From assembly GCF_002884495.1 (NCBI RefSeq), contig NZ_KZ614145.1, positions 3,114,423 through 3,178,422 of the forward strand: a stretch of DNA of 64,000 bases, in the 5' to 3' direction. Source of the stretch: Rummeliibacillus pycnus (GTDB lineage: Bacteria > Bacillota > Bacilli > Bacillales_A > Planococcaceae). The notes beneath the pieces are model-generated. The model was not told the origin of the DNA. It saw only the letters and a list, made by a program, of their open reading frames with translations, and searched no databases. A program made the position numbers and the translations under genes. This document shows, one piece after another, positions 1 through 64,000 of this stretch. How positions within the stretch are numbered: the first letter of the stretch is position 1; each line of letters begins with the position of its first letter.

Positions 1-33
1 TTAATGTAATACAGAAAGTATAACAAGAATCTT

Positions 34-72
34 TAGCAGTATAATCAATTAATAAATAAATTGATTATGCTA
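34..72. repeat. Inverted repeat (10-bp perfect arms)
   Basis: ATAATCAATT at 41-50 pairs with AATTGATTAT at 59-68 around an 8-nt loop, and TAGC (34-37) can pair with GCTA (69-72) across a small bulge. No U-run follows, so it is a poor terminator. The rest of 1-296 holds no gene that I can support; a second small hairpin (7-bp arms, ACACTTT/AAAGTGT) lies at 237-254 and a -10-like TATAAT at 265-270. Confidence 0.5.
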
Positions 73-296
73 GAAGATAAAATATTGGATAATTTGATTT
101 GATAGTCACTATTTATATCGTCTATTTGTTGATTAAATGATTTTTTTAACAAATAAAATCAAAAAAGAATTGAAACTCCATAGATATTCTATCTGAAATT
201 TCTAGAGTTACCCTAATTGAAAAGGATTTTAAAAAAACACTTTATCCAAAGTGTAAAACTGTTATATAATAGTTTTGTTCGAAAGATTCTGTATTT

Positions 297-316
297 TCTA
301 TTTTTACAAAAATAGA
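297..316. promoter_or_regulatory. 20-bp palindrome upstream of cstA, possible operator
   Basis: TCTATTTTT (297-305) is followed after 2 nt by its exact complement AAAAATAGA (308-316). It lies about 25 nt before the ribosome binding site of cstA, where a repressor could block transcription start. No CcpA cre-like sequence was seen nearby. Operator function is inference. Confidence 0.4.
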
Positions 317-358
317 TCCATATAATTAGAATGTATCAATTGAGGGGAGATGAGGAAA

Positions 359-2164
359 ATGAATGCGGTTTCGGTTGTTATTGGTTCGATTTGTATTTTA
401 GTTATTGCTTACCGTCTTTATGGATATTTCTTTACCAATAAGGTGTTGAAAATTAATGAAACGAAACCTACTCCTGCACATGAATTGGAAGATGGAAAAG
501 ACTATGTTCCAACGAATAAGTGGGTAGCCTTCGGGCATCACTTTGCAGCAATTGCCGCTGCAGGTCCACTTGTTGGTCCTATTTTAGCTGCTCAGTTTGG
601 ATACTTACCGGGATTACTTTGGTTATTAATTGGTGCAGTAATTGGGGGAGCAGTTCATGATGCAGTGGTGTTATTTGCTTCAATGAAGAAAAAGGGAAAA
701 TCTTTATCAGAAGTAGCGAAAGAAGAACTTGGTCCTGTAGCAGGTTTTTGTACAGGCTTAGCGATGCTTTTTATTATTACCATTACGATGGCAGGTTTAT
801 CAATGGTTGTATTAAATGCACTTGTGCACAATCCTTGGGGAACTTTTGCTGTGGCAATTACAATTCCAATCGCTATGCTTGTGGGGATTGCATATAAAAA
901 GACTGGAAATCTTATTGCTACTTCAACATTAGGATTTATTTTATTGATGGTTGGTGTATTTATCGGTCCTTATATGAAAGAAACAGCACTAGGGGAATTC
1001 TTAAATTTTGATATTAAAACTTTAGCAATTATTTTACCTGTTTATGCATTTTTCGCAGCAGCATTGCCAGTTTGGTTGTTATTAGCTCCACGAGATTACT
1101 TAAGTAGTTTTATGAAAATTGGTGTGTTTATCGCATTGATTATTGGTGTATTTTTTGTAAATCCCGTTATTCAGTTCCCAGCAGTTACTGATTTTATCCA
1201 TGGTGGTGGCCCTGTTATTGCAGGTCCAGTTTGGCCATTTGTTTCTATTACAATTGCCTGTGGTGCAATTTCTGGGTTCCATGCGTTTGTTGGATCAGGT
1301 ACAACTCCAAAAATGCTCAATAAATGGGAAGATATTCGAGCAGTTGGCTTCGGAGCAATGCTAGTTGAATGTTTAGTAGGGATTATGGCGTTAATTGCAG
1401 CAACTGCTCTAATGCCTGGTGACTACTTTGCGATTAACTCCACTCCAGAAGTATTTAAAACATTGGGTATGCAAACAGTTCATTTACCTGAGCTTTCGCA
1501 AGAAATTGGTATGGATCTAGAAGGACGTACAGGGGGAGCTGTTACATTAGCTGTCGGAATGAGTTATATTTTTGCGAAGATTCCATGGTTCTATGATATG
1601 GCATCATACTTCTATCAATTTGTTATTATGTTCGAAGCTGTATTCATTTTAACGGCAATTGATGCAGGTACACGTGTTGCTCGTTATTTAATCCAAGATT
1701 TCTTCGGGGATATGTATAAACCACTTAAACGAGTGGATTGGGTACCTGGCTCTATATTTGCCAGTGCACTCGCTTGTTTTATATGGGGGTATCTATTGTA
1801 TTCTGGTGATATTAGCTCCATCTGGGTGCTCTTTGGGGTATCAAATCAGTTAATGGCATCTATTGGTTTGGTAATTGGTACAACTGTTGTCTTGAAAATA
1901 GCAGATAAACGTTGGTATGTACTAACTTGTCTTGTACCATTAGCATATCTTTATGTAACCGTAAACTATGCAGGTTATTGGATGATCAAAAATGTCTATT
2001 GGAATTCTGCATCTGCAGGTTACAAACCACTAAATGGTGTATTATCTGTAATCATGCTTGCACTTGGGCTAATTGTTGTCGTATTAGCAGCTAAAAAGTG
2101 GGTACAATTGTGGAAGAGCCCTAGATTTAAAAAGGTAACTAAATCACGAGCCAGAGCTGCATAA
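359..2164 (+). CDS. cstA: Carbon starvation protein CstA family transporter
   Basis: This is a 601-residue polytopic membrane protein of the CstA family, whose members act as peptide or pyruvate transporters induced when preferred carbon runs out. Family features seen are the early GHHFAAIAAAGPLVGP segment followed by the VHDAV motif, and many hydrophobic segments to the C terminus; it is shorter than the E. coli protein, like other Firmicute members. An ATG nine bases upstream directly abuts GAGGGGAG, so the second ATG, spaced 9 nt from it, is the likely start. It is monocistronic, with a palindrome upstream and a strong terminator downstream. The exact substrate cannot be read from sequence. 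Confidence 0.93.
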   Translation: MNAVSVVIGSICILVIAYRLYGYFFTNKVLKINETKPTPAHELEDGKDYVPTNKWVAFGHHFAAIAAAGPLVGPILAAQFGYLPGLLWLLIGAVIGGAVHDAVVLFASMKKKGKSLSEVAKEELGPVAGFCTGLAMLFIITITMAGLSMVVLNALVHNPWGTFAVAITIPIAMLVGIAYKKTGNLIATSTLGFILLMVGVFIGPYMKETALGEFLNFDIKTLAIILPVYAFFAAALPVWLLLAPRDYLSSFMKIGVFIALIIGVFFVNPVIQFPAVTDFIHGGGPVIAGPVWPFVSITIACGAISGFHAFVGSGTTPKMLNKWEDIRAVGFGAMLVECLVGIMALIAATALMPGDYFAINSTPEVFKTLGMQTVHLPELSQEIGMDLEGRTGGAVTLAVGMSYIFAKIPWFYDMASYFYQFVIMFEAVFILTAIDAGTRVARYLIQDFFGDMYKPLKRVDWVPGSIFASALACFIWGYLLYSGDISSIWVLFGVSNQLMASIGLVIGTTVVLKIADKRWYVLTCLVPLAYLYVTVNYAGYWMIKNVYWNSASAGYKPLNGVLSVIMLALGLIVVVLAAKKWVQLWKSPRFKKVTKSRARAA

Positions 2165-2195
2165 ATAGCACCTCTCTAGTTAAATATGAATAAGG

Positions 2196-2233
2196 AAAGC
2201 GCTCTAACTAGTATATGTTAGAGCGCTTTTTTT
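2196..2233 (+). terminator. Rho-independent terminator after cstA
   Basis: A 13-bp perfect stem (AAAGCGCTCTAAC at 2196-2208 with 2217-2229) is followed by a T run. Confidence 0.95.
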
Positions 2234-2376
2234 GACTTACTTAAAAAGTTATAACTTAAAATAGATGCTAGATTTGTTGTTCATCTACTTGAGTTTTTGA
2301 TAAATCTACTTCTAAACTAATTACGACGATACTATGATATATAGTAGTAAGTGTAATTTGTGATAGAGGAGGAGTT

Positions 2377-2751
2377 GTGATCTTAAAGAAATCTTCTGTT
2401 GGAATCATCCAATTTTTGTTGGCACTAGCGTTCATGTATTTTGGGTATATGAAATTAACCGCTAGCCCACTCCATGTAGAGAATTTTACTGAAGTATATG
2501 GGTATGGAAAGATCATTATGTATGGGGTAGGTGCTGTTGAAGTCACATCAGCTATCGGCTTATTAATCGGTTTTTGGAAGAAAGGTTTTGTTCCTATTTC
2601 TAGCGGTTCGTTAGCAGTTTTGATGGTTGGAGCGACCTCCACACATTTAATGGTCGGACAAGGTTTTGAAATCGCTATGAAGCCCTTTATATTCTTTGTA
2701 TTAAACGTAGTTATTTTTTTAGTATCAACTAGTGAAAGTATAGAAGACTAA
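2377..2751 (+). CDS. DoxX-like small membrane protein
   Basis: A 124-residue protein with four hydrophobic segments. The pattern near the start (alanine-rich helix, then FGYMKL) and the conserved G-x-x-E-V-x-x-A-x-G-L-L block in the second half fit the DoxX/DoxX-like superfamily of small integral membrane proteins, some of which work in redox or quinone-linked processes. The start is GTG with AGGAGG four bases upstream; no ATG fits. It stands alone between cstA and a DinB-fold gene. Function here is unknown; family assignment is by overall pattern and is moderately sure. Confidence 0.7.
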   Translation: MILKKSSVGIIQFLLALAFMYFGYMKLTASPLHVENFTEVYGYGKIIMYGVGAVEVTSAIGLLIGFWKKGFVPISSGSLAVLMVGATSTHLMVGQGFEIAMKPFIFFVLNVVIFLVSTSESIED

Positions 2752-2946
2752 TTTCGTCAGTAGAAAAAGAGAGAATCTAATTTTTTTAACCTAAATTGAT
2801 GGTATTATCTATTTGACTAAAGGGCTATCTTGAAAATTTCTTTCTAAGGTGGCCTATTTAATTTCTGAATATTTAGCTATTAATGATTTATAGGTATACA
2901 ATGATGATATAATCAGGAAAAATTCGGAAAGCGAGGAGAAAGTGTA

Positions 2947-3468
2947 ATGGTTAATGAAAGATACCCGATTGGCCAGTTTGAAAGTGATGAGGTTATTTCA
3001 AAGGAACAGATAGCAGAATGGATAGAAGAAATTTATCTATTACCAGAACAATTAAGAGAAGTGGTAGTAGATTTAAATGAGGAAGATTTCAATCGTACAT
3101 ATCGACCAAATAGTTGGACAGTTCGTCAACTTGTGCATCATATTGCTGATAGTCATTTAAATGGTTATCTTCGCATAAAACTTGCATTAACGGAAGAAGA
3201 ACCAACCATTAAACCGTATGAAGAGGCAGATTGGGCAAAGTTACCAGATTATAGCTTACCTATATCCATTTCTATGCAATTAATTCAATCGCTTCATGAG
3301 AGATGGGTTTATTTGCTTCAAAACTTAAATGATGAACAGCTGAAAAAATCTTTCTATCATCCTGTTTCAGGCGTAATGACTGTTGAAAAAAGCATTGGTA
3401 TTTATGCATGGCATGGTAAACATCACTTAGCTCATATCAGAAATGCTCTACAAACGGGTCTTATCTAA
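2947..3468 (+). CDS. bstA: BstA/YfiT-like DinB-fold bacillithiol transferase
   Basis: A 173-residue protein of the DinB/YfiT four-helix metalloenzyme family. It begins with the RYPIG-F motif typical of YfiT. Metal-binding histidines of the family are present in LVHHIADSH (residues about 62-70) and HGKHHLAHI (about 156-164). YfiT of Bacillus subtilis and BstA of Staphylococcus are bacillithiol S-transferases that conjugate the thiol to electrophiles. Length and motif order fit closely. The RBS is GCGAGGAG. A second, more distant DinB-fold gene follows directly. Substrate is unknown, and a metal-dependent hydrolase role is the older alternative name. Confidence 0.82.
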   Translation: MVNERYPIGQFESDEVISKEQIAEWIEEIYLLPEQLREVVVDLNEEDFNRTYRPNSWTVRQLVHHIADSHLNGYLRIKLALTEEEPTIKPYEEADWAKLPDYSLPISISMQLIQSLHERWVYLLQNLNDEQLKKSFYHPVSGVMTVEKSIGIYAWHGKHHLAHIRNALQTGLI

Positions 3469-3551
3469 AGGCGTGTCATTAAAATTGCATGTCTATTATC
3501 TCTTCGATATGATGGAAATGTAAAATTTATCTTTCTATAGGAGTGAAATGT

Positions 3552-4028
3552 ATGTACCGCAAAGTAGAGGATTTTCTTGAAGATTGGACAGTTTCTTCAT
3601 CGGGAACACTAAAAGTTTTGAAAGCTATTACAAATGATACATTTAATCAAGCGATTGTTGAAGGACATAATACACTTGGATGGTTGGCATGGCATCTTGT
3701 TAGTGTCGGTGCGGCATTTGGACATTTGGCTGAACTTCAAGTACCTGGACCAGGCCGTCATCAAGAAATGCCAACAGACATAGCGGAGATCGTTGATGCC
3801 TATGAACAACTTGCAGAAGCTTTTAAGAAAGAAGTCGCAAAACTAAATGATGCAGATTTAGTAGAAGAAGTTAATGGATTTGGTGGACCGACATTACGTG
3901 GTAAGCTTTTGCGCTCATTAATCGACCATCAAACACATCACCGTGGACAAATGACAGTATTATTACGTCAAGCTGGATTAGCTGTACCAGGTGTAATGGG
4001 ACCAACAAGAGAAATGCAAAAACAATAG
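3552..4028 (+). CDS. DinB family protein
   Basis: A 158-residue DinB-superfamily protein: the three metal-ligand histidines fit HNTLGWLAWHL (about residues 39-49) and LIDHQTHHRGQM near the C terminus. DinB-fold proteins carry a divalent metal and several are thiol-dependent transferases; many have no assigned reaction. A GTG at 3543 is also open, but AGGAG at 3539-3543 is correctly spaced (8 nt) only for the ATG at 3552. It is the second DinB-fold gene in a row, yet clearly diverged from the BstA-like one, so this is not a recent duplication. Confidence 0.85.
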   Translation: MYRKVEDFLEDWTVSSSGTLKVLKAITNDTFNQAIVEGHNTLGWLAWHLVSVGAAFGHLAELQVPGPGRHQEMPTDIAEIVDAYEQLAEAFKKEVAKLNDADLVEEVNGFGGPTLRGKLLRSLIDHQTHHRGQMTVLLRQAGLAVPGVMGPTREMQKQ

Positions 4029-4041
4029 AAGTCAAATACTT

Positions 4042-4076
4042 AAGAATCTATTTTTCGGAATGGATTCTTTATTTTT
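4042..4076 (+). terminator. Terminator after the DinB gene
   Basis: AAGAATCTA (4042-4050) pairs with TGGATTCTT (4061-4069, one G-U) and a T-rich tract follows. Confidence 0.75.
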
Positions 4077-4086
4077 GGCTCTGTGA

Positions 4087-4308
4087 TATAGGATAGGTAG
4101 TACCCATAAGATACCCACTGTTGATGAAATAGGAGTCTCATCTAGTTGTAACTACACTACAATTCAACTTGGATTTATACGCGAAAATAATCGAGCTCGT
4201 TGGTTAACTAATGACGAAATATCAAATGGGGTAAAACGAGTGATGCAACATAGTAACTCTGGAAATTGGACAGTAGGAAGGGTACAACCTAAAGTAAAGC
4301 AGCCGTAA
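4087..4308 (+). pseudogene. Start-less open frame, likely gene remnant
   Basis: A 73-codon open frame begins right after an in-frame TGA and has no ATG, GTG or TTG near its beginning and no RBS. The reading is protein-like, with a segment TNDEISNGVKRVMQHS followed by GNWTVGRVQP. I do not recognise the family. The lack of a start suggests the 3' end of a decayed gene rather than a small live gene. Without a search, chance openness cannot be excluded. Confidence 0.35.
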
Positions 4309-4330
4309 AAAATGACTTATAATAATTACG

Positions 4331-4362
4331 AAAAAGGCTCCGAAACTTTTGGTAGCCTCTTT
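4331..4362 (-). terminator. Terminator for the minus-strand VOC gene
   Basis: On the minus strand GAGGCTACC pairs with GGAGCC (one bulge) and runs into TTTTT. It lies 34 bases beyond the VOC gene stop. Confidence 0.65.
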
Positions 4363-4395
4363 CTTTTGCACAATGTTTTATGAGAAATCTTCTTT

Positions 4396-4782
4396 TTACA
4401 CGAAAGGATTATAAGTAAATTGCCATGAAATTCCAAATCGATCTTGTACCCAAGTAAATAGTTCTGAGAAACCGTAATTGTTTAATTCCATCAAAGTCAT
4501 ACCATCGTCAGCAACTACTTTAGCATAGCGTTCAATTTCTTCTTTTGAGTCACATACGATAAAGAGGGAGAAAGAGGGGGTAAAATCAAAGTTATGCTTA
4601 ATCGTACTATCGTTCATTAAAATACGATAGCCGTTAAGATCAAGCTCTGCCATTGCAACTTGAGTTGAATCAGGCATATACGCTACGTTAACGAGCGATA
4701 GATCATGAAACCATTCTTGATATTGTTCAATTGCTTCTTTTGCTTGCCCTTGGAACATTAGAAATGCTTTAGCATCTTTCAT
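4396..4782 (-). CDS. VOC family (PhnB-like) protein
   Basis: A 128-residue protein of the vicinal oxygen chelate superfamily, PhnB/glyoxalase-like subgroup. The N-terminal AFLMFQGQAKEAIEQY pattern, a central GYRILMNDS strand and the C-terminal DRFGISWQF motif are typical. Related proteins include enzymes acting on small polar substrates and antibiotic-binding proteins; no substrate can be named here. The start ATG has AGGAG at the right distance. It lies just downstream of the damaged YdeI-like gene on the same strand, 18 bases apart, and the two may have been co-transcribed. Confidence 0.82.
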   Translation of the reverse strand: MKDAKAFLMFQGQAKEAIEQYQEWFHDLSLVNVAYMPDSTQVAMAELDLNGYRILMNDSTIKHNFDFTPSFSLFIVCDSKEEIERYAKVVADDGMTLMELNNYGFSELFTWVQDRFGISWQFTYNPFV

Positions 4783-4800
4783 ATGACATTCTCCTATTGT

Positions 4801-5453
4801 TTAAGAATTTTGCTTTTGTGCTTGGCGAAAAAGTTCTTTTGTTTTAAATCCTTGTCCCAAAATATCCTTCATTTCTTCTAGACGGTTCATTTGTGTTTTT
4901 TCTCTTTTTGCACTGTATACATAGCGTGCCCAATCTTTTTGGTAGCCTGGGGTAAGTGATTCATAAAAAGAAAGCAACTTTGCGTCTGGTGCTAAAGCTT
5001 CTTTTAATTGTGGAATCATTTGAATATAATCATCTACACATTGACTTTTGGCTGTGTTTTTCTTTCCTTTTTGTTTGCCATCAACTTTTATAGAAAGAAT
5101 AGAAAACGTTTCATCTAATGAAGATAAACTGGCAAATTTATAGTCGCTACCAGAGATATATTTTTGATCATCAACAGTAATAGCAGGGAAAATCGCATCA
5201 CGATGGATAAATGTATCATACGTTTTGTTCCCCTTTTTAGGATAGACAAAGAATAGATAGCCTTGCTCAGTAATTAAATGATTTTCGATGCACTTTTGTA
5301 AATAGGCTGTTAATTCATCAATAGAAAACACAAATGCAATTACGCGATCATAGGGTTTAGTGGTAGCAGTGTAACGCCTTCTAATGAGAAAGTGTCGGGT
5401 GCGTTATGAATATGGACTTTTGTACTTTCGCTTATTTTAAATTTTGAATTCAT
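4801..5453 (-). pseudogene. YdeI/OmpD-associated family protein, frameshifted near 5' end
   Basis: The long part of the frame (from a GTG at 5331) carries the family's C-terminal signature DWARYVYSAKREKTQMNRL, with lysine-rich positions typical of the YdeI/OmpD-associated family. The same frame stays open upstream to about 5400 with protein-like sequence (HFLIRRRYTATTKPYDR) but has no start. A well-formed start, AAGGAGG plus ATG at 5453, lies in another frame and reads for 18 codons (MNSKFKISESTKVHIHNA). Adding one C to the CCC run at 5397-5399 would join both parts into one frame of 217 codons. It is either a real one-base deletion or a sequence error. The family's reaction is unknown. Confidence 0.75.
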
Positions 5454-5600
5454 GATAGACCTCCTTGGAAGATATTATGCCATAAGTATTTGTAATTTCC
5501 TTGTCATTTCGTTTTAATTTTCCTGTAATTCATTTCTTTTACGATTCGATATAATAAAAGTGGGAAGAGTAAGAATAGATAGAAAAAAGAGGTGTAGCAA

Positions 5601-6482
5601 ATGAAATATTCTAAACAAATTTTAAGTTGTATGTTAGCGATGGTCTTATTGAGTGCGTGTTCTGAAAATACCACGAAAAATGTTGAAAACAATACGGATC
5701 ATTCAATAGAAAAACAAGAGCAAACAGATCAGAAAAAAGTCGAGGAAACAACGAACGGGGAAAGTACCAATACGGAATCTGACCAAACAAAAGATAGCCA
5801 AACTGCTGTAGATGATCAAACAACAAATTTGGATGATAAAGATCAAAAAGTAAACAATCAAGCAGATGTAATTGCTTCTATAAAGAAAGAACTAAATACA
5901 AAGTTACCTGTGTTGCTACCAAGTCAACTTCCGATAAAAGAAGGAAATTATTTAACTGCGACAACTAAAATAGAGAAAAACAAATACACAATTGTTTTTT
6001 ACGAGACTAAGAAGAGAACGCCAATAAATGATACTTCTTTAAAAAAGAATAGCTTAGAAAAATTGATACTTGCAAAGTACAGTGTGGTGAAATACAACAG
6101 CTTAGAAAAGGCTAATGAGGTAATTGGTTTTGAGGATTTTAGTAAAGTCGGCGGTCAAAAGATGAATCTAGGTCATAATATTATAGGTTATCAAGATGCA
6201 GGAGCGGGAGCATTATGGACCAGCTGGAACGAAGGTCGTTGGGCACTTGCTACGCATACAAGAACAACTAAACCAGAACTAGGGCTTGCGTTGGCAAAAC
6301 AAGCAGTAGATTTTTTAGAAAAGAATACATTACCGATACCAAAACCTAATGGTTCCATTCGTTTAGATGCTATTAAATCAACGGAAAATAATGTGAAATG
6401 GCAACATAATAATATTGTGTATTCAATTGAAAAAGTGAAAAATCCACTTGATGCTTTGAAAATTGCAACATCAATGAAGTAA
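5601..6482 (+). CDS. Lipoprotein of unknown function
   Basis: A 293-residue predicted lipoprotein: a basic N terminus, a hydrophobic stretch and the lipobox LLSAC (Cys20), followed by a long low-complexity spacer rich in Thr, Asn, Asp, Glu and Gln to about residue 85. The C-terminal 200 residues form a folded domain with the stretch GAGALWTSWNEGRWALAT. It should be anchored on the outer face of the cytoplasmic membrane. I do not recognise the domain beyond a general resemblance to Bacillus cell-surface lipoproteins. RBS GAGGTG precedes the ATG. It is monocistronic with its own terminator. Confidence 0.85.
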   Translation: MKYSKQILSCMLAMVLLSACSENTTKNVENNTDHSIEKQEQTDQKKVEETTNGESTNTESDQTKDSQTAVDDQTTNLDDKDQKVNNQADVIASIKKELNTKLPVLLPSQLPIKEGNYLTATTKIEKNKYTIVFYETKKRTPINDTSLKKNSLEKLILAKYSVVKYNSLEKANEVIGFEDFSKVGGQKMNLGHNIIGYQDAGAGALWTSWNEGRWALATHTRTTKPELGLALAKQAVDFLEKNTLPIPKPNGSIRLDAIKSTENNVKWQHNNIVYSIEKVKNPLDALKIATSMK

Positions 6483-6510
6483 GATTCTTGCTAGTCACAT
6501 TTAAGATGAA

Positions 6511-6539
6511 ACGGGGTTTCCTAAGGGCCCTGTTTTTTT
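6511..6539 (+). terminator. Terminator after the lipoprotein gene
   Basis: ACGGGG (6511-6516) pairs with CCCTGT (6528-6533, one G-U), followed by seven T. Confidence 0.7.
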
Positions 6540-6540
6540 A

Positions 6541-6772
6541 TGAATTAATTCATAAACGAATCTATTTCAAAATGTGGTTTATTGTGAAGCGGAAGATGTA
6601 GAGATTTATCCACAAAATTCAGCTCTCAATCCATGGAAGATAATGCTTTATCCACGAATCTCAATATAACTTTATGTGTTCAAAAAAGAACCCCGTCAAA
6701 ATAACATAGCATACTGACTTATCAATTTTTTATATGTTATAATTTTCCGAAAATTTAAAGTAGGTGGTTACT
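6541..6772. other. Intergenic stretch, nothing recognised
   Basis: About 230 AT-rich bases between the lipoprotein terminator and the next gene. There is no frame of notable length, no strong inverted repeat and no recognised leader. A -10-like TATAAT lies near 6738-6743. Confidence 0.5.
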
Positions 6773-7128
6773 ATGAAGGAGCAAGAGTTAAAAACACATC
6801 CAAAGAATTAGAGGATAAACTCTTATCTGATGAAGTAAGAACGTATTCACAAGAGATAAGAAAGTATTTATCTGAAGATTTTTTTGAGTTTGGTAGTTCC
6901 GGAAATATTTGGTGTAGAGAAGATTGCCTTGACGAAAAGGGAATTGGCATTATGGATGCCTCAGTTTCCAACTTTACTTTGCACCTTTTAGCTGACGATG
7001 TTGCCTTGGCGACTTATCAACTTGAAAATAGAACTCGTGGTAACCACACTTTACGTAGTTCAATTTGGAAGCAAGTTGATAGTCAGTGGAAGATGTTTTT
7101 CCATCAAGGAACGATTGTTCCTGAGTAG
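6773..7128 (+). pseudogene. DUF4440/SnoaL-like protein, frameshifted in an A run
   Basis: An ATG at 6773 with a GGTGG ribosome site reads MKEQELKTHPKN and stops. The next frame carries a clear NTF2-like DUF4440 protein: LLSDEVRTYSQEI, then EDFFEFGSSG, and a C-terminal block W-K-Q-V-D-x-Q-W-K-M-F-F-H-Q-G ending at 7128. Adding one A to the five-A run at 6790-6794 gives an unbroken frame of 118 codons starting MKEQELKNTSKELED. All else in the frame is intact, so this is either a very recent slip or a sequence error. NTF2-like DUF4440 proteins are small cytosolic proteins of varied function. Confidence 0.78.
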
Positions 7129-7155
7129 ACTTGATTTACACAAAGGAGGATCCAT

Positions 7156-7647
7156 TTGATTATTAGACTGTTAGAAGAATCCGATACTATAGCATATAGA
7201 GGGTTAAGGCTAGAAGCATTGCAAGATAGTCCAGATGCTTTTGCTACTACATATGAAGATGAGATAAAAAAGTCATTGGAAGATTATCGAGATAGATTAA
7301 GCCGAAAAGATTTTTGTACTTTTGATGACGGTCAACTAGTTGGTGTTGTTTCTCTTATTAGAGAGCAGGCACGTAAATTACGCCACCGATCATCAATTGT
7401 TGCTATGTATGTAACACCAGAGGGCCGTAGAAAAAGAGTTGGAAAAAACTTAATGCAATCAGCTATCCAGTATGCAAAGCAAATTGAAGGCATTGAACAA
7501 ATTTATCTTTCTGTTGTCACAACAAATACTGCTGCAATCAAACTTTATCATTCTTTAGGTTTTGAAATATTTGGAACAGAAAAAAGAGCATTGAAATCCA
7601 GTGATTCAACCTATTGGGATGAATATCATATGGTTCTGTATCTATAA
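7156..7647 (+). CDS. GNAT family N-acetyltransferase
   Basis: A 163-residue GNAT protein with motif A at VAMYVTPEGRRKRVGKNLM (acetyl-CoA pyrophosphate loop R-R-K-R-V-G-K) and motif B near AIKLYHSLGFEIFGTE. The N-terminal pattern (IIRLLEESD, then LEALQDSPDAFATT) is that of the broad RimI/YhhY-type subgroup found in Bacillus. The start is TTG, preceded by AAAGGAGGATCC. It would acetylate an amine on a small molecule or protein; the substrate is unknown. It follows the damaged DUF4440 gene by 27 bases and may share its transcript. Confidence 0.88.
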   Translation: MIIRLLEESDTIAYRGLRLEALQDSPDAFATTYEDEIKKSLEDYRDRLSRKDFCTFDDGQLVGVVSLIREQARKLRHRSSIVAMYVTPEGRRKRVGKNLMQSAIQYAKQIEGIEQIYLSVVTTNTAAIKLYHSLGFEIFGTEKRALKSSDSTYWDEYHMVLYL

Positions 7648-7659
7648 TAGGGCCTGATT

Positions 7660-7845
7660 ATGAAATTTATAGAATACGGAATCGGAAATACTTGGCTTAT
7701 TAGAACGGAAACAGAGCTAGAAGATGGGACCGAGTACGAAAATAAAAGTATTGTAGGTACAATTTATTTTTAGTCTGCTTATATAATGGTTTGGATAAAA
7801 AATACAGCCATTATTTTTGACTTAAAAGAAGGATTTTATTTTTGG
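7660..7845 (+). pseudogene. DUF3977-like gene interrupted by an in-frame TAG
   Basis: The frame from ATG 7660 reads KFIEYGIGNTWLIRTETEL and continues to a TAG at 7771. Past the stop, the same frame continues with SAYIMVWIKNTAIIFDLKEGF. The two halves together match what I know of DUF3977 proteins (about 80 residues: an N-terminal Y-G-I-G-N-T-W-x-x-R-T-E and a C-terminal W-I-x-x-T-x-x-x-D-x-x-E-G-F). Its start has no good ribosome site. One nonsense change, plus a divergent tail before the next gene, suggests a decaying gene. Confidence 0.6.
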
Positions 7846-7890
7846 TATTGTGAGTCTTTGATTCATCTACCTTTGAAAGGAACCGAACAG

Positions 7891-8448
7891 ATGACAATCA
7901 TTTATTTTGTTCGTCATGCACATTCGCTTTATACGCCAGATGAAATGGGAAGACCTCTTTCAGAACAAGGCTTATGTGATGCGGATAAGCTAACAAAGTT
8001 ATTATCTACTGAAGCGATAGACATTGTTATTTCAAGCCCTTATAAACGCGCGATTCAAACGGTCGAAGGCGTAGCTAATAGAATAGGCAAAGATGTACAT
8101 ATCCACTCTGATTTTCGTGAACGTTTACTCTCAAAAGAACCGGTAGAAAATTTTAAAGAGGCCATTACTAAAGTATGGACTGATCCATCGTTTTCGTTTT
8201 CAGGAGGAGAATCCAATATTGAGGCGCAAAAACGTGGCGTAGAAGCTACACTTAAAGTAATAGCACAATACGAAGGGAAAAGAATCGTAATCGGTACACA
8301 TGGTAATTTAATGGTCCTCATTATGCAATACTTTGATGAACGTTACAATCTATCCTTTTGGGAGAAGCTGGCAATGCCAGACGTTTATAAACTGGAATTT
8401 AAACGAAATAAATTAATATTAGTAGAAAGATTATGGGGTGAATCATAG
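7891..8448 (+). CDS. Histidine phosphatase family protein
   Basis: A 185-residue phosphoglycerate mutase-like phosphatase. The catalytic histidine lies in VRHAHS near the N terminus (the family usually has RHG or RHA), and the second conserved histidine in IGTHGNLMVLIM near residue 140. The frame is open upstream to 7786, but that part is the remnant of the neighbouring DUF3977-like gene; AAAGGAACC spaced before ATG 7891 marks the start. Such proteins act on phosphorylated metabolites in the cytosol; the substrate is not predictable. Confidence 0.87.
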   Translation: MTIIYFVRHAHSLYTPDEMGRPLSEQGLCDADKLTKLLSTEAIDIVISSPYKRAIQTVEGVANRIGKDVHIHSDFRERLLSKEPVENFKEAITKVWTDPSFSFSGGESNIEAQKRGVEATLKVIAQYEGKRIVIGTHGNLMVLIMQYFDERYNLSFWEKLAMPDVYKLEFKRNKLILVERLWGES

Positions 8449-8542
8449 AAAAGTTGCGTATCTCTTTCTACTATTTAAAAACTTAATCTATGTCTTTTCC
8501 TACTGATTTTTGTTATAAATAAAGTGTATTGGGGGAATTACT

Positions 8543-9250
8543 TTGAGTAAATATCAAACATTATTATTTGACGTAGATGATACATTACTAGATTTTTCAG
8601 CAGCAGAAGATGAAGCATTGCATCGTCTATTTGCAGAAAATGGTTTAGATTTAACAGACGAAGTAGAAAAACATTATCGAGAGATTAACGGAGCACTATG
8701 GTCTGCATTTGAAAGAGGAGAAATTTCTCGAGAAGAGATTGTAAATACACGCTTTGAGTTACTTTTTAAGGAGTATGGCAAGCAAGTAGATGGCAAGCAA
8801 TTAGGTGAGCGTTATCAACACTTTTTAGCGGAAAATCATGACTTTATCGATGGTGCATATAATTTAATCCAAGGTTTAGCCAATCAATATGATCTTTATA
8901 TTGTGACAAATGGTGTGACGGCAACACAGTATAAACGTTTAAAAGATTCAGGTTTATATCCGTTCTTCAAGGAAGTTTTTGTTTCCGAGGATACAGGTTA
9001 TCAAAAGCCAATGAAGGAATACTTTGACTATGTATTTGAGCATATCTCAACATTTGATCAGAATTCCACTTTAATTATTGGCGATTCACTTTCATCGGAT
9101 ATACAGGGTGGTTTAAATGCTGGAATTGATACTTGTTGGTTTAATCCACAGCATAAAGTCAATAAAACCTCCGTACAACCAAAGTACGAAATTGCGCGTT
9201 TGGAAGACTTACAGGCTATTCTTAAAGATCAGCCAATGGTTTCAAAGTAA
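8543..9250 (+). CDS. HAD family pyrimidine 5'-nucleotidase, YjjG-like
   Basis: A 235-residue HAD hydrolase of the YjjG subgroup. All motifs are present: I (DVDDTLLDF, residues about 10-18), II (IVTNGV), III lysine (GYQKP) and IV (IIGDSLSSDIQGG). YjjG enzymes dephosphorylate non-canonical pyrimidine nucleoside monophosphates and help keep damaged bases out of DNA. The start is TTG with GGGGGA upstream. It is monocistronic with a very strong terminator. Subgroup naming rests on length and the motif context, so the general HAD call is surer than the substrate. Confidence 0.88.
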   Translation: MSKYQTLLFDVDDTLLDFSAAEDEALHRLFAENGLDLTDEVEKHYREINGALWSAFERGEISREEIVNTRFELLFKEYGKQVDGKQLGERYQHFLAENHDFIDGAYNLIQGLANQYDLYIVTNGVTATQYKRLKDSGLYPFFKEVFVSEDTGYQKPMKEYFDYVFEHISTFDQNSTLIIGDSLSSDIQGGLNAGIDTCWFNPQHKVNKTSVQPKYEIARLEDLQAILKDQPMVSK

Positions 9251-9256
9251 GTTAAA

Positions 9257-9306
9257 AAACTGCATCATCTTTGCCTATATAGCAAAGGTGGTGCAGTTTC
9301 TTTTTA
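9257..9306 (+). terminator. Strong terminator after the HAD gene
   Basis: An 18-bp stem (9257-9274 with 9282-9299, two G-U pairs) has a 7-nt loop and is followed by TTTTT. Confidence 0.92.
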
Positions 9307-9385
9307 GAAAATCATTTAAATAGTATTTGAAATTTTTATTTATAAACTAACACAGGAATGTGTCTGTTAGATGGTTTTAATGACT

Positions 9386-9414
9386 TTGACATTTAAAAGG
9401 TAGAATCTTAAAAT
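9386..9414 (+). promoter_or_regulatory. Sigma-A promoter for the MFS gene
   Basis: TTGACA (9386-9391), a 17-nt spacer and TAAAAT (9409-9414) lie 38 bases before the ATG. A short inverted repeat CTAACA/TGTTAG sits upstream at about 9345-9370 and could bind a regulator. Confidence 0.7.
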
Positions 9415-9452
9415 GAATTATTGCGAAATTTTTGAAAAAAGAAGGTTTAAGG

Positions 9453-10706
9453 ATGTCAGAGGAATTAAAGGTAAAGAGAGCCACTAGAAATCTCTATACG
9501 TTTTTGGTAAGTAAAATGTTAACTTCTTTAGGTTTTGGGGTTTTTAATTTTGGCATTAGTTTATATATATTATCTGTTACGGGATCCGCATTGAGCTTTG
9601 CTACCAATATTCTATTTAATGTATTACCAAGAGCTTTAGCTGCCCCCTTAGCTGGATATGTGGCAGACCGTTTTCCGAAAAAGCGCATCGTTGTTGCAAG
9701 TATGGCTGGGATTACTCTATCGGTAGCAGTCTTGATCATCTATACAATCATGTTTGGTATTTCTGTTCCGGCTATTTATACAATTACAGTTATTTTCTCT
9801 ACGATTGGTGCATTTAATGGTGTTGCCTTTTCAAGTTCACTTCCTAACTTGGTTGGCAAACAACGTTTGCAAAAAGCCATGTCATTTAACCAAGTCTCTT
9901 ATTCTATTGGTTCAATTGGTGGTCCAGCTATTGGAGGGATGATGTTCGGATTTGTTTCGATGAAAGTGTTTCTAATTTCCATGATGGTTGCATATTTCAT
10001 CGCACTTTGTTTAGAGGCTACAATGGATTTTTCTTTATATGAAACAAAGATTGAAAAAAAGAGAGAATCCGTGCTAAAAAGTATGAAAGAGGGACTAAGA
10101 TATTTAAATAAGAAGCCACTTGTCAAAACACTATTGTTGACTACTTTATGGATGAATTTCTTCTTCTCAGCAGTCAGTGTAGGATTAGTTTTTGTGTTAG
10201 TCCAAAAAATAGGCATACCTTCTACACAAGTTGGATTTATCGAGGGTTCTGGAGCAATTGGAATGCTAGTTGCCTCTCTCTATTTATCATCGAGAAGTGA
10301 TCTAAGATCGCCATTACATTTTGCTAAGAATTCCGCATTTACAATGTGTATCGTTGTTGCATCTATTACACTTCCATTATTTTTAGCAGTGAATAGTACA
10401 TACACGTTTATCTTTTATATGTTCTTAATGATAATGTTCTCTGCTTTAGGTGTGTTTGCCAATACCCCAACAGGTGTAGTTATCCAAAATGCAATTGATG
10501 ATGAGTATCGAGGACGTGTATTTGGTATAATCGAAACTTTATCTGTTGGTATGGGACCAATTGGATCGGTTATCTTCGGTGCGTTATTTGATGTAGTGGA
10601 TGCAAAAGTAATTTTCCTATGTACGAGTTTACTCTTGATAGTATGTATTGCTTGGTTAATGAGAACATCTAAAATTGGTCGGCATGGTGATGAATGGACG
10701 AATTAA
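9453..10706 (+). CDS. MFS transporter
   Basis: A 417-residue major facilitator with about 12 hydrophobic segments. The loop between helices 2 and 3 reads GYVADRFPKKR, the family A motif, and a DEYRGRVFG motif marks the corresponding C-half loop. The overall pattern (LYTFLVSKMLTSLGFGVFNFG at the start) is that of the Bacillus macrolide-efflux/enterobactin-exporter-like group. The frame starts at a TTG at 9432, but AAGAAGG lies 7 nt before ATG 9453. It is probably a drug or metabolite exporter. It has a consensus promoter of its own. Confidence 0.88.
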   Translation: MSEELKVKRATRNLYTFLVSKMLTSLGFGVFNFGISLYILSVTGSALSFATNILFNVLPRALAAPLAGYVADRFPKKRIVVASMAGITLSVAVLIIYTIMFGISVPAIYTITVIFSTIGAFNGVAFSSSLPNLVGKQRLQKAMSFNQVSYSIGSIGGPAIGGMMFGFVSMKVFLISMMVAYFIALCLEATMDFSLYETKIEKKRESVLKSMKEGLRYLNKKPLVKTLLLTTLWMNFFFSAVSVGLVFVLVQKIGIPSTQVGFIEGSGAIGMLVASLYLSSRSDLRSPLHFAKNSAFTMCIVVASITLPLFLAVNSTYTFIFYMFLMIMFSALGVFANTPTGVVIQNAIDDEYRGRVFGIIETLSVGMGPIGSVIFGALFDVVDAKVIFLCTSLLLIVCIAWLMRTSKIGRHGDEWTN

Positions 10707-10839
10707 TAAAAAGTAATTCCCATATGGAAAGCACATATGAACATAAAAATTTGGAAATAAGTTAAATTTATTTGCTTCTATGTATTTACTTTTTGGAAAA
10801 ATGAGAGTAGTATAACCTCACAAATTAAGTTTCATATTT

Positions 10840-10970
10840 CTAAATCGCTGAAGTGTAATTTCACGGGGGAACCAATTTTTGGGTTGTATAATTTACATCC
10901 TTGGGGTGAATCCTTTTATGGTAGGGCTACTCATGGCCCGAATCCGACAGCTAACCTCGTAAGCGTTATA
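10840..10970 (+). ncRNA. c-di-AMP (ydaO/yuaA-type) riboswitch
   Basis: The leader carries the conserved ydaO-type core: CGCTGAAG, then ACGGGGGAACCA, GGGGTGAATCC, GTAGGGCTACTC, CCCGAATCCGACAGCTAACC and a closing AAGCG (10961-10965), which can pair with the opening CGCT at 10846-10849. This class senses cyclic di-AMP and turns its gene off. It lies about 130 bases before kimA, a well-known target of the class, with a terminator between. Confidence 0.93.
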
Positions 10971-11007
10971 GGAGAAGAAAAATGGAGCTTGCTAGGCAAA
11001 CCAATAT

Positions 11008-11050
11008 GTCTACAAGTCATTTTTATCATGGCTTGTAGATTTTTTCTTTT
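11008..11050 (+). terminator. Riboswitch expression-platform terminator
   Basis: TCTACAAG (11009-11016) pairs with CTTGTAGA (11032-11039), with further pairing inside, followed by six T. It sits between the c-di-AMP aptamer and kimA, so ligand binding would be expected to favour it. Confidence 0.85.
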
Positions 11051-11100
11051 CTTTCAGCTAGAAGTAGGAAACACATTTTTTTCGGAGAAGGTGTTTATAA

Positions 11101-12930
11101 TTGAAGTTTTCGTTAAAACGAATGTTAATAGGTAGACCTTTAAAATCTACAGAATTAGGGGAACAAAAGCTCAATAAAACGAAAGCTCTAGCAATATTAT
11201 CATCTGATGCTTTGTCTTCAGTAGCATATGGACCTGAGCAAATTTTAATCGTCTTAATGACTTTAGGGGCTGCAGCTTTTTGGTATTCGCTCCCAATTGC
11301 AGTTTTTGTTATCATCCTTTTAGTAGCTTTAATCCTTTCTTATAGACAAGTCATTTTCGCTTATCCGCATGGTGGTGGCGCTTATGTTGTTTCAAGGGAA
11401 AATTTAGGGGTCAATGCAGGTCTTGTTTCAGGTGCTTCACTGTTAGTTGATTATATTTTAACGGTGGCAGTTAGTGTTTCTGCAGGTACAGATGCAATTA
11501 CATCGGCATTTCCTGGACTACATGCATATAGTGTAGAGATGTCAGTTCTATTTGTACTGATCTTAACCGTTATCAATTTACGTGGAATAACTGAATCTGC
11601 ATCTGTTTTAGCTTATCCAGTGTATCTTTTTGCGGCATCTTTACTAATCTTAATTGTTGTTGGGGTCTATAGAATTGTTACCGGTCAAGTTTCTCCAGAC
11701 CTTCATGCTTCAATTGGTACACCAGTTGCAGGAATTAGTTTATTTATTTTGTTAAAAGCTTTTGCTTCTGGGAGTTCTGCATTAACTGGGGTAGAAGCGA
11801 TTTCTAATGCAATTCCTAATTTTAGAGATCCAGCACCAAACAATGCCTCAAAAACATTGATGGCAATGGGATTACTATTGGCAATTCTTTTTTCAGGAAT
11901 CGTTTTTCTTGCATATTATTTAGGAATTAGCCCAAGTCCAACAGAAACTGTTGTATCACAAATTGCAAAAGAAAACTTCGGGCGTACTATTTTTTACTTT
12001 GTTATTCAGGGAATGACAGCACTTATTTTAGTGCTTGCTGCTAATACGGGGTATTCTGCATTTCCATTACTTGCAGTAAATCTTTCGAAGGATAGATATA
12101 TTCCTAGAATGTTCCAAGTCCGAGGTGATCGTTTAGGCTATTCAAATGGGATCATTTTTTTAGGTGTATTTGCTGTTATTCTTATCATAATAACACAAGG
12201 TTCGACAGAAAAATTAATTCCTTTGTATGCTGTTGGTGTATTTATCCCATTTACACTAGCTCAAACAGGTATGATGGTGAAATGGTGGAAAGAAAGACCA
12301 AAGGGTTGGATCGTTAAGTTTTCTATTAATACAGTAGGAGCATTTATATCTTTTGTTGTAGCCATGATTTTCTTTATCACAAAATTTGACCATGTGTGGC
12401 CAGTTATTATCTTTTTACCAACTTTAATTTTCGTGTTTCATCGTATTAATCATCACTATAAACTGGTTGGTGAGCAATTACGAGTTGATAAATTGAATAA
12501 TGTACTTCCTTCTATCGATGGCAATGTTGTGTTAGTCCCTGTTGGAGGAATTAGCAAGGTAGTGGAACATTCGCTAAGTTATGCGAAGTTATTAAATCCA
12601 GAACATCTAATCGCAATCTATGTAGGATTCGATAAAGAAGATTTACGTACATTTGAAGAGAAATGGACTCGTAGATTTCCAGATGTAAAGCTGTTAACGT
12701 TGTATTCACCATATCGTAGCTTAGTTTCACCACTTACGAAAGTGGTCGATAAAATTGAATACAAAGCAAAACAAGAAAATCGCCAAGTATCAATTGTTAT
12801 TCCTCAATTTATACCGAAAAAAGGTTGGCATAATATCTTGCATAACCAATCAAGTTTGCTAATTAGAACAACACTTTTATACAGAAAAGATGTAGTCGTT
12901 ATTACAGTGCCATTCCATTTATCAAAATAA
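11101..12930 (+). CDS. kimA: High-affinity potassium importer KimA
   Basis: A 609-residue APC-superfamily permease matching KimA (formerly YdaO), the proton-coupled K+ importer of Bacillus. The N-terminal part has about 12 membrane segments, beginning after KALAILSSDALSSVAYGPEQ, and the last 150 residues form the cytosolic universal-stress-like domain that binds c-di-AMP in characterised members. Length agrees with the known protein (607). The start is TTG with GGAGAAGG upstream. Control is twofold by inference: the c-di-AMP riboswitch on the mRNA and probable direct inhibition of the protein by the same nucleotide. Confidence 0.95.
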   Translation: MKFSLKRMLIGRPLKSTELGEQKLNKTKALAILSSDALSSVAYGPEQILIVLMTLGAAAFWYSLPIAVFVIILLVALILSYRQVIFAYPHGGGAYVVSRENLGVNAGLVSGASLLVDYILTVAVSVSAGTDAITSAFPGLHAYSVEMSVLFVLILTVINLRGITESASVLAYPVYLFAASLLILIVVGVYRIVTGQVSPDLHASIGTPVAGISLFILLKAFASGSSALTGVEAISNAIPNFRDPAPNNASKTLMAMGLLLAILFSGIVFLAYYLGISPSPTETVVSQIAKENFGRTIFYFVIQGMTALILVLAANTGYSAFPLLAVNLSKDRYIPRMFQVRGDRLGYSNGIIFLGVFAVILIIITQGSTEKLIPLYAVGVFIPFTLAQTGMMVKWWKERPKGWIVKFSINTVGAFISFVVAMIFFITKFDHVWPVIIFLPTLIFVFHRINHHYKLVGEQLRVDKLNNVLPSIDGNVVLVPVGGISKVVEHSLSYAKLLNPEHLIAIYVGFDKEDLRTFEEKWTRRFPDVKLLTLYSPYRSLVSPLTKVVDKIEYKAKQENRQVSIVIPQFIPKKGWHNILHNQSSLLIRTTLLYRKDVVVITVPFHLSK

Positions 12931-13073
12931 GTAAATTTTTGTAAATTTACAAGGAGTGTTTTTGGAGGAATTGGGTATAGTAACTGTAAGTAAATAAGCG
13001 ACATTAAAACACGGCTTACCTTGAATGTTATAAATGGAAAAGGTGCTTATCCATGTTGGGGAGGCAGAAACCA

Positions 13074-13232
13074 ATGAGATTTTTCGTGTTTTATCTAGGG
13101 TTAGTACTGTTCATAGTGGGGCTTGCATATCCACTAGGCATAGGGGAAGCGAATATTTTTAAGTATATTTTATACATTGGCATTATTACATTTGGTATTG
13201 GTATTTTATTACTACCTGGTAAGACAAATTAA
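13074..13232 (+). CDS. Small two-helix membrane protein
   Basis: A 52-codon gene: MRFFVFYLGLVLFIVGLAY, a short polar turn, then a second hydrophobic helix rich in Ile and Gly, ending LLLPGKTN. A GGGGAGG ribosome site lies 9 nt before this ATG; an upstream in-frame ATG at 13053 overlaps it and is less likely. Small membrane proteins of this kind are common in Bacillales with no known role. It lies between kimA and a GyrI-like gene. Confidence 0.7.
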   Translation: MRFFVFYLGLVLFIVGLAYPLGIGEANIFKYILYIGIITFGIGILLLPGKTN

Positions 13233-13282
13233 AAATAAGTATAAGTGTTGCATTTAAGAAAAAGTTGTTGGATGGTGAGTAT

Positions 13283-13705
13283 ATGTTCGCACGATTCGAA
13301 GAGATAGAAGGCTTTATTGTAAAGGGGTTCGCTGTAAAAAGTGGTGGTCGAGCAGACATTCCAGCTCAATGGGATATTCTTGAACAAGAACTAGAAAAGC
13401 TAAATCTTCGACCTAAAATTACGTATGGTGTTTGTGTATCCATGGGTGATGAAGGCTTGCATTATGTAGCCGGTTTAGCTTCTAATACAGTCAAAGGTAT
13501 TCATGCCCCAGATCAAGTATTAGTCTCAGCAGGCCGTTATCTTGTAGGAGTCGTAGAGCATGGAATTGAAGACATTCCAGCAAGTTTTGAAGCATTATTA
13601 AATGTTAAAGGAATTAACTTTAGGCATGCACCATGCTTTGAAAAATATCACTTTTATGATGAAGCAGAAATTCACGGGATTGAACTTTGGGTACCAATTG
13701 CTTAA
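13283..13705 (+). CDS. GyrI-like/effector-binding domain protein
   Basis: A 140-residue stand-alone effector-binding domain (GyrI-like, AraC effector-binding fold). Seen are the paired strand pattern F-I-V-K-G-F-A-V-K, ITYGVCVSMGDEG, HYVAGLAS and a C-terminal IHGIELWVPI typical of the fold. Relatives bind small hydrophobic or cationic ligands or DNA gyrase; stand-alone forms may hydrolyse or sequester toxins. No DNA-binding domain is attached. The frame is open to a TTG at 13265, but GGTGAG favours ATG 13283. A bidirectional terminator follows. Confidence 0.82.
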   Translation: MFARFEEIEGFIVKGFAVKSGGRADIPAQWDILEQELEKLNLRPKITYGVCVSMGDEGLHYVAGLASNTVKGIHAPDQVLVSAGRYLVGVVEHGIEDIPASFEALLNVKGINFRHAPCFEKYHFYDEAEIHGIELWVPIA

Positions 13706-13717
13706 GTTAATATTTGT

Positions 13718-13755
13718 AAAAGCTACAGATCATACATCTGTAGCTTTTATTTTTT
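13718..13755 (+). terminator. Terminator after the GyrI-like gene
   Basis: A 13-bp perfect stem, AAAAGCTACAGAT with its complement, 5-nt loop, then a T-rich tail. Confidence 0.92.
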
Positions 13756-13831
13756 AATAAATTTCTTTTAAAGGATAAACATGGTAGTCTATATTTAAAG
13801 GATATTTTTGGAGATTCTAGGGGGTGCAAAG

Positions 13832-14614
13832 TTGAACAATAAGAGTAAGATGATCGTTAATCCATTTGAAAAGGTGATGAACTTTAGAGATATGGGTGGC
13901 TATCAAACAGAGGATGGAAGACGTGTTAAGAAGGGTATTTTATATCGTTCGGGTGATTTGTCCAAAATGACAGAAAATGATAAAGCTGTATTTGAGAAGC
14001 TTGGTATTCGGACCATTTTCGATTATCGAGATCATGGAGAAGCCAAAGCAAAACCAGATCCTGAATTCTCTAATGTGGTGAATATTCGCATTCCAGCTAA
14101 AGGGAATGTGGGATTTGAAATGCCAACAGTGACTTTAAAAGATATAAATAATCGAGAATTGCTAAAAAATATTAACGCAGATATTTTCAATAAAATGTAC
14201 AGCCAAATGGCTTTCAATAATCCATCTTATAAAAAGTTAATGGAGATTATTCAAGAACCAGATCAATTAGGGTTACTTCATCATTGTGCTGCTGGAAAGG
14301 ATCGTACAGGTGTCGGAGGAGCATTAATATTACTGACATTAGGAATTTCGCGTGCTACCATACTAGTGGATTATTTATTGACCAATGATTATATGAAGCC
14401 GATGAGAGATGCAATGATTCCAATTTTGTCTCAACATTTAAACGAACAAGAAATGCAACAGTTCGGGGATATTATGAGTGCTAAGGAAAGCTATCTACAA
14501 GCAGTCTTTAACGCAATCGATCAAAATTACGGGGATACTGATCGTTTTTTAGAAGCTGAATTTGGGTTAGATTTCTCAAAACGCCAACGATTACAGCGAT
14601 ATTATTTAGAATAA
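13832..14614 (+). CDS. Tyrosine-protein phosphatase, IphP-like
   Basis: A 260-residue protein of the bacterial tyrosine-phosphatase/lipid-phosphatase-like group. The signature loop HCAAGKDRTG (Cys about 152, Arg about 158) is the C-x5-R catalytic site, and the N-terminal NFRDMGGY and LYRSGDL motifs are hallmarks of the IphP/LipA-type family. Members remove phosphate from phosphotyrosine or phosphoinositides. No signal peptide is visible, so the cytosol is likely. The frame opens at TTG 13808, but AGGGGG lies 7 nt before TTG 13832, which is chosen as start. Confidence 0.88.
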   Translation: MNNKSKMIVNPFEKVMNFRDMGGYQTEDGRRVKKGILYRSGDLSKMTENDKAVFEKLGIRTIFDYRDHGEAKAKPDPEFSNVVNIRIPAKGNVGFEMPTVTLKDINNRELLKNINADIFNKMYSQMAFNNPSYKKLMEIIQEPDQLGLLHHCAAGKDRTGVGGALILLTLGISRATILVDYLLTNDYMKPMRDAMIPILSQHLNEQEMQQFGDIMSAKESYLQAVFNAIDQNYGDTDRFLEAEFGLDFSKRQRLQRYYLE

Positions 14615-14620
14615 TAGAAT

Positions 14621-14666
14621 AGGATGCCTCATTTGCTTAGAATGTTTAATGAGACATCCTTTTTAT
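14621..14666 (+). terminator. Terminator after the phosphatase gene
   Basis: AGGATGCCTCATT (14621-14633) pairs with AATGAGACATCCT (14648-14660, one mismatch), followed by TTTTTA. The remaining bases to 14851 are AT-rich and show no other structure that I can support. Confidence 0.88.
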
Positions 14667-14851
14667 AATTCGAGAGATGTGTTTATCACTCACACCAGAA
14701 GAAAGTTTCTCTTTATTATTTTCCACTTTTTATTGCTTTTTACTTATAAATTGTATATCGTTTTTTGTATCTATAGGTGAATTATTATTCGACTTTGTTA
14801 TCTCTATGTGGTAAATGGCAATAAAAAAATAAGCAATAAAGGGGACATTAA

Positions 14852-16414
14852 ATGGAAAATAAAAAAAGTAAACAAAAGTGGATTGTAGCTGGACTGTTGC
14901 TGACAATTCTCATGTCATCTATGGACAATACAATCGTAGCTACAGCAATGGGGACTATTGTAGGTGACTTAGGTGGATTAGATAAGTTTATTTGGGTAAC
15001 ATCTGCTTATATGGTAGCAGAGATGGCTGGAATGCCTATTTTCGGGAAACTCTCAGATATGTTTGGAAGAAAACGCTTCTTTATCATGGGGATTACTTTA
15101 TTTATGGTGGGATCCATTTTATGTGGTACAGCTCAAAGCATTGAACAGTTAAGTATATATCGCGCCATTCAAGGAATTGGTGGGGGTGCTTTGATTCCGA
15201 TTACATTTACCATTATGTTTGATATTTTCCCTCCGGAAAAAAGAGGGAAGATGGGAGGACTTTTTGGAGCGGTTTTCGGGTTATCTAGTGTATTTGGGCC
15301 CTTACTTGGAGCATATATAACAGATTATATTAGTTGGCATTGGATTTTTTATATCAATCTTCCACTTGGAATCTTATCTCTCGTTCTTATTTCCTTAAAC
15401 TATACTGAATCACTTCAACATCAGAAACAGAAAATTGACTGGCTTGGTGCTATTACACTTGTAGGAGCAGTTGTATGTCTGATGTTCGCTCTTGAACTAG
15501 GAGGCAATACATATGCTTGGGATTCAGTAAATATTATTAGTCTATTTTCGGGTTTTTTTGTCTTATTTATTGTATTTATATTTGCTGAAAGAAGGGCAGC
15601 AGAACCTGTCATTTCGTTTTCAATGTTTAAAGATCGAATATTTGCTGCAAGTACGATTTTAGGTCTTCTATACGGAGTAGCTTTTATAGTTGGTTCTGTG
15701 TATATACCGATTTTTATACAGGGAGTAACAGGGGGAACTGCAACTAACTCAGGATTAATCTTACTTCCTATGATGTTAGGGGTTGTAGTGTCTGCACAAA
15801 CAGGAGCTATCAGTGCAGCGAAATTTGGTTATCGAAATGTGATGATAGTTTTCGCTCTTATTTTTGTTACAGGGATATACTTATTAAGTACTGTAACTGC
15901 TGACACAACGAGAGCGACAATTACTTGGTATATGATTATCGTTGGTCTAGGTACAGGGGCTTCTTTTTCTGTATTGAATATGGCAGCCATTCACAATATA
16001 GGACCGGAACGACGTGGATCTGCGAATTCAACCGTGTCATTTGTCCGTCAATTAGGAATGACAGTCGGAATTACTGTTTACGGTATTATTCAGCGAAATG
16101 TTTTTTCTGACAAACTGAAAGAGGCATTCCATGGGGCTGATAATATGTTTAGTGGAGCAAATAGTGATCCACGAGCTTTGCTTTCTGAGCAAGCTCGAGC
16201 AAGTATGCCTGAACAGGTGCTTACTAAGATTATTCATGCACTTGCCAATTCCATCGGATACACGTTTTCATGGGCGATGATTCCAGCTATCTTGGTAGTC
16301 ATCTTTGTTTTCTTATTGACTAACGATCGTTTGGTAGGAAGTCAAGGAGCCAATGGTAAAAAAGAAATCACAGGTTCTGTAGAGTTAGAACCAAATAGCA
16401 AAATAAAAGGATAG
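14852..16414 (+). CDS. DHA2 family (EmrB/QacA-type) drug efflux MFS transporter
   Basis: A 520-residue transporter with about 14 membrane segments. The segment MSSMDNTIVATAM is motif D1 of DHA2 drug:H+ antiporters, GKLSDMFGRKRFF is motif A, and GPLLGAYITD is the antiporter motif C. The protein resembles the Lmr/Bmr3/Mdr group of Bacillus multidrug exporters. RBS AAAGGGG precedes the ATG. Its upstream region has no recognised operator. It exports lipophilic or cationic drugs by family analogy; the actual substrate is unknown. Confidence 0.93.
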   Translation: MENKKSKQKWIVAGLLLTILMSSMDNTIVATAMGTIVGDLGGLDKFIWVTSAYMVAEMAGMPIFGKLSDMFGRKRFFIMGITLFMVGSILCGTAQSIEQLSIYRAIQGIGGGALIPITFTIMFDIFPPEKRGKMGGLFGAVFGLSSVFGPLLGAYITDYISWHWIFYINLPLGILSLVLISLNYTESLQHQKQKIDWLGAITLVGAVVCLMFALELGGNTYAWDSVNIISLFSGFFVLFIVFIFAERRAAEPVISFSMFKDRIFAASTILGLLYGVAFIVGSVYIPIFIQGVTGGTATNSGLILLPMMLGVVVSAQTGAISAAKFGYRNVMIVFALIFVTGIYLLSTVTADTTRATITWYMIIVGLGTGASFSVLNMAAIHNIGPERRGSANSTVSFVRQLGMTVGITVYGIIQRNVFSDKLKEAFHGADNMFSGANSDPRALLSEQARASMPEQVLTKIIHALANSIGYTFSWAMIPAILVVIFVFLLTNDRLVGSQGANGKKEITGSVELEPNSKIKG

Positions 16415-16518
16415 TAAAGAAATCCATTATCCCTTTGAATAGTCTATTTATAAGAGGCGTGATTCATAAGTTTCTATTTAACTTGGAGTTACGTTTCTTT
16501 TTTTGAATCGAATAGATT

Positions 16519-17442
16519 ATGAAGTCAGAATGCTTAATGAATAGTGTGGAAAGTGAGGAATCTATAAAATTGAATGTAGTAGCAATGGTAAAGATGACGT
16601 TAGCGATGGCTATCTTCGGATCAATTGGTTTTTTTACAGTAAATACAGGAATTCCTGCAGAAGAGCTTGTGTTTGTTCGTTGTATTTGTGCAACACTTAT
16701 TTTAGGTGGTATGTGGCTTTTTTCAGGTAACTATAAGAAAGAACAATGGTCACGAATTGAAGTAGTACGGACAATTATTTGTGGTGTATTTTTAGTTCTG
16801 AACTGGGTATTTTTGTTTAAAGCATTTGATGAAATGTCGATCTCGGTTGCTATTTCAATTTATAATTTAGCGCCCATTTTTGTCATGATTTTAGGTAGTT
16901 TTATTTTAAAAGAGAAAATGACAGTAACTGCAGTTATATCAGTAATCGTATGCTTTTTAGGTAGTGTTTTAATTATTGGATTAGAGCAATTTTCTTCTCT
17001 CTCGGCACTATTTAACTCTGGTTTTGTATGGGCTATGCTTTCGGCTATTTGCTATGCACTTACAATGTTTGTGGGAAAGGGAATTACACATTTAAGTGCC
17101 TATGCATTAACTTTTGTACAGACAATTGTTGGAATTGTTATGTTATTTCCACTTATGAATTTTGGTGTTTTTCATGGTTTAACAGGTTGGAATTGGTTTT
17201 ATATAATAGGAACTGGAATCATACATACAGGATTTGTCTATTATCTGTTCTTTGATAGTCTACGTCATTTACCAACGATTGTTGTTTCAGCATTGGTGTT
17301 TGTTGATCCGGTTGTTGCCATTTTGCTTGATATATTAATTTTAGATTTCAGACCAACGATCATACAAGCACTCGGTATTGTACTAATATTCGGCGGTATC
17401 ATTTATACGTTAGTGAAACCTAGTAAACAAATTACAGAATAA
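16519..17442 (+). CDS. EamA/DMT family transporter
   Basis: A protein of up to 307 residues with ten hydrophobic segments in two EamA repeats (the second begins near FVWAMLSAICYALTMFVGKG). It belongs to the drug/metabolite transporter superfamily and probably exports an amino acid or other metabolite. Three starts are possible: ATG 16519 (longest, no clear ribosome site), ATG 16537, and TTG 16570, which has GTGAGGAA about 10 nt upstream and would start just before the first helix. A bidirectional terminator follows. Confidence 0.88.
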   Translation: MKSECLMNSVESEESIKLNVVAMVKMTLAMAIFGSIGFFTVNTGIPAEELVFVRCICATLILGGMWLFSGNYKKEQWSRIEVVRTIICGVFLVLNWVFLFKAFDEMSISVAISIYNLAPIFVMILGSFILKEKMTVTAVISVIVCFLGSVLIIGLEQFSSLSALFNSGFVWAMLSAICYALTMFVGKGITHLSAYALTFVQTIVGIVMLFPLMNFGVFHGLTGWNWFYIIGTGIIHTGFVYYLFFDSLRHLPTIVVSALVFVDPVVAILLDILILDFRPTIIQALGIVLIFGGIIYTLVKPSKQITE

Positions 17443-17445
17443 AAA

Positions 17446-17480
17446 AGGGCACTCAAAAATGCTTGAGTGCTCTTTATTTA
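17446..17480. terminator. Bidirectional terminator between convergent genes
   Basis: AGGGCACTCAA (17446-17456) pairs with TTGAGTGCTCT (17463-17473), with A and T tracts on the two sides. It serves the EamA gene and the minus-strand acetyltransferase. Confidence 0.88.
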
Positions 17481-17502
17481 TTCTATTGAAGGAAGTTTCA
17501 AC

Positions 17503-17940
17503 TTATGCGAATGTTTTAACCATTAATACATGCTCAATACCAGCGTCAAGGAAAATATCTGACTGCACTTCGTAGCCTAGTTTCTCGTAAAAGCCTTGTG
17601 CTTGTAATTGACCATCTAATTTTACTTTAGATGCGCCAAGTTCTTTCGCTTTGTTTTCCAATGCTTGGATAATGATTCGACCAATTCCATGTGAACGATA
17701 TTCTTCTAGGACGGCTACACGTTGTAGTTTACCAACTCCATCCACTAATCGAACACGACCAGTACCGACTGCTTTGTCTTCATCAGTTGTCACAAGGAAG
17801 TGATAACATTCCCCGCCAAGATGATCATATGAATCAATTTCTTCTTCTTTAGGAACCTGTTGTTCCTCTACAAAAACTTTCATACGGATATCGAATTCTC
17901 TTTGTAAATCTTCTTTTGTTGTAATTTCAAATACTTTCAC
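17503..17940 (-). CDS. GNAT family acetyltransferase, YjcF-like
   Basis: A 145-residue GNAT protein similar to Bacillus YjcF. Features seen are the N-terminal REFDIRMKVFVEEQQVP block, shared with the YjcF/ElaA-like group, and motif A in LQRVAVLEEYRSHGIGRII (R-S-H-G-I-G acetyl-CoA loop), then QLQAQGFYEKLGYE as motif B. The start is GTG with GAGAGGAAG. The substrate is unknown. It is alone on its transcript between the SMR gene pair and the EamA gene. Confidence 0.9.
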   Translation of the reverse strand: MKVFEITTKEDLQREFDIRMKVFVEEQQVPKEEEIDSYDHLGGECYHFLVTTDEDKAVGTGRVRLVDGVGKLQRVAVLEEYRSHGIGRIIIQALENKAKELGASKVKLDGQLQAQGFYEKLGYEVQSDIFLDAGIEHVLMVKTFA

Positions 17941-18098
17941 AAATATCTTCCTCTCTCATTTAGTTTATATACATGTGGCTGATACTAGACTTATAGAAAA
18001 TTTAGATGACTTTTTTGCATATTATATATGAAAAAAATAAGAAAGTAGAGTTATAAATAGAAAATAGTACTTATTTAGTTTAGGGTTTAAGGGGATTT

Positions 18099-18413
18099 TC
18101 ATGAAATTAATTTCAATCCAACAGCGGAGACTAAGATCATGGTGATAAATAATATCCGTTTCCAATTTTTTGATTCACCAAAGAAGATCATGCCGATTAA
18201 AGCTCCGCCTGAAGCACCTAGACCCGTCCAAACAGCATATGCTGTACTCATTGGAACTGAATTCATCGCATATGACAATAATGCTAAACTTAAAGCAAAG
18301 CTAACAATTAACCACACGATCATCGAGAATTTCTTTTCATTTTGCCAGCGATTCATCATCGTAACTCCAAATACCTCACATAATCCAGCCGTAATAATTG
18401 CAAGCCATGCCAT
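18099..18413 (-). CDS. ykkD: Guanidinium exporter subunit, SMR family (YkkD-like)
   Basis: A 104-residue four-helix small multidrug resistance protein. The first helix holds the essential glutamate in the AGLCEVFGV context, and the stretch STAYAVWTGLGASGGALIG is the SMR signature. Paired YkkC/YkkD proteins form heteromeric exporters of guanidinium; the guanidine-I riboswitch upstream of this operon supports that role. The ATG overlaps the stop of the ykkC-like gene by one base, giving coupled translation and a fixed partner ratio. Confidence 0.92.
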   Translation of the reverse strand: MAWLAIITAGLCEVFGVTMMNRWQNEKKFSMIVWLIVSFALSLALLSYAMNSVPMSTAYAVWTGLGASGGALIGMIFFGESKNWKRILFITMILVSAVGLKLIS

Positions 18414-18751
18414 TATGCATCACCCTCCTTTGCATCATGCGAGGTGACGGTTTTTAACCCAATAACCCCCGCTAATAATATTGCTAATAGTAAAACTTTC
18501 GCGATACTTAGTGATTCATCGAAAAAGAGTACGCCGGCCATAACTGTGCCTGCAGTGCCTAAACCCGTAAAAACGGTATACACAGTTCCTACTGGTAGAA
18601 AGCGTCCTGCGAGTAATAAGAGATAGAAGGTAAAGACAACCGCAAAAGCAGTGCCTCCCCAAGCCCAAATGCTGTGTGAGTGCTTTAATCCAATAACCCA
18701 TATGACTTCAAATAAAACAGCAAGTAACACAATAGACCAATGCTTATTCAT
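18413..18751 (-). CDS. ykkC: Guanidinium exporter subunit, SMR family (YkkC-like)
   Basis: A 112-residue SMR protein with four helices; the conserved glutamate lies in LLAVLFEVIWVIGLKHS and the signature is GTVYTVFTGLGTAGTV. The open frame extends upstream to 18874, but that part is the riboswitch and its terminator; AGAAAGGA lies 8 nt before the ATG at 18751, which is the true start. With the partner gene it should form a heterodimer in the membrane that exports guanidinium. Expression should rise when guanidine binds the leader and prevents termination. Confidence 0.92.
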   Translation of the reverse strand: MNKHWSIVLLAVLFEVIWVIGLKHSHSIWAWGGTAFAVVFTFYLLLLAGRFLPVGTVYTVFTGLGTAGTVMAGVLFFDESLSIAKVLLLAILLAGVIGLKTVTSHDAKEGDA

Positions 18752-18775
18752 GAACATCATCCTTTCTACATAGAA

Positions 18776-18820
18776 AAAGCCCGAAAGACCACTGATTAAA
18801 TCAGTCATCTCCCAGGCTTT
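18776..18820 (-). terminator. Riboswitch-controlled terminator before ykkC
   Basis: On the minus strand AAAGCC pairs with GGGCTTT around an inner ACTGATT/AATCAGT helix, and a U run follows. The 5' arm overlaps the 3' end of the guanidine-I aptamer, as expected for a transcriptional on-switch. Confidence 0.85.
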
Positions 18821-18900
18821 TATCCTTCCGTGGCATAGCAACAATGCTATGTGATTTCTCTCGGACCAGACCAACTAATTGCGGAACCCTAGAAATCATT
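18805..18900 (-). ncRNA. Guanidine-I (ykkC-yxkD) riboswitch
   Basis: On the minus strand the leader reads ATTTCTAGGGTTCCGC, then GGTCTGGTCCGAGAGAAATC, a variable hairpin (CATAGC/GCTATG), and ACGGAAGGATAAAAGCC followed by GGGAGA. These are the conserved blocks of the ykkC-yxkD aptamer, which binds free guanidine. It directly precedes the paired SMR exporter genes. Confidence 0.95.
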
Positions 18901-18935
18901 GTCACTATTTAATTGTCTTTATCATAACAAATGAA

Positions 18936-19295
18936 CTAATGCGTTTCAATCACTTTATTGTATCCTTTGTTACCAAATGGTTGAAGCTGTTCAATCCACT
19001 TTTGCTCAAGTTTTTCCAATTCTTTTTTCTCGTCAAAGTAGCCTTCTTTAGGTTTCTTTAACATTTCAACCGTATCAATGCTGAAAGTATCTGCACCAAA
19101 TTGATTCCATTCTTTTTGTAATAATTTATTTGTAAAAGTATTCGTTTTTAACATGAATTTTAGGCCGTTTAACCGTTTTAAATTATTAAAACTACCAATA
19201 TAGATTTTACCATTTTCATTATTAGTAATTTTAAATACGCCTGATTGAATAGGGAGCTCTTTATATTGTGCTTTTAATTCTTTTTTATAATCCAT
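18936..19295 (-). CDS. GIY-YIG nuclease family protein
   Basis: A 119-residue protein with a GIY-YIG core: the motif strands appear as GVFKITNNENGKIYIGS, with the first element G-V-F in place of G-I-Y, then N-N-L-K-R-L-N. Conserved downstream positions include the Glu/Gln-rich helix LEQKWIEQLQPFGNKGYN, typical of the family's last active-site region. The frame extends upstream but AAGGTAGG is spaced 9 nt before ATG 19295. It lies 19 bases after the DUF2087 regulator, in one transcript. This pairing occurs in other Bacillales, but its role is unknown. Confidence 0.8.
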   Translation of the reverse strand: MDYKKELKAQYKELPIQSGVFKITNNENGKIYIGSFNNLKRLNGLKFMLKTNTFTNKLLQKEWNQFGADTFSIDTVEMLKKPKEGYFDEKKELEKLEQKWIEQLQPFGNKGYNKVIETH

Positions 19296-19314
19296 AGTAT
19301 AAAACCTACCTTTT

Positions 19315-20070
19315 TCATTTTTTAATCCAATAGGCACTACCATCTTCTTTACGATCCATAAATCCGTATTCAATTAAGTAGCGTCGAATGAGAACGTAGT
19401 CTTCATGATATGTTTTTAAAACTGTGTTCAATTCTTGTTCTGTATAAATTTTGTCTTCTGAAAAGTGCTGAGCAATTTCACGTAATATCACAATTTTATG
19501 TTTTTCCTTTTTTGGAAATCTTACAATTTTCGCATGTGTACCATTTGGAAAATATTTTGCAATAAGTTCTTGTTGTTCATCATTGGTAATATTGTATCGA
19601 TCATCAATCATTGTTGCGGTTGAGTGGATAGGCACAAAATCAGGAGTTTCAGTATCTTTTTCTTTTAATAATTCCATAAGAGCTAAAAAGGTCTTTGCTT
19701 GGCGTTCTTTTTCTTTCAGTGCAAAGCGATGTTGTCGAATTGTAGAGGTACTACCAATTTCAAGTTCCTTTTGAATTTCACTATCTGATTTACCAATATA
19801 GAAAAGATGTAACAAGTTACTTTGATGTTCAGTTAAACCTGTCATCTTTTTATTTAAACGAATTAGATAATTAAATACGGATTCATGTTTTTCTTTGATA
19901 TGTGCTTGCATCATTTTCTTTGCTTCAAATAATTGATCGTTATGTGGATAGATGATACCTTTTTCGATTTTTTCGTTGCAAAGTAAGCAAGTATAGCAAT
20001 AATCATCTTCAATATATCCATTTTTTAATTCTTGAATAGATGCATGTTCAAATAGATCTGTATCTTTCAT
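19315..20070 (-). CDS. DUF2087 domain transcriptional regulator with LuxR-type HTH
   Basis: A protein of about 251 residues. Near the N terminus two CxxC/HxxxxH-type elements (CYTCLLCNEK, then HIKEKHE) suggest a zinc-binding site. A LuxR-like helix-turn-helix follows (LTEHQSNLLHLFYIGKSDSEI, then STIRQHRFALKEKERQAKTF). The C-terminal 85 residues are DUF2087 (YFPNGTHAKIVRFPKKEKHK to FMDRKEDGSAYWI). AAAGGTGA is best spaced for ATG 20070. The promoter overlaps three copies of a TTTATAAAC motif, which suggests autoregulation. It heads an operon with the GIY-YIG gene. Confidence 0.8.
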   Translation of the reverse strand: MKDTDLFEHASIQELKNGYIEDDYCYTCLLCNEKIEKGIIYPHNDQLFEAKKMMQAHIKEKHESVFNYLIRLNKKMTGLTEHQSNLLHLFYIGKSDSEIQKELEIGSTSTIRQHRFALKEKERQAKTFLALMELLKEKDTETPDFVPIHSTATMIDDRYNITNDEQQELIAKYFPNGTHAKIVRFPKKEKHKIVILREIAQHFSEDKIYTEQELNTVLKTYHEDYVLIRRYLIEYGFMDRKEDGSAYWIKK

Positions 20071-20080
20071 TTTCATCACC

Positions 20081-20149
20081 TTTATAAACTTTTTTATATT
20101 ACGTTTATTAATTTATAAACATAATATAATTTTGTTTATAAAATGTCAA
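20081..20149 (-). promoter_or_regulatory. Sigma-A promoter with three TTTATAAAC operator-like repeats
   Basis: On the minus strand TTGACA (20149-20144), a 17-nt spacer and TATTAT (20126-20121) form a near-consensus promoter. TTTATAAAC occurs at 20081-20089, inside the palindrome GTTTATTAATTTATAAAC at 20103-20120, and inverted at 20134-20142 within the spacer. The -35 box overlaps the TGA stop codon of asnB. Binding by the DUF2087 protein is inference. Confidence 0.75.
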
Positions 20150-21984
20150 TTAGTTAATTTGATGTTATAGTTTTCAAACCAAATATGAGTCTGAATTAGA
20201 TATGCGAGTAATTGAGGACCTGTCATTAGTTGGCCAAACCAAGGGGCTGTGAAGGAGGAGCCTCCTGATTCGATAAGTGAATCGAGTTGTTTTTTATTAA
20301 AGAACTCAAGTAATATTGAGTTTTTGCTCTGTAAGATTGAGGATAACCATTTTCCAACCCCTTCTGTATAGGCAGGATTATGTGTTTTGGGATATGGATT
20401 CTTTTTACGGTATAGAACTTCTTGAGGTAACAAATCTTCCATTGCCTTTCGTAAGACACCTTTCTCCATATTTCCTGTATTTTTTATTTCCCAGGGAATG
20501 TTCCACACATATTCGACAAGTCGATGATCAGCAAACGGTACTCGTACTTCAAGGCCTGCACGCATTGTAGTACGATCTTTTCGGTCGAGTAATGTCGGCA
20601 TAAACCATGTCATATTTAAGTAAAATAGTTCTCTCCTTTTTGCATCAATGAGGGATTCATTTTCTAATATAGGGGTTTCTTTAACTGCAACCTCATAAGC
20701 ATGCTGAACATATTCCTCTATGTTTAGTCTTTGCCGCCATTCTGGACGGAGTAAGTCAATACGTTCATTAGTAGATCGCATCCAAGGGAATCCCTCTGTT
20801 TCCTTAGCATAAAACCATGGATAGCCACCGAAAATTTCATCTGCACATTCGCCTGATAAACTTACTTTAAACTGATTTTTAATTTGTTTACTAAACCATA
20901 ATAACGATGAGTCGATATCCGCCATTCCTGGCATATCTTTTGCATAAACAGATTCGGTCAGTTCTTTTATAAGCGTTTCTTGTAGGATCACTTCTGAGTG
21001 GTGAACGGTATGGAAGGTTTGTGACATTTTATCAATCCAGAACGTATCGTCTGAACGTTGAAAATCATTTGCTTTGAAAAATTGTGCGTTATCCTCATAA
21101 TTGATGGAGTACGTATGGAGAGGGAATTGGGGAGTATTTGCAAATTTGTTTGCCGCAATGGCTGTAATAATACTAGAATCAAGTCCACCTGATAATAAAG
21201 TACAAACGGGTACATCTGAAACGAGCTGCCGTTCCACAGCATCCACGACTAAGTCTCGAACTTTTGTAACTGTATCATTAAAAGAATCTTCATGCTCTTT
21301 ACTTTTTACATGCCAATAACGATTTATTTTCAGACCGTTTAAGTCATATTTTAAGAGGTGTCCAGGTCGTAGTTCTTGAATATGTTTGTATATAGTTTTG
21401 CCGGGAGTGTGTGAAGGGCCTAATCCAAATAGTTCAGCTAATCCTTCATAACTAACGGTAGCTGGAACATCAGGATGAGTAAGTAAAGCTTTGATCTCAG
21501 AAGCAAAGAGTAACTGGTTTTGTACTACACTATAATACAATGGTTTTACACCAAGTCGATCACGAACAAGTATTAAGCTTTTCTCTGTAGCATCCCAAAT
21601 ACCAAAGGCAAAAATACCATTGATTTTTTCCACACACTGTTCACGCCATTCTATATAAGAAACTAGTAGAACTTCAGTATCAGAAGTTGTATGGAAGTGA
21701 TAACCTTTCTGTTTTAGCTCCTTTCGTAATTCATCAGTGTTATACAATTCACCATTGTAAGTAATTGTATATAGACGTTGCTCTTTTTCATAGGTCATCG
21801 GTTGTTTTCCGCCTTCAAGATCAATGATGGCTAGACGCTGATGACCAAAGCCAATGGGACCGTCACACCAAATACCCTCTGCATCTGGACCACGTTTTTG
21901 GAGTGTTTTCGTCATCGTATGTAATGAGGACAATTGGGATGATAAATCTTTTGAAAAATCACACCAGCCAGTAATTCCACACAT
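20146..21984 (-). CDS. asnB: Asparagine synthetase, glutamine-hydrolysing
   Basis: A 612-residue class B asparagine synthetase that makes Asn from Asp, ATP and glutamine. Cys2 after the initiator Met (MCGITGW) is the glutaminase nucleophile, and the N-terminal domain has the Ntn-type pattern RGPDAEGIW and NGELYN. The synthetase domain carries the ATP pyrophosphatase loop LSGGLDSSIITA and later DRKDRTTMRAGLEVRVPF. The size fits Bacillus AsnO (614), which is close to AsnB; the precise paralogue name is not certain. No terminator follows, so transcripts may run into the DUF2087 operon. Confidence 0.93.
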   Translation of the reverse strand: MCGITGWCDFSKDLSSQLSSLHTMTKTLQKRGPDAEGIWCDGPIGFGHQRLAIIDLEGGKQPMTYEKEQRLYTITYNGELYNTDELRKELKQKGYHFHTTSDTEVLLVSYIEWREQCVEKINGIFAFGIWDATEKSLILVRDRLGVKPLYYSVVQNQLLFASEIKALLTHPDVPATVSYEGLAELFGLGPSHTPGKTIYKHIQELRPGHLLKYDLNGLKINRYWHVKSKEHEDSFNDTVTKVRDLVVDAVERQLVSDVPVCTLLSGGLDSSIITAIAANKFANTPQFPLHTYSINYEDNAQFFKANDFQRSDDTFWIDKMSQTFHTVHHSEVILQETLIKELTESVYAKDMPGMADIDSSLLWFSKQIKNQFKVSLSGECADEIFGGYPWFYAKETEGFPWMRSTNERIDLLRPEWRQRLNIEEYVQHAYEVAVKETPILENESLIDAKRRELFYLNMTWFMPTLLDRKDRTTMRAGLEVRVPFADHRLVEYVWNIPWEIKNTGNMEKGVLRKAMEDLLPQEVLYRKKNPYPKTHNPAYTEGVGKWLSSILQSKNSILLEFFNKKQLDSLIESGGSSFTAPWFGQLMTGPQLLAYLIQTHIWFENYNIKLTN

Positions 21985-22133
21985 ATTTTCACATCCTTCT
22001 TAATTTGTCACTTTGCATTATATGTAAAAGTAATGAGAAAATAGCATAAAAATTAAATGAAGTTATAAAAAAATTCTGATGGAGAAAAGTAAGAGCTTTC
22101 AATATTTTCACTTTACGTTTGCATGATTCTCTT

Positions 22134-22162
22134 TTGGCACAGAAGAAAAAATCAGTTAAGAT
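22134..22162 (+). promoter_or_regulatory. Sigma-A promoter for menA
   Basis: TTGGCA (22134-22139), 17-nt spacer and TAAGAT (22157-22162), 38 bases before the ATG. Confidence 0.6.
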
Positions 22163-22199
22163 AGAATAGTTGTATATAAAGATTGAAAGGAAGTAGATT

Positions 22200-23129
22200 A
22201 TGAGTAATAATCGTAATCAACAAATTGAGGAGATTAGCACGGCAAAATTAATGTGGCAATTAACACGTCCGCATACATTAACTGCAACATTTTCTCCAGT
22301 TATTTTAGGGACAGTCCTAGCAATGTTTGATGTACAAATTGACTGGTTACTATTTATAGCAATGCTTGTATGCTGTTTATGTCTTCAAATTGCAACGAAC
22401 TTATTTAACGAATACTATGATTTTAAACGTGGTTTAGATACAGCCGAATCGGTAGGGATAGGTGGAGCGCTAGTACGACATGGAACAAAACCTCAAACTG
22501 TATTAAATTTTGCATTATTATTATATGCAATCGCTGTTGTATTAGGCGTTTATATCTGCATGAGTAGTAGTTGGTGGCTTGTAGCAATTGGTGTTGTTGG
22601 AATGGCGATTGGTTATTTATATACTGGAGGTCCATTCCCTATTGCCTATACCCCTTTTGGGGAATTGTTTGCAGGGCTTAGTATGGGATTTGCATTTGTC
22701 TTGATTTCTTATTTTATTCAAGCTGGAAGTATCAGTACGACTAGTATTCTTGTATCAATACCTGTAGGAATATTAGTTGGAGGCATTAATATGTCTAATA
22801 ATATCCGTGACATTAAAGAAGATACAATCGGTGGCCGAAAGACATTAGCTATTCTCCTTGGTCGGGAAAAAGCGATTAATATGTTAGGATTATGGTTCGT
22901 AATAGCATATGTATGGATGATTGTCTTGGTTGTGATGGGTATTGTTAGCCCTTGGCTTTTAGTAGTACTGATCAGTATCCCAAAACCAATAACAGCTATT
23001 AAAAGTTTTAAACAAGGAGAAAAAGAACCAGCAAAATTGGGACTTGCTATGAAATCTACTGCAATGACCAATACTTTCTATGGTTTACTTTCATCAGTAG
23101 GCTTATTATTAAGTTATTTTTTCTCTTAA
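22200..23129 (+). CDS. menA: 1,4-dihydroxy-2-naphthoate polyprenyltransferase MenA
   Basis: A 309-residue UbiA-superfamily prenyltransferase that attaches the isoprenoid chain to DHNA to form demethylmenaquinone in the membrane. The first aspartate-rich motif is NLFNEYYDFKRGLD and the second NNIRDIKEDTIGGRKT; the N-terminal LTRPHTLTATFSPVILGT and TGGPFPIAYTPFGE are MenA hallmarks. About eight to nine membrane helices are visible. RBS AAAGGAAG lies before the ATG. It is monocistronic with its own promoter and terminator. It supplies the quinone of the respiratory chain. Confidence 0.94.
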   Translation: MSNNRNQQIEEISTAKLMWQLTRPHTLTATFSPVILGTVLAMFDVQIDWLLFIAMLVCCLCLQIATNLFNEYYDFKRGLDTAESVGIGGALVRHGTKPQTVLNFALLLYAIAVVLGVYICMSSSWWLVAIGVVGMAIGYLYTGGPFPIAYTPFGELFAGLSMGFAFVLISYFIQAGSISTTSILVSIPVGILVGGINMSNNIRDIKEDTIGGRKTLAILLGREKAINMLGLWFVIAYVWMIVLVVMGIVSPWLLVVLISIPKPITAIKSFKQGEKEPAKLGLAMKSTAMTNTFYGLLSSVGLLLSYFFS

Positions 23130-23202
23130 TAAACATTAATCTTCCCTAGGTTTCATAAAAACAGGGAAAAAACGTAAGAAAAGAATACTTGTGTTTACTC
23201 GA

Positions 23203-23232
23203 ATTCGCCGAGAAATCGGCGGATTTTTTTTC
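23203..23232 (+). terminator. Terminator after menA
   Basis: CGCCGA/TCGGCG stem with a GAAA loop, flanked by further pairs and followed by eight T. Confidence 0.92.
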
Positions 23233-23310
23233 ATAACGATAGCGTAGGTATTTATGATATGATAGTATACAATTTGTCTCAAAATTTGAAAATGGAAGAA
23301 AGGCGATTTT

Positions 23311-24678
23311 ATGGAAGAAGTGATGAAAGAAAAACAGTCAAAGGAAAAGTTAAGCTTATTCCATTTAACATGGCCAATTTTCTTAGAAGTATTTTTATTT
23401 ACGTTGATGGGTGTAGCAGATACTTTTATGCTTAGTTCCTTAGCAGATGATGCAGTAGCAGGTGTAGGTGCGGCTAATCAATTTATTCATATAACGATTT
23501 TAATTTTGGAAGTAATCGGGAACGGAGCGTCTATTGTTGTAGCACAATATTTAGGCTCAAGACGGTACGAAGAAGTTCCTAAGATTGCAGCAGTAGCTAT
23601 TACTATGAATCTTACAATTGGTGTTGTATTAAGTCTATTCTTTGTGTTTTTCTCCAAGCAAATGATGACAGCAATGAATTTGCATGGAGATGTATTGAAT
23701 TATGCAAATCATTACTTAGCGATTATTGGTGGAGGTATATTTCTTCAAGCATTGATTAATGCAACAGCTGCAATTGTACGTGTTCATGGCTGGACTAGAC
23801 AAACGATGTATGTATCAGTAGCTATGAATGTGTTACATATTGTCGGAAACTACATTTTGATATTTGGAAAATTTGGATTTCCGCAGTTAGGTGTGCAAGG
23901 TGCTGCGATTTCTTCTGTGATTAGTCGTGCCATTGCACTTGCGGTGTTCTTTTGGTTATTGTATCAGGCATTAGAATTTAAAATGAATTTTAACTATTAT
24001 TTAGCATTGCCAAAAGAATATATAAAAAAAATCTTAGGTATTGGAATACCATCAGCTTTTGAACAAGTATTGTATCAAGGGTGTCAAATAATCTTTTTGT
24101 ATTATGTTACTTTCTTAGGTTCAGAAGCTTTAGCTGCACGTCAATACGCTTATAATATTTCAATGTTTACGTATTTATTTGCAATGGCGATTGGATCAGG
24201 AACTGCGATTATTGTGGGTCGGTATGTCGGAGCAAATCGCAAAGATGATGCTTACCATCAACTATGGGTTAGTGTGAAATGGGCTATTTCCTTTACACTA
24301 ATAATGGTAGGAATTGCGATGATTTTCCGTTATCCACTTATGGGCATATTCACAAATAACACTGCAGTTATTAAAATAGGTACATCTGTTTTGCTATTAA
24401 GTATTTTGCTGGAGACAGGAAGAACATTTAATATTACAATTATTAATTCTTTAAGGGCTGCTGGTGATGCTAGGTATCCGGTTATTATTGGTTTTTTCTC
24501 AATGGTATGTATGAGTTTAACACTTGGATACTTATTAGTTTTCCAACTCCATTTAGGTCTCGTCGGAGTGTGGCTTGCAATTGCTGCTGACGAATGGTGC
24601 CGTGCTATCTTAGTATTTTTCAGATGGAAAAGTCGTAGATGGGAACGCTATGCACTTGTTTCTCCAAATAAAAACTAG
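23311..24678 (+). CDS. MATE family efflux transporter
   Basis: A 455-residue transporter of the multidrug and toxin extrusion family with twelve membrane segments in two related halves. The N-terminal LTWPIFLEVFLFTLMGVADT and the PQLGVQGAAISSVISR segments are typical of MATE proteins of the Bacillus YoeA/NorM type. It would export cationic compounds coupled to Na+ or H+. The ATG has AAAGGCG upstream. Two ATG codons lie close together at the start (23311 and 23323); the first is better spaced. Confidence 0.92.
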   Translation: MEEVMKEKQSKEKLSLFHLTWPIFLEVFLFTLMGVADTFMLSSLADDAVAGVGAANQFIHITILILEVIGNGASIVVAQYLGSRRYEEVPKIAAVAITMNLTIGVVLSLFFVFFSKQMMTAMNLHGDVLNYANHYLAIIGGGIFLQALINATAAIVRVHGWTRQTMYVSVAMNVLHIVGNYILIFGKFGFPQLGVQGAAISSVISRAIALAVFFWLLYQALEFKMNFNYYLALPKEYIKKILGIGIPSAFEQVLYQGCQIIFLYYVTFLGSEALAARQYAYNISMFTYLFAMAIGSGTAIIVGRYVGANRKDDAYHQLWVSVKWAISFTLIMVGIAMIFRYPLMGIFTNNTAVIKIGTSVLLLSILLETGRTFNITIINSLRAAGDARYPVIIGFFSMVCMSLTLGYLLVFQLHLGLVGVWLAIAADEWCRAILVFFRWKSRRWERYALVSPNKN

Positions 24679-24713
24679 CAGTAAATAGTAGTTATGCTGA
24701 TAACAAACTTGGA

Positions 24714-24781
24714 AAAGAGTTAGGGATAATGACTAAGGATGTCCCATAAGAGTAAAACTTAGTTTATCCTATCTCTTTTTA
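24714..24781 (+). terminator. Long imperfect terminator after the MATE gene
   Basis: AAGAGTTAGGGATAA and CTAAG in the 5' arm pair with CTTAG and TTATCCTATCTCTT in the 3' arm with a few mismatches, followed by TTTTTA. Confidence 0.7.
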
Positions 24782-24834
24782 TTTGGTAGTTCAGTGTATA
24801 CTAATGAGAGAAGAATGTTAATCGAGGTGTTTTC

Positions 24835-25698
24835 GTGGGATTGTCTAAAAAGGCGGCAAGTGCCAATTATATGAGAGAGCAACAAACAATTTTTGCATGC
24901 CCCGTTTGTCATGAGAACATGGCAGTCACAGATCAATGTGTCGTAACTTGCAAAAATCGACATACATTTGATGTAGCTAAACAAGGGTATGTAAATTTTA
25001 TGACCCATCCTGCAACATCAATGTACGGAAAAGAGTTATTTGAAGCAAGAAAACAAATAATTGAAAGTGGACTCTATTCACCACTGCATAAAGCTATAGT
25101 AGATGTGCTAAAATCGTTTGGGCAAGATCTTACTATATTGGATACAGGTTGCGGAGAAGGTTCACACTTGGCAATGATAAAAAATCGATTTGAATATTTA
25201 ACAGATAAGAAAATAATTGGAGCAGGTATCGATATCGCAAAAGAAGGTATTATTGCTGCTAGTCGAAATTATGGAGAAATTATTTGGTGTGTTGGCGATT
25301 TAGCGAATAGTCCATACCAAGCATCAAGTTTTGACGTAATTTTAAATATTTTATCTCCTGCAAATTATACGGAATTTCGACGACTCTTAAAACCAGAAGG
25401 AGTAGTAGTGAAGATTGTACCGCAAAGCGGATATCTTCAACAGTTGCGAGAACTGTTTTTTGCAAATTCCAACAAAGAATCCTATTCTAATGATCGTACG
25501 GTAGAACGTTTTAAAGAAAACTTTAGCGAGGTATCAATAGAACGTATTACACAAACTATTCAAATTCGCCCTGAACTTGTGCCAATGCTAATGCATATGA
25601 CTCCAATGGGATGGCATCAAACGGCAGACGTTGATTATGTCAAAGTAACAGAAGTAACCATTGATTTGGATATTTTAATAGGAAAAGTAACTTTATAA
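24835..25698 (+). CDS. 23S rRNA (guanine-N1) methyltransferase RlmA-like
   Basis: A 287-residue SAM-dependent methyltransferase of the RlmA family, which methylates G745 or G748 in 23S rRNA. The N-terminal zinc site is complete: Cys22, Cys25, Cys39 and His43 (FACPVC, then TCKNRH). The SAM-binding motif I reads ILDTGCGEGSH near residue 100. A basic, tyrosine-rich linker (DVAKQGYVNFM) follows the zinc domain, as in RlmA. The start is GTG with GAGGTG upstream. In other bacteria the type II enzyme gives tylosin resistance; which of the two target bases applies here cannot be told. Confidence 0.9.
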   Translation: MGLSKKAASANYMREQQTIFACPVCHENMAVTDQCVVTCKNRHTFDVAKQGYVNFMTHPATSMYGKELFEARKQIIESGLYSPLHKAIVDVLKSFGQDLTILDTGCGEGSHLAMIKNRFEYLTDKKIIGAGIDIAKEGIIAASRNYGEIIWCVGDLANSPYQASSFDVILNILSPANYTEFRRLLKPEGVVVKIVPQSGYLQQLRELFFANSNKESYSNDRTVERFKENFSEVSIERITQTIQIRPELVPMLMHMTPMGWHQTADVDYVKVTEVTIDLDILIGKVTL

Positions 25699-25718
25699 AA
25701 GTGCTTTTAAATAATCCA

Positions 25719-25757
25719 AAAAATCCACAAAAGTTTAATCTTTTGTGGACTTTCTTT
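25719..25757. terminator. Bidirectional terminator between rlmA-like and VanZ genes
   Basis: TCCACAAAAG pairs with CTTTTGTGGA around a 7-nt loop, with A-rich and T-rich flanks. It overlaps the last codons of the minus-strand VanZ gene. Confidence 0.88.
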
Positions 25758-26226
25758 TTATGAGCAAATTTATACATATGAAAATAATCAAAAATGTAAT
25801 AGCACCCGTCGTATCTAACAAAACATCCTGAAAAGAAGCTGTACGACCAGATGTGAAATATTGATGTATTTCATCAGCTGATGCGAAAATGAATGTTATA
25901 ACTGCAGAAATAATCACTCGATGCTTTAGACGTGGTAAAGCAAAATAAACGGCTAATCCAACAGCTCCAAATGTACAAAAATGAGCCAACTTTCTAAATA
26001 AAAATTCCAAGAAATAATAATAACCTCTGGATTCCACAGAAATTTCCATACCGTAATAATGAAAATGCAGTAATGATAATAGTGGCTTTAGGGGTTCGTT
26101 TGGAAGATAATTCTGTAATGTTGGTATGATTGTTTGCTGCTCATAAATTTGACTAGATGAGATAAAAATAGCCAACATTAAAATGAGAATTGGAATATAT
26201 TTTTTCATATTAAAAACGTACCACAC
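25735..26226 (-). CDS. VanZ family membrane protein
   Basis: A protein of about 160 residues with four hydrophobic segments and the VanZ-like motifs FLFRKLAHFCTFGAVGLAVY and SADEIHQYFTSGRTASFQDVL; the Asp-Glu-x-x-Q followed by R-x-x-x-x-x-D is the family signature. VanZ itself gives low-level teicoplanin resistance; most chromosomal homologues have no assigned role. The start is either GTG 26226 or ATG 26208; neither has a strong ribosome site, and the ATG gives a more usual N terminus. Confidence 0.85.
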   Translation of the reverse strand: MWYVFNMKKYIPILILMLAIFISSSQIYEQQTIIPTLQNYLPNEPLKPLLSLLHFHYYGMEISVESRGYYYFLEFLFRKLAHFCTFGAVGLAVYFALPRLKHRVIISAVITFIFASADEIHQYFTSGRTASFQDVLLDTTGAITFLIIFICINLLIKRKSTKD

Positions 26227-26345
26227 TTATATGTATTTTTCATAGGTCTTCATATAGTTTTAATGCTTTTTTAAGGAGAACTTTAGATAATCTAGAAAAA
26301 ATGATATGCTAAAACAGCACTTAATAGAATAAAGGACGTGTTAAA

Positions 26346-27335
26346 ATGCCAGGACGTAATGATCCATGTCCATGTGGTAGTGGTAAAAAGTACAAAAAAT
26401 GTTGTGCTTTAAAAGAAGCTGTAACAGTTGAAGAAGTTTATTCGGAAGAACTAGAAAGAGTTTTGCAGACTTTCTATGATGTCTATCCTTTACGAAAAGA
26501 TTATAAAGATTTTAGTGAATTTGCAGATAGATGGCACAAAGCTATTGGACAATATTTAGTGGAAGATATGATTGAAGCAATCGTATTGGATTCCTTCTTT
26601 TTCCATGAGAGAACAGATATTTGGAAAGGGTATTTACAAAAAAACAAAAAGGAAATAGTGCGCCCTTCTACATTAGCTGTACTTGAAACATGGGATCATC
26701 CAACAATGATGGTAGCTAAGGTAATCGATGTTGAAGAGAAATATATGAAAGTCCAAAATATCTTAACAAATGAGATGCTCCATTTACGTCGTGAAGGTGA
26801 AAAGCCAATTCCTGTAGATGTCCATGTATTTTGCTTCATATTACCTGATGGGTCAAATAAGGAAAATCATTACCTTGCTGTATCAAGTATGATTTTCTTC
26901 CCGAAAGATCATCAAGAGGTATTCGGACAGGTAACAGCTGACTTTAAAGGACAAGATCAGCTTGATGAAGAAGCATTTTGGAAAAAACATTCTTTAAGCT
27001 TCTGGGAAAAACTTGGTGAACATGGTTTTGAAGGAGGAGAATTTACCGATTTCGAAGCAGATGTATTTTTACAAGTTCTTCATTTTTTAGAAACCCGCGG
27101 TCGTGAATATAAAACTGTATTAGATGTTGTCGAAGATTATGTTGTAGAACGTCAACCTAAAGCAAGGAAAGCTGTGGCAATTGCAGCTGGCGCCATTCGA
27201 TTTGGTGGAGAAGCAGGTCTTTTTGAACCAGTTGAAATAACAGTTAAAGAATTAGCGGAAGAATTTGGCGTTTCGACTTCCTCATTAAACAAATACTATA
27301 ATGAATTAAAAGAATATTACGCAGAAAAAGCATAA
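26346..27335 (+). CDS. SEC-C motif protein with C-terminal HTH-like region
   Basis: A 329-residue protein starting with the zinc-binding SEC-C motif [17 protein letters not shown], known from the C terminus of SecA. The middle 200 residues are acidic and aromatic, with no recognised fold. The last 70 residues (ARKAVAIAAGAIRFGG, then VKELAEEFGVSTSSLNKYYNEL) look like a cyclin/TFIIB-like or helix-turn-helix unit. A paralogue with the same layout lies on the minus strand at 40220-41254. Function is unknown; a nucleic-acid or ribosome-linked role is inference. It has its own strong terminator. Confidence 0.82.
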   Translation: MPGRNDPCPCGSGKKYKKCCALKEAVTVEEVYSEELERVLQTFYDVYPLRKDYKDFSEFADRWHKAIGQYLVEDMIEAIVLDSFFFHERTDIWKGYLQKNKKEIVRPSTLAVLETWDHPTMMVAKVIDVEEKYMKVQNILTNEMLHLRREGEKPIPVDVHVFCFILPDGSNKENHYLAVSSMIFFPKDHQEVFGQVTADFKGQDQLDEEAFWKKHSLSFWEKLGEHGFEGGEFTDFEADVFLQVLHFLETRGREYKTVLDVVEDYVVERQPKARKAVAIAAGAIRFGGEAGLFEPVEITVKELAEEFGVSTSSLNKYYNELKEYYAEKA

Positions 27336-27339
27336 ATCT

Positions 27340-27390
27340 AATAACCTGTTTTAAAATGAATTATATATTTTAAAACAGGTTATTTTTTCT
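27340..27390 (+). terminator. Terminator after the SEC-C gene
   Basis: An 18-bp perfect stem (27340-27357 with 27367-27384), 9-nt loop, then a T run. Confidence 0.95.
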
Positions 27391-27442
27391 GCTTTAAAAC
27401 ACCATAGTTCTCAATTTTTAAAAAAATTACTAAAATAGCCAC

Positions 27443-27491
27443 TTGTTTTCTGGTCTCTTAAAATATATCATAAAGAATGAACGTTCATTCA
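27443..27491 (+). promoter_or_regulatory. Promoter with FadR-like operator for the acyl-CoA dehydrogenase operon
   Basis: TTGTTT (27443-27448), 17-nt spacer and TATCAT (27466-27471) form a promoter. Directly downstream is the 16-bp palindrome GAATGAACGTTCATTC (27475-27490). Extended to 18 bases it matches 15 positions of the Bacillus FadR consensus TGAATGAMTANTCATTCA. The position over the start site fits repression released by long-chain acyl-CoA. Confidence 0.8.
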
Positions 27492-27548
27492 TTTTTTGTT
27501 GATTCATTACTGATAAGAGGGGATTATCAGATAAAGGGGGAGAAGAAA

Positions 27549-28781
27549 ATGGATTTTTCGTATTCAAACAAAGTGGTTGCACTTCAGGAAAAGTTAATAG
27601 CATTTATGGAGGAGTATGTTTATCCGAATGAAGCAATATATGCTTCTCAATTGCAACAACAAGAAAATGGCTTTGCGTCTATTCCACCAATTATGGAAGA
27701 ACTAAAGAAAAAGGCTCAAGAGCAGGGGTTATGGAATTTATTTTTACCAGATAGTGAGTATGGTGCAGGGCTAACAAATTTAGAATATGCACCTCTTTGT
27801 GAAATTATGGGACGGTCATTAATTGCTCCGGAAATATTCAACTGTAATGCACCTGATACAGGGAATATGGAAGTATTAGTTCGCTATGGAACAGAACAAC
27901 AAAAGAAAAAATGGTTAGAGCCACTTCTAAGGGGAGAAATTCGTTCCTGCTTTGCCATGACTGAACCAGCAGTTGCTTCAAGTGATGCGACCAATATTGA
28001 AGCGAGTATTGAGCGAGATGGTGATGAATATATTATAAACGGGCGTAAATGGTGGACAACCGGTGGCGGTGATCCACGTTGTAAAGTAGCTATTTTCATG
28101 GGAAAGCATAAGGGGACAACCGCACCTATTCATGAACAACAATCGATGATACTAGTTCCCATGGATACGCCAGGGGTTAAAGTGGAACGCATGTTATCTG
28201 TATTTGGTTATGACCATGCACCAGAAGGACATGCAGAAGTAACATTTACAAACGTACGCGTACCAGTTGAAAATATTTTGTGGGGTGAAGGGAAAGGGTT
28301 TGCTATTGCACAAGGGCGTCTTGGTCCAGGTAGAATTCATCACTGCATGCGATTAATAGGTGCTGCAGAGCGTGCATTGCAGGAGATGTGTATTCGTGTA
28401 CAAGAACGCACAGCCTTCCATCGTACTTTAAGTGAGCAAGGGGTTATTCGGGAACGTATTGCGGAATCACGTATTGACATTGAACAAGCACGTCTATTAA
28501 CACTAAAAGCAGCTTATATGATGGACACTGTTGGCAATAAAGGGGCAAAAGCCGAGATCGCTATGATAAAAGTCACTGCGCCAAATATGGCATTACGTGT
28601 AATTGATCGAGCCATTCAAGCTTTTGGAGCTGCAGGTGTCAGTTCAGATTTTACATTAGCTGCACAATGGGCGAACTCACGTACACTACGGTTAGCTGAT
28701 GGGCCTGATGAAGTTCATCGTAATCAAATTGCAAAAATGGAGCTCAAGAAGCATCAACCGAAAGTAAAGGAGCGAGTATAA
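27549..28781 (+). CDS. Acyl-CoA dehydrogenase family protein (ACAD11-like)
   Basis: A 410-residue flavoprotein of the acyl-CoA dehydrogenase family. The FAD/substrate motifs [18 protein letters not shown] and [21 protein letters not shown] are of the kind seen in ACAD10/ACAD11-type enzymes, and the C-terminal [14 protein letters not shown] and [10 protein letters not shown] are FAD-binding regions. The upstream open frame from 27477 includes the operator and is not coding; GGGGGAGAAG precedes ATG 27549. Its stop codon overlaps the ATG of the SDR gene. With the phosphotransferase gene two positions on, it may process 4-hydroxyacyl-CoAs; see findings. Confidence 0.9.
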
Positions 28782-29557
28782 TGGCAGTTTTAGACTTGTT
28801 TAGCTTACATGGGAAAACGGCAATTGTTACTGGTGGTGGACGTGGTTTAGGTGTTCAAATTGCAAAAGGTTTTGCAGAAGCAGGTGCAAATGTTGTGTTA
28901 TGCTCTCGTAAAGTAGAAACTTGTGAGGAAGTGGCACAAGAGCTTACGAAATTAGGCATACAAGCAATAGGAGTAGCTTGTGATGTAACGAAGCAAGAAG
29001 ATGTTAATCGATTAGTCAATACAGTAATCGAAAAATTTGGCCGTATTGATATTTTAGTCAATAACAGTGGAGCAACTTGGGGAACACCAGCTATTGAAAT
29101 GCCTCTTGAAGCTTGGCAAAAAGTAATTGATGTAAATTTAACAGGGACGTTTTTGATGAGTCAAGCAGTTGGACGTCAAATGATTAAACAACAATCAGGC
29201 AAAATTATTAATATCGCATCTGTTGCAGGGCTAGGTGGTACTCATCCTCAATTTTTGGACACAGTTGGATATAACGCAAGTAAAGGTGCTGTGATTACAT
29301 TAACGCAAGATTTAGCAGCAAAATGGGGTCAATATAATATTCATGTGAATGCAATTGCTCCAGGGTTTTTCCCGACAAAAATGTCAGAGGTAGTTATTGA
29401 GAGGGGTCGCGAGTATATTATGCAAGCAACTCCATTAGCACGACTGGGTTCAGAAGAAGATTTAAAAGGTGTTGCGTTATTCTTGGCATCAAAAGCTTCA
29501 GATTATGTGACAGGAGATGTCATACGCGTTGATGGTGGTATGACGGCTGTTATTTAA
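28781..29557 (+). CDS. SDR family oxidoreductase
   Basis: A 258-residue short-chain dehydrogenase. The nucleotide-binding motif is TGGGRGLG (residues about 18-25), the NNSGA motif follows at about residue 93, and the catalytic Ser...Tyr-x-x-x-Lys is seen as NIASVAG and then YNASKGA. It ends with the usual DVIRVDGGMTAVI. The ATG overlaps the end of the dehydrogenase gene (TAATG), so translation is coupled. It probably oxidises a hydroxyacyl intermediate with NAD(P)+; which one is inference from its neighbours. Confidence 0.92.
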   Translation: MAVLDLFSLHGKTAIVTGGGRGLGVQIAKGFAEAGANVVLCSRKVETCEEVAQELTKLGIQAIGVACDVTKQEDVNRLVNTVIEKFGRIDILVNNSGATWGTPAIEMPLEAWQKVIDVNLTGTFLMSQAVGRQMIKQQSGKIINIASVAGLGGTHPQFLDTVGYNASKGAVITLTQDLAAKWGQYNIHVNAIAPGFFPTKMSEVVIERGREYIMQATPLARLGSEEDLKGVALFLASKASDYVTGDVIRVDGGMTAVI

Positions 29558-29570
29558 GAGGGGGATTACT

Positions 29571-30623
29571 TTGTCTGATACAATTACAGTTCGTGAGGGA
29601 GAAGAATTAGATATTATCAAACTTTTTCAATTTTTGGAGCAAACTATAGACGATTTACCATCAGGAACGCTTAATATTCGTCAATTTGGAGCAGGTCATT
29701 CAAATTTAACATATGCACTGACAATTGGATCTTGGGAAGCGGTTCTTAGAAGGCCCCCTTTAGGTCCTGTTGCAGCAAAAGCTCATGATATGGAAAGAGA
29801 GTTTCAGGTATTAAAATCTATTCATCAAGTGTTTCCTGCATGTCCTAAGCCACTTGTTTTTTCTGCAGATGAATCGATTGTTGGTAGTCCTTTCTTCGTA
29901 ATGGAAAGAAGGCATGGTATTGTTTTGGATACAGCTTTTCCTGAAGGTACAATCGACCGTGTGAAAAAGGCACAACAATTATCAGAAATTATGGTAGATC
30001 AACTTGTGGAACTGCATGCAATCGATTATAGAAAAACTGCATTAATCGATATTGTGAAACCAGAAGGCTTTATGGAGCGCCAAGTAAATGGCTGGATAGG
30101 TCGTTATGAAAAAGCAAAAACAGAGGATATAAAAGAAGTAACTGAACTTACAAAATGGCTAATAGAACAGTTACCTAAATCCACTGAATCTACCATTATT
30201 CATTATGACTATAAGCTGAATAATGCGATGTTCTCTGAAGATTATCAAAAGATGGTAGGGCTTTTTGATTGGGAAATGACGACAGTTGGGGATCCTCTAG
30301 CAGATTTGGGGGCTGCCTTGAGTTATTGGATGCATCCAGATGATCCCAAAATGATGCTGTATGGACTAGGAGAGCCACCAATAACTGTACAGGAAGGATT
30401 TTATACTAGACAACAGTTTATTGATCGCTATGCAGAGAAAAGCGGTCGAGATGTATCAGATATTCAATATTATTTAACATTTGCATATTTTAAACTTGCT
30501 GTTATTTGTCAACAAATTTATTATCGCTATCATCAAGGACAAACAAAGGATAAACGATTTACGCATATGGGGGAATTTGCCAAAGTATTAATATTACAAG
30601 CATTAAAATGTACGAAAAAGTAA
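29571..30623 (+). CDS. Phosphotransferase family protein (ACAD10/11 kinase-domain-like)
   Basis: A 350-residue kinase-fold protein of the APH/choline-kinase superfamily, in the subgroup fused to acyl-CoA dehydrogenases in ACAD10/ACAD11. Motifs seen are FGAGHSNLTYAL and LRRPPLGPVAAKAHDM (the P-loop and Lys region), the catalytic loop IIHYDYKLNNAMF, and FDWEMTTVGDPLADLG (Mg binding Asp). The start is TTG with AGAGGGGGA. It lies 13 bases after the SDR gene. By analogy it would phosphorylate a 4-hydroxyacyl-CoA; aminoglycoside resistance is unlikely in this context. Confidence 0.88.
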   Translation: MSDTITVREGEELDIIKLFQFLEQTIDDLPSGTLNIRQFGAGHSNLTYALTIGSWEAVLRRPPLGPVAAKAHDMEREFQVLKSIHQVFPACPKPLVFSADESIVGSPFFVMERRHGIVLDTAFPEGTIDRVKKAQQLSEIMVDQLVELHAIDYRKTALIDIVKPEGFMERQVNGWIGRYEKAKTEDIKEVTELTKWLIEQLPKSTESTIIHYDYKLNNAMFSEDYQKMVGLFDWEMTTVGDPLADLGAALSYWMHPDDPKMMLYGLGEPPITVQEGFYTRQQFIDRYAEKSGRDVSDIQYYLTFAYFKLAVICQQIYYRYHQGQTKDKRFTHMGEFAKVLILQALKCTKK

Positions 30624-30690
30624 AAAATTGCAATCCTTTATCAAATCATATAGTTTAAGTATAAGAACTGTATGTGATAGGGGTGTTTTT

Positions 30691-31695
30691 ATGAACGAAT
30701 TTAAACCATTTACCGACCAGGAATTTGATCGAATTTTTGCTGAAAAATCGAAAGAAGTAAATGATCAACTTGAAAAAGAAATTCTAATCGCAATGATTGG
30801 TGATGTGAATGCAGGAAAATCATCAACCATCAACCGATTGATGGATAATGAAGTAGCACTTGTTGGGGCAAAACCAGGAGAAACACAACAGATTAAAAAA
30901 TATAGTTATCAGGATAAGATCATATTTGTGGATACCCCTGGCCTTGATGATATAAAAGCCGAGAATTCTGCAGTAACAAAGAATTTTTATCAGCAAGCTG
31001 ATATAATTTTATTCTTTTTAAATGCAGCTGGTACGGTCTTATCAGATTCAGAGTTAGCTTCTTTAAAGAAAATTAGTGAAGTAAACAAAGACATCATTAT
31101 TGTACTTAACAAAATTGATGCAGCTGATGATATACCGAGTCTTGTGAAATATATACAAGACCATACTAATTATGCTTATCCAGTAACACCTATTTCATCA
31201 CGTACAGGTGAAAATATGGAGATGCTACAAAATAAGATTTTGGAGCTGTTAGAAAGCAAAAAAAAGGAAGTACTGATGGCCAAGCATATGGCGGATAAAT
31301 CAGCGATCGCAAAGAAATGGATTCTTGCAGCGGGCGCTTCTGCAGCGGCTATCGGAGCAGTGCCTATTCCAGGGGCAGATTTTATTCCGCTAACAACTTT
31401 ACAAGTAGGGTTAATGGTTAAATTATCAACACTTTATGATAAGCCTGTATCAAAAGACAGAGCAAAAGAAATGGTTATTGCTACAGTTGTGGGAAATGTC
31501 GGGAAAACGATTTTTCGGCAAATAGTCAAGTTTGTACCAGCAGCTGGCACAGTTGCTGGTGCTAGTGTGGCAGGAGCAATGACAGTTTCGCTTGGCTATG
31601 CTGTAAAATATGCTTATGAGCACGATATTGAACTGGATGCAAAGGCACTAAAACCTCTATATGATCTGTTTTTAAAGGAACAGAAAAAGAAATAA
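30691..31695 (+). CDS. GTPase with C-terminal DUF697 domain
   Basis: A 334-residue Era-like GTPase. G1 is GDVNAGKSS, G3 is DTPGLDD and G4 is NKID; the G5 region is ISSRTGEN. After about residue 200 the protein carries a DUF697-type domain with glycine/alanine-rich helices (AAGASAAAIGAVPIPGADFI and later AAGTVAGASVAGAMTVSLG) that may touch the membrane. An upstream in-frame ATG at 30628 lacks a ribosome site; AGGGG precedes ATG 30691. It is 67 bases after the kinase gene and may be a separate unit. Role unknown; stress or envelope-linked by analogy. Confidence 0.87.
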   Translation: MNEFKPFTDQEFDRIFAEKSKEVNDQLEKEILIAMIGDVNAGKSSTINRLMDNEVALVGAKPGETQQIKKYSYQDKIIFVDTPGLDDIKAENSAVTKNFYQQADIILFFLNAAGTVLSDSELASLKKISEVNKDIIIVLNKIDAADDIPSLVKYIQDHTNYAYPVTPISSRTGENMEMLQNKILELLESKKKEVLMAKHMADKSAIAKKWILAAGASAAAIGAVPIPGADFIPLTTLQVGLMVKLSTLYDKPVSKDRAKEMVIATVVGNVGKTIFRQIVKFVPAAGTVAGASVAGAMTVSLGYAVKYAYEHDIELDAKALKPLYDLFLKEQKKK

Positions 31696-31719
31696 GCTAA
31701 TACAATGGAACTATCAAAG

Positions 31720-31752
31720 AAAAACGTATGCAGAAATGTATACGTTTTTTAT
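31720..31752 (+). terminator. Terminator after the GTPase gene
   Basis: AAAAACGTAT (31720-31729) pairs with ATACGTTTTT (31740-31749), then a T-rich tail. Confidence 0.88.
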
Positions 31753-31949
31753 TTTAAAAAATGATTATTTTGTTATTGATATTGAAAATGAAAATGATTG
31801 TATCAGATTCTTTGCATAAAACGTAGAAGGATTAATGAGCCAATCAATTAGCTGTTCGGTATATTCTGATAAAAGAATATTTAGAATTTTTAGTACAATT
31901 ATGTTAGAATATATTAACCTAGAATTTCCGACATGAAGGAGTAATTGAG

Positions 31950-32831
31950 ATGGCTAGACATACCTTACAAGGAAAGTATTTTCCTTTATATGAATACCTA
32001 TCAAAGCAACAAGAGAGACATGTTGTACTTACATTTGAGGAGATTGAGGGAATTTTACAAGCTAAATTACCTAAATCTGCGTATAAATATCAAGCATGGT
32101 GGGGCAATACTCGAAGTGGAACATATGTACAAGCAGCAGCTTGGCTTGAGGCGGGATTTCGAGTAGATCTTGTCCAGTTTGGTCATTGTGTTGAATTTTT
32201 AAAAGTATCGAAGGAAATATTAACAAAAAAGAAGAATAAAGTGATGAGAGAATCAATTGTTCCAAAATCAGAGCCGATACAAAATGCTATATATAAAGAT
32301 CTTGAGTCCTTCCAAAAAATTATGATGAAAATGGATGCTGTCCAACAATTTTTTTTAGAAAACAATCATCGGCATTTTACCGAAGAAACAATTGTATCTC
32401 AATTTAGAGTATTTTGTGAATGGCGTCGGCTATTTGTTGGAATTGAACAAGATGTAAATTATCTAGCAAAGCAGTTAATGTATGATTTTCTTCTGGAAAA
32501 GCACCTTTTAGACCCCAAAAATACTAACATCAAACAACAAGATGCTTATACATTTTTATATGAAGATCAGATAGCAACAGGAGAGAAAATTGCAGCTATA
32601 TTAAAAACATCGCCACACACCTTAACAGCTGATTTTGCTCCTAGCCAACGGAGCATGTTTTTACAGGATTGTCGTTTATTAAACGATACAAATGCCACGA
32701 TTCAATATTATTTTGTTACGGAAGAACTTGCTTTTAATGTTATAGAAAAAAATTATAAGCAATATCTTGGTAGAATCCAGCTAATCTTTTTGCCTAAAGT
32801 AATTGCGGCTAGGTATTCATTACATGCATAA
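31950..32831 (+). CDS. DUF7662-like N-terminal domain protein with unknown C-terminal domain
   Basis: A 293-residue protein. The first 75 residues match the DUF7662 pattern: KYFPLYEYLSKQ, L-T-F-E-E-I-E, L-P-x-S-A, then YQAWWGNTRSG and AAAWLEAGFRVDLV. This domain is common in proteins near restriction or defence genes, but also alone. Residues 80-293 are a separate, mostly helical region that I do not recognise. RBS AAGGAG lies before the ATG. It has no obvious partner genes; a transcript of its own is likely. DNA binding is a guess only. Confidence 0.75.
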   Translation: MARHTLQGKYFPLYEYLSKQQERHVVLTFEEIEGILQAKLPKSAYKYQAWWGNTRSGTYVQAAAWLEAGFRVDLVQFGHCVEFLKVSKEILTKKKNKVMRESIVPKSEPIQNAIYKDLESFQKIMMKMDAVQQFFLENNHRHFTEETIVSQFRVFCEWRRLFVGIEQDVNYLAKQLMYDFLLEKHLLDPKNTNIKQQDAYTFLYEDQIATGEKIAAILKTSPHTLTADFAPSQRSMFLQDCRLLNDTNATIQYYFVTEELAFNVIEKNYKQYLGRIQLIFLPKVIAARYSLHA

Positions 32832-32910
32832 GAATATTTTCTAGAAGAATCGCACAACAAGTGATACGATCTCATTAGATTCAAAATCTATAGAAAAGAG
32901 GCGAGGCACA

Positions 32911-33105
32911 TTGTTTAAAGGGTTACCACTTTATATCGTTTTGATTGCTATAGGCTCTCTTAGTATTACTTTTGCAGTGACAAAGGATATACCATCTAAT
33001 ATACAATGGGTCCTGCTAATTGGTGGTACGTTTTTAAATCTAATTAGTTTAATCGCTTTAATGATTTTTCTTGCTAAATCAGATCGAAAAACTAACAAGT
33101 CATAA
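32911..33105 (+). CDS. Small membrane protein, two helices
   Basis: A 64-residue protein starting at TTG with GAGGCGAGG upstream. It has two hydrophobic helices, separated by the short polar segment TKDIPSNIQW, and a lysine-rich tail (SDRKTNKS) that should face the cytosol. No family is recognised. It lies 79 bases after the DUF7662-like gene. Confidence 0.7.
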   Translation: MFKGLPLYIVLIAIGSLSITFAVTKDIPSNIQWVLLIGGTFLNLISLIALMIFLAKSDRKTNKS

Positions 33106-33499
33106 AAAACTAAAATTAGCTGTCTATTTATGCTGATTACTCAAATATTATCTGTATATTTTTTTGATTCCACCTCCAGCGCACACAAGATGGGTGATTT
33201 ATTATTTTTTCTCATAAAATCTTCTGCTTTTTATCTGTTTAATTAATAGTTGATGCTCGAATCTATATGCTTTTCACTTTTCTAACTTAAAATGTTTGAA
33301 AAAACAAATTATTTTCTATAAATTTTGTGCAGTGGGTACACATTTTGAAAATTTCGTTTACAATATAAGGTAAGGGAAATAGGAAATGGTTCATTATATA
33401 AATTAACGATTAAAGAGATTAGGATTTACGTCATGCATGTGGAGAAATATGGTGAACAAGAAGGTTTGCCTATATTTCTTATTTGTTAGGAGAAGTAAT
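33106..33499. other. Intergenic stretch, no gene supported
   Basis: About 390 AT-rich bases before the decayed plsC-like gene. A short frame at 33433-33489 (18 codons, MHVEKYGEQEGLPIFL) resembles the very beginning of an alpha/beta-hydrolase but stops at once; it is too short to call. No strong hairpin or leader was seen. Confidence 0.4.
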
Positions 33500-34103
33500 T
33501 TGTAAAGATTTATAGGATTATTTGTTGTTAAGTTTTTAGGCCTTTTTAATAAGGTAAAGGTTTATAACAAGCAGAATATACCAACAGAGGGTGGTTATTT
33601 AATAGCTTGTACACACAGGTTAGATTGATATTTTGAATCTTGGTGTTTCTATTTACCCGAAACCAATTCATTTTATGGCTAAACAACAACTCTTTGATAA
33701 TAAACTACTTTGCTGGTTTATAACAAAGATGAACGCTTTTCCAGTTGATCGTGAAAATCCAGGGCAAAGCGTTGTTAAGGTACCTATGAAATTGATAAAA
33801 GAAGGAGAAGTTGTAGGGATTTTTCCTAGTGGTACACGTAATGCACAGGGCATGTCTTTAAAACAAGGTGCTATTGCGATTGCTCAGCTTTCAAAAGCAC
33901 CAATTATTCCAGCTGCATACATAGGACCAAATAAGCCAAAAGAGGTTTTTGCTCGTAAAAAAGGTTACTTAATCTATGGGGAGCCTTTCTATGTCACTGC
34001 AAGAGGAAAAGATGGTAGAGAAGAATTTACACATTACTTGGAGAAGCAATTAGTTACTTTAAAAGAGCAACTAGAAGAGAAGATTTCACGAGAACGACTC
34101 TAA
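33500..34103 (+). pseudogene. 1-acyl-glycerol-3-phosphate acyltransferase (PlsC-like), inactivated
   Basis: The 5' part reads RFIGLFVVKFLGLFNKVKV and then NIPTEGGYLIACTH, the expected start of a short PlsC/YhdO-type acyltransferase; the 3' part reads DILNLGVSIYPKPIHFMAKQ, with GIFPSGTRN as the family's second motif. Three lesions separate them. The second codon is TAA (33503-33505). The ACACACA tract near 33611-33617 has lost two bases (or gained one), changing the frame. A TAG at 33621-33623 stands where the family has Trp in H-T-G-W-V-D. RBS AGGAGA is still present. This is a true pseudogene. It would have acylated lysophosphatidate in the membrane. Confidence 0.88.
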
Positions 34104-34225
34104 AACTAACTTTAGAGTTTGAAAGTGAAGTTTAGTTCATTATTACTTCTTCTGGATTCAGTATCTTGAAAGGTAACTAGATAAAAGAATACTGTAGAAC
34201 ACAATTTCTTTTAAGGGGTGGTTAG

Positions 34226-34501
34226 ATGGTTACTGTAGATTTATTCGAACAAGAAGATCATAATGTGAAACAAGAGAAATCGCCTTTAGAAATGATGGCT
34301 GAAAAACGCAGCCAAATTATTTTTAAACAACGAATGTCAGTAGGACTAACGCAATCAGAATTGGCAGAACGTGCAAATGTTACACAAAAAACTGTCAGCC
34401 GCATTGAACGTGGTGATAGTAAAGTTAGAGAAACGACTCTACAGAAAGTGTATGAGGTTTTGGGTATTACAGAGAAACATTTAGAAGCTCTGAAAGAATA
34501 G
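34226..34501 (+). CDS. XRE family helix-turn-helix regulator
   Basis: A 91-residue protein whose C-terminal 60 residues are a Cro/C1-type HTH (MSVGLTQSELAERANVTQK, then TVSRIERGDSKVRETTLQKV). The N-terminal 30 residues are acidic and polar with no known motif. RBS AAGGGGTGG precedes the ATG. Such small single-domain regulators often act with a toxin or phage gene, but no partner is seen here: the upstream neighbour is a pseudogene and the downstream gene is lepB. Target unknown. Confidence 0.87.
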   Translation: MVTVDLFEQEDHNVKQEKSPLEMMAEKRSQIIFKQRMSVGLTQSELAERANVTQKTVSRIERGDSKVRETTLQKVYEVLGITEKHLEALKE

Positions 34502-34527
34502 CCAAATACATAACTGTGGATATAATG

Positions 34528-34571
34528 AGGTGTCTATTGGTAATATTTAGACTAATAGGTGCCTTTTTTAG
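34528..34571 (+). terminator. Terminator after the XRE gene
   Basis: AGGTGTCTATT (34528-34538) pairs with AATAGGTGCCT (34554-34564, G-U pairs included), followed by TTTTT. Confidence 0.75.
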
Positions 34572-34743
34572 TTTGAGTTCAAATTGTTGATGGTGCAATT
34601 TCTGCACTTTACATCTTATGATTTAGAGAAATTGGAATCAATTTCTATTCATTTAGTAAATATTCAATGACAGAACTCGTCTAAGGATGGCATAATATTG
34701 AATAGCTATTAAAGCGAAGCCACAAATTAGAGGGTGATATAAA

Positions 34744-35283
34744 ATGGAAAAAAGAAGTTTGAGTAAAGAAGTATTATCATGGGTATGGCCAATTCTAATT
34801 GCAGTTGTTATTGCTGTTTTATGTAGACAGTTTTTGTTCTCACCAGTAACAGTTAAAGGTGAGTCAATGGAGCCAACCTATCAAAATAACAATAAGATTA
34901 TTATCAGTAAAACAAGTCATATTGACCGTTTTGATATAATTGTGTTTGAATCACCGGTTGAAGATGACCACTATATTAAACGTGTAATCGGTCTACCAGG
35001 CGATACAATAAAAGTAAAAAACGATAAGTTATATATTAATGGCAAACATTACAATGAACCATATCTGAAAAAAGGTATTAGTGAATATGAAAAAATGGGC
35101 GATCATTTCACTGAAGATTTCACATTGAAAGAAGTAACCGGTAAAGACAAGGTACCTAAAGATTGTTACTTTGTATTAGGAGATAATCGCCAAAATAGTA
35201 GCGATAGTCGTGAGTATGGATTTATCAAAAAATCTGCAGTTACTGGAGAAGTGAAATTTCAATTCTACCCATTTAAATTCTAA
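34744..35283 (+). CDS. lepB: Type I signal peptidase
   Basis: A 179-residue Gram-positive type signal peptidase (Sip/LepB) that cleaves signal peptides of exported proteins at the outer face of the membrane. There is one N-terminal membrane anchor (residues about 11-31). Catalytic Ser41 lies in GESMEPTY and Lys79 in YIKRVIGLPGD; the C-terminal box is GDNRQNSSDSREYG. RBS GAGGGTG precedes the ATG. A 28-base gap separates it from the phosphatase gene, so they may share a transcript. Bacillales usually carry several paralogues; the paralogue identity is open. Confidence 0.94.
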   Translation: MEKRSLSKEVLSWVWPILIAVVIAVLCRQFLFSPVTVKGESMEPTYQNNNKIIISKTSHIDRFDIIVFESPVEDDHYIKRVIGLPGDTIKVKNDKLYINGKHYNEPYLKKGISEYEKMGDHFTEDFTLKEVTGKDKVPKDCYFVLGDNRQNSSDSREYGFIKKSAVTGEVKFQFYPFKF

Positions 35284-35311
35284 TGCATGACATCAATAGA
35301 GGAGCGTTGTT

Positions 35312-35785
35312 ATGAAAATAGGCGTGTTATTTGTTTGCTTAGGAAATATTTGTCGCTCTCCAATGGCTGAGGCTATTTTCCGCCATTTAGTTGAGAAACA
35401 AGGAAAGTCTGAGCAGTTTGACATTGACTCAGCTGGTACTGGTGATTGGCATATTGGGGAATGTCCGCATCATGGGACTGCTCAAAAGCTCGCTGAACAT
35501 AATATTACTACTGAAGGAATGGTTAGTCGCCAGATTAAAAAGGAAGATTATGATCGGTTCGATTATATTGTTTGTATGGATAGTAGTAATATCAAAAATG
35601 CATTACCCATGTTAGGGAAAAAAGAAAGTTTAAAGGTGTTCCGTTTACTTGATTTGATACAGGATCAAAGGGACGTACCAGATCCGTATTATACAGGCGA
35701 CTTTGAAGAAACATACCAACTATGCTTAGAAGGTTGCAAAGCCTTATTGCAAAAAATTGAAGCTGATATTAGAAGCCACTCTTAA
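35312..35785 (+). CDS. Low molecular weight protein-tyrosine phosphatase
   Basis: A 157-residue LMW-PTP. The P-loop is VCLGNICRSP (Cys9, Arg15), and the general acid lies in VPDPYYTGDFEETY. The length and the DPYY motif are closer to Bacillus YfkJ than to YwlE, which has a shorter protein and different acid loop; I therefore lean to the YfkJ type. It removes phosphate from tyrosine (or arginine in YwlE). RBS GAGGAGCG. It follows lepB closely, and a short terminator overlaps its stop. Confidence 0.9.
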   Translation: MKIGVLFVCLGNICRSPMAEAIFRHLVEKQGKSEQFDIDSAGTGDWHIGECPHHGTAQKLAEHNITTEGMVSRQIKKEDYDRFDYIVCMDSSNIKNALPMLGKKESLKVFRLLDLIQDQRDVPDPYYTGDFEETYQLCLEGCKALLQKIEADIRSHS

Positions 35786-35802
35786 TGAGAGGCTTCTTTT
35801 AC
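35771..35802 (+). terminator. Terminator overlapping the phosphatase stop codon
   Basis: AGAAGCC (35771-35777) pairs with GGCTTCT (35791-35797), with CTC/GAG inside, then TTTT. Confidence 0.8.
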
Positions 35803-35852
35803 TTTTAGCCTATATACAATTTATTAGGAATATAGTGTATAATACTACAGTA

Positions 35853-35902
35853 AATTATTAGCTGATCCCGTGTGGGTATCTTCTGTGAGCCCACGAATAA
35901 TT
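35853..35902 (+). promoter_or_regulatory. Hairpin leader upstream of yebC family gene
   Basis: AATTATT (35853-35859) pairs with AATAATT (35896-35902), and inside it CGTGTGGG pairs with CCCACG with one bulge. It follows a -10-like TATAAT (35838-35843) and lies 34 bases before the ATG, with no U run. It may be a structured 5' UTR. No known class is recognised. Confidence 0.4.
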
Positions 35903-35936
35903 AATATATAGAATACATTGAAAGAGAGTGAATCCA

Positions 35937-36650
35937 ATGGGACGTAAGTGGAATAATATTAAAGAAAAAAAAGCTGCAAAAGACCAAGGTACTGCTCGTA
36001 TCTATGCTAAATTTGGCCGTGAAATTTATGTAGCCGCTAAACAAGGTGAACCAGATCCAGAATCTAATGGGGCATTAAAAGTTGTTTTAGAACGCGCAAA
36101 AACATATAGTGTACCAAAACATATTATTGATCGTGCAATCGATAAAGCTAAAGGCGGCGGCGAAGAAAACTTCGATGAATTACGTTATGAAGGTTTCGGA
36201 CCAAATGGCTCAATGATTATCGTGGATGCATTATCAAATAACGTAAACCGTACAGCAGCAGATGTACGTGCAACTTTTGGTAAAAACGGCGGTAACATGG
36301 GTGTCAGTGGTGCAGTATCATACATGTTCGATGCTACTGCAGTTTTTGCTTTAGAAGGCAAATCTGCGGATGAAGTTTTAGAAATATTAATCGAAGCTGA
36401 TGTAGATGTTCGCGACGTTTTCGAAGAAGGCGAATCAACTATCATCTATGCTGAACCAGCTCAATTTAATGCAGTACAAGAAGCATTAAAAGAACAAGGT
36501 ATTACTGAATTTGGTGTTGCAGAGTTAACAATGCTTCCTCAAACTGAAGTTACACTTGAAGGCGAAGACCTTGAAAAATTTGAACGCTTAATTGATCTAT
36601 TAGACGATCTAGAAGATGTACAACACGTTTATCATAATGTTGATCTATAA
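35937..36650 (+). CDS. YebC/PmpR family translation factor or regulator
   Basis: A 237-residue YebC/TACO1-family protein, starting [20 protein letters not shown]. Conserved blocks seen are [25 protein letters not shown] and the glycine-rich [20 protein letters not shown] and [18 protein letters not shown]. The length and the K-W-N-N start fit the YeeN-type subgroup of Bacillus. Recent work links the family to easing ribosome stalling at proline stretches; older naming called it a DNA-binding regulator. GAGAGTG precedes ATG 35937, making the upstream GTG frame start unlikely. C-ending codons suggest good expression. Confidence 0.92.
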
Positions 36651-36733
36651 TGACTAGTAAGGACAAGATTGGATAAGAACCAAAGTTCACTAATCTTAAA
36701 TATAGATTAAGCTATATAAATATACTTTACTAA

Positions 36734-36766
36734 TTAAAAGACTGCCATAAAGGCAGTCTTTTAAAT
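36734..36766 (+). terminator. Terminator after the yebC family gene
   Basis: TTAAAAGACTGCC pairs with GGCAGTCTTTTAA (13 bp, 5-nt loop). The stem itself carries the A and T tracts. Confidence 0.9.
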
Positions 36767-36770
36767 TGTG

Positions 36771-36896
36771 GACAAAAGGTACCGAGAGGAAATGAATACG
36801 CTCGATACCTTTTGTCATTTTATCGCTTAACCAGTAGTAAGAAAGAAGCTCAATTGCTTCAATTAACCATTAGTGGGGATAGAGAATTCCACTGAT
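36771..36896. repeat. Pair of inverted repeats in an otherwise empty stretch
   Basis: GACAAAAGGTA (36771-36781) pairs with TACCTTTTGTC (36806-36816), with CGAG/CTCG inside, and further on CCATTAGTGG pairs with CCACTGATGG (about 36867-36896). No gene is seen between 36767 and 37140. The first hairpin could end transcription on either strand. Confidence 0.5.
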
Positions 36897-37140
36897 GGAA
36901 GTTTCACTTTTATGTAATGAATGAATAGACTACAGTTTTGATGTTTTATTGTTCAAATAGGAATTTCTATATAAATTAAAAGTAATCGTTTTTTGTCAAT
37001 TTTTTAGGTCTTTATTTTCATATTTTTATTGCCGTTTTAAATTCAAAATAGTAATATTAAACTGATATTTATAATGCATATTATTACTTATAGTCTTAGT
37101 TATATACATTTTATGTAACTTAATTAAAGGGGTATTTAAT

Positions 37141-38844
37141 TTGAAAAAACGATTATTAAATTTCAAATCTTTGAGAACTAAGATATTATTAGGCTTTGTT
37201 TCTGTGCTGTTCCTAAACATTTGTTTAGGAATTTATAATATCTATGCAATGAGAACTGTAAATTCTAGTATGAATGACATTGCGAAACAAGATCTTCCGT
37301 TATTAGTAAACGATGAAAAAATGTCCTTTAATATCGCAGAACGAATAGCATTAGCACGTGGCTATGTATTAACTGGTGAACAAAATTATAAAAACCAATT
37401 CAATAGCTATTCAAAGAAAAGTAAAATAATTGAAGAACAAATAATATCAAAAACAAATTCAAAAAAAGCAAAAGAATTGGTAGATAAAAGTAAGGAATGG
37501 GAAGAAATTATTGTTAACGATGTCTTTGCTACATATGATATAGGCAATCATGAACAAGCAAAAACTTTTTTAAATGGTAAAGCACAAACACTTGCGCGCG
37601 ACTTAATGAGTGGTTATTCAGAGATTGCTAATCATCGAGAAACTCAAGTTTTACATAATAGCAATGCTGTAATAGACACAGGTTCTCAATTATTAAAAGT
37701 GACAATAATCGTATCACTGGTGATCTTAATTGTATGTAATATAATTGCTCTATTTACGGCAGCAACTATTATTAAACCAATCAATCGAGTAATGACACAA
37801 CTAGACGAAATTGCTAATGGTAATTTAACAGTAGAACCACTTTCAACAAATTTACGAGATGAAACATCAAGGTTAATGCAATCGTCAAATGATGTATTAA
37901 ACAAATTATCCTTCCTGATGAAAAAAATAAAATCAGACGCCGAAATATTAAGCGCTCATAGTGAAGAGTTAAACCAATCAGCTAATGAAGTATCAGAAGG
38001 TTCTGATCAAATTGCAGTAACGATGAATGACTTAGCGAGTAGTGCTGAGTCACAAGCAAATAATGCTGCTAATATGTCAAATAAAATGGACCAATTTACA
38101 AATCAAATTATCAGTGTAGCGCATAATGGACAAGATATTCATCATAATTCGGAGACTGCATTAGAAATGGCCGATAAAGGTAGTCAACTAATGGATTCTT
38201 CTATTAGTCAAATGAAGTCAATTGATACGATTGTAAAAAACTCTGTAGACAAAGTGCATCATTTATATGACCAATCAAAAGAGATTTCAAAATTAGTTTT
38301 AGTCATTCAGGAAATTTCAGAACAAACAAATCTCCTTGCATTAAATGCGGCAATTGAAGCAGCAAGAGCAGGTGAGCATGGCAAAGGATTTGCAGTTGTT
38401 GCTGATGAAGTACGTAAACTAGCTGAACAAGTGTCAAGTTCTGTTTTGGATATTACAAATATTGTCTCTAATATTCAGCACGAAACAGGTTCTGTCGTAG
38501 AATCACTTGTCAAAGGTTATGAAGAAGTAGAAAAAGGAACAACTAAAATTCAAACAACTGATGAAACATTAAAGATGATTAATCGGTCTGTTTCACAAGT
38601 AAATGGCCGTATAAAAAATATCTCTGATAGACTAGATCAAATACTAGTAGATAGTGAAATGATGAAGAAACTAGTTGAGGATACAGCTACACTTTCAGAA
38701 GAATCTGCAGCTGGAATACAACAAACTTCAGCATCTATTGAACAAACGAATAGTTCGATGCATGAGGTAACAAGAAGTGCAGATGAGCTTGCAAAAACGG
38801 CTGAGGGTTTGATGAATATTGTTAGCAATTACCAATTGAAATAA
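37141..38844 (+). CDS. Methyl-accepting chemotaxis protein
   Basis: A 567-residue chemoreceptor. Transmembrane helix 1 is at about residues 13-34; an extracellular helical sensor of about 150 residues follows (4HB/CHASE3-like size), then helix 2 at about 183-205, a HAMP linker ([20 protein letters not shown]) and the signalling domain with the hairpin tip [38 protein letters not shown] split by the conserved E-x-x. The start is TTG with AAAGGGG. It passes ligand state to CheA/CheW. A weak sigma-D-like -10 (ACTGATAT, 37061-37068) lies upstream. No other chemotaxis gene is in the window. Confidence 0.94.
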
Positions 38845-38860
38845 TTTATACTATTTATAG

Positions 38861-38898
38861 AGCCGCTGAAACAAATGGCTGTTTCAGTGGCTTTTATA
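38861..38898 (+). terminator. Terminator after the chemoreceptor gene
   Basis: AGCCGCTGAAAC (38861-38872) pairs with GTTTCAGTGGCT (38881-38892, one G-U), then a T-rich tail. Confidence 0.85.
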
Positions 38899-38953
38899 GT
38901 TATGTTAATTATTGCAGAAGAAAATTCGTTTGATTAATAAAAAGAGAGGGAAA

Positions 38954-39393
38954 ATTGCAAAGTTAATTTATGTAGAAGGTTTACCAAATAAAGAGTGTAT
39001 TAAAGATATCCAGAAGCTTCATAAAGAAGTTTTTGATCAATCTGACTTTACTATAAAAGAAATGTAAGAAAAACCGAATTTACTATGTTGTATTGCTTTA
39101 GATAACCATAAAGTTGTGGGGGTTAAATTAGGATGTGAGAAAGAGGATGCAGTTTTTACAGCTGGTCAGGTGGTTGTTAGTGCAGAATACCGTGGTCAAG
39201 ATATAGTTTCAAAGTTTTGATTTTACAAAATCAATTAGTTTTTGAGCAAGGCTATAAGAAGATCTGTACAATTGGGCGTAATTATCGAAGGACTATGCTT
39301 ATATTAAATATCAAAGTAGGTTTTGATAATATTAAGATGTATATTCGTAAAAGTGGTACCCATAAAATTATTATGGGAAAAGAGTTCAAGTAG
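38954..39393 (+). pseudogene. GNAT acetyltransferase, decayed
   Basis: The frame reads KLIYVEGLPNKECIKDIQKL, then HKEVFDQSDFTIKEM and a TAA at 39065-39067. It goes on in frame (CCIALDNHKVVGVKLG, then VVSAEYRGQDIVSK) until a TGA near 39218. One frame over it continues with LILQNQLVFEQGYKKICTIG and ends at 39393. The order (substrate helix, central strands, R-G-Q-D acetyl-CoA loop, C-terminal helix) is that of a GNAT enzyme. The ribosome site GAGAGGG is followed by ATT where a start codon should be. A lost start, an internal stop and a frameshift make it a pseudogene. Confidence 0.82.
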
Positions 39394-39429
39394 AGTTGCT
39401 ATAATATTCAACAAGAGGATGATGCTGAG

Positions 39430-40005
39430 GTGAGAAAAAAGAAGATGTTCATCTTACTAATAATTTGTATACCAATATTACTCTTTTGGGGCATTACGAC
39501 AAAATGGTTAATTAACGGTGAAAAACCAAAGGCAAATGGCAAATATAAGTATGTCATCGTATTAGGAGCTAAAGTGAAGAGAGGGGCAATACCTTCTAAA
39601 GCATTAGCATTTCGTTTAGATGCAGCGCTTACTTATGTTAAGCAATATCCAAATATCCATATTATTGTTTCGGGTGGTCAAGGACCTGATGAAGATGAAA
39701 CGGAAGCCTCAGTTATGAAGCAATACTTAATAGATAGAGGCTTCCCTGAGTCTAGAATTATTGTTGAGGATCGGTCAACATCCACTTATGAAAACTTATT
39801 AAATACTAAGAGAATAATTGGGAGCGATTTAAAGGGGATAACAATCGTATCAAGCGACTACCATTTAGCACGTGCGAAAATGCTTGCGGAAGAACTGCAT
39901 CTAAAATGTGACGTAATAGCAGCAAAAACACCTAAAAGTATTGAAGCAAAAGTAAGATTTCGAGAACGTTTCGCACTTTTAAAATCAGCTATTACAGGAA
40001 AATGA
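39430..40005 (+). CDS. YdcF family (DUF218) membrane-anchored protein
   Basis: A 191-residue protein with one N-terminal membrane anchor (residues about 7-25) and a DUF218/SanA/ElyC domain outside. Motifs seen: IVLGAKV near residue 43, IIVSGGQGPDEDETEA, then EDRSTSTYENLLNTK and IVSSDYHLARA. SanA and ElyC relatives work in envelope integrity and peptidoglycan or lipid-carrier metabolism in other bacteria. The start is GTG with AGAGGATG upstream. It follows the GNAT pseudogene and ends before a stretch with only terminator structure. Confidence 0.88.
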   Translation: MRKKKMFILLIICIPILLFWGITTKWLINGEKPKANGKYKYVIVLGAKVKRGAIPSKALAFRLDAALTYVKQYPNIHIIVSGGQGPDEDETEASVMKQYLIDRGFPESRIIVEDRSTSTYENLLNTKRIIGSDLKGITIVSSDYHLARAKMLAEELHLKCDVIAAKTPKSIEAKVRFRERFALLKSAITGK

Positions 40006-40173
40006 CAAATTGGAACACATAAAATTATGACATCATACTAAAAGATATTGGAGAAACTAAACTTCAAGTTCTTCCTCTTATTTCTTAACAAACAGAGGTT
40101 AGGCGCACGAGGAGCTTGTTGGTTCCTCTGCGAAGTTTTCCTATAGTGAAGCTATGTATAAAGCCAAAAAATA

Positions 40174-40208
40174 AAAAAACCATCTAGTGCCTAACTAGAT
40201 GGTTTTTT
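40174..40208. terminator. Bidirectional terminator before the second SEC-C gene
   Basis: A 15-bp perfect stem (AAAAAACCATCTAGT with its complement, 5-nt loop) has A and T tracts in the stem. It serves the YdcF-like and the minus-strand SEC-C genes. Confidence 0.93.
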
Positions 40209-40219
40209 ATGTGGCATTA

Positions 40220-41254
40220 TTATTTTGCGAGAAATTCACTGATTTGATCACGATATTTAGAAATTGATGATGCAGATACTTCGAAGTATGCTGCTACATC
40301 CTTGACTTTTGATACGCCGCCTTCTGGAATATTGCCGTTTGCTTGTCCAGCTAAAACAGCACCGGCAGCAACTGTTTCTGCTTTTTTCGCTTTCACGGAT
40401 GCGTTTTCTAGGAAGCTAGTAAGAGTTTCAATATATTCAGAAGCGTCAAGATTGTATTCGTTTGTATATTTTGAAACAAGTTCTAGTACTTCAACCGTAA
40501 ATGGAGCAAGTTCTACAGAATCTTCTACTGTAACTGCAACTTCACTCTCTACCTTTGTATCTTCTGACTTATCTGCTTCTTTAGGGGTAGCAGTATCTGT
40601 TGATACAGTTTGGATAAATGTTTTATAAAGGTCTAAGGAATCTGTATAGCCATTTTGCAGTTTTGCGCGTAATGCTTGCACAATATTTTCCTTCTCATCT
40701 GGAATGAAAACAACACTGCTCGTTGCTGTTAGTCCATTTTCACCTTTACGAGCATCAGGCATGAAGATACCAAACAACCAGCTACCTGAGAATGTTTTTG
40801 CTGGTGAACCATTCATAACATAGCTTTTGTTTGTGACGATATCTGTTAATGCAATTACTTCCGGACTTTGAGAATCAACTTTGGCAAGCATATAAACCGG
40901 TTTCAACCAAGATTGAAGAATGTCTTTTACTTGTTGTCGATTTTGAACAGTCAATTGTTTATTTATATAATTTTGCCACAGTTCAGGGCTATCAATATAA
41001 ATGTATGTTTCCATTGCAATTGTATCTATTAATTTATCTGTAAATGCTTGTTGTAATGAATCTTTCCAAAGATGATTTCTTTTTTCTAACTCATGATAAC
41101 TTGCAGTATGGAATGATTCTTTTACAAAACCTTCCACAATACGATCGATTTCTTCGCTTACAAGTGTAGTAATATCGCCTAAAGCGTTTTTACCATGACA
41201 CTTTTTGTATTTTTTGCCACTGCCACATGGACAAGGATCGTTACGACCTACCAA
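40220..41254 (-). CDS. SEC-C motif protein with C-terminal HTH-like region (paralogue)
   Basis: A 344-residue protein with the N-terminal zinc motif [19 protein letters not shown], in which the last Cys of the other copy (KKCC) is His-adjacent (KKCH), a normal SEC-C variant. The middle region is diverged and carries an acidic, Ser/Thr-rich insertion (residues about 225-255). The C terminus ([17 protein letters not shown], then [20 protein letters not shown]) is clearly related to that of the protein at 26346-27335. The start is TTG with AGAGAGGTG. Function is unknown. Confidence 0.82.
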
Positions 41255-41469
41255 TGTAAAGCACCTCTCTTTAAAAATTGGGCATGAAAATAGGTTAGCA
41301 CAATTTCAGCAAAAAAATAAGTGTTTTAATCGTTCTATTTCGAAATGGGTGATAAATTACCAAAAATTAGCGTTTTTTTGACATCATTAGTTGCAATGTT
41401 TCAGAATATAATAAATAATAGAAGAAAATACTTCGGAATTCGAAAAATGTAAAGTAAAGGGGATTGAAG

Positions 41470-43167
41470 ATGGTTACATTTAAGGACTATGAATACAAAC
41501 GTCCAGATTTAGCAGCAGGAAAAGAATACTTTCATCAACTATTAAAAGATTTTAATCATGCAAAATCAGTTCACGAACAAAGCGAAGTAATTGAGAAAAT
41601 TAATGCTTTTCGTAATGATTTTTCAACTCAATATAACCTAGTCTATATTCGAGCTTCTATTGATACAAATGACGAATTTTATCAAAAAGAGCGAGATTAT
41701 TTAGATGAAAAGACACCAGAAATGGAAGAGCTTTCGACAGAATATTATAAAGCGCTATTAGCATCTCCATTCCGTAAAGAGTTAGAAGAAAAATGGGGCG
41801 CTCAATTATTTGATTTAGCCGAAAATCAAATTAAAGGTTTTTCACCGGAAATTATGGCTCTCATGCAAAAAGAAAATAAACTTAGCTCTGAGTATTCTAA
41901 ACTCGTCGCTTCAGCTCAAATTTCTTTTGATGGTAAAGAGTTAACCCTGGCTCAATTAGGACCTTATACAGAATCAACAGATCGTCATGTTCGTAAAGCA
42001 GCAACAGAAGCTCGTTTCGGATTTTTTAAAGAACATGAAGAAGATTTTGATCGTATTTACGATGAACTCGTGAAAGTACGCCATAAAATGGCTGTTACAC
42101 TAGGATATAAAAATTTCGTGGAACTTGGCTATGTATTGATGAATCGAATCGATTACAATGCAGAAATGGTCAAAAATTACCGTGATCAAATTCGTGATGT
42201 TGTTGTCCCATATGCGACAGAATTACGTGAACGCCAAGCAAAACGTATAGGTGTGGATAAGTTAAAATTTCACGATGAAGGTTTAAAATTCCTAAGTGGT
42301 AATGCGACACCAAAAGGAACGCCTGAATGGATTGTGGAAAATGGTAAAAAAATGTACGAAGAATTATCACCTGAAACAGCAGAATTCTTTAACTTTATGA
42401 TTGAACGAGACTTAATGGATCTTGTTGCGAAAAAAGGAAAAGAAGGTGGGGGCTATTGTACATTTATTGATGATTACGGTTCTCCATTTATTTTCTCAAA
42501 CTTTAATGGTACTTCTGGTGATATCGATGTATTAACACATGAAGCGGGGCACGCATTCCAAGTATATACAAGCCGTAATATTGGTATTCCAGAATATATT
42601 TGGCCAACATATGAATCGTGTGAAATTCATTCAATGAGTATGGAATTTTTCACATGGCCATGGATGGAACTATTCTTCAAAGAAGACACTGAAAAATATA
42701 AATTCGCTCATTTAAGTGAAGCACTATTATTCTTACCATATGGAGTAGCAGTTGACGAATTCCAACATGTTGTATATGAAAATCCAGAAATGACCCCACA
42801 AGAACGTAAAGCAGCGTGGAAAAAAATCGAACAAATTTATCTACCACACCGTGATTATGATGGAATAGAGTATTTAGAACAAGGTGGTTTCTGGCAACGA
42901 CAAGCTCATATCTACAATAGTCCATTTTATTATATTGATTATACATTAGCACAAGTTTGCGCTTTCCAATTCTGGAAAAAGTCACGTGAAAATCATGAGG
43001 AAGCATGGAAGGATTATATTCATCTTTGTCAACTAGGTGGTAAAATGTCTTTCACAAAGCTTGTGGCAGAAGCTAACCTTGTTTCACCTTTTAAAGATGG
43101 ATGTGTTGAATCCGTAATGGGTGCAATTAAAAGATACTTAGATGCTGTTGAAGATGACAAATTATAA
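41470..43167 (+). CDS. M3 family oligoendopeptidase
   Basis: A 565-residue zinc metallopeptidase of family M3 (oligoendopeptidase F type). The zinc motif is HEAGH in IDVLTHEAGHAFQVYTS, with the third ligand Glu in YESCEIHSMSMEF about 25 residues on; the segment YDGIEYLEQGGFWQRQAHIY is the C-terminal substrate-binding region. The length matches the shorter Bacillus group rather than classic PepF. It degrades short peptides in the cytosol. A TTG at 41464 is open but too near AAAGGGG; ATG 41470 is chosen. C-ending codons suggest good expression. Confidence 0.93.
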   Translation: MVTFKDYEYKRPDLAAGKEYFHQLLKDFNHAKSVHEQSEVIEKINAFRNDFSTQYNLVYIRASIDTNDEFYQKERDYLDEKTPEMEELSTEYYKALLASPFRKELEEKWGAQLFDLAENQIKGFSPEIMALMQKENKLSSEYSKLVASAQISFDGKELTLAQLGPYTESTDRHVRKAATEARFGFFKEHEEDFDRIYDELVKVRHKMAVTLGYKNFVELGYVLMNRIDYNAEMVKNYRDQIRDVVVPYATELRERQAKRIGVDKLKFHDEGLKFLSGNATPKGTPEWIVENGKKMYEELSPETAEFFNFMIERDLMDLVAKKGKEGGGYCTFIDDYGSPFIFSNFNGTSGDIDVLTHEAGHAFQVYTSRNIGIPEYIWPTYESCEIHSMSMEFFTWPWMELFFKEDTEKYKFAHLSEALLFLPYGVAVDEFQHVVYENPEMTPQERKAAWKKIEQIYLPHRDYDGIEYLEQGGFWQRQAHIYNSPFYYIDYTLAQVCAFQFWKKSRENHEEAWKDYIHLCQLGGKMSFTKLVAEANLVSPFKDGCVESVMGAIKRYLDAVEDDKL

Positions 43168-43196
43168 TTAATTTTCAGTCTATTTATTGACAACTT

Positions 43197-43225
43197 GGAT
43201 CATTACCTTTAAATTAATACTTGTA
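43197..43225 (+). promoter_or_regulatory. Promoter of the T-box leader
   Basis: TTGACA (43197-43202), 17-nt spacer and TAAATT (43220-43225) place the transcript start just before T-box stem I. Confidence 0.75.
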
Positions 43226-43231
43226 AATAAT

Positions 43232-43480
43232 AAAAGCGATGATGAGAAAAAGTAAAATGAACGTATTTCTAAAAGAGAGCTTCGGTAGCTGAAAAGAAGT
43301 AGAAATTCATCATTTGAAAAATGGCCTCTGAGCTCCGTTTTGAACATGCATTGGCATTAGTAGGATGCGGCGGGACTTGATACCCGTTATCTATATCACA
43401 GTCTAGGAAGCATTTAATTTTCTGCACTGATAGAGGCTACTTGTGCGAATAAGTAGTGAATAAAGGTGGTAACACGAGAA
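43232..43480 (+). ncRNA. T-box leader, probable methionine (ATG) specifier
   Basis: Stem I begins with GATGATGAGAAAAAGTA; the conserved AGAGAGC, GGTAGCTG and a closing CTCTGAGC follow. The position of the specifier in stem I reads GAAAA-ATG-GCC, so ATG (43321-43323) followed by a purine is the best candidate. Stem II has CGGG/CCCG around CTTGATA, stem III is CTACTT/AAGTAG, and the T-box itself is AAAGGTGGTAACACG (43462-43476). The TGGT bulge would pair with a tRNA ending ACCA, as tRNA-Met does. Confidence 0.88.
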
Positions 43481-43485
43481 TACAT

Positions 43486-43530
43486 CTCGTCCTTTACAAT
43501 CATTTGGTTGTAAGGGACGGGATTTTTTAT
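43486..43530 (+). terminator. T-box controlled terminator
   Basis: CTCGTCCTTTACAA pairs with TTGTAAGGGACGGG, followed by ATTTTTT. The 5' arm competes with the antiterminator that carries the T-box sequence. Confidence 0.93.
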
Positions 43531-43574
43531 TAGTAACAGTCCTAGGCAATATATTCAATGAGGAGATGTTTCAA

Positions 43575-44435
43575 ATGGCAAAAGGTTTACTAGTATTTCA
43601 ATCTGATTTTGGCATAAGTGATGGAGCAGTTAGTGCAATGTATGGAGTAGCACATAGTGTAAATCCTGAATTGAAGATATATGATATAACACATCAAATT
43701 CCACAGTTTAGTATTTGGGAAGGAAGCTATCGTCTATTACAAACCGTGCAATATTGGCCAGAAGGTACCGTTTTTGTTTCTGTAGTAGACCCTGGTGTTG
43801 GATCGGATCGTAAAGCTGTTGTTGTCAAAACTGTAAATGACCAATATATTGTAACGCCTGATAACGGAACATTGACACATGTCAAACGTTATTATGGCAT
43901 TGCAGAAATTCGAGAAATCGATGAAACCATTAATCGTCTTCCGAATTCAGGTGAATCACATACATTTCATGGTCGAGATATTTTTGCCTATACAGGAGCG
44001 CGCCTAGCTTCAGGAGTAATAACATATGAACAAGTTGGACCGTCTTTAAAAGTTTCAGATATAGTAGAACTTCCTTTAAAAGAATCCACAATAGAAGAAG
44101 GCGTCATTACAGGAATCATTGATATTGTAGATAAACCTTTTGGAAATCTGTGGACAAATGTCCGTCGTAGTCAATTTAAGCGCATAGCAAAAAACTACGG
44201 AGATGCTTTCGAAGTAACTATTAGTACAGATCATCGTAAAATTTACCAAAGTATCATGACATATGGTCATTCTTTTGCCGATTTAAGGATAGGCGAGCCC
44301 CTTCTATATATTAATTCGTTAGACAATATTGGTATTGCCATTAACCAAGGTTCTTTTGCAGAAGCATATCACGTGGGTACAGGTACTAATTGGGAAGTAT
44401 CAATCCGCAAAGCACCGAAAATTATCTATATTTAG
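43575..44435 (+). CDS. S-adenosylmethionine hydrolase (DUF62 / SAM hydroxide adenosyltransferase)
   Basis: A 286-residue protein of the fluorinase/DUF62 family, whose common members split S-adenosylmethionine with water into adenosine and methionine. The hydroxide-activating triad is present with the right spacing: Asp72 and Arg79 in VVDPGVGSDRKA, and His132 in FHGRDIFAY. The N-terminal QSDFGISDGAV binds the adenosine part, and the C-terminal VGTGTNWEVSI is usual. GAGGAG abuts an upstream ATG, so ATG 43575 is the start. The Met-type T-box in front suggests induction when charged tRNA-Met is scarce, so the enzyme would return Met from SAM. Confidence 0.9.
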   Translation: MAKGLLVFQSDFGISDGAVSAMYGVAHSVNPELKIYDITHQIPQFSIWEGSYRLLQTVQYWPEGTVFVSVVDPGVGSDRKAVVVKTVNDQYIVTPDNGTLTHVKRYYGIAEIREIDETINRLPNSGESHTFHGRDIFAYTGARLASGVITYEQVGPSLKVSDIVELPLKESTIEEGVITGIIDIVDKPFGNLWTNVRRSQFKRIAKNYGDAFEVTISTDHRKIYQSIMTYGHSFADLRIGEPLLYINSLDNIGIAINQGSFAEAYHVGTGTNWEVSIRKAPKIIYI

Positions 44436-44472
44436 TTAGTTAATCTATCTATTAAATAAGCGACGAAATCTC

Positions 44473-44512
44473 AAAGATTTGACCAAAATATAGCTTGGTC
44501 AAATCTTTTTTT
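44473..44512 (+). terminator. Terminator after the SAM hydrolase gene
   Basis: A 14-bp perfect stem (44473-44486 with 44495-44508), 8-nt loop, then a T run. Confidence 0.93.
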
Positions 44513-44601
44513 GAGTGCCTATTTCCAGTTTTTCACCGTATAGCGTATACTTGAAGTATAAAAATAATACTTAGGTAAAATATATGAAGGAAGTGAAGTA
44601 A

Positions 44602-45681
44602 TTGACAAAAAAACTATGGTTCCAAGTGGGTGTTGGAATACTTCTAGCATTACTAATCTTGAAGTATTTCCTGGAGATTAAAGCCCTCTTTTATCCAATT
44701 GTCGTTATTTTAAGTGCTATATTCATCCCACTATTAGCAGGCGGTATTTTGTATTATGTAACTGAGCCAATTCAACGTTTCTTGGAAAAAAGGAAATTTC
44801 CACGTTGGGCAAGCATATTATCTATCATTGTTTTACTATGCTTGGTTGTCTATGCATTTATAGCAATTGTTGTACCACCTATAAACGATCAAATTAATAA
44901 TCTAGTTAAAACCACTCCGACTTTAGCAAAAGAGCTTTCTGATATGATCGACTATATTCTGAAGAATCGCGAAAATTTCCCTGATCAACTAAATGATACG
45001 ATCAATAAAGTAACGAGTTCAATTCAAGATTATGCAGTATTTACAAGTAAATTTTTAGTACAACTTATCTCAGGAATCGTTTCTGGTGCATTTGTTTTAA
45101 TTCTTGTACCATTTTTCTTTATCTACATGTTAAAAGATCACGAAAAATTTGCCCCAACTATTTATAATTTGTTTTCAGGGTCACGTCGTCAGTGGGTTAA
45201 GAAAACATTAAAAGAAATCGATGACGTGTTACGCAGCTATATACAAGGTCAATTATTGATTAGCTTAATACTAGCGATTATTATTTTTATAGGATTTAAA
45301 ATTATTGGGCTTGAGTATGCACTATTACTAGCTCTCTTTGCTTTCTTTATGAATATGGTGCCTTTCATAGGGCCATGGATTGCGCTTGTTCCTGCTGTTA
45401 TTGTGGGACTATTACATGATCCAATGCAAGCAGTATGGGTATGTGTTGTAACGCTTGTAGCTCAACAAATAGATAGTAATTTTATCACGCCAAATGTCAT
45501 GGGAAAAACATTAGATATCCATCCATTAACGGTGATCACCATTATTTTAGCAGCTGGTAATATTGCTGGATTTGTAGGGATTTTACTAGGAGTACCTTTG
45601 TATGCAGTAGGTAAAGTTGTTGTAAAGAATATCTATGAACACTGGAAGGAAATTCGATCAACAGCAACCAAGAATGTGTAG
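44602..45681 (+). CDS. AI-2E family transporter
   Basis: A 359-residue membrane protein of the AI-2E exporter superfamily (formerly UPF0118). About eight hydrophobic segments are visible, with the amphipathic stretch between segments 3 and 4 (residues about 98-145) typical of the family, the GQLLISLILA motif, and the block VPFIGPWIALVPAVIVGLL. QIDSNFITPNVMGKTLDIHP near the C terminus is the most conserved region. Members export autoinducer-2 or move ions and protons; the role here is open. The start is TTG with GAAGGAAG. The Nudix gene follows with almost no gap. Confidence 0.92.
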   Translation: MTKKLWFQVGVGILLALLILKYFLEIKALFYPIVVILSAIFIPLLAGGILYYVTEPIQRFLEKRKFPRWASILSIIVLLCLVVYAFIAIVVPPINDQINNLVKTTPTLAKELSDMIDYILKNRENFPDQLNDTINKVTSSIQDYAVFTSKFLVQLISGIVSGAFVLILVPFFFIYMLKDHEKFAPTIYNLFSGSRRQWVKKTLKEIDDVLRSYIQGQLLISLILAIIIFIGFKIIGLEYALLLALFAFFMNMVPFIGPWIALVPAVIVGLLHDPMQAVWVCVVTLVAQQIDSNFITPNVMGKTLDIHPLTVITIILAAGNIAGFVGILLGVPLYAVGKVVVKNIYEHWKEIRSTATKNV

Positions 45682-45690
45682 GTGAAACAC

Positions 45691-46314
45691 TTGGAAAGTG
45701 AGATTTTAAAAACTTTTGATGATCAACACCACCGGACAGGTGTTGCAACTAGAGCAGAAATTCATGCTAAAGGAATATGGCACGAAACCTTTCATTGTTG
45801 GCTGATTAGTGAAATAGCTGGGGAATATTATATGTATTTTCAGCTAAGAAGTGCTTCTAAAAAAGATTATCCATCCCTTTTCGATATTACAGCAGCAGGG
45901 CATTTATTGGCATCAGAAGTACCGGGTGATGGTATTAGAGAATTGAGGGAAGAATTAGGCTTACCAATCTCAACTAGAGATTTAGAGAAATTAGCAATTA
46001 TTCCAACAGTTATTGAACAGCCTCCAATGTTCGATCGTGAATTTGCGCATGTATATTTAGTTGTCAAATCTGAACAGTTTGAGAATTTCCATCTTCAGTT
46101 GGAAGAAGTAGCTGGAATTGTACGTGCAAAAATGATGGATGTGATGAACTTTATCGCTGGTAATACAGTTCAATTACATATTGAAGGCTTTGAAGTACTT
46201 GTAAATGGAGAGAAGAAAAGTCTAAATTTAATGGCAAAACCAGAGCATTTTGTCCGTTATAACGATTTCTATATGACTAAATTAATGAGTTTATTGAAAG
46301 ACAGATTCCAATAA
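45691..46314 (+). CDS. Nudix hydrolase, Idi-like
   Basis: A 207-residue Nudix-fold protein. The Nudix box is present at GHLLASEVPGDGIRELREEL (G-x5-E-x7-R-E-x-x-E-E pattern, with G-L after it). The N-terminal HRTGVATRAEIHAKGIWHET is shared with isopentenyl-diphosphate isomerase-like and YfcD-type Nudix proteins. It hydrolyses a nucleoside diphosphate-linked compound, substrate unknown. A GTG directly after the stop of the upstream gene is open, but AGGTGA is spaced correctly for TTG 45691. It is co-transcribed with the AI-2E family gene. Confidence 0.88.
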   Translation: MESEILKTFDDQHHRTGVATRAEIHAKGIWHETFHCWLISEIAGEYYMYFQLRSASKKDYPSLFDITAAGHLLASEVPGDGIRELREELGLPISTRDLEKLAIIPTVIEQPPMFDREFAHVYLVVKSEQFENFHLQLEEVAGIVRAKMMDVMNFIAGNTVQLHIEGFEVLVNGEKKSLNLMAKPEHFVRYNDFYMTKLMSLLKDRFQ

Positions 46315-46315
46315 C

Positions 46316-46359
46316 GAAATAGGCTGTGAAGATTACACAGCCTACTTCGTTCTTTTTAA
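46316..46359 (+). terminator. Terminator after the Nudix gene
   Basis: ACGAAA and TAGGCTGTG pair with CACAGCCTA and TTCGT with one mismatch, followed by TCTTTTT. Confidence 0.85.
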
Positions 46360-46486
46360 TTAGGTTCTGTTATATGAGCTTGCATTCATGAAATCCTAAC
46401 AGTACTGTTCAACGCAAGTTAGAAGCGCTTAAGATAGGAGAAAAATGCTATACTTAAATAGACTGTAAAGGACAAAGGAGTATACT

Positions 46487-46954
46487 ATGTTAACATTTGA
46501 ACAAAAGCAAAAAATCATTGAAAGTTTTCCAGAACTAACTCGCAAAGAAATATCAATGAATCGTTTAAATTACCATTTTGAAGGTAGCCAATATGATAAA
46601 AAAATTGTTGTTGAAAAATTACATCCGAATGGCAATGGTTTTGTCTATGTTGGAGATTTACTTCGTTACAACGCTGACGATAGAGGTCTAGTTAATATTC
46701 GTGATTTCTCAGAACAAGAATTACGTGAGGTAATTGAAGATTCTATTATGTATTTATCAGAAGTAGATGAGCCTGTTGAGGAAGTGAAAATTGAGCAAAT
46801 TTGGCGTAATCGCACAGGTGACCAATTACTTCTAGTCAATGATGCACCTTACTGGAATATTTATCATGGCTTTAATTTAGAAGAAAGTTTTGGTACACGA
46901 GATGATGCTGAAAATTATCTTCTTGAAGAAGGATTTAAACCATCTAACAAATAA
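46487..46954 (+). CDS. Conserved protein of unknown function
   Basis: A 155-residue, acidic, soluble protein with no signal peptide or membrane segment. The N-terminal half (QKQKIIESFPELTRKEISMN, then YVGDLLRYNADDRG) and the C-terminal half (GDQLLLVNDAPYWNIYHG, then EENYLLEEGF-like end) look like two small alpha/beta units. I do not recognise a named domain. RBS CAAAGGAG precedes the ATG. It lies 23 bases before a small membrane protein gene and shares its terminator. Confidence 0.8.
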   Translation: MLTFEQKQKIIESFPELTRKEISMNRLNYHFEGSQYDKKIVVEKLHPNGNGFVYVGDLLRYNADDRGLVNIRDFSEQELREVIEDSIMYLSEVDEPVEEVKIEQIWRNRTGDQLLLVNDAPYWNIYHGFNLEESFGTRDDAENYLLEEGFKPSNK

Positions 46955-46977
46955 CTTTAGGTGAGAGAGGGAAGAAG

Positions 46978-47169
46978 ATGTCAGGAAAGAAGGCGACATT
47001 GATTGTCGTTGGTATTGCTCTTGTTTGCGTGATTCTAATTTATTTATCAATTTTAGCCTTTTACAAAAATAACCCACATCAACCAAATCAGAAATCATTA
47101 AGTTTGACGCTTAGTGTGACACAGAACGAATTTGAGATCAAAAAAAGAGATTCTACGCTAATCCGATAG
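46978..47169 (+). CDS. Small single-pass membrane protein
   Basis: A 63-residue protein with one membrane helix near the N terminus (TLIVVGIALVCVILIYLSIL) and a polar C-terminal tail. RBS AGAGAGGG. The terminator stem overlaps the last codons (IKKRDSTLIR), which shows a compact operon end. No family is recognised. It is co-transcribed with the upstream gene of unknown function. Confidence 0.7.
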   Translation: MSGKKATLIVVGIALVCVILIYLSILAFYKNNPHQPNQKSLSLTLSVTQNEFEIKKRDSTLIR

Positions 47170-47181
47170 AATCTTTTTTTA
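47148..47181 (+). terminator. Terminator overlapping the end of the small membrane protein gene
   Basis: AGATTCTA (47148-47155) pairs with TAGAATCT (47167-47174), followed by seven T. Confidence 0.88.
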
Positions 47182-47190
47182 TGGGACAAT

Positions 47191-47220
47191 AAAAAAATCT
47201 GTCAGCTGGGGACAGATTTT
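47191..47220 (-). terminator. Terminator of the phosphate transport operon
   Basis: AAAATCTGTC pairs with GACAGATTTT; on the minus strand it ends in TTTTTTT. It lies 16 bases after the pit stop. Confidence 0.9.
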
Positions 47221-47235
47221 CAGCATATTGTTTTA

Positions 47236-48234
47236 TTATATAAATAAATTAAAAATGGAGAAGATTAATGCCCCTAGTAGTGCTGCAGTAGGCAATGTAA
47301 TAATCCAAGTAATGACGATTCTACGAGCAACGCCCCAGTGAACACCTTTAGCATTTTGGGCAGCACCTACACCCATAATAGCAGAAGAAATAACATGAGT
47401 TGTTGAGACTGGTAAATGTAGGCTAGTAGCGCCGTAGATGATTAAAGCAGATGATAAGTCAGCTGCGACTCCATTGACAGGGCGGATTTTCATGATCTTG
47501 CCACCCACGGTTTTGATGATTTTATAGCCACCAACTGAAGTACCTATCCCCATCGCAGCTGCACAAGCTACACGTACCCACATTGGAACAGCATCTCCAG
47601 TTTGGAAACCTGCAGCGATTAAAGCCATCGTAATAATCCCCATAGACTTTTGTGCATCATTTGTACCGTGTGAAAAAGATTGTAGAGCAGCTGTGAAAAT
47701 CTGTACTTTACGGAATCCTTTATTGGAACGGTACAAATTTAAGTTTTTAAATAATACTTTAAATAAAGACATCATCAAGAAACCGATGATGATAGCAATA
47801 AATGGCGAAAAGATTAAGCCTTTAATAATTTTGATAAAACCACCAAAGTTAATGGCATGAAAACCAGCTGCAGCAATTGCAGCGCCAGCTAATGAACCAA
47901 TGATAGCATGCGATGAACTAGATGGAATCCCAAGGTACCAAGTTAGTAAGTTCCATATTATTGCTGATAATAATGCTGCTAAAATAATATACGTACCATT
48001 GCTTAAAGCAAATGGGTCAACAATATCTTTTGCCAGTGCTTTGGCAACACCAGTAAATGTGATCGCACCGATAAAGTTCATTGATGCAGCTAAAATTACT
48101 GCTACACGAGGTGAAAGTGCACGAGTTGAAACAGTTGTAGCAATGGCATTTGCAGTATCATGAAAACCGTTTATGAAGTCAAATACTAGCGCGAATGTAA
48201 CAACAAGAACGGTTAAAATTATTATAGTATTCAT
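47236..48234 (-). CDS. pit: Low-affinity inorganic phosphate transporter (PiT family)
   Basis: A 332-residue PiT permease, moving metal-phosphate with H+ or Na+. The two inverted signature repeats are seen: DFINGFHDTANAIATTVSTR at the N terminus and SFSHGTNDAQKSMGIITMAL in the second half. About ten membrane segments; length matches Bacillus Pit. It lies 15 bases after the PhoU-like gene in one operon, the usual Bacillus arrangement. Confidence 0.95.
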   Translation of the reverse strand: MNTIIILTVLVVTFALVFDFINGFHDTANAIATTVSTRALSPRVAVILAASMNFIGAITFTGVAKALAKDIVDPFALSNGTYIILAALLSAIIWNLLTWYLGIPSSSSHAIIGSLAGAAIAAAGFHAINFGGFIKIIKGLIFSPFIAIIIGFLMMSLFKVLFKNLNLYRSNKGFRKVQIFTAALQSFSHGTNDAQKSMGIITMALIAAGFQTGDAVPMWVRVACAAAMGIGTSVGGYKIIKTVGGKIMKIRPVNGVAADLSSALIIYGATSLHLPVSTTHVISSAIMGVGAAQNAKGVHWGVARRIVITWIITLPTAALLGALIFSIFNLFI

Positions 48235-48249
48235 GTGTTTCTACAGCTC

Positions 48250-48870
48250 CTACGCATTACGCATTATGATAGTATCCATCGAATTGGCAACATTTTGACA
48301 ATAGTCAGCAACTTCTTCAAGTTGTTCGTAAATATCTTTAAATTGGATAATGCGGATAGGGTCTTTTTCATGTAAGAATAATTGTTTTATAGAAGTACGT
48401 AATACTTCATCACACTTACGTTCATAATCCTTAATGAGAATAGCATGTTCACGCATATTAATTAATTTTTTGTTTGTTAGATGTTCCATAGCAGTAGCGA
48501 TTTGATCTGTACTTAGTACAATATATTTTAGAAAATCTCTCATATAGTCATCAACTTCAGTAAGTGAGAACATTTCGAAGTGCGCGATACAGCCTTCGAT
48601 GCCATCTAAGACATCGTCCATACGTACAGCTAATTCTAAAATATCTTCACGTTCGATTGGTGTCATAAATGATTTATTTAACTTTTGGATTAGATCATGA
48701 ATTAACGAATCTCCATCAGTTTCATATTTCTTAAGTGTTACGCTAAGCTCTTTCAGGTCTGCAACGCCTGTAATTTTAAAATCATCAGCGTAATGAGTTG
48801 CCTCTTTTACATTTTGAGCAATCTTCAACAAAGCAGAGAAGAAAGGATCCTCTTTTTTTGAGCTAAACAT
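48250..48870 (-). CDS. PhoU-like DUF47 protein (YkaA-like)
   Basis: A 206-residue helical protein of the DUF47/PhoU-like family that regularly precedes PiT transporters. The repeated helices contain the metal-binding acidic pattern, for example REDILELAVRMDDVLDGIEG and DIYEQLEEVADYCQNVANS, both with E/D-x-x-x-D spacing. It is thought to regulate the permease. AGGAGG precedes the ATG. It is first in the operon; the 230 bases upstream hold only AT-rich promoter-like sequence before the divergent nfeD gene. Confidence 0.92.
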   Translation of the reverse strand: MFSSKKEDPFFSALLKIAQNVKEATHYADDFKITGVADLKELSVTLKKYETDGDSLIHDLIQKLNKSFMTPIEREDILELAVRMDDVLDGIEGCIAHFEMFSLTEVDDYMRDFLKYIVLSTDQIATAMEHLTNKKLINMREHAILIKDYERKCDEVLRTSIKQLFLHEKDPIRIIQFKDIYEQLEEVADYCQNVANSMDTIIMRNA

Positions 48871-49034
48871 ATAAAGCCTCCTATATATAAATCAATTTAA
48901 TCTTATTTTGAACGCAACTATAATCATAACAAATTGTTTGATAAATCAATACGAAAATTACACGAATTCCATCAAAATTTACATTCCCGTAACATAGGAT
49001 GTGCATATTTTCCAAGAAAATAATCAGAAAAAAA

Positions 49035-49060
49035 TGAAACTTTTCAATTAGGCATCCGTA
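49035..49060 (+). promoter_or_regulatory. Sigma-W promoter of the nfeD-floT operon
   Basis: TGAAAC (49035-49040), 16-nt spacer and CGTA (49057-49060) match the extracytoplasmic sigma-W consensus, 41 bases before the nfeD start. In B. subtilis the same operon (yuaF-floT-yuaI) is a sigma-W target. Confidence 0.88.
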
Positions 49061-49101
49061 TTACCTATTGAAAGAAAAAAGTAATCATCAAGGGGGTGAA
49101 G

Positions 49102-49632
49102 ATGATCGACATAAATTCTTGGTCCATTGAACAGTGGTATTTATATTCATTAATATTTTTAGCAATTTGTATGATTCTATATTTATTTTTTGGTGATATT
49201 GCAGATGGGGTTAGCGAAGGAATTCCATTTTTTAATCCAACTGTTATTTTGGCTTTCTTAACTTTTTTTGTGGCACTAGGGTTTATCTTCGAAACATTGA
49301 CATCGCTGAACAGCATTTTGATCGGTATTATTTCTGGAGTTATTGCAATAGTATTAGATGTTTTAGTTTATTTTTTTATCTTAATTCCGTTAAAGTCAGC
49401 CGAAGTCTCAATGGTTTATACTGAAGAATCATTAGGCGGTCAAGTAGGTAAGGTAATTGTGCCTATTCCTGTCGACGGTTTTGGTGAAGTAGTAGTTGAG
49501 ACAGTCAATGGCATTATCTCAAAACGTGCAACAAGCTATGATAACGTGGCCATACCTTATGATTCAAAGGTGCTCATCGTAGAAGTAGTAAAGGGAACTT
49601 TATATGTTAGGGAGTATGAGCCGTTATTTTAA
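49102..49632 (+). CDS. NfeD-like membrane protein (YuaF-like)
   Basis: A 176-residue protein with four hydrophobic segments in the first 105 residues and a C-terminal OB-fold-like NfeD domain (GGQVGKVIVPIPVDGFGEVVV to TLYVREYEPLF). YuaF-type NfeD proteins pair with flotillins and affect membrane fluidity. GTG 49096 is open, but AAGGGGG is better spaced for ATG 49102. It is first in a sigma-W operon; floT follows after 73 bases. Confidence 0.9.
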   Translation: MIDINSWSIEQWYLYSLIFLAICMILYLFFGDIADGVSEGIPFFNPTVILAFLTFFVALGFIFETLTSLNSILIGIISGVIAIVLDVLVYFFILIPLKSAEVSMVYTEESLGGQVGKVIVPIPVDGFGEVVVETVNGIISKRATSYDNVAIPYDSKVLIVEVVKGTLYVREYEPLF

Positions 49633-49705
49633 TAAGAGGTTTTTAATGAAATAAAGCTAAAAACATATAGTTAAGAGTCATAACTTAAGAAGGAGGAATT
49701 TTGAA

Positions 49706-51241
49706 ATGTTTCCATTATTGATTGTCGGTGCCATTGTAGTTGTCATTTTGTTAGCGATTATTGGAGTTTATGTTACAAAATATCGTACTGCGGGTCCAGA
49801 TGAAGCATTAATCGTAACAGGTAGTTACCTAGGATCAAAAAATGTACATACGGATGAATCGGGGAATCGTATTAAAATCATTCGTGGTGGGGGTACTTTT
49901 GTATTACCGGTATTCCAACAAGCAGAGCCTTTAAGCTTACTTTCCAGTAAATTAGAAGTTACAACACCGGAAGTTTATACAGAACAAGGTGTACCTGTAA
50001 TGGCAGATGGGATCGCGATTATCAAAATTGGTGGTTCTATAGGAGAAATTGCAACAGCAGCTGAGCAGTTTTTAGGGAAACCAAAAGAAGAACGTGAAAA
50101 CGAGGCAAGAGAAGTATTAGAAGGTCATTTACGCTCTATTTTAGGATCAATGACTGTAGAAGAAATTTATAAAAACCGCGATAAATTCTCACAAGAAGTT
50201 CAACGTGTTGCATCACAAGATTTAGCAAAGATGGGCTTAACCATTGTATCCTTTACCATAAAAGATGTACGAGATAAAAATGGATACCTAGATTCACTAG
50301 GAAAGCCAAGAATCGCACAAGTTAAACGCGATGCGGATATTGCTACAGCAGAAGCAGAAAAAGAAACCCGTATTAAGCGTGCAGAAGCCGATAAAGAAGC
50401 CCAAAAAGCAGAGCTTGAACGTGCTACTGAAATTGCTGAAGCAGAAAAAGAAAATCAATTGAAAGTCGCTGAATACCGCAGAGAGCAAGATATTGCGAAG
50501 GCACGTGCTGACCAAGCTTATGAGTTGGAAACTGCACGTTCAAAACAAGAAGTCACTGAGCAAGAAATGCAGATTCGAATTATTGAACGTCAAAAGCAAA
50601 TTGAGTTAGAAGAAAAAGAGATTTTACGTCGAGAGAAACAATATGATTCAGAAGTTAAGAAAAAAGCAGATGCAGATCGTTATGCAATTGAACAAAATGC
50701 AGCAGCTGAAAAGATGAAACAACTAGCGCAAGCAGATGCAGAGAAATATCGTATCGAAGCAAAAGCTAAAGCAGAAGCAGAGAAAATTCGCTTAGATGGT
50801 TTGGCAAAAGCTGATTCTGAGAAAGCACAAGGGGAGACAGAAGCTGAAATTATTCGTTTAAAAGGTTTAGCAGAAGCAGAAGCAAAACGCAAGATTGCAG
50901 AGGCCTTTGAACAGTTTGGGCAAGCGGCTGTATTAGATATGATTATCCGAATGATGCCTGAATATGCAAAACAAGTAGCTAGTCCATTATCTAATATCGA
51001 TAAGATTACAGTTGTTGATACTGGTAGCGGTGAAAATGGTGGAGCCAATAAAGTAACAGGTTATGCAACAGATTTAATGGCAACTTTACAAGAAACATTA
51101 AAAGCTTCATCAGGTATCGATATGAAAGAAATGCTAGAAAATTATTCTGGTAAATATACAATTCGCCCAAGTATTGAGCGTTTGGCGGATGGCGTACAGA
51201 AGACAAATAGTGCATCTACTGCCGCTACAACAGAAGATTAA
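49706..51241 (+). CDS. floT: Flotillin FloT (YuaG-like)
   Basis: A 511-residue flotillin. An N-terminal membrane segment (residues about 3-24) leads into an SPFH/PHB domain (about 25-220), followed by a long coiled coil rich in Ala-Glu-Lys repeats (about 220-390) and a C-terminal oligomerisation region. It organises functional membrane microdomains. RBS AAGGAGG. The operon lacks the third gene (yuaI) found in B. subtilis, as a terminator follows at once. Confidence 0.94.
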   Translation: MFPLLIVGAIVVVILLAIIGVYVTKYRTAGPDEALIVTGSYLGSKNVHTDESGNRIKIIRGGGTFVLPVFQQAEPLSLLSSKLEVTTPEVYTEQGVPVMADGIAIIKIGGSIGEIATAAEQFLGKPKEERENEAREVLEGHLRSILGSMTVEEIYKNRDKFSQEVQRVASQDLAKMGLTIVSFTIKDVRDKNGYLDSLGKPRIAQVKRDADIATAEAEKETRIKRAEADKEAQKAELERATEIAEAEKENQLKVAEYRREQDIAKARADQAYELETARSKQEVTEQEMQIRIIERQKQIELEEKEILRREKQYDSEVKKKADADRYAIEQNAAAEKMKQLAQADAEKYRIEAKAKAEAEKIRLDGLAKADSEKAQGETEAEIIRLKGLAEAEAKRKIAEAFEQFGQAAVLDMIIRMMPEYAKQVASPLSNIDKITVVDTGSGENGGANKVTGYATDLMATLQETLKASSGIDMKEMLENYSGKYTIRPSIERLADGVQKTNSASTAATTED

Positions 51242-51248
51242 TGAATCA

Positions 51249-51298
51249 AAAGATTGCTCTTTTAACCAAAAATATCTGGTTGAAGAGTGATCTTTTTT
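51249..51298 (+). terminator. Terminator after floT
   Basis: AAAGAT, CTCTT and AACC in the 5' arm pair with GGTT, AGAG and ATCTTT in the 3' arm with small internal loops, then a T run. Confidence 0.85.
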
Positions 51299-51415
51299 GT
51301 TAAAAATGAAAAGAGTTACATTGCAATTATGTACACTCAATAATTCTCTTTTTTGTCATGATATTGTAATCTTCTACTAAGGTATAATAAAGAAAAAGCC
51401 TAAAGGAGTATGAAT

Positions 51416-51943
51416 GTGAAGAAACAATGGTTATCCGTATTATTAGCAAGCATATTGTTATTAGCAGCCTGTGGCAACAATACAGATGAGTCATCAAAAG
51501 AAAATCATACAAATCAAAAAAAGACCAATACAACAGAAACATCACAAAATCAACATACTTTAGCTAATGGAGATATACAAGAACAAACAACATCACGGGA
51601 TCAGTTACCTAGTTTTTTAGACGATAAATCAGATGATTTAAAATTGGTTTATCAAGCTGCAGGTAAAGCCACTGATGTGTTGAAATGGATGCCTTGCTAT
51701 TGTGGATGTGCTGAAAGTGCAGATCATAAAAGTAATTTGAATTGCTTTATTAAAGAAGTAAAAGACAATGGTTCAGTTGTCTGGGATGATCATGGCACAC
51801 GTTGTATTGTCTGTGTTGAAATTGCCATCAAATCCATCAAACAAGCCCAAGAAGGAGCTTCTTTAAAAGAAATTCGTCAGCAAATTGATGATGATTATAA
51901 AGAAGGTTACGCAAAACCTACACCAACACCAATGCCATCATAG
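51416..51943 (+). CDS. PCYCGC-motif lipoprotein
   Basis: A 175-residue lipoprotein: lipobox LLLAAC (Cys19), a polar spacer rich in Asn, Thr and Gln, then the PCYCGC domain (KWMPCYCGCAESADHKS, Cys in NCFIKE, and DHGTRCIVCVEIA). The six cysteines plus histidines suggest metal or heme handling at the cell surface; no member's function is firmly known to me. AAAGGAG is spaced 7 nt before GTG 51416, better than the overlapping ATG at 51410. The tail PTPTPMPS is proline-rich. Confidence 0.9.
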   Translation: MKKQWLSVLLASILLLAACGNNTDESSKENHTNQKKTNTTETSQNQHTLANGDIQEQTTSRDQLPSFLDDKSDDLKLVYQAAGKATDVLKWMPCYCGCAESADHKSNLNCFIKEVKDNGSVVWDDHGTRCIVCVEIAIKSIKQAQEGASLKEIRQQIDDDYKEGYAKPTPTPMPS

Positions 51944-52104
51944 TAGTTGTACGGTTTTAGTATTCAGATAGAAGTTAGAAATTTCACTTTTTTACATGGT
52001 TTTTACTATGTTTTAAACAGAATACAAGACAATCGAAGGAGAAAACGCTATCATATGAATGAGTGGGAACAAAACTCGTAGCAAAAGAAATGGAGATGAA
52101 TATC

Positions 52105-53487
52105 TTGGAATATCGTATTGAACATGATTCCATGGGAGAAGTAAAAGTACCCGCAGAACATAAATGGGGTGCACAAACGGAGCGTAGTAAACAAAACTTT
52201 AAAATTGGTGCTGAACATATGCCAATCGACTTTATACATGGCTATGCATTACTTAAAAAATCAGTAGCAAAAGTATGTGTTGAACTTGGCACATTATCTC
52301 AAGTAAAAGCAGATGCAATTGCTCATGCAGCTGATGAAATCATGGCTGGTAAATGGGATAGCGAATTCCCTCTAGTTATTTGGCAAACAGGTAGTGGTAC
52401 TCAAACAAATATGAACGTTAACGAAGTAATCGCTCACCTAGGTAACGAATACCTTGAAGCACAAGGTAGTGAAGAACGCCTACACCCAAATGATGATGTG
52501 AATAAATCTCAAAGCTCAAACGACTCGTTCCCAACTGCAATTCATATTGCAACTTCAATTGCAGTAGAAAAGAACTTACTTCCAGCTTTACGTCAAATTA
52601 AAGCAACATTAAAAGCAAAATCAGAAGAATTTATGCAACTCATTAAAATTGGTCGTACACATTTACAAGATGCGACTCCACTAACATTAGGCCAAGAAAT
52701 CAGTGGTTGGTTACACATGATTGAAAAATCAGAAGAAATGATTAAAGAAAGTTCTAAACATATGTTAGAACTTGCAATCGGTGGTACTGCAGTAGGTACT
52801 GGTCTAAATACTCCTGATGGCTTCGATGAAAAAGTAGTGGATGTATTATCTAAAGAAACAGGCCTTAAATTTGTTCCATCAACAAACAAATTCCATGCCT
52901 TAACTTCTCACGATCAAATGGTAACAGCTCACGGTGCTATGAAAGCCCTAGCTGCAGACTTGATGAAAATTGCCAACGATGTTCGCTGGTTAGCTTCAGG
53001 CCCTCGTTCTGGCTTTGGCGAAATCTCAATCCCAGAAAACGAACCAGGTTCATCAATTATGCCAGGTAAAGTAAACCCAACTCAATGTGAAGCTGTCACA
53101 ATGGTAGCTGTACAAGTTATGGGTAATGATGTTACTCTTGGCTTTGCTGCCTCTCAAGGTAACTTTGAATTGAACGTATTCAAACCAGTAATTCTTTATA
53201 ACTTCATGCAATCTGTTGAATTACTATCTGACGTAATCCGCAGCTTCGATGAACACTGTTTACAAGGTATTACTGCTAACGAAGATAAACTTGAACACTT
53301 CTTAAACAACTCATTAATGTTAGTAACTGCACTTAACCCATATATCGGTTATGAAAATGCAGCTAAAATTGCAAAACATGCACATAAAAATGGTCTAACA
53401 TTAAAAGAAGCAGCTCTTGAAACAGGTCTTCTAACAGAAGAACAATTCAACGAATGGGTTGTACCAAGTAAAATGATTAAATTCTAA
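52105..53487 (+). CDS. fumC: Class II fumarate hydratase
   Basis: A 460-residue fumarase of the TCA cycle (CitG in B. subtilis), converting fumarate to malate. It starts [17 protein letters not shown], as CitG does, and has the SSNDSFPTA block and the signature loop [11 protein letters not shown] near residue 315. The open frame extends to 52063, but GGAG is spaced 9 nt only before TTG 52105. Codon use is richer in C-ending codons than neighbouring genes, in line with high expression. It is monocistronic with two hairpins downstream. Confidence 0.95.
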
Positions 53488-53503
53488 AATCAGTTATTCA
53501 CAT

Positions 53504-53577
53504 AAAAAAGCCTGGGTACAAAAACACAGGCTTTCAGACTGTAGACAATTTCTCGGGAATTGTCCACAGTCTTTTTA
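53504..53577 (+). terminator. Tandem hairpins after fumC
   Basis: First AAAGCCTG with CAGGCTTT (53508-53534), then AGACTGTAGACAATT (53536-53550) with AATTGTCCACAGTCT (53558-53572, one mismatch) and TTTTTATTTTT. The second is the terminator and may serve the convergent LysR gene as well. Confidence 0.88.
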
Positions 53578-53591
53578 TTTTTAAACAGAAA

Positions 53592-54443
53592 TTAGGGCTG
53601 TTTTAAAAACTCAAGGAATGTCTCTGTTGTTTTTGAAAGAAATGGCGTATTAAGATGAATGGCATGAAATTCTCGATGATAATTGTAGGTATTCCTTGAT
53701 ACGATTTGCAAGGTATTTAATCGCAATTCGTTTTTAATCGTCCATTCAGATAAAAGGGCAACTCCTAAACCATTTGCGACAGCTTCCTTTATAAGTTGCG
53801 TGCTACCGAATTCTAATATACGTTGTGGTTCGATATGATGCTCCTCGATAAAGTGCTCGAATGCTTCGCGGGTACCTGATCCATCTTCTCTAATAATCCA
53901 TGTCTGCTCGTTTAAGTTATGCACAGTTTGTCCAGACTTTGCAACAATCACCATATGATCTATAGCAATTTTGTGCATAACAAGTCGTTTATTGTGAATA
54001 GATCCTTCAATTATCCCCAAGTCTAAAGTTTGGTTAATGATTTTATCAGCAATTTCAGAAGTATTATCAATATAAATACGTGGTATGACTTGTGGATAAT
54101 CTGTTAAGAATGATGCTAAACGTTTAGGGAGTAGATATTCACCATATGAATAACTTGCCCCAAGTAGTAATTCACCAGCAACATGATTGGTTAGATCGTC
54201 CAATGCTCGATTCATTTTTGTGGATAACATGTTTATTTCTTTTCCATAGTAGACAACGATCTCTCCAGCTTTCGTAAGTTGTATCTTTTTTTGTGTCCGA
54301 TCAAAAAGCTGTACGTTTAATTCTACTTCTAAACTTTTTATATATTGGCTGACAGCAGGTTGTGTCATATACAACTCCTCTGCAGCACGTGAAAAATTCA
54401 TATGCTTAGCAACTGTTAAGAATATCTGAAGTTTATCAGCCAT
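53592..54443 (-). CDS. LysR family transcriptional regulator
   Basis: A 283-residue LysR-type regulator. The winged HTH is at residues 1-60 (LQIFLTVAKHMNFSRAAEEL, then YMTQPAVSQYIKSLE), followed by the linker helix and a periplasmic-binding-like effector domain. It is divergent from the YeiH-type gene; the pair is conserved in many Bacillales, so it likely controls that gene in response to a sulfur or small-anion signal (CysL/YwfK or YeiE type). AGGAGG precedes the ATG. A perfect palindrome just upstream is its probable site. Confidence 0.92.
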   Translation of the reverse strand: MADKLQIFLTVAKHMNFSRAAEELYMTQPAVSQYIKSLEVELNVQLFDRTQKKIQLTKAGEIVVYYGKEINMLSTKMNRALDDLTNHVAGELLLGASYSYGEYLLPKRLASFLTDYPQVIPRIYIDNTSEIADKIINQTLDLGIIEGSIHNKRLVMHKIAIDHMVIVAKSGQTVHNLNEQTWIIREDGSGTREAFEHFIEEHHIEPQRILEFGSTQLIKEAVANGLGVALLSEWTIKNELRLNTLQIVSRNTYNYHREFHAIHLNTPFLSKTTETFLEFLKQP

Positions 54444-54453
54444 AGAACCTCCT

Positions 54454-54469
54454 ATAAGTAATTACTTAT
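54454..54469. promoter_or_regulatory. 16-bp palindrome between divergent LysR and YeiH genes
   Basis: ATAAGTAATTACTTAT is a perfect palindrome 11 bases upstream of the LysR start codon, overlapping its ribosome site region, and 83 bases before the YeiH gene. This is the usual place for a LysR autoregulatory site. Confidence 0.65.
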
Positions 54470-54551
54470 GGTTTTAATAATAATGATTAATTATCTTTTT
54501 CATTAGCTACATTCTATCATGAGTATAGAAGACAAAGTAGGAGATGAAATT

Positions 54552-55532
54552 ATGCAACAATCTGGAGGATTTATTAAAGGAATACTATTTACCGTTGTTG
54601 TAGCGATTGTAGCGTTTTTCCTAGGTAAACTTCCATTCTTGAATTATTTGGGGCCATTGGCAATCGCCATAATCATTACAGTTATTATTAGAAATACACG
54701 ACCTTATCCACAGCAGTGGAAAAGTGGAATCGATTTTTCATCTAAGAAAATTTTACGATTTGCCATAATCTTATATGGAATTCGATTAAACATTGCTGTT
54801 GTAGCAAACGAAGGGCTTCCGTTGATTGTTCGATCTGCAGGGGTTATTGTAGGTACAATTTTATTAACAATTTTGGTTGGGAAATTATTAGGCGTAGAAG
54901 AAAAACTAATGATGCTCTTGGCTTTTGGCACAGCAATCTGTGGAGCAGCAGCTATTGCTGCAGTTTCGCCAATTGTAAAAGCTAAAGAAGAAGATACAGC
55001 TATGTCAGTTGGTATGATTGCTTTAATGGGGACCATTTTCTCATTAATCTATCCAACTGTTGGTCATTTATTGAACTTAACGCCAGCAGCTTATGGCTAC
55101 TGGTCTGGATTTAGTTTGCATGAAATTGCACATGCTGCATTAGCAGGAGCTGCATTTGGTGATGCTTCACTAACGCCAGCTCTATTGGCAAAACTAAGTC
55201 GTGTATTATTATTATTCCCTGTAACATTATTGCTAGTTGGGTTTATGAAGTTTAAAAATGGAGGAAAAGGACAAAAAGCATCTTTTCCATATTTCTTATT
55301 AGGATTCTTAATCGTTTCTGCGTTGGGTACGTGGGGGACACAACAAGGGTGGCTTAGTGAAACAATGCAAAATAATATTGCTCAAACAGGTACTTTCTTT
55401 TTAGCTGTTGCGATGGCTGCATTAGGAATGTCCGTTGACTTAAAAGAATTAAAAGCAAGAGCTTTGAAACCAGTAATCATGTTAACAATTGTGTCAGTAA
55501 TCCTAAGTTCACTTGTGTTGACCATTCTTTAA
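54552..55532 (+). CDS. YeiH family putative sulfate exporter
   Basis: A 326-residue polytopic membrane protein of the UPF0324/YeiH family, with about ten hydrophobic segments. Conserved parts are LRFAIILYGIRLNIAVVA, the loop GTAICGAAAIAAVSPIVKAKEED and HEIAHAALAGAAFGDASL. Members are annotated as putative sulfate exporters, mostly from genetic context. TTG/ATG options exist upstream, but AGGAG is spaced for ATG 54552. It is divergent from a LysR regulator. Confidence 0.9.
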   Translation: MQQSGGFIKGILFTVVVAIVAFFLGKLPFLNYLGPLAIAIIITVIIRNTRPYPQQWKSGIDFSSKKILRFAIILYGIRLNIAVVANEGLPLIVRSAGVIVGTILLTILVGKLLGVEEKLMMLLAFGTAICGAAAIAAVSPIVKAKEEDTAMSVGMIALMGTIFSLIYPTVGHLLNLTPAAYGYWSGFSLHEIAHAALAGAAFGDASLTPALLAKLSRVLLLFPVTLLLVGFMKFKNGGKGQKASFPYFLLGFLIVSALGTWGTQQGWLSETMQNNIAQTGTFFLAVAMAALGMSVDLKELKARALKPVIMLTIVSVILSSLVLTIL

Positions 55533-55621
55533 TAGATGTCTCCTATATGGCCATTAAGTTCAGTCTGAAAACGATGAATTAATAAACACTGGGGATAAAC
55601 CTACAAAATAAGTATTAAAAG

Positions 55622-55654
55622 AAGAGCTAACGAAGATTTTTCGTTAGCTCTTTC
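55622..55654. terminator. Bidirectional terminator between YeiH and efeU genes
   Basis: AAGAGCTAACGA pairs with TCGTTAGCTCTT (12 bp, 7-nt loop), flanked by A-rich and T-rich bases. Confidence 0.88.
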
Positions 55655-55665
55655 CTATGCTGGAC

Positions 55666-57399
55666 TTATTTTTGATCATTACGCTTCTTATAAATAACTG
55701 TTAGTACAACTAAAACAAGTAAAATAAGTTGAGCTACCATGGTTTCAACGGTTGGGTAGAATCCAATTGAAGCCACTACAGGTAATCCTTTAAGAATATC
55801 GGTAGGTAAAATATCTAAAAGTTGTAATTTGTGAATGCTGACACCAATAATTTTGAATGCAAGCATGTAAATGAATATCGTCGCAACTGCAAAGAAGCGA
55901 TGTACGGGAATTTTGCCACTAACACGTAATAAGAAGAATGCTACAACAGCTAAAATGACGGTTGCAACACCTATTCCTAGAGTAAAGCTAGTTGTTGACA
56001 TATTCGGTGCAATTCCCATATAGAAGATTAATGTTTCGGCGCCTTCCCTAAAGACAGAAAGAAAACTGATGAAAGCCATTGCCCACACACTTTGTTTTGA
56101 CATAGCATGGTTCATTTGTTTTGAAATGTAAGCATTCCATGATTGAATATTAGATTTGCTATGCATCCAAACACCAATACCAATCATCATAGCTGCAGCT
56201 ATTAAGCCTACATAACCTTCAATCATTTCGCGACTTGTATCAATCGTTCCTGAATTAAAAACAGTTGACATTAAAATCGCTAAGACAGCACTTAATGCAA
56301 TACCAATGCCTGCTCCGATATAAATCCATTTTTCCATATGACGTTGATCGGATTTTTTTAGGAAAGCAATTAAAGCAATGATAATTAATAATGCTTCTAA
56401 GCCTTCACGTAGAAGGATTAATGCTGAATCCCAAAAGCTATAGTTTTGATCGCCTTGGATGAGTTGAATCTGTTGTTTAAATTGATCAAGTTGAGAATTA
56501 ATATCTTTTGTATCAATTTCATCCTTCGTCAAATCGCTAGCAATTATGGGCATATCACTTTCGATGTTTGTATAAAGACTAGCATTCTTTGTTCGAATAT
56601 CTCCCTCGACATTTGGCCAGATTGTAATAAATTTTTTGATGGTCGCAGATGCTTTTGAATAATCTTTGGTATTGATTTGAGATTTTGCCTGATCTATCAA
56701 GGCAATTAATGTTTGTAAAGAGTAAGTACCTTTTGCAGATGCTGTTACTTTTTTTCCTTCACCGAAATCTGTGATTGCTTTTTTTAAACCATTATATTGA
56801 TCTTGAATGGCGTTAAAGTTTGGATGCTCATCAGCCAGTGTAATTCGTATGAAAGACATTTGCGTTTCGATTTTACCATATGCAGCGATGTCATACTCAC
56901 GAACTGGAATCTCTTTCTTTTTCCAGAAAGAATTGAAGGTATTATAAACTGTTGTAAGTTTTTCAGCATTTTCTTCTTTTATAGCGGCCTGTAATTGATT
57001 AAGTGCAGGTGTCATAGCTGTTGCAAAAGCTTTTCTTTCGGCTTTTTCATCCACTGGATTTTCGGCTTTTTCAAGAGCTGTTAATGCTTTTGAAAGTGCT
57101 GTTAAAGCAGCTAAACGATTTTCCTTTGAAGAAGCATTTTGTGCGTCATCTAATGCTTGAGTTACAGCATTTGCTTCTTTAGAATCTTTGATGTTTGCTT
57201 GATTCCAATCTTTTTCAAACGTTTTGATTGCGTCTTTTGCTTTTGCATCGTCACCTTGTTTAGAATTCATAATGGCGTCGCTGATAGAAATATACAGATG
57301 ACTGTAGGATGCCGCAGCAGCAACTGGATGAATTGTTGTTAGTGTAACAAGGAGAAGGATTATTGCAAATTGACTACAACGTATTAAATAATGCTTCAC
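55666..57399 (-). CDS. efeU: Iron permease EfeU (FTR1 family)
   Basis: A 577-residue protein: signal peptide, an extracytoplasmic helical region of about 300 residues, then an FTR1-type permease with seven helices. The two R-E-G-x-E motifs that bind iron are REGLEALLI (about residue 333) and REGAETLIF (about 458). It imports ferric iron oxidised or handled by EfeO/EfeB. The start is GTG and overlaps the 3' end of efeB by 26 bases. It is last in the operon. Confidence 0.94.
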   Translation of the reverse strand: MKHYLIRCSQFAIILLLVTLTTIHPVAAAASYSHLYISISDAIMNSKQGDDAKAKDAIKTFEKDWNQANIKDSKEANAVTQALDDAQNASSKENRLAALTALSKALTALEKAENPVDEKAERKAFATAMTPALNQLQAAIKEENAEKLTTVYNTFNSFWKKKEIPVREYDIAAYGKIETQMSFIRITLADEHPNFNAIQDQYNGLKKAITDFGEGKKVTASAKGTYSLQTLIALIDQAKSQINTKDYSKASATIKKFITIWPNVEGDIRTKNASLYTNIESDMPIIASDLTKDEIDTKDINSQLDQFKQQIQLIQGDQNYSFWDSALILLREGLEALLIIIALIAFLKKSDQRHMEKWIYIGAGIGIALSAVLAILMSTVFNSGTIDTSREMIEGYVGLIAAAMMIGIGVWMHSKSNIQSWNAYISKQMNHAMSKQSVWAMAFISFLSVFREGAETLIFYMGIAPNMSTTSFTLGIGVATVILAVVAFFLLRVSGKIPVHRFFAVATIFIYMLAFKIIGVSIHKLQLLDILPTDILKGLPVVASIGFYPTVETMVAQLILLVLVVLTVIYKKRNDQK

Positions 57400-58657
57400 C
57401 TATATAACTCCCTTTTTTAATGCCAGGGAAGCAAGCGAAGACGCCGCTGCCTCGATGGGTAATATATTCATTTAATTTATCCAAACGACCAAGGTGGTTT
57501 TGGATTTTAATAAATTGTTCAGGATTTTTTTGGAATGATATGAACACTAATCCAGCATCGTATGCACCAGTTGCGTCTACAATACCTGAAGAATAAGAGT
57601 AAGAACGGCGCATGATTCTTGCTTTTGCCTTTTTGGCAAGAAATACATGTGAGGTTTCAGGAACTATATAGTTACCATTCTCATCTTTACGTTCAATGTC
57701 CATCGCATCAAATTCTTTTTTCTTACCAAGTGGAGCGCCACTATCACGATGGCGACCAAATGTATTTTCTTGTTCTTTTAATGCTGTACGATCCCATGTT
57801 TCTAAATGTAATTGAATGCGACGGACAACTAAATAAGTACCACCTGTCATCCATGGTTTAGAATCACCGGATTGTACCCAAACAACCTTATTCATATCGC
57901 TTTCACTGGAGGAATTGGGATTTTCAGTACCATCCTTAAATGCAAATAAGTTACGAGGTGTTTGCTTTTTGCCGTTTTCAATAGGGAAAGAATTAAAACC
58001 GGCTTGTGACCATTTCAAAGAAACTTTCCCTGATGCAGCACGAATTAAATTACGTACAGCATGAAATGCAACTTGAGGATCGTCAGCGCAAGCTTGAATG
58101 CAAATGTCGCCTCCCGTATAAGCCTCTTCTAGCTGGTCTTTTGGAAAATGTGGAAGGTCTTTTAGTTCTGCTGGTTTAAGAGATGAAAGGCCAAGCTCCT
58201 TTATCTCAAATAAAGAAGGGCCAACACCAAATGTAATGGATAAGTTTCGTGCATCTAATCCTTTTGCTTCACCGGTATCTTTTGGTGGGAGGATTCCATT
58301 TTTATATTCAACACCAATTGTTTCGCCATTCATCATACGAACAGCAAGAGGTGTCCACATTTTGAACAGCTCTTGCAATTCTGCTTTTGACTTAACCAAA
58401 ACATTTAAAGAAGCGAAATAGATATTCGTTTGAACAGCAGTGGCAATTCCTGATTGATGTTTACCATAAAAGTTTACTTTATTGGTTGCGCTATGATCAT
58501 CATCTAAGAAAACATCTTTACCAAATGCTTTTAAAATGCCACCCATGCCGGATGCACCAATTGCAATTCCAGCAGCTCCAGCACCTGTCATTTTTAACAT
58601 TTGTCTACGTGTGAATTTTTTATCAAGTAGTTTTTCATCATTATTTGTTTCAGTCAT
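57374..58657 (-). CDS. efeB: Dyp-type peroxidase EfeB with Tat signal
   Basis: A 427-residue heme peroxidase of the Dyp family (YwbN in B. subtilis), exported folded by the Tat system: the twin-arginine motif is FTRRQMLKMTG, followed by a Gly/Ala-rich helix. The Dyp signature Asp lies in FAFKDGTENPN, and GRHRDSGAPLG is near the heme. It oxidises ferrous iron or takes iron from heme for uptake by EfeU. It starts 7 bases after the efeO stop, with GGAGTG inside the efeO end. Confidence 0.95.
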   Translation of the reverse strand: MTETNNDEKLLDKKFTRRQMLKMTGAGAAGIAIGASGMGGILKAFGKDVFLDDDHSATNKVNFYGKHQSGIATAVQTNIYFASLNVLVKSKAELQELFKMWTPLAVRMMNGETIGVEYKNGILPPKDTGEAKGLDARNLSITFGVGPSLFEIKELGLSSLKPAELKDLPHFPKDQLEEAYTGGDICIQACADDPQVAFHAVRNLIRAASGKVSLKWSQAGFNSFPIENGKKQTPRNLFAFKDGTENPNSSSESDMNKVVWVQSGDSKPWMTGGTYLVVRRIQLHLETWDRTALKEQENTFGRHRDSGAPLGKKKEFDAMDIERKDENGNYIVPETSHVFLAKKAKARIMRRSYSYSSGIVDATGAYDAGLVFISFQKNPEQFIKIQNHLGRLDKLNEYITHRGSGVFACFPGIKKGSYIGEALFNTL

Positions 58658-58664
58658 TGTTTAA

Positions 58665-59537
58665 TCACTCCATAATAATTCCCATTTGGCTTAATGGTTC
58701 ACCTAAGTGGTTAACAGCTTCAGCTAAAGCCTTTGTATCTTCTTTCGTTAGTTTTGTATATAAAACATAGCCACCGTCTTTTGTTTCATATTTTGCTAAC
58801 AAGTCATTTACTGCTTTGAACTTTTCAGTTAAATCATTTGCTAATTTTGGATCTTTATTTTTAATTTGAGGTTCTAAAGTAGTGAAGATTTTTTCGGCAC
58901 CTTCCACATTCGCTTTAAAGTCATAAAGGTCAGTGTGAGAGAAAATTTCTTCTTCCCCTGTAATTTTAGAAGTAGATACTTCGTTTAATAAGTCAACAGC
59001 ACCAGTCATCATAAGGTCGGGCGTTACCTCAACAGTCTCCACCCGTGCACGTAATTCTTTTGCGTCAGCAAGAAGTTTGTCTGCTACTTTCTCATAACCT
59101 TTTGTTGTGTTTTCTTTCCATAGACCGTATTCAATTTTGTGGTAACCAGTCCAATCTTCTTCCCCTTGTCCTTCTGCTTTTAAATCTGCAAGACGAGCAT
59201 CAATACGAGGGTCAAGGTCGCCAAATCTTTCTGCGATTGGTTCAGAACGTTCATAGTACATACGAGCGGTTGGATAGATTTCTTTTGCTTTTGCAACATC
59301 GCCAGATTTTACAGCTTTCACGAATTTTTCAGTTTCAATTGTGAATTTGTCTAATTGTTCAAGAGCAAAATCTTTATATGCATTCACTTCTTTTTGTAAA
59401 ACAGCAGATGATTTGGCACCTGTAGTATCTTCTGTTTTTGTTTTGGAGGCATCCTTCTTAGCAGTGTCTGAACTATTACAGCCAGTCAGAACAACGCTCC
59501 CTGCTAATAAAATGGCCGCTAAAGATTTAACTTTCAT
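58665..59537 (-). CDS. efeO: Iron uptake lipoprotein EfeO (M75 peptidase family)
   Basis: A 290-residue lipoprotein with lipobox VLTGC and an EfeO/imelysin-like M75 domain: LEQLDKFTIETEKFVKAV, then the conserved PTARMYYERSEPIAERFGDLD and GYHKIEYGLW with the HxxE metal motif (H-K-I-E). It lacks the N-terminal cupredoxin domain of the long E. coli form, as in Bacillus YwbM. The frame is open to 59618 through the Fur box; the ATG at 59537 is the real start. It is first in the operon. Confidence 0.94.
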   Translation of the reverse strand: MKVKSLAAILLAGSVVLTGCNSSDTAKKDASKTKTEDTTGAKSSAVLQKEVNAYKDFALEQLDKFTIETEKFVKAVKSGDVAKAKEIYPTARMYYERSEPIAERFGDLDPRIDARLADLKAEGQGEEDWTGYHKIEYGLWKENTTKGYEKVADKLLADAKELRARVETVEVTPDLMMTGAVDLLNEVSTSKITGEEEIFSHTDLYDFKANVEGAEKIFTTLEPQIKNKDPKLANDLTEKFKAVNDLLAKYETKDGGYVLYTKLTKEDTKALAEAVNHLGEPLSQMGIIME

Positions 59538-59590
59538 TCTGATCCTTCTTTCTATTAAATTATTTCTCGGTTCGGTTTCATTAATAATAA

Positions 59591-59605
59591 TGATAATCAT
59601 TATCA
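59591..59605 (-). promoter_or_regulatory. Fur box of the efeOBU operon
   Basis: TGATAATCATTATCA is a perfect 7-1-7 Fur box, extended on both sides by further ATAAT half-sites. A minus-strand promoter (TTGATT, 17 nt, TATCAT) overlaps it, so iron-bound Fur should shut the operon. Confidence 0.93.
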
Positions 59606-59834
59606 ATGATAAAATCAATAGAATTGTTGAAAGAAGTTAAAAGAGTGGATTGATGCAAGAACCTATAAAACGAAATTTGAGATATTAAAATTCGGACTTT
59701 TTATCATATTTTCATATATATGAGGGGAAGAAAACAATATGTCACAAGTCTAAAAAGTGTAATTAGTTAGATCAGGCTTGTTTCAACGAATGTTACTAAA
59801 TTATTTGGATAGATTTTGTTGCAATCAATTGCAG

Positions 59835-59862
59835 TAAAACTTTTTGTCTATGTATAATCGTC
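59835..59862 (+). promoter_or_regulatory. Possible ECF (sigma-V-type) autoregulatory promoter
   Basis: TAAAACTTTTT (59835-59845) and CGTC (59859-59862) resemble the ECF -35 and -10 elements 43 bases before sigV. The spacer is 18 nt, longer than the usual 16, so the call is weak. The rest of 59606-59904 holds nothing else recognised. Confidence 0.35.
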
Positions 59863-59904
59863 TTTTATATGTATACAGGAAAATTCCCAAAAGGAGCTCT
59901 AGGA

Positions 59905-60411
59905 ATGAAAAAAAGAAAAGCGCAGCTACATTATGATGATGATTTATTATCATTTATTCGAGCAAATAAAAAACAACTATATTGGCTAGCGTATAGTTAT
60001 GTGAAAAATGAACAAGATGCGTTAGATATTATTCAAGAAAGTATTCAAAAGTCTATGCGATATTATGATCAACTAATGGAGAAGGAAAAGTTAAAAAGTT
60101 GGTTTTATAAAATAGTCGTCAATACATCGCTTGATTTCTTAAAGAAAAATCGTAATTTGCCAACTGAAGATGATACCTTACTATTTTTGACACCATCACA
60201 AGAAGATCATTATGAAAATATTGACCTTCAACAAGCTTTATCGACATTACCGACAAAATATCGTGAAGTTGTCATATTACGTTTCTTTGAAGATATGAAA
60301 ATAGAAGAAGTAAGCTATGTTCTCAATGAAAACACAAACACCATTAAAACTAGATTGTACAAAGCATTGAAACTTTTGCGAATTGAACTTCAAGAGGAAG
60401 AAGGCGAGTAA
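59905..60411 (+). CDS. sigV: ECF sigma factor SigV
   Basis: A 168-residue ECF sigma factor. Region 2 spans about residues 15-80 (AYSYVKNEQDALDIIQESIQ, then KLKSWFYKIVVNTSLDFLKK), and region 4 covers about 110-165 (LSTLPTKYREVVILRFFEDM, then TNTIKTRLYKALKLLR). An upstream open part from 59869 is not coding; AAAAGGAG precedes ATG 59905. The next gene is a clear RsiV, which fixes the identity as the lysozyme-induced sigma-V system. Confidence 0.9.
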   Translation: MKKRKAQLHYDDDLLSFIRANKKQLYWLAYSYVKNEQDALDIIQESIQKSMRYYDQLMEKEKLKSWFYKIVVNTSLDFLKKNRNLPTEDDTLLFLTPSQEDHYENIDLQQALSTLPTKYREVVILRFFEDMKIEEVSYVLNENTNTIKTRLYKALKLLRIELQEEEGE

Positions 60412-60415
60412 TACC

Positions 60416-61300
60416 ATGGATAAAAAACTAAAGGAATTAAAAAATCAATATGAAAGTATCCCTATTCCAGACAATTTGGATGAAGTGGTTGAAACAGCTA
60501 TTAAAAATGGAAGAAAGAAAAAAACCGTACCAAGATGGCTAGTTAGTACCGTAGCAACAGTGGCAATTTTCACTGTTGGAGTAAACATTAGTCCAGCAAT
60601 GGCTAAAACATTAGATGATATACCGGTCATTAATAAAGTAGCAAAAATTCTTACTTTCCGTGAATATAAAGTAAAAGAAAAAACGTATGATGCGGATATT
60701 AAAGTACCGCATATTAAGGGTTTAAATGATAATAAGTTAGAATCTAAGCTAAACGAAAAATATATTGAAGATGGGAAAAAGCTTTATAGTGATTTTAAAG
60801 ACACCGTTGCAGATTTAAAGAAAAATGGTGGGGGACATTATGGTGTAGCTAGCGGTTACTCTGTAATGCTAAATGATGATCAGCTCGTATCAATCGGTAG
60901 ATATGTTGTAAACACTGCAGCTTCTTCTTCTACAACGATGAAATACGATACCATTGATAAAGAAAATAAAGTCGTTCTAAGTCTGCCAATGCTATTTAAA
61001 GACGATTCCTACATCCATACCATTTCTAACTATATCGTAGAACAGATGAAGAAAGAAATGAAAGAATCTAAGATGGAAAAGATGTATTGGATAAAGGGTG
61101 CAGGAGTACCTGATGAGGATTTAGTTGATAATTTCAAAGAAATCAAAGCAAATCAAAATTTCTATATTAATAAACACCATCAGTTGGTTATTGCTTTTGA
61201 TAAATACGAAGTAGCACCAGGATATATGGGGTTAGTTGAGTTTAAGATTCCGACCAAACTGATTCAAAAAGACTTAGTAAGTAATCAGTATATTAAATAG
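60416..61300 (+). CDS. rsiV: Anti-sigma factor RsiV
   Basis: A 294-residue single-pass membrane protein. The first 45 residues are a cytosolic anti-sigma region (KELKNQYESIPIPDNLDEVV), the membrane segment is about 43-62, and a conserved IPVINKVAKILTFREY block follows, as in B. subtilis RsiV. The extracellular C terminus is a DUF3298/DUF4163-type lysozyme-binding domain. In known cases lysozyme binding lets signal peptidase cut RsiV, then RasP frees SigV, turning on wall O-acetylation and D-alanylation. It starts 5 bases after sigV. Confidence 0.92.
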   Translation: MDKKLKELKNQYESIPIPDNLDEVVETAIKNGRKKKTVPRWLVSTVATVAIFTVGVNISPAMAKTLDDIPVINKVAKILTFREYKVKEKTYDADIKVPHIKGLNDNKLESKLNEKYIEDGKKLYSDFKDTVADLKKNGGGHYGVASGYSVMLNDDQLVSIGRYVVNTAASSSTTMKYDTIDKENKVVLSLPMLFKDDSYIHTISNYIVEQMKKEMKESKMEKMYWIKGAGVPDEDLVDNFKEIKANQNFYINKHHQLVIAFDKYEVAPGYMGLVEFKIPTKLIQKDLVSNQYIK

Positions 61301-61419
61301 TAATTGATAAACCAACCTATGTGTAGAAATGAATCATCATAAAAAACATGGAGCTGTTCAGAAAGTTATTTCATAACCCTTTAACATTAGAGAAAATTGT
61401 ACCTTTGTCTGGTTCTAAT

Positions 61420-61492
61420 CCGTTGATTTCCGTTCTGGGCCTCAACTTCAAGCCAATTCCACAGGAGTCATCAACCGAAACGTAGATCAACT
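61420..61492. repeat. Remnant of a Bacillaceae intergenic repeat
   Basis: The stretch begins CGTTGATTTCCGTTCTGGGC and ends CCACAGGAGTCATCAACC plus a further GATCAAC; GTTGAT (61422-61427) and ATCAAC (61486-61491) are inverted ends. This resembles, from memory, a common intergenic element of Bacillaceae that starts with GTTGATTTCCGTTC and contains GCAGGAGTC. The middle is missing or decayed. The rest of 61301-61509 holds no gene. Confidence 0.45.
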
Positions 61493-61510
61493 TTTATAAA
61501 ATTCCAAAGA

Positions 61511-61552
61511 AAAATTGCTCTTCTTCACAAAAATGAGGAAGAGCAATTTTTT
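61511..61552. terminator. Bidirectional terminator between rsiV and methyltransferase genes
   Basis: AAAATTGCTCTTC (61511-61523) pairs with GAAGAGCAATTTT (61538-61550), with A and T tracts. Confidence 0.92.
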
Positions 61553-61625
61553 ACGAATCAAACAACTAGATCTTTTATAAAATTATACTTATCAGACAGC
61601 GCCGTGTTTTTGTTAGAGGTTAATT

Positions 61626-62786
61626 TTAATCTAGATACTCTTTTAATTCATTTTCCAAAAATGGTTTCGCTGACAAAAATTCAGTAAATGCATTATAACG
61701 TGCTTTTTGAACAATAGTTGGCTTTTTACCAGTATAGTAAGCACGAATTAAGATATTCTTAGGTGTGTGCTCCATATCGATAAATTCTAGAAGTTGTGCA
61801 TCATAGCCTACAAGATTCAAAATTTCAGCACGAATTGAATCTGTTGCAAGCGCAGCAAAACGTTCTTTAATAATACCGTGTTGTAACATAATATCGAGTG
61901 GCGTTGATTGCAGTTGACGATTTAGTTCATGTTGACAGCAAGGGACACTTAAAATGACACGAGCCCCCCATTTTACAGCACGAGCTAAAGCCATATCCGT
62001 TGCAACATCACAAGCATGAAGCGTTACGACCATATCAACAGAAGTCTCATTATTATAATTATTAATATCTCCAACTAAAAATTCAAGTTGACCGTACTGC
62101 AGGTCTTTTGCAATTTTTGAACATTCCTCAATAACTTCTTTTTTCAAATCAAGACCTGTCACACGAATATCTAATCCTTGTTCAACTTTTAAGTAATGAT
62201 AGAGAGCAAATGTTAAATATGATTTTCCAGAGCCAAAATCTAAAATACGTATTGTACGATTCTTTGGTAAGTAGTCAAGTGAATCGTGGATAAATTCGAT
62301 AAAGCGGTTAATCTGCTTAAATTTATCATATTTCTGCTTTTTCACTTTGCCTTCGGGAGATTGAACACCCAGGCGAATTAAGAATGGATACGGTTGTTCA
62401 GGATCCAGTAAATAATTTTTCTTACGGTTATGTGCTAAATTCACTGTTTTCTTTTCCGTTTTTTCAGCTTTCCATAGTACTTTATTTTTCTTAGAAAGTT
62501 GAACGTGAACTTTTTCAGAGATAAATTCTCCTTGGAATTGGCGAAATTGCTCAAATAAATTATTTAAATGATTTCCTATCAAAGATAGGGGGATATTTTC
62601 ATGTTTTAAAACACGTTCAAATTGATATTCTAATTGAACATGGTAGCTTCCTTTTAGTTTAATTGGTTTCAGCTTAACACGTTTTAAATCACTAGATTTT
62701 GTACGTGGTTGGCTGATAGTAGCTGATATAAGTTCTTCTTTCAATAAGTATTCCAGCAATAGTTGTTTCATTTCACTAAAATCCAT
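61626..62786 (-). CDS. SAM-dependent methyltransferase (Methyltransf_32-like)
   Basis: A 386-residue protein with a Rossmann methyltransferase domain in the second half: motif I is ILDFGSGKSYLTFALYHYL, followed by VTGLDLKK, LEFLVGDINNY and VVTLHACDVATDMALA, then VPCCQHELN. The LHACD and PCCQHE motifs are typical of the METTL25/GSTCD-like group (PF13679). The N-terminal 160 residues are a separate domain that may bind RNA. Substrate unknown; RNA is a fair guess. It is monocistronic. Confidence 0.87.
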   Translation of the reverse strand: MDFSEMKQLLLEYLLKEELISATISQPRTKSSDLKRVKLKPIKLKGSYHVQLEYQFERVLKHENIPLSLIGNHLNNLFEQFRQFQGEFISEKVHVQLSKKNKVLWKAEKTEKKTVNLAHNRKKNYLLDPEQPYPFLIRLGVQSPEGKVKKQKYDKFKQINRFIEFIHDSLDYLPKNRTIRILDFGSGKSYLTFALYHYLKVEQGLDIRVTGLDLKKEVIEECSKIAKDLQYGQLEFLVGDINNYNNETSVDMVVTLHACDVATDMALARAVKWGARVILSVPCCQHELNRQLQSTPLDIMLQHGIIKERFAALATDSIRAEILNLVGYDAQLLEFIDMEHTPKNILIRAYYTGKKPTIVQKARYNAFTEFLSAKPFLENELKEYLD

Positions 62787-62868
62787 TATCTGTCGCCTTC
62801 TTTATCATTTAATCATTGGCATAAGTGTATCATAATTTTGGATTTTCTAAACTGAGAAGGAAGATTTG

Positions 62869-64000
62869 CTACTTTTTATCGATATACGAAAGTGTTTTAC
62901 CAGTCCAACCTGCAATGACAGTTAGTATTGGAGAGAGCAGGCAGAATAGTGCGAAAGGGAAGTACTCCCAAGTAGAAACAGATAACACCTTTGTGATGAA
63001 TATCCCGCATACACTCCATGGGACAAGTGGGTTTACAACTGTTCCTGCATCTTCTGCAACTCGTGCTAAGTTTTTGTTTTTTAAACCTAGTTTTTGAAAT
63101 TGTGATTGGAATGCTTGTCCGGTTAATAAGATAGAAAGGTATTGTTCTCCGATTAGTGTATTCACACCAATTGCGGTTAATGCTGCACCTGTAATAACAG
63201 AACCGACACTTTTGAATAGTTTCTCAACACGTAATAGTAGTGTTTGGATGATCCCTAAAGTAAACAAAAGGCCGCCCATACTTAGAGCTAAAATAACAAG
63301 TCCTACTGTAAACATCATGCTATTAATGCCCCCGCGTGTTAAAAGGGAATCGATCGCTTTGTTACCGGTTTGAGATGTAAATCCATTAAATAGAATGTTC
63401 AACACTTCACCAAATCCATAGTGATGGTGGAAATAAGAAACCAATATAGCAACAACTGTACTTGCAGCTAATGTTAAAATTGCAGGTGCTTTTTTCAATG
63501 CCATTATAATAAGTACTACAAGAGGAAGTAATGTGTACCAATGAATCATACCAGTTGACATTAAACCATCTTGGAAAGTTTTGATTTTATGTGTATTTTG
63601 TAATACTTTGGTTGGTGACAAAATAGCGTATACAATTAATGAAAGAATAAGTGCAGGAATGGTTGTCCAACACATATTCTTAATATGTTCAAATAAATCA
63701 ACGCCCATTATAGTAGACGACAGATTACAGGTATCCGATAAAGGAGACATTTTATCTCCAAAGAATGCTCCTGATACAATTGCCCCAGCAGTAATAGCAA
63801 GTGAGATATCCATCGCACTAGCCATACCGATAAAAGCAACACCTACAGTTGCTGTTGTCGTAAGGGAGCTACCAATCGCAATACCGACTATACAAGTAAC
63901 GATAAAAACAACTGCATAGAAGAAATGTGGAGTAATCGATTCAAACCCTAAATAAATAAGTGTAGGAATTGTGCCGCTCATAATCCAACTACTGATTAAC
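62869..64000 (-). CDS. nhaC: Na+/H+ antiporter NhaC family, 5' end cut by the window
   Basis: The frame has no stop before the window edge: codons upstream of the internal ATG at 63981 read LISSWIMSGTIPTLIY, so the gene continues outside. The 377 residues seen form about ten membrane segments with the NhaC-type motifs GSSLTTTATVGVAF, SGAFFGDKMSPLSDTCNL and AEDAGTVVNPLVPWSVCG. It exports Na+ (or malate/lactate in the MleN subgroup) in exchange for H+. The substrate subgroup is not settled from this part. Confidence 0.92.
   Translation of the reverse strand, partial: LISSWIMSGTIPTLIYLGFESITPHFFYAVVFIVTCIVGIAIGSSLTTTATVGVAFIGMASAMDISLAITAGAIVSGAFFGDKMSPLSDTCNLSSTIMGVDLFEHIKNMCWTTIPALILSLIVYAILSPTKVLQNTHKIKTFQDGLMSTGMIHWYTLLPLVVLIIMALKKAPAILTLAASTVVAILVSYFHHHYGFGEVLNILFNGFTSQTGNKAIDSLLTRGGINSMMFTVGLVILALSMGGLLFTLGIIQTLLLRVEKLFKSVGSVITGAALTAIGVNTLIGEQYLSILLTGQAFQSQFQKLGLKNKNLARVAEDAGTVVNPLVPWSVCGIFITKVLSVSTWEYFPFALFCLLSPILTVIAGWTGKTLSYIDKK

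Follow-up and report, generated by a model that had tools for sequence, protein, structure and literature searches.

A methionine T-box in front of the gene for a predicted S-adenosylmethionine hydrolase in Rummeliibacillus pycnus and related Bacilli

Met T-boxes were described in 2013 as rare among Bacillales (PMC3771891). A Met T-box was earlier listed for Listeria in front of lmo2587, the product of which was called "Met related cytosolic hypothetical" (Wels 2008, PMC2494555, Table 2); the table of PMC3771891 gives a count of zero for L. monocytogenes. If lmo2587 is a DUF62 gene, one case of the pairing considered here was in print in 2008, with the enzyme unnamed. In DUF62 proteins, an Asp-Arg-His triad has been tied to the hydrolysis of S-adenosylmethionine (SAM) (PMC4859513). 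In 2025 the purpose of this reaction was called unknown, and repair of a SAM epimer was doubted as the physiological role of StDUF62 (PMC12120602). In Streptococcus pneumoniae, expression of the hypothetical gene spd-0431 rises when methionine is absent, with CmhR as its activator, and spd-0432 (hypothetical) and spd-0434 (ABC ATPase) rise as well (PMC5359408). In Staphylococcus aureus, one table of induced genes lists metN2 together with a gene annotated as SAM hydroxide adenosyltransferase (PMC9796851). In Escherichia coli, SAM degradation has been proposed to derepress the MetJ regulon (PMC7877911). A search of open-licence PMC articles yielded no paper linking DUF62 to a T-box, though the pairing may be contained in a table of a paper outside this collection.

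We analysed a stretch of 64,000 nucleotides from the R. pycnus contig NZ_KZ614145.1, further referred to as the window. A preliminary description made from its letters had proposed that a Met T-box acts on a DUF62 SAM hydrolase gene, and our results support this interpretation. The best explanation, to which we assign a probability of about 0.6, is that the Met T-box controls a cytosolic SAM hydrolase that would free methionine from the cell's own SAM. Relatives were taken from a sample of 200 genomes of the same family, from a sample of 398 genomes of the class Bacilli (four genomes are common to both), and from a contig search that provided 61 DUF62 loci. Rfam models were run on all loci of the family and class samples and on 7 of the 61 contig-search loci; the remainder were scanned by motif. 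The features of the locus are listed in Table 1.

Table 1. Features of the DUF62 locus of R. pycnus (positions in the window)
Feature	Position	Strand	Basis
Promoter-like site TTGACA-17-TAAATT	43187..43215	+	Consensus scan, 10/12
T-box leader, stem I to antiterminator	43230..43497	+	RF00230, 115.9 bits, cut-off 93
Specifier codon ATG (Met), followed by G43324	43321..43323	+	Rfam alignment; conserved in leaders of relatives
Antiterminator, two helices around the T-box bulge	43461..43498	+	Paired cells and covariation in 28 leaders
TGGT of the T-box bulge, predicted to pair with ACCA of uncharged tRNA	43467..43470	+	Sequence; ACCA ends of the CAT-anticodon tRNAs of the genome
Intrinsic terminator hairpin, 5' arm common to the antiterminator	43484..43523	+	18 pairs, then T run
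DUF62 / SAM_HAT protein, predicted SAM hydrolase (adenosine-forming), 286 aa	43575..44435	+	Pfam, triad, solved relatives
Terminator-like hairpin 3' of the DUF62 gene	44473..44508	+	14 pairs, then TTTT

The Rfam covariance-model search confirmed that the T-box in front of the DUF62 gene is real: RF00230 was matched over the full model (1–219) with E 5.9e-25, and 77 nt separate the leader from the DUF62 start. The statement that the leader has all T-box parts holds, the terminator and a covarying antiterminator included. The T-box sequence GGTGGTAACACG begins at 43465. The family and class samples together contain 41 T-box leaders, of which 30 were folded and 28 (27 distinct) were aligned for the analysis of covariation. 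Folding of the terminator region in these 30 leaders gave −19 to −33.5 kcal/mol. In the alignment, 88.6% of antiterminator cells are paired, compared with at most 52.8% in controls where the antiterminator was slid by up to 3 columns. Cells with a double change number 26 versus 11.8 in shuffled alignments, none of 500 shuffles being as high, whereas two other measures are not above the shuffles (pairs with a double change, 232/500; further pair types, 438/500). The slid control is the stronger one, since shuffling keeps columns and not relatedness. Hence the hairpins, the folds and the covariation all point to a mutually exclusive antiterminator and terminator. The promoter-like site is weak when taken alone, as the scan gave 9 sites in the region with 6.1 expected; TTGAC is present at the matching distance in 17 of the 20 family-sample leaders. 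No SAM-I riboswitch (RF00162) was found anywhere in the window at the gathering score, the region upstream of the DUF62 gene included.

The preliminary description had left it to a survey of DUF62 genes whether the pairing recurs and whether the T-boxes share a Met specifier; both answers are positive. DUF62 (PF01887) is present in 20 of the 200 family-sample genomes, a count that we enter against the best explanation, and in all 20 a T-box over the Rfam cut-off with an ATG specifier lies upstream (the leader of L113 was read by eye). In the class sample, DUF62 occurs in 51 genomes. Twenty-five of them carry the T-box motif, about 95–175 bases upstream of where the domain match begins and with ATG in every case; they come from eight families (f1, f2, f14, f16, f40, f41, f51 and f54). 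Eleven of these leaders score above the Rfam cut-off, and the other 14 (13 from f16) were called by motif and alignment. The remaining 26 of 51 genomes have no T-box upstream of DUF62 by motif or Rfam, which also counts against the best explanation. Among the 61 contig-search loci the motif was found in ten, namely nine Planococcaceae-like loci, at least three of which are the same contigs as family-sample loci, and one of Jeotgalibaca caeni, again with a Met specifier. An unchanging specifier in eight families of Bacilli suggests when the enzyme may be wanted, that is, at methionine shortage.

A tree was built for 85 DUF62 proteins, ten near-copies having been dropped from a set of 95. The presence of a T-box requires 4 changes on this tree, compared with 28.6 for shuffled labels, and at least two changes are forced by well-supported branches. 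Two Sporosarcina loci, L041 and L043, retain the DUF62 gene, the start of the leader and a terminator hairpin, but most of the T-box is gone; on the tree both fall within the T-box group. While these losses weigh against the best explanation, the small number of changes and the nested position of both loci argue for an old, inherited association of T-box and DUF62 with some losses.

Several loci deviate from the common arrangement. The leader of L036 has an ATG specifier and a damaged antiterminator motif, and gives no Rfam match at the cut-off. The DUF62 gene of L123 contains an internal TAA stop and is apparently a decaying copy. In J. caeni, a second T-box (L051:1182-1426) lies about 2.5 kb upstream of that of DUF62, and in L143 a SAM-I riboswitch (2482-2583) follows the T-box-led DUF62 gene, ahead of another gene. 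The DUF62 region of L039 (NZ_JADHDX010000003.1, titled Arthrobacter beigongshangensis) is Sporosarcina-like, so that the title is probably a naming error. The f16 loci, with a T-box and ECF genes, lack the presumed neighbours of lmo2587. Judging by its neighbours, spd-0431 may be a streptococcal DUF62 gene. At T-box-negative DUF62 loci, 4 matches to the CmhR site (up to 3 mismatches) were found in 89,436 bases versus 3 for the reversed pattern; three of the four lie at −106 to −117 from the locus reference point (L144, L148, L157), and the matches are suggestive by position only.

Both Pfam domains of the family are found in the window protein well above their cut-offs: SAM_HAT_N (PF01887) with E 4.6e-53 and 179.3 bits (cut-off 26.3) and SAM_HAT_C (PF20257) with E 2.4e-22 and 79.5 bits (cut-off 25.5). 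Among solved structures, 2zbu (E 1.7e-43) and PH0463 (2wr8; E 1.2e-34) are relatives. The gene likely starts at ATG 43575 and not at ATG 43566, given that GAGGAG at 43560-43565 is well spaced, 9 nt upstream of the former, whereas the latter abuts this ribosome-binding site. Counted from this start, D72, R79 and H132 are intact, as had been proposed. Family membership and the intact triad make SAM cleavage by the protein likely. The triad was also examined in 95 relatives, comprising 65 of the 67 family- and class-sample loci L095-L161 and 30 of the 61 contig-search loci (L123, with its internal stop, and L161, a partial match, were left out, and one of the two copies of L115 was used). Asp and Arg are present in 95/95 and His in 93/95; the two exceptions, L143 (Tyr) and L153 (Phe), are stand-alone, T-box-led members and count against the best explanation, as does the distance of the window protein from the curated (R)-SAM hydrolase equivalogs NF058624 and NF053629 (142.6 vs the cut-off of 350 and 139.3 vs 470). 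The protein also misses the cut-off of the fluorinase model TIGR04507 (116.6 vs 400), and has the hydrolase triad instead. Its N-terminus, MAKGLLVFQSDF, shows no signal-peptide-like extension. With the DUF62 protein of Rummeliibacillus sp. POC4 it shares 89% identity. The unit appears to be monocistronic, since a terminator-like hairpin follows the gene.

The R. pycnus genome (3.85 Mb, one contig) contains 25 T-boxes at E ≤0.001, 21 of them over the cut-off. Two are read as Met, those before metG and DUF62; the others were read by eye together with the gene behind, with no formal assignment. Eight SAM-I riboswitches were found, and seven of them lead methionine or SAM genes. The genes behind the eight are metA, a MetI-type PLP gene, homocysteine synthase, homocysteine methyltransferase/MTHFR, two MetN-like genes (which score below the NCBI cut-off), an OsmC-like gene and metK. 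Two further riboswitches were noted in the window, a c-di-AMP (ydaO) riboswitch at 10836-10981 on the plus strand (95.3 bits) and a Guanidine-I riboswitch at 18807-18903 on the minus strand (85.1 bits).

According to the best explanation, the anticodon of uncharged tRNA-Met would pair with the specifier ATG and its ACCA end with TGGT of the bulge. This pairing would stabilise the antiterminator, the terminator would not be formed and the DUF62 gene would be transcribed. The enzyme would then split SAM into methionine and adenosine, and the methionine would go back to translation. Falling SAM should also lift SAM-I repression, as most SAM-I riboswitches of this genome precede genes of methionine synthesis and uptake and metK. 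A precedent for this last step is the derepression of the MetJ regulon that has been proposed for SAM-degrading phage enzymes (PMC7877911). A point against the scheme is its cost, as the ATP that metK invested in SAM is lost on hydrolysis.

The main rival concerns the origin of the SAM. It holds that the module under the Met T-box imports external SAM or a related adenosyl sulfonium through a dedicated ECF transporter, with DUF62 hydrolysing it to methionine in the cytosol, that exported DUF62 proteins act outside the cell, and that the stand-alone gene of the window is a reduced version. The gene neighbourhoods of relatives speak for it. Downstream of DUF62, 39 of the 51 class-sample and 6 of the 20 family-sample genomes encode an ECF-transporter S component (that of L118 belongs to PF07155, E 3.5e-49), an association that is new here, and an S component is near DUF62 in 16 of the 61 contig-search loci, including those of Oscillospiraceae and Treponema. 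An ECF ATPase is also found downstream in the stretch examined in 29 of the 39 class-sample and all 6 family-sample loci. Thus the ECF genes behind DUF62 in most Bacilli examined suggest a partner of the enzyme, an importer. On the other hand, the ten S-component loci without an ECF ATPase in this stretch all belong to one family, f26, and make up 10 of its 14 loci, and the S component is linked to DUF62 equally often whether a T-box is absent (20/26 class-sample genomes) or present (19/25).

Another argument for external SAM comes from Bacteroidota, where DUF62 proteins have a signal-peptide-like N-terminus in 24 of 24 loci when the first ATG is taken and in 23 of 24 with the best ribosome-binding site (L059-L070, L072-L075, L077, L079-L082, L084, L088 and L092). 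These proteins may hydrolyse SAM outside the cytosol. The call is made by a hydrophobicity rule, which, when the first ATG is taken, marks L035, L039 and L093 as well, although no such stretch is present with their better start; this weakens the argument. No S component was found in the 24 loci, several of which are short. In L162 (the same place as L115), two DUF62 genes stand in tandem, one with a lipoprotein-like and the other with a signal-peptide-like N-terminus, so both copies look exported. The S-component linkage and the exported-looking relatives are therefore counted against the best explanation. They make salvage of external SAM a serious alternative at the family level, and the DUF62 family may handle external SAM too.

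For the window itself, the evidence runs the other way. No ECF S component (PF07155) is linked to its DUF62 gene, and a search of the R. pycnus genome with the L118 protein gave no ortholog of the DUF62-linked S component and nothing at E 1e-5. Five PF07155-like S components are encoded elsewhere in this genome, three over the cut-off; the best one shares 29% over 80 residues with that of L118. Any of the five might serve, which again counts against the best explanation. The same search in 16 genomes with a stand-alone DUF62 gene and a T-box found no DUF62-linked S component in 15 of them and one located elsewhere in the sixteenth, G051; the positive control, G152, whose DUF62 operon includes the S component, was recovered. 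Met control of the hydrolase thus persists where that importer is missing, and this we count for the best explanation. In G051, as judged by eye, the lone DUF62-type S component (L176) stands behind a T-box-like 3' remnant and a terminator, downstream of an SsuD-like gene. Also counted in favour are the neighbours of DUF62 in f26: in 6 of 14 genomes of this family, none of which has the T-box, DUF62 is preceded on its own strand by a gene of 195–198 codons and, before that, by one for a MetI-like methionine permease, with short gaps. The best NCBIfam match of the permease is methionine permease MetI, the cut-off of which (212) is narrowly missed at 189.4 bits.

Taken together, these data make salvage of external SAM rather unlikely as the account of this locus. 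Given that the genome has no DUF62-linked S component, the simplest account of the locus is that the cell draws on its own SAM. A further reading joins the T-box and the SAM-I riboswitches in one relay, in which undercharged tRNA-Met acts through the T-box on the SAM hydrolase, yielding methionine and less SAM-I ligand, while the ECF transporter of relatives would import SAM or a close analogue. We regard this relay as possible, though on balance doubtful. If it is true, a cell low in methionine and high in SAM has a way to escape, and the ECF transporter of the relatives gives bacteria an import route for SAM, or for a closely similar compound, as a methionine source. The debated role of DUF62 becomes testable, and a substrate class is suggested for the DUF62-linked ECF transporter.

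A different role has been considered for the enzyme, removal of the non-biological (R,S)-SAM epimer, with methionine control reflecting no more than the recovery of its methionine. StDUF62 prefers (R,S)-SAM (PMC10491745, PMC12120602), and the NCBIfam models nearest to the window protein are named (R)-SAM hydrolase. Yet the latter paper itself doubts such a physiological role for StDUF62, and neither the position of a housekeeping repair enzyme behind a methionine-starvation switch with a conserved specifier nor its position beside importer genes would be expected. Epimer repair explains the methionine control poorly, and we consider it improbable.

More improbable still is that the enzyme releases methionine from a compound other than SAM, be it a sulfonium or an adenosyl compound. 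Such a possibility is consistent with the low scores against the curated (R)-SAM hydrolase equivalogs and with the statement in PMC12120602 about the purpose of SAM hydrolysis; the triad and the family match to SAM hydrolases argue against it, the triad being tied to SAM hydrolysis (PMC4859513).

The remaining question is which tRNA is sensed. The specifier loop reads TGAAAAATGGCCTC, where ATG and AAT overlap. The base before ATG is mostly A in the family sample, with G in L096, C in L111 and T in L112, and it is C in L042 as well. Where CCA is encoded, the CAT-anticodon tRNAs of the R. pycnus genome terminate in ACCA, while GCCA forms the end of its tRNA-Asn, so that tRNA-Met has A73 and tRNA-Asn has G73. 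An Asn switch, for which the window's GAA-AA-ATG-G leaves AAT within reach of the loop, can practically be dismissed, since A, C, G or T in the preceding position of relatives alters AAT and never ATG, and since the GCCA end of tRNA-Asn does not fit TGGT. Both proposals of the preliminary description on this point, an ATG specifier followed by a purine and a TGGT bulge suited to tRNA-Met with A73, agree with these data: the specifier is ATG in the Rfam alignment and is kept in relatives, the next base is G, and TGGT matches the ACCA end. A preference for initiator tRNA was reported for the met T-box of S. aureus (PMC3771891). The bulge TGGTAAC gives no sign of it, since TGGT is followed by an A, for which A72 of the initiator would be no pairing partner; this is no proof.

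The DUF62 hydrolases PH0463 and StDUF62 have in common with the window protein both Pfam domains and the Asp-Arg-His triad. The window gene differs in lying behind a Met T-box, while the passages on those two enzymes in the papers cited do not mention methionine-responsive control. From the curated (R)-SAM hydrolases the protein differs in scoring below the NCBIfam equivalog cut-offs. The phage SAM lyases Svi3-3 and T3 SAMase also lower SAM, and rescue in E. coli is explained by MetJ derepression; they differ in having a PII-like fold and in producing MTA and homoserine lactone and no methionine (PMC7877911). The order of spd-0431, spd-0432 and spd-0434 resembles that of DUF62 and the ECF genes, whereas spd-0431 is controlled by a protein and not by a T-box (PMC5359408). 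At lmo2587, as in the window, a Met T-box precedes the gene for a cytosolic protein, there a hypothetical one (PMC2494555). With the Met T-boxes of metG/metS and of S. aureus metICFE (PMC3771891) the leader has in common stem I, the ATG loop, the bulge and the alternative antiterminator and terminator, and R. pycnus itself has an ATG T-box before metG. The difference lies in the gene controlled, which in those cases makes, imports or charges methionine and here is predicted to degrade SAM.
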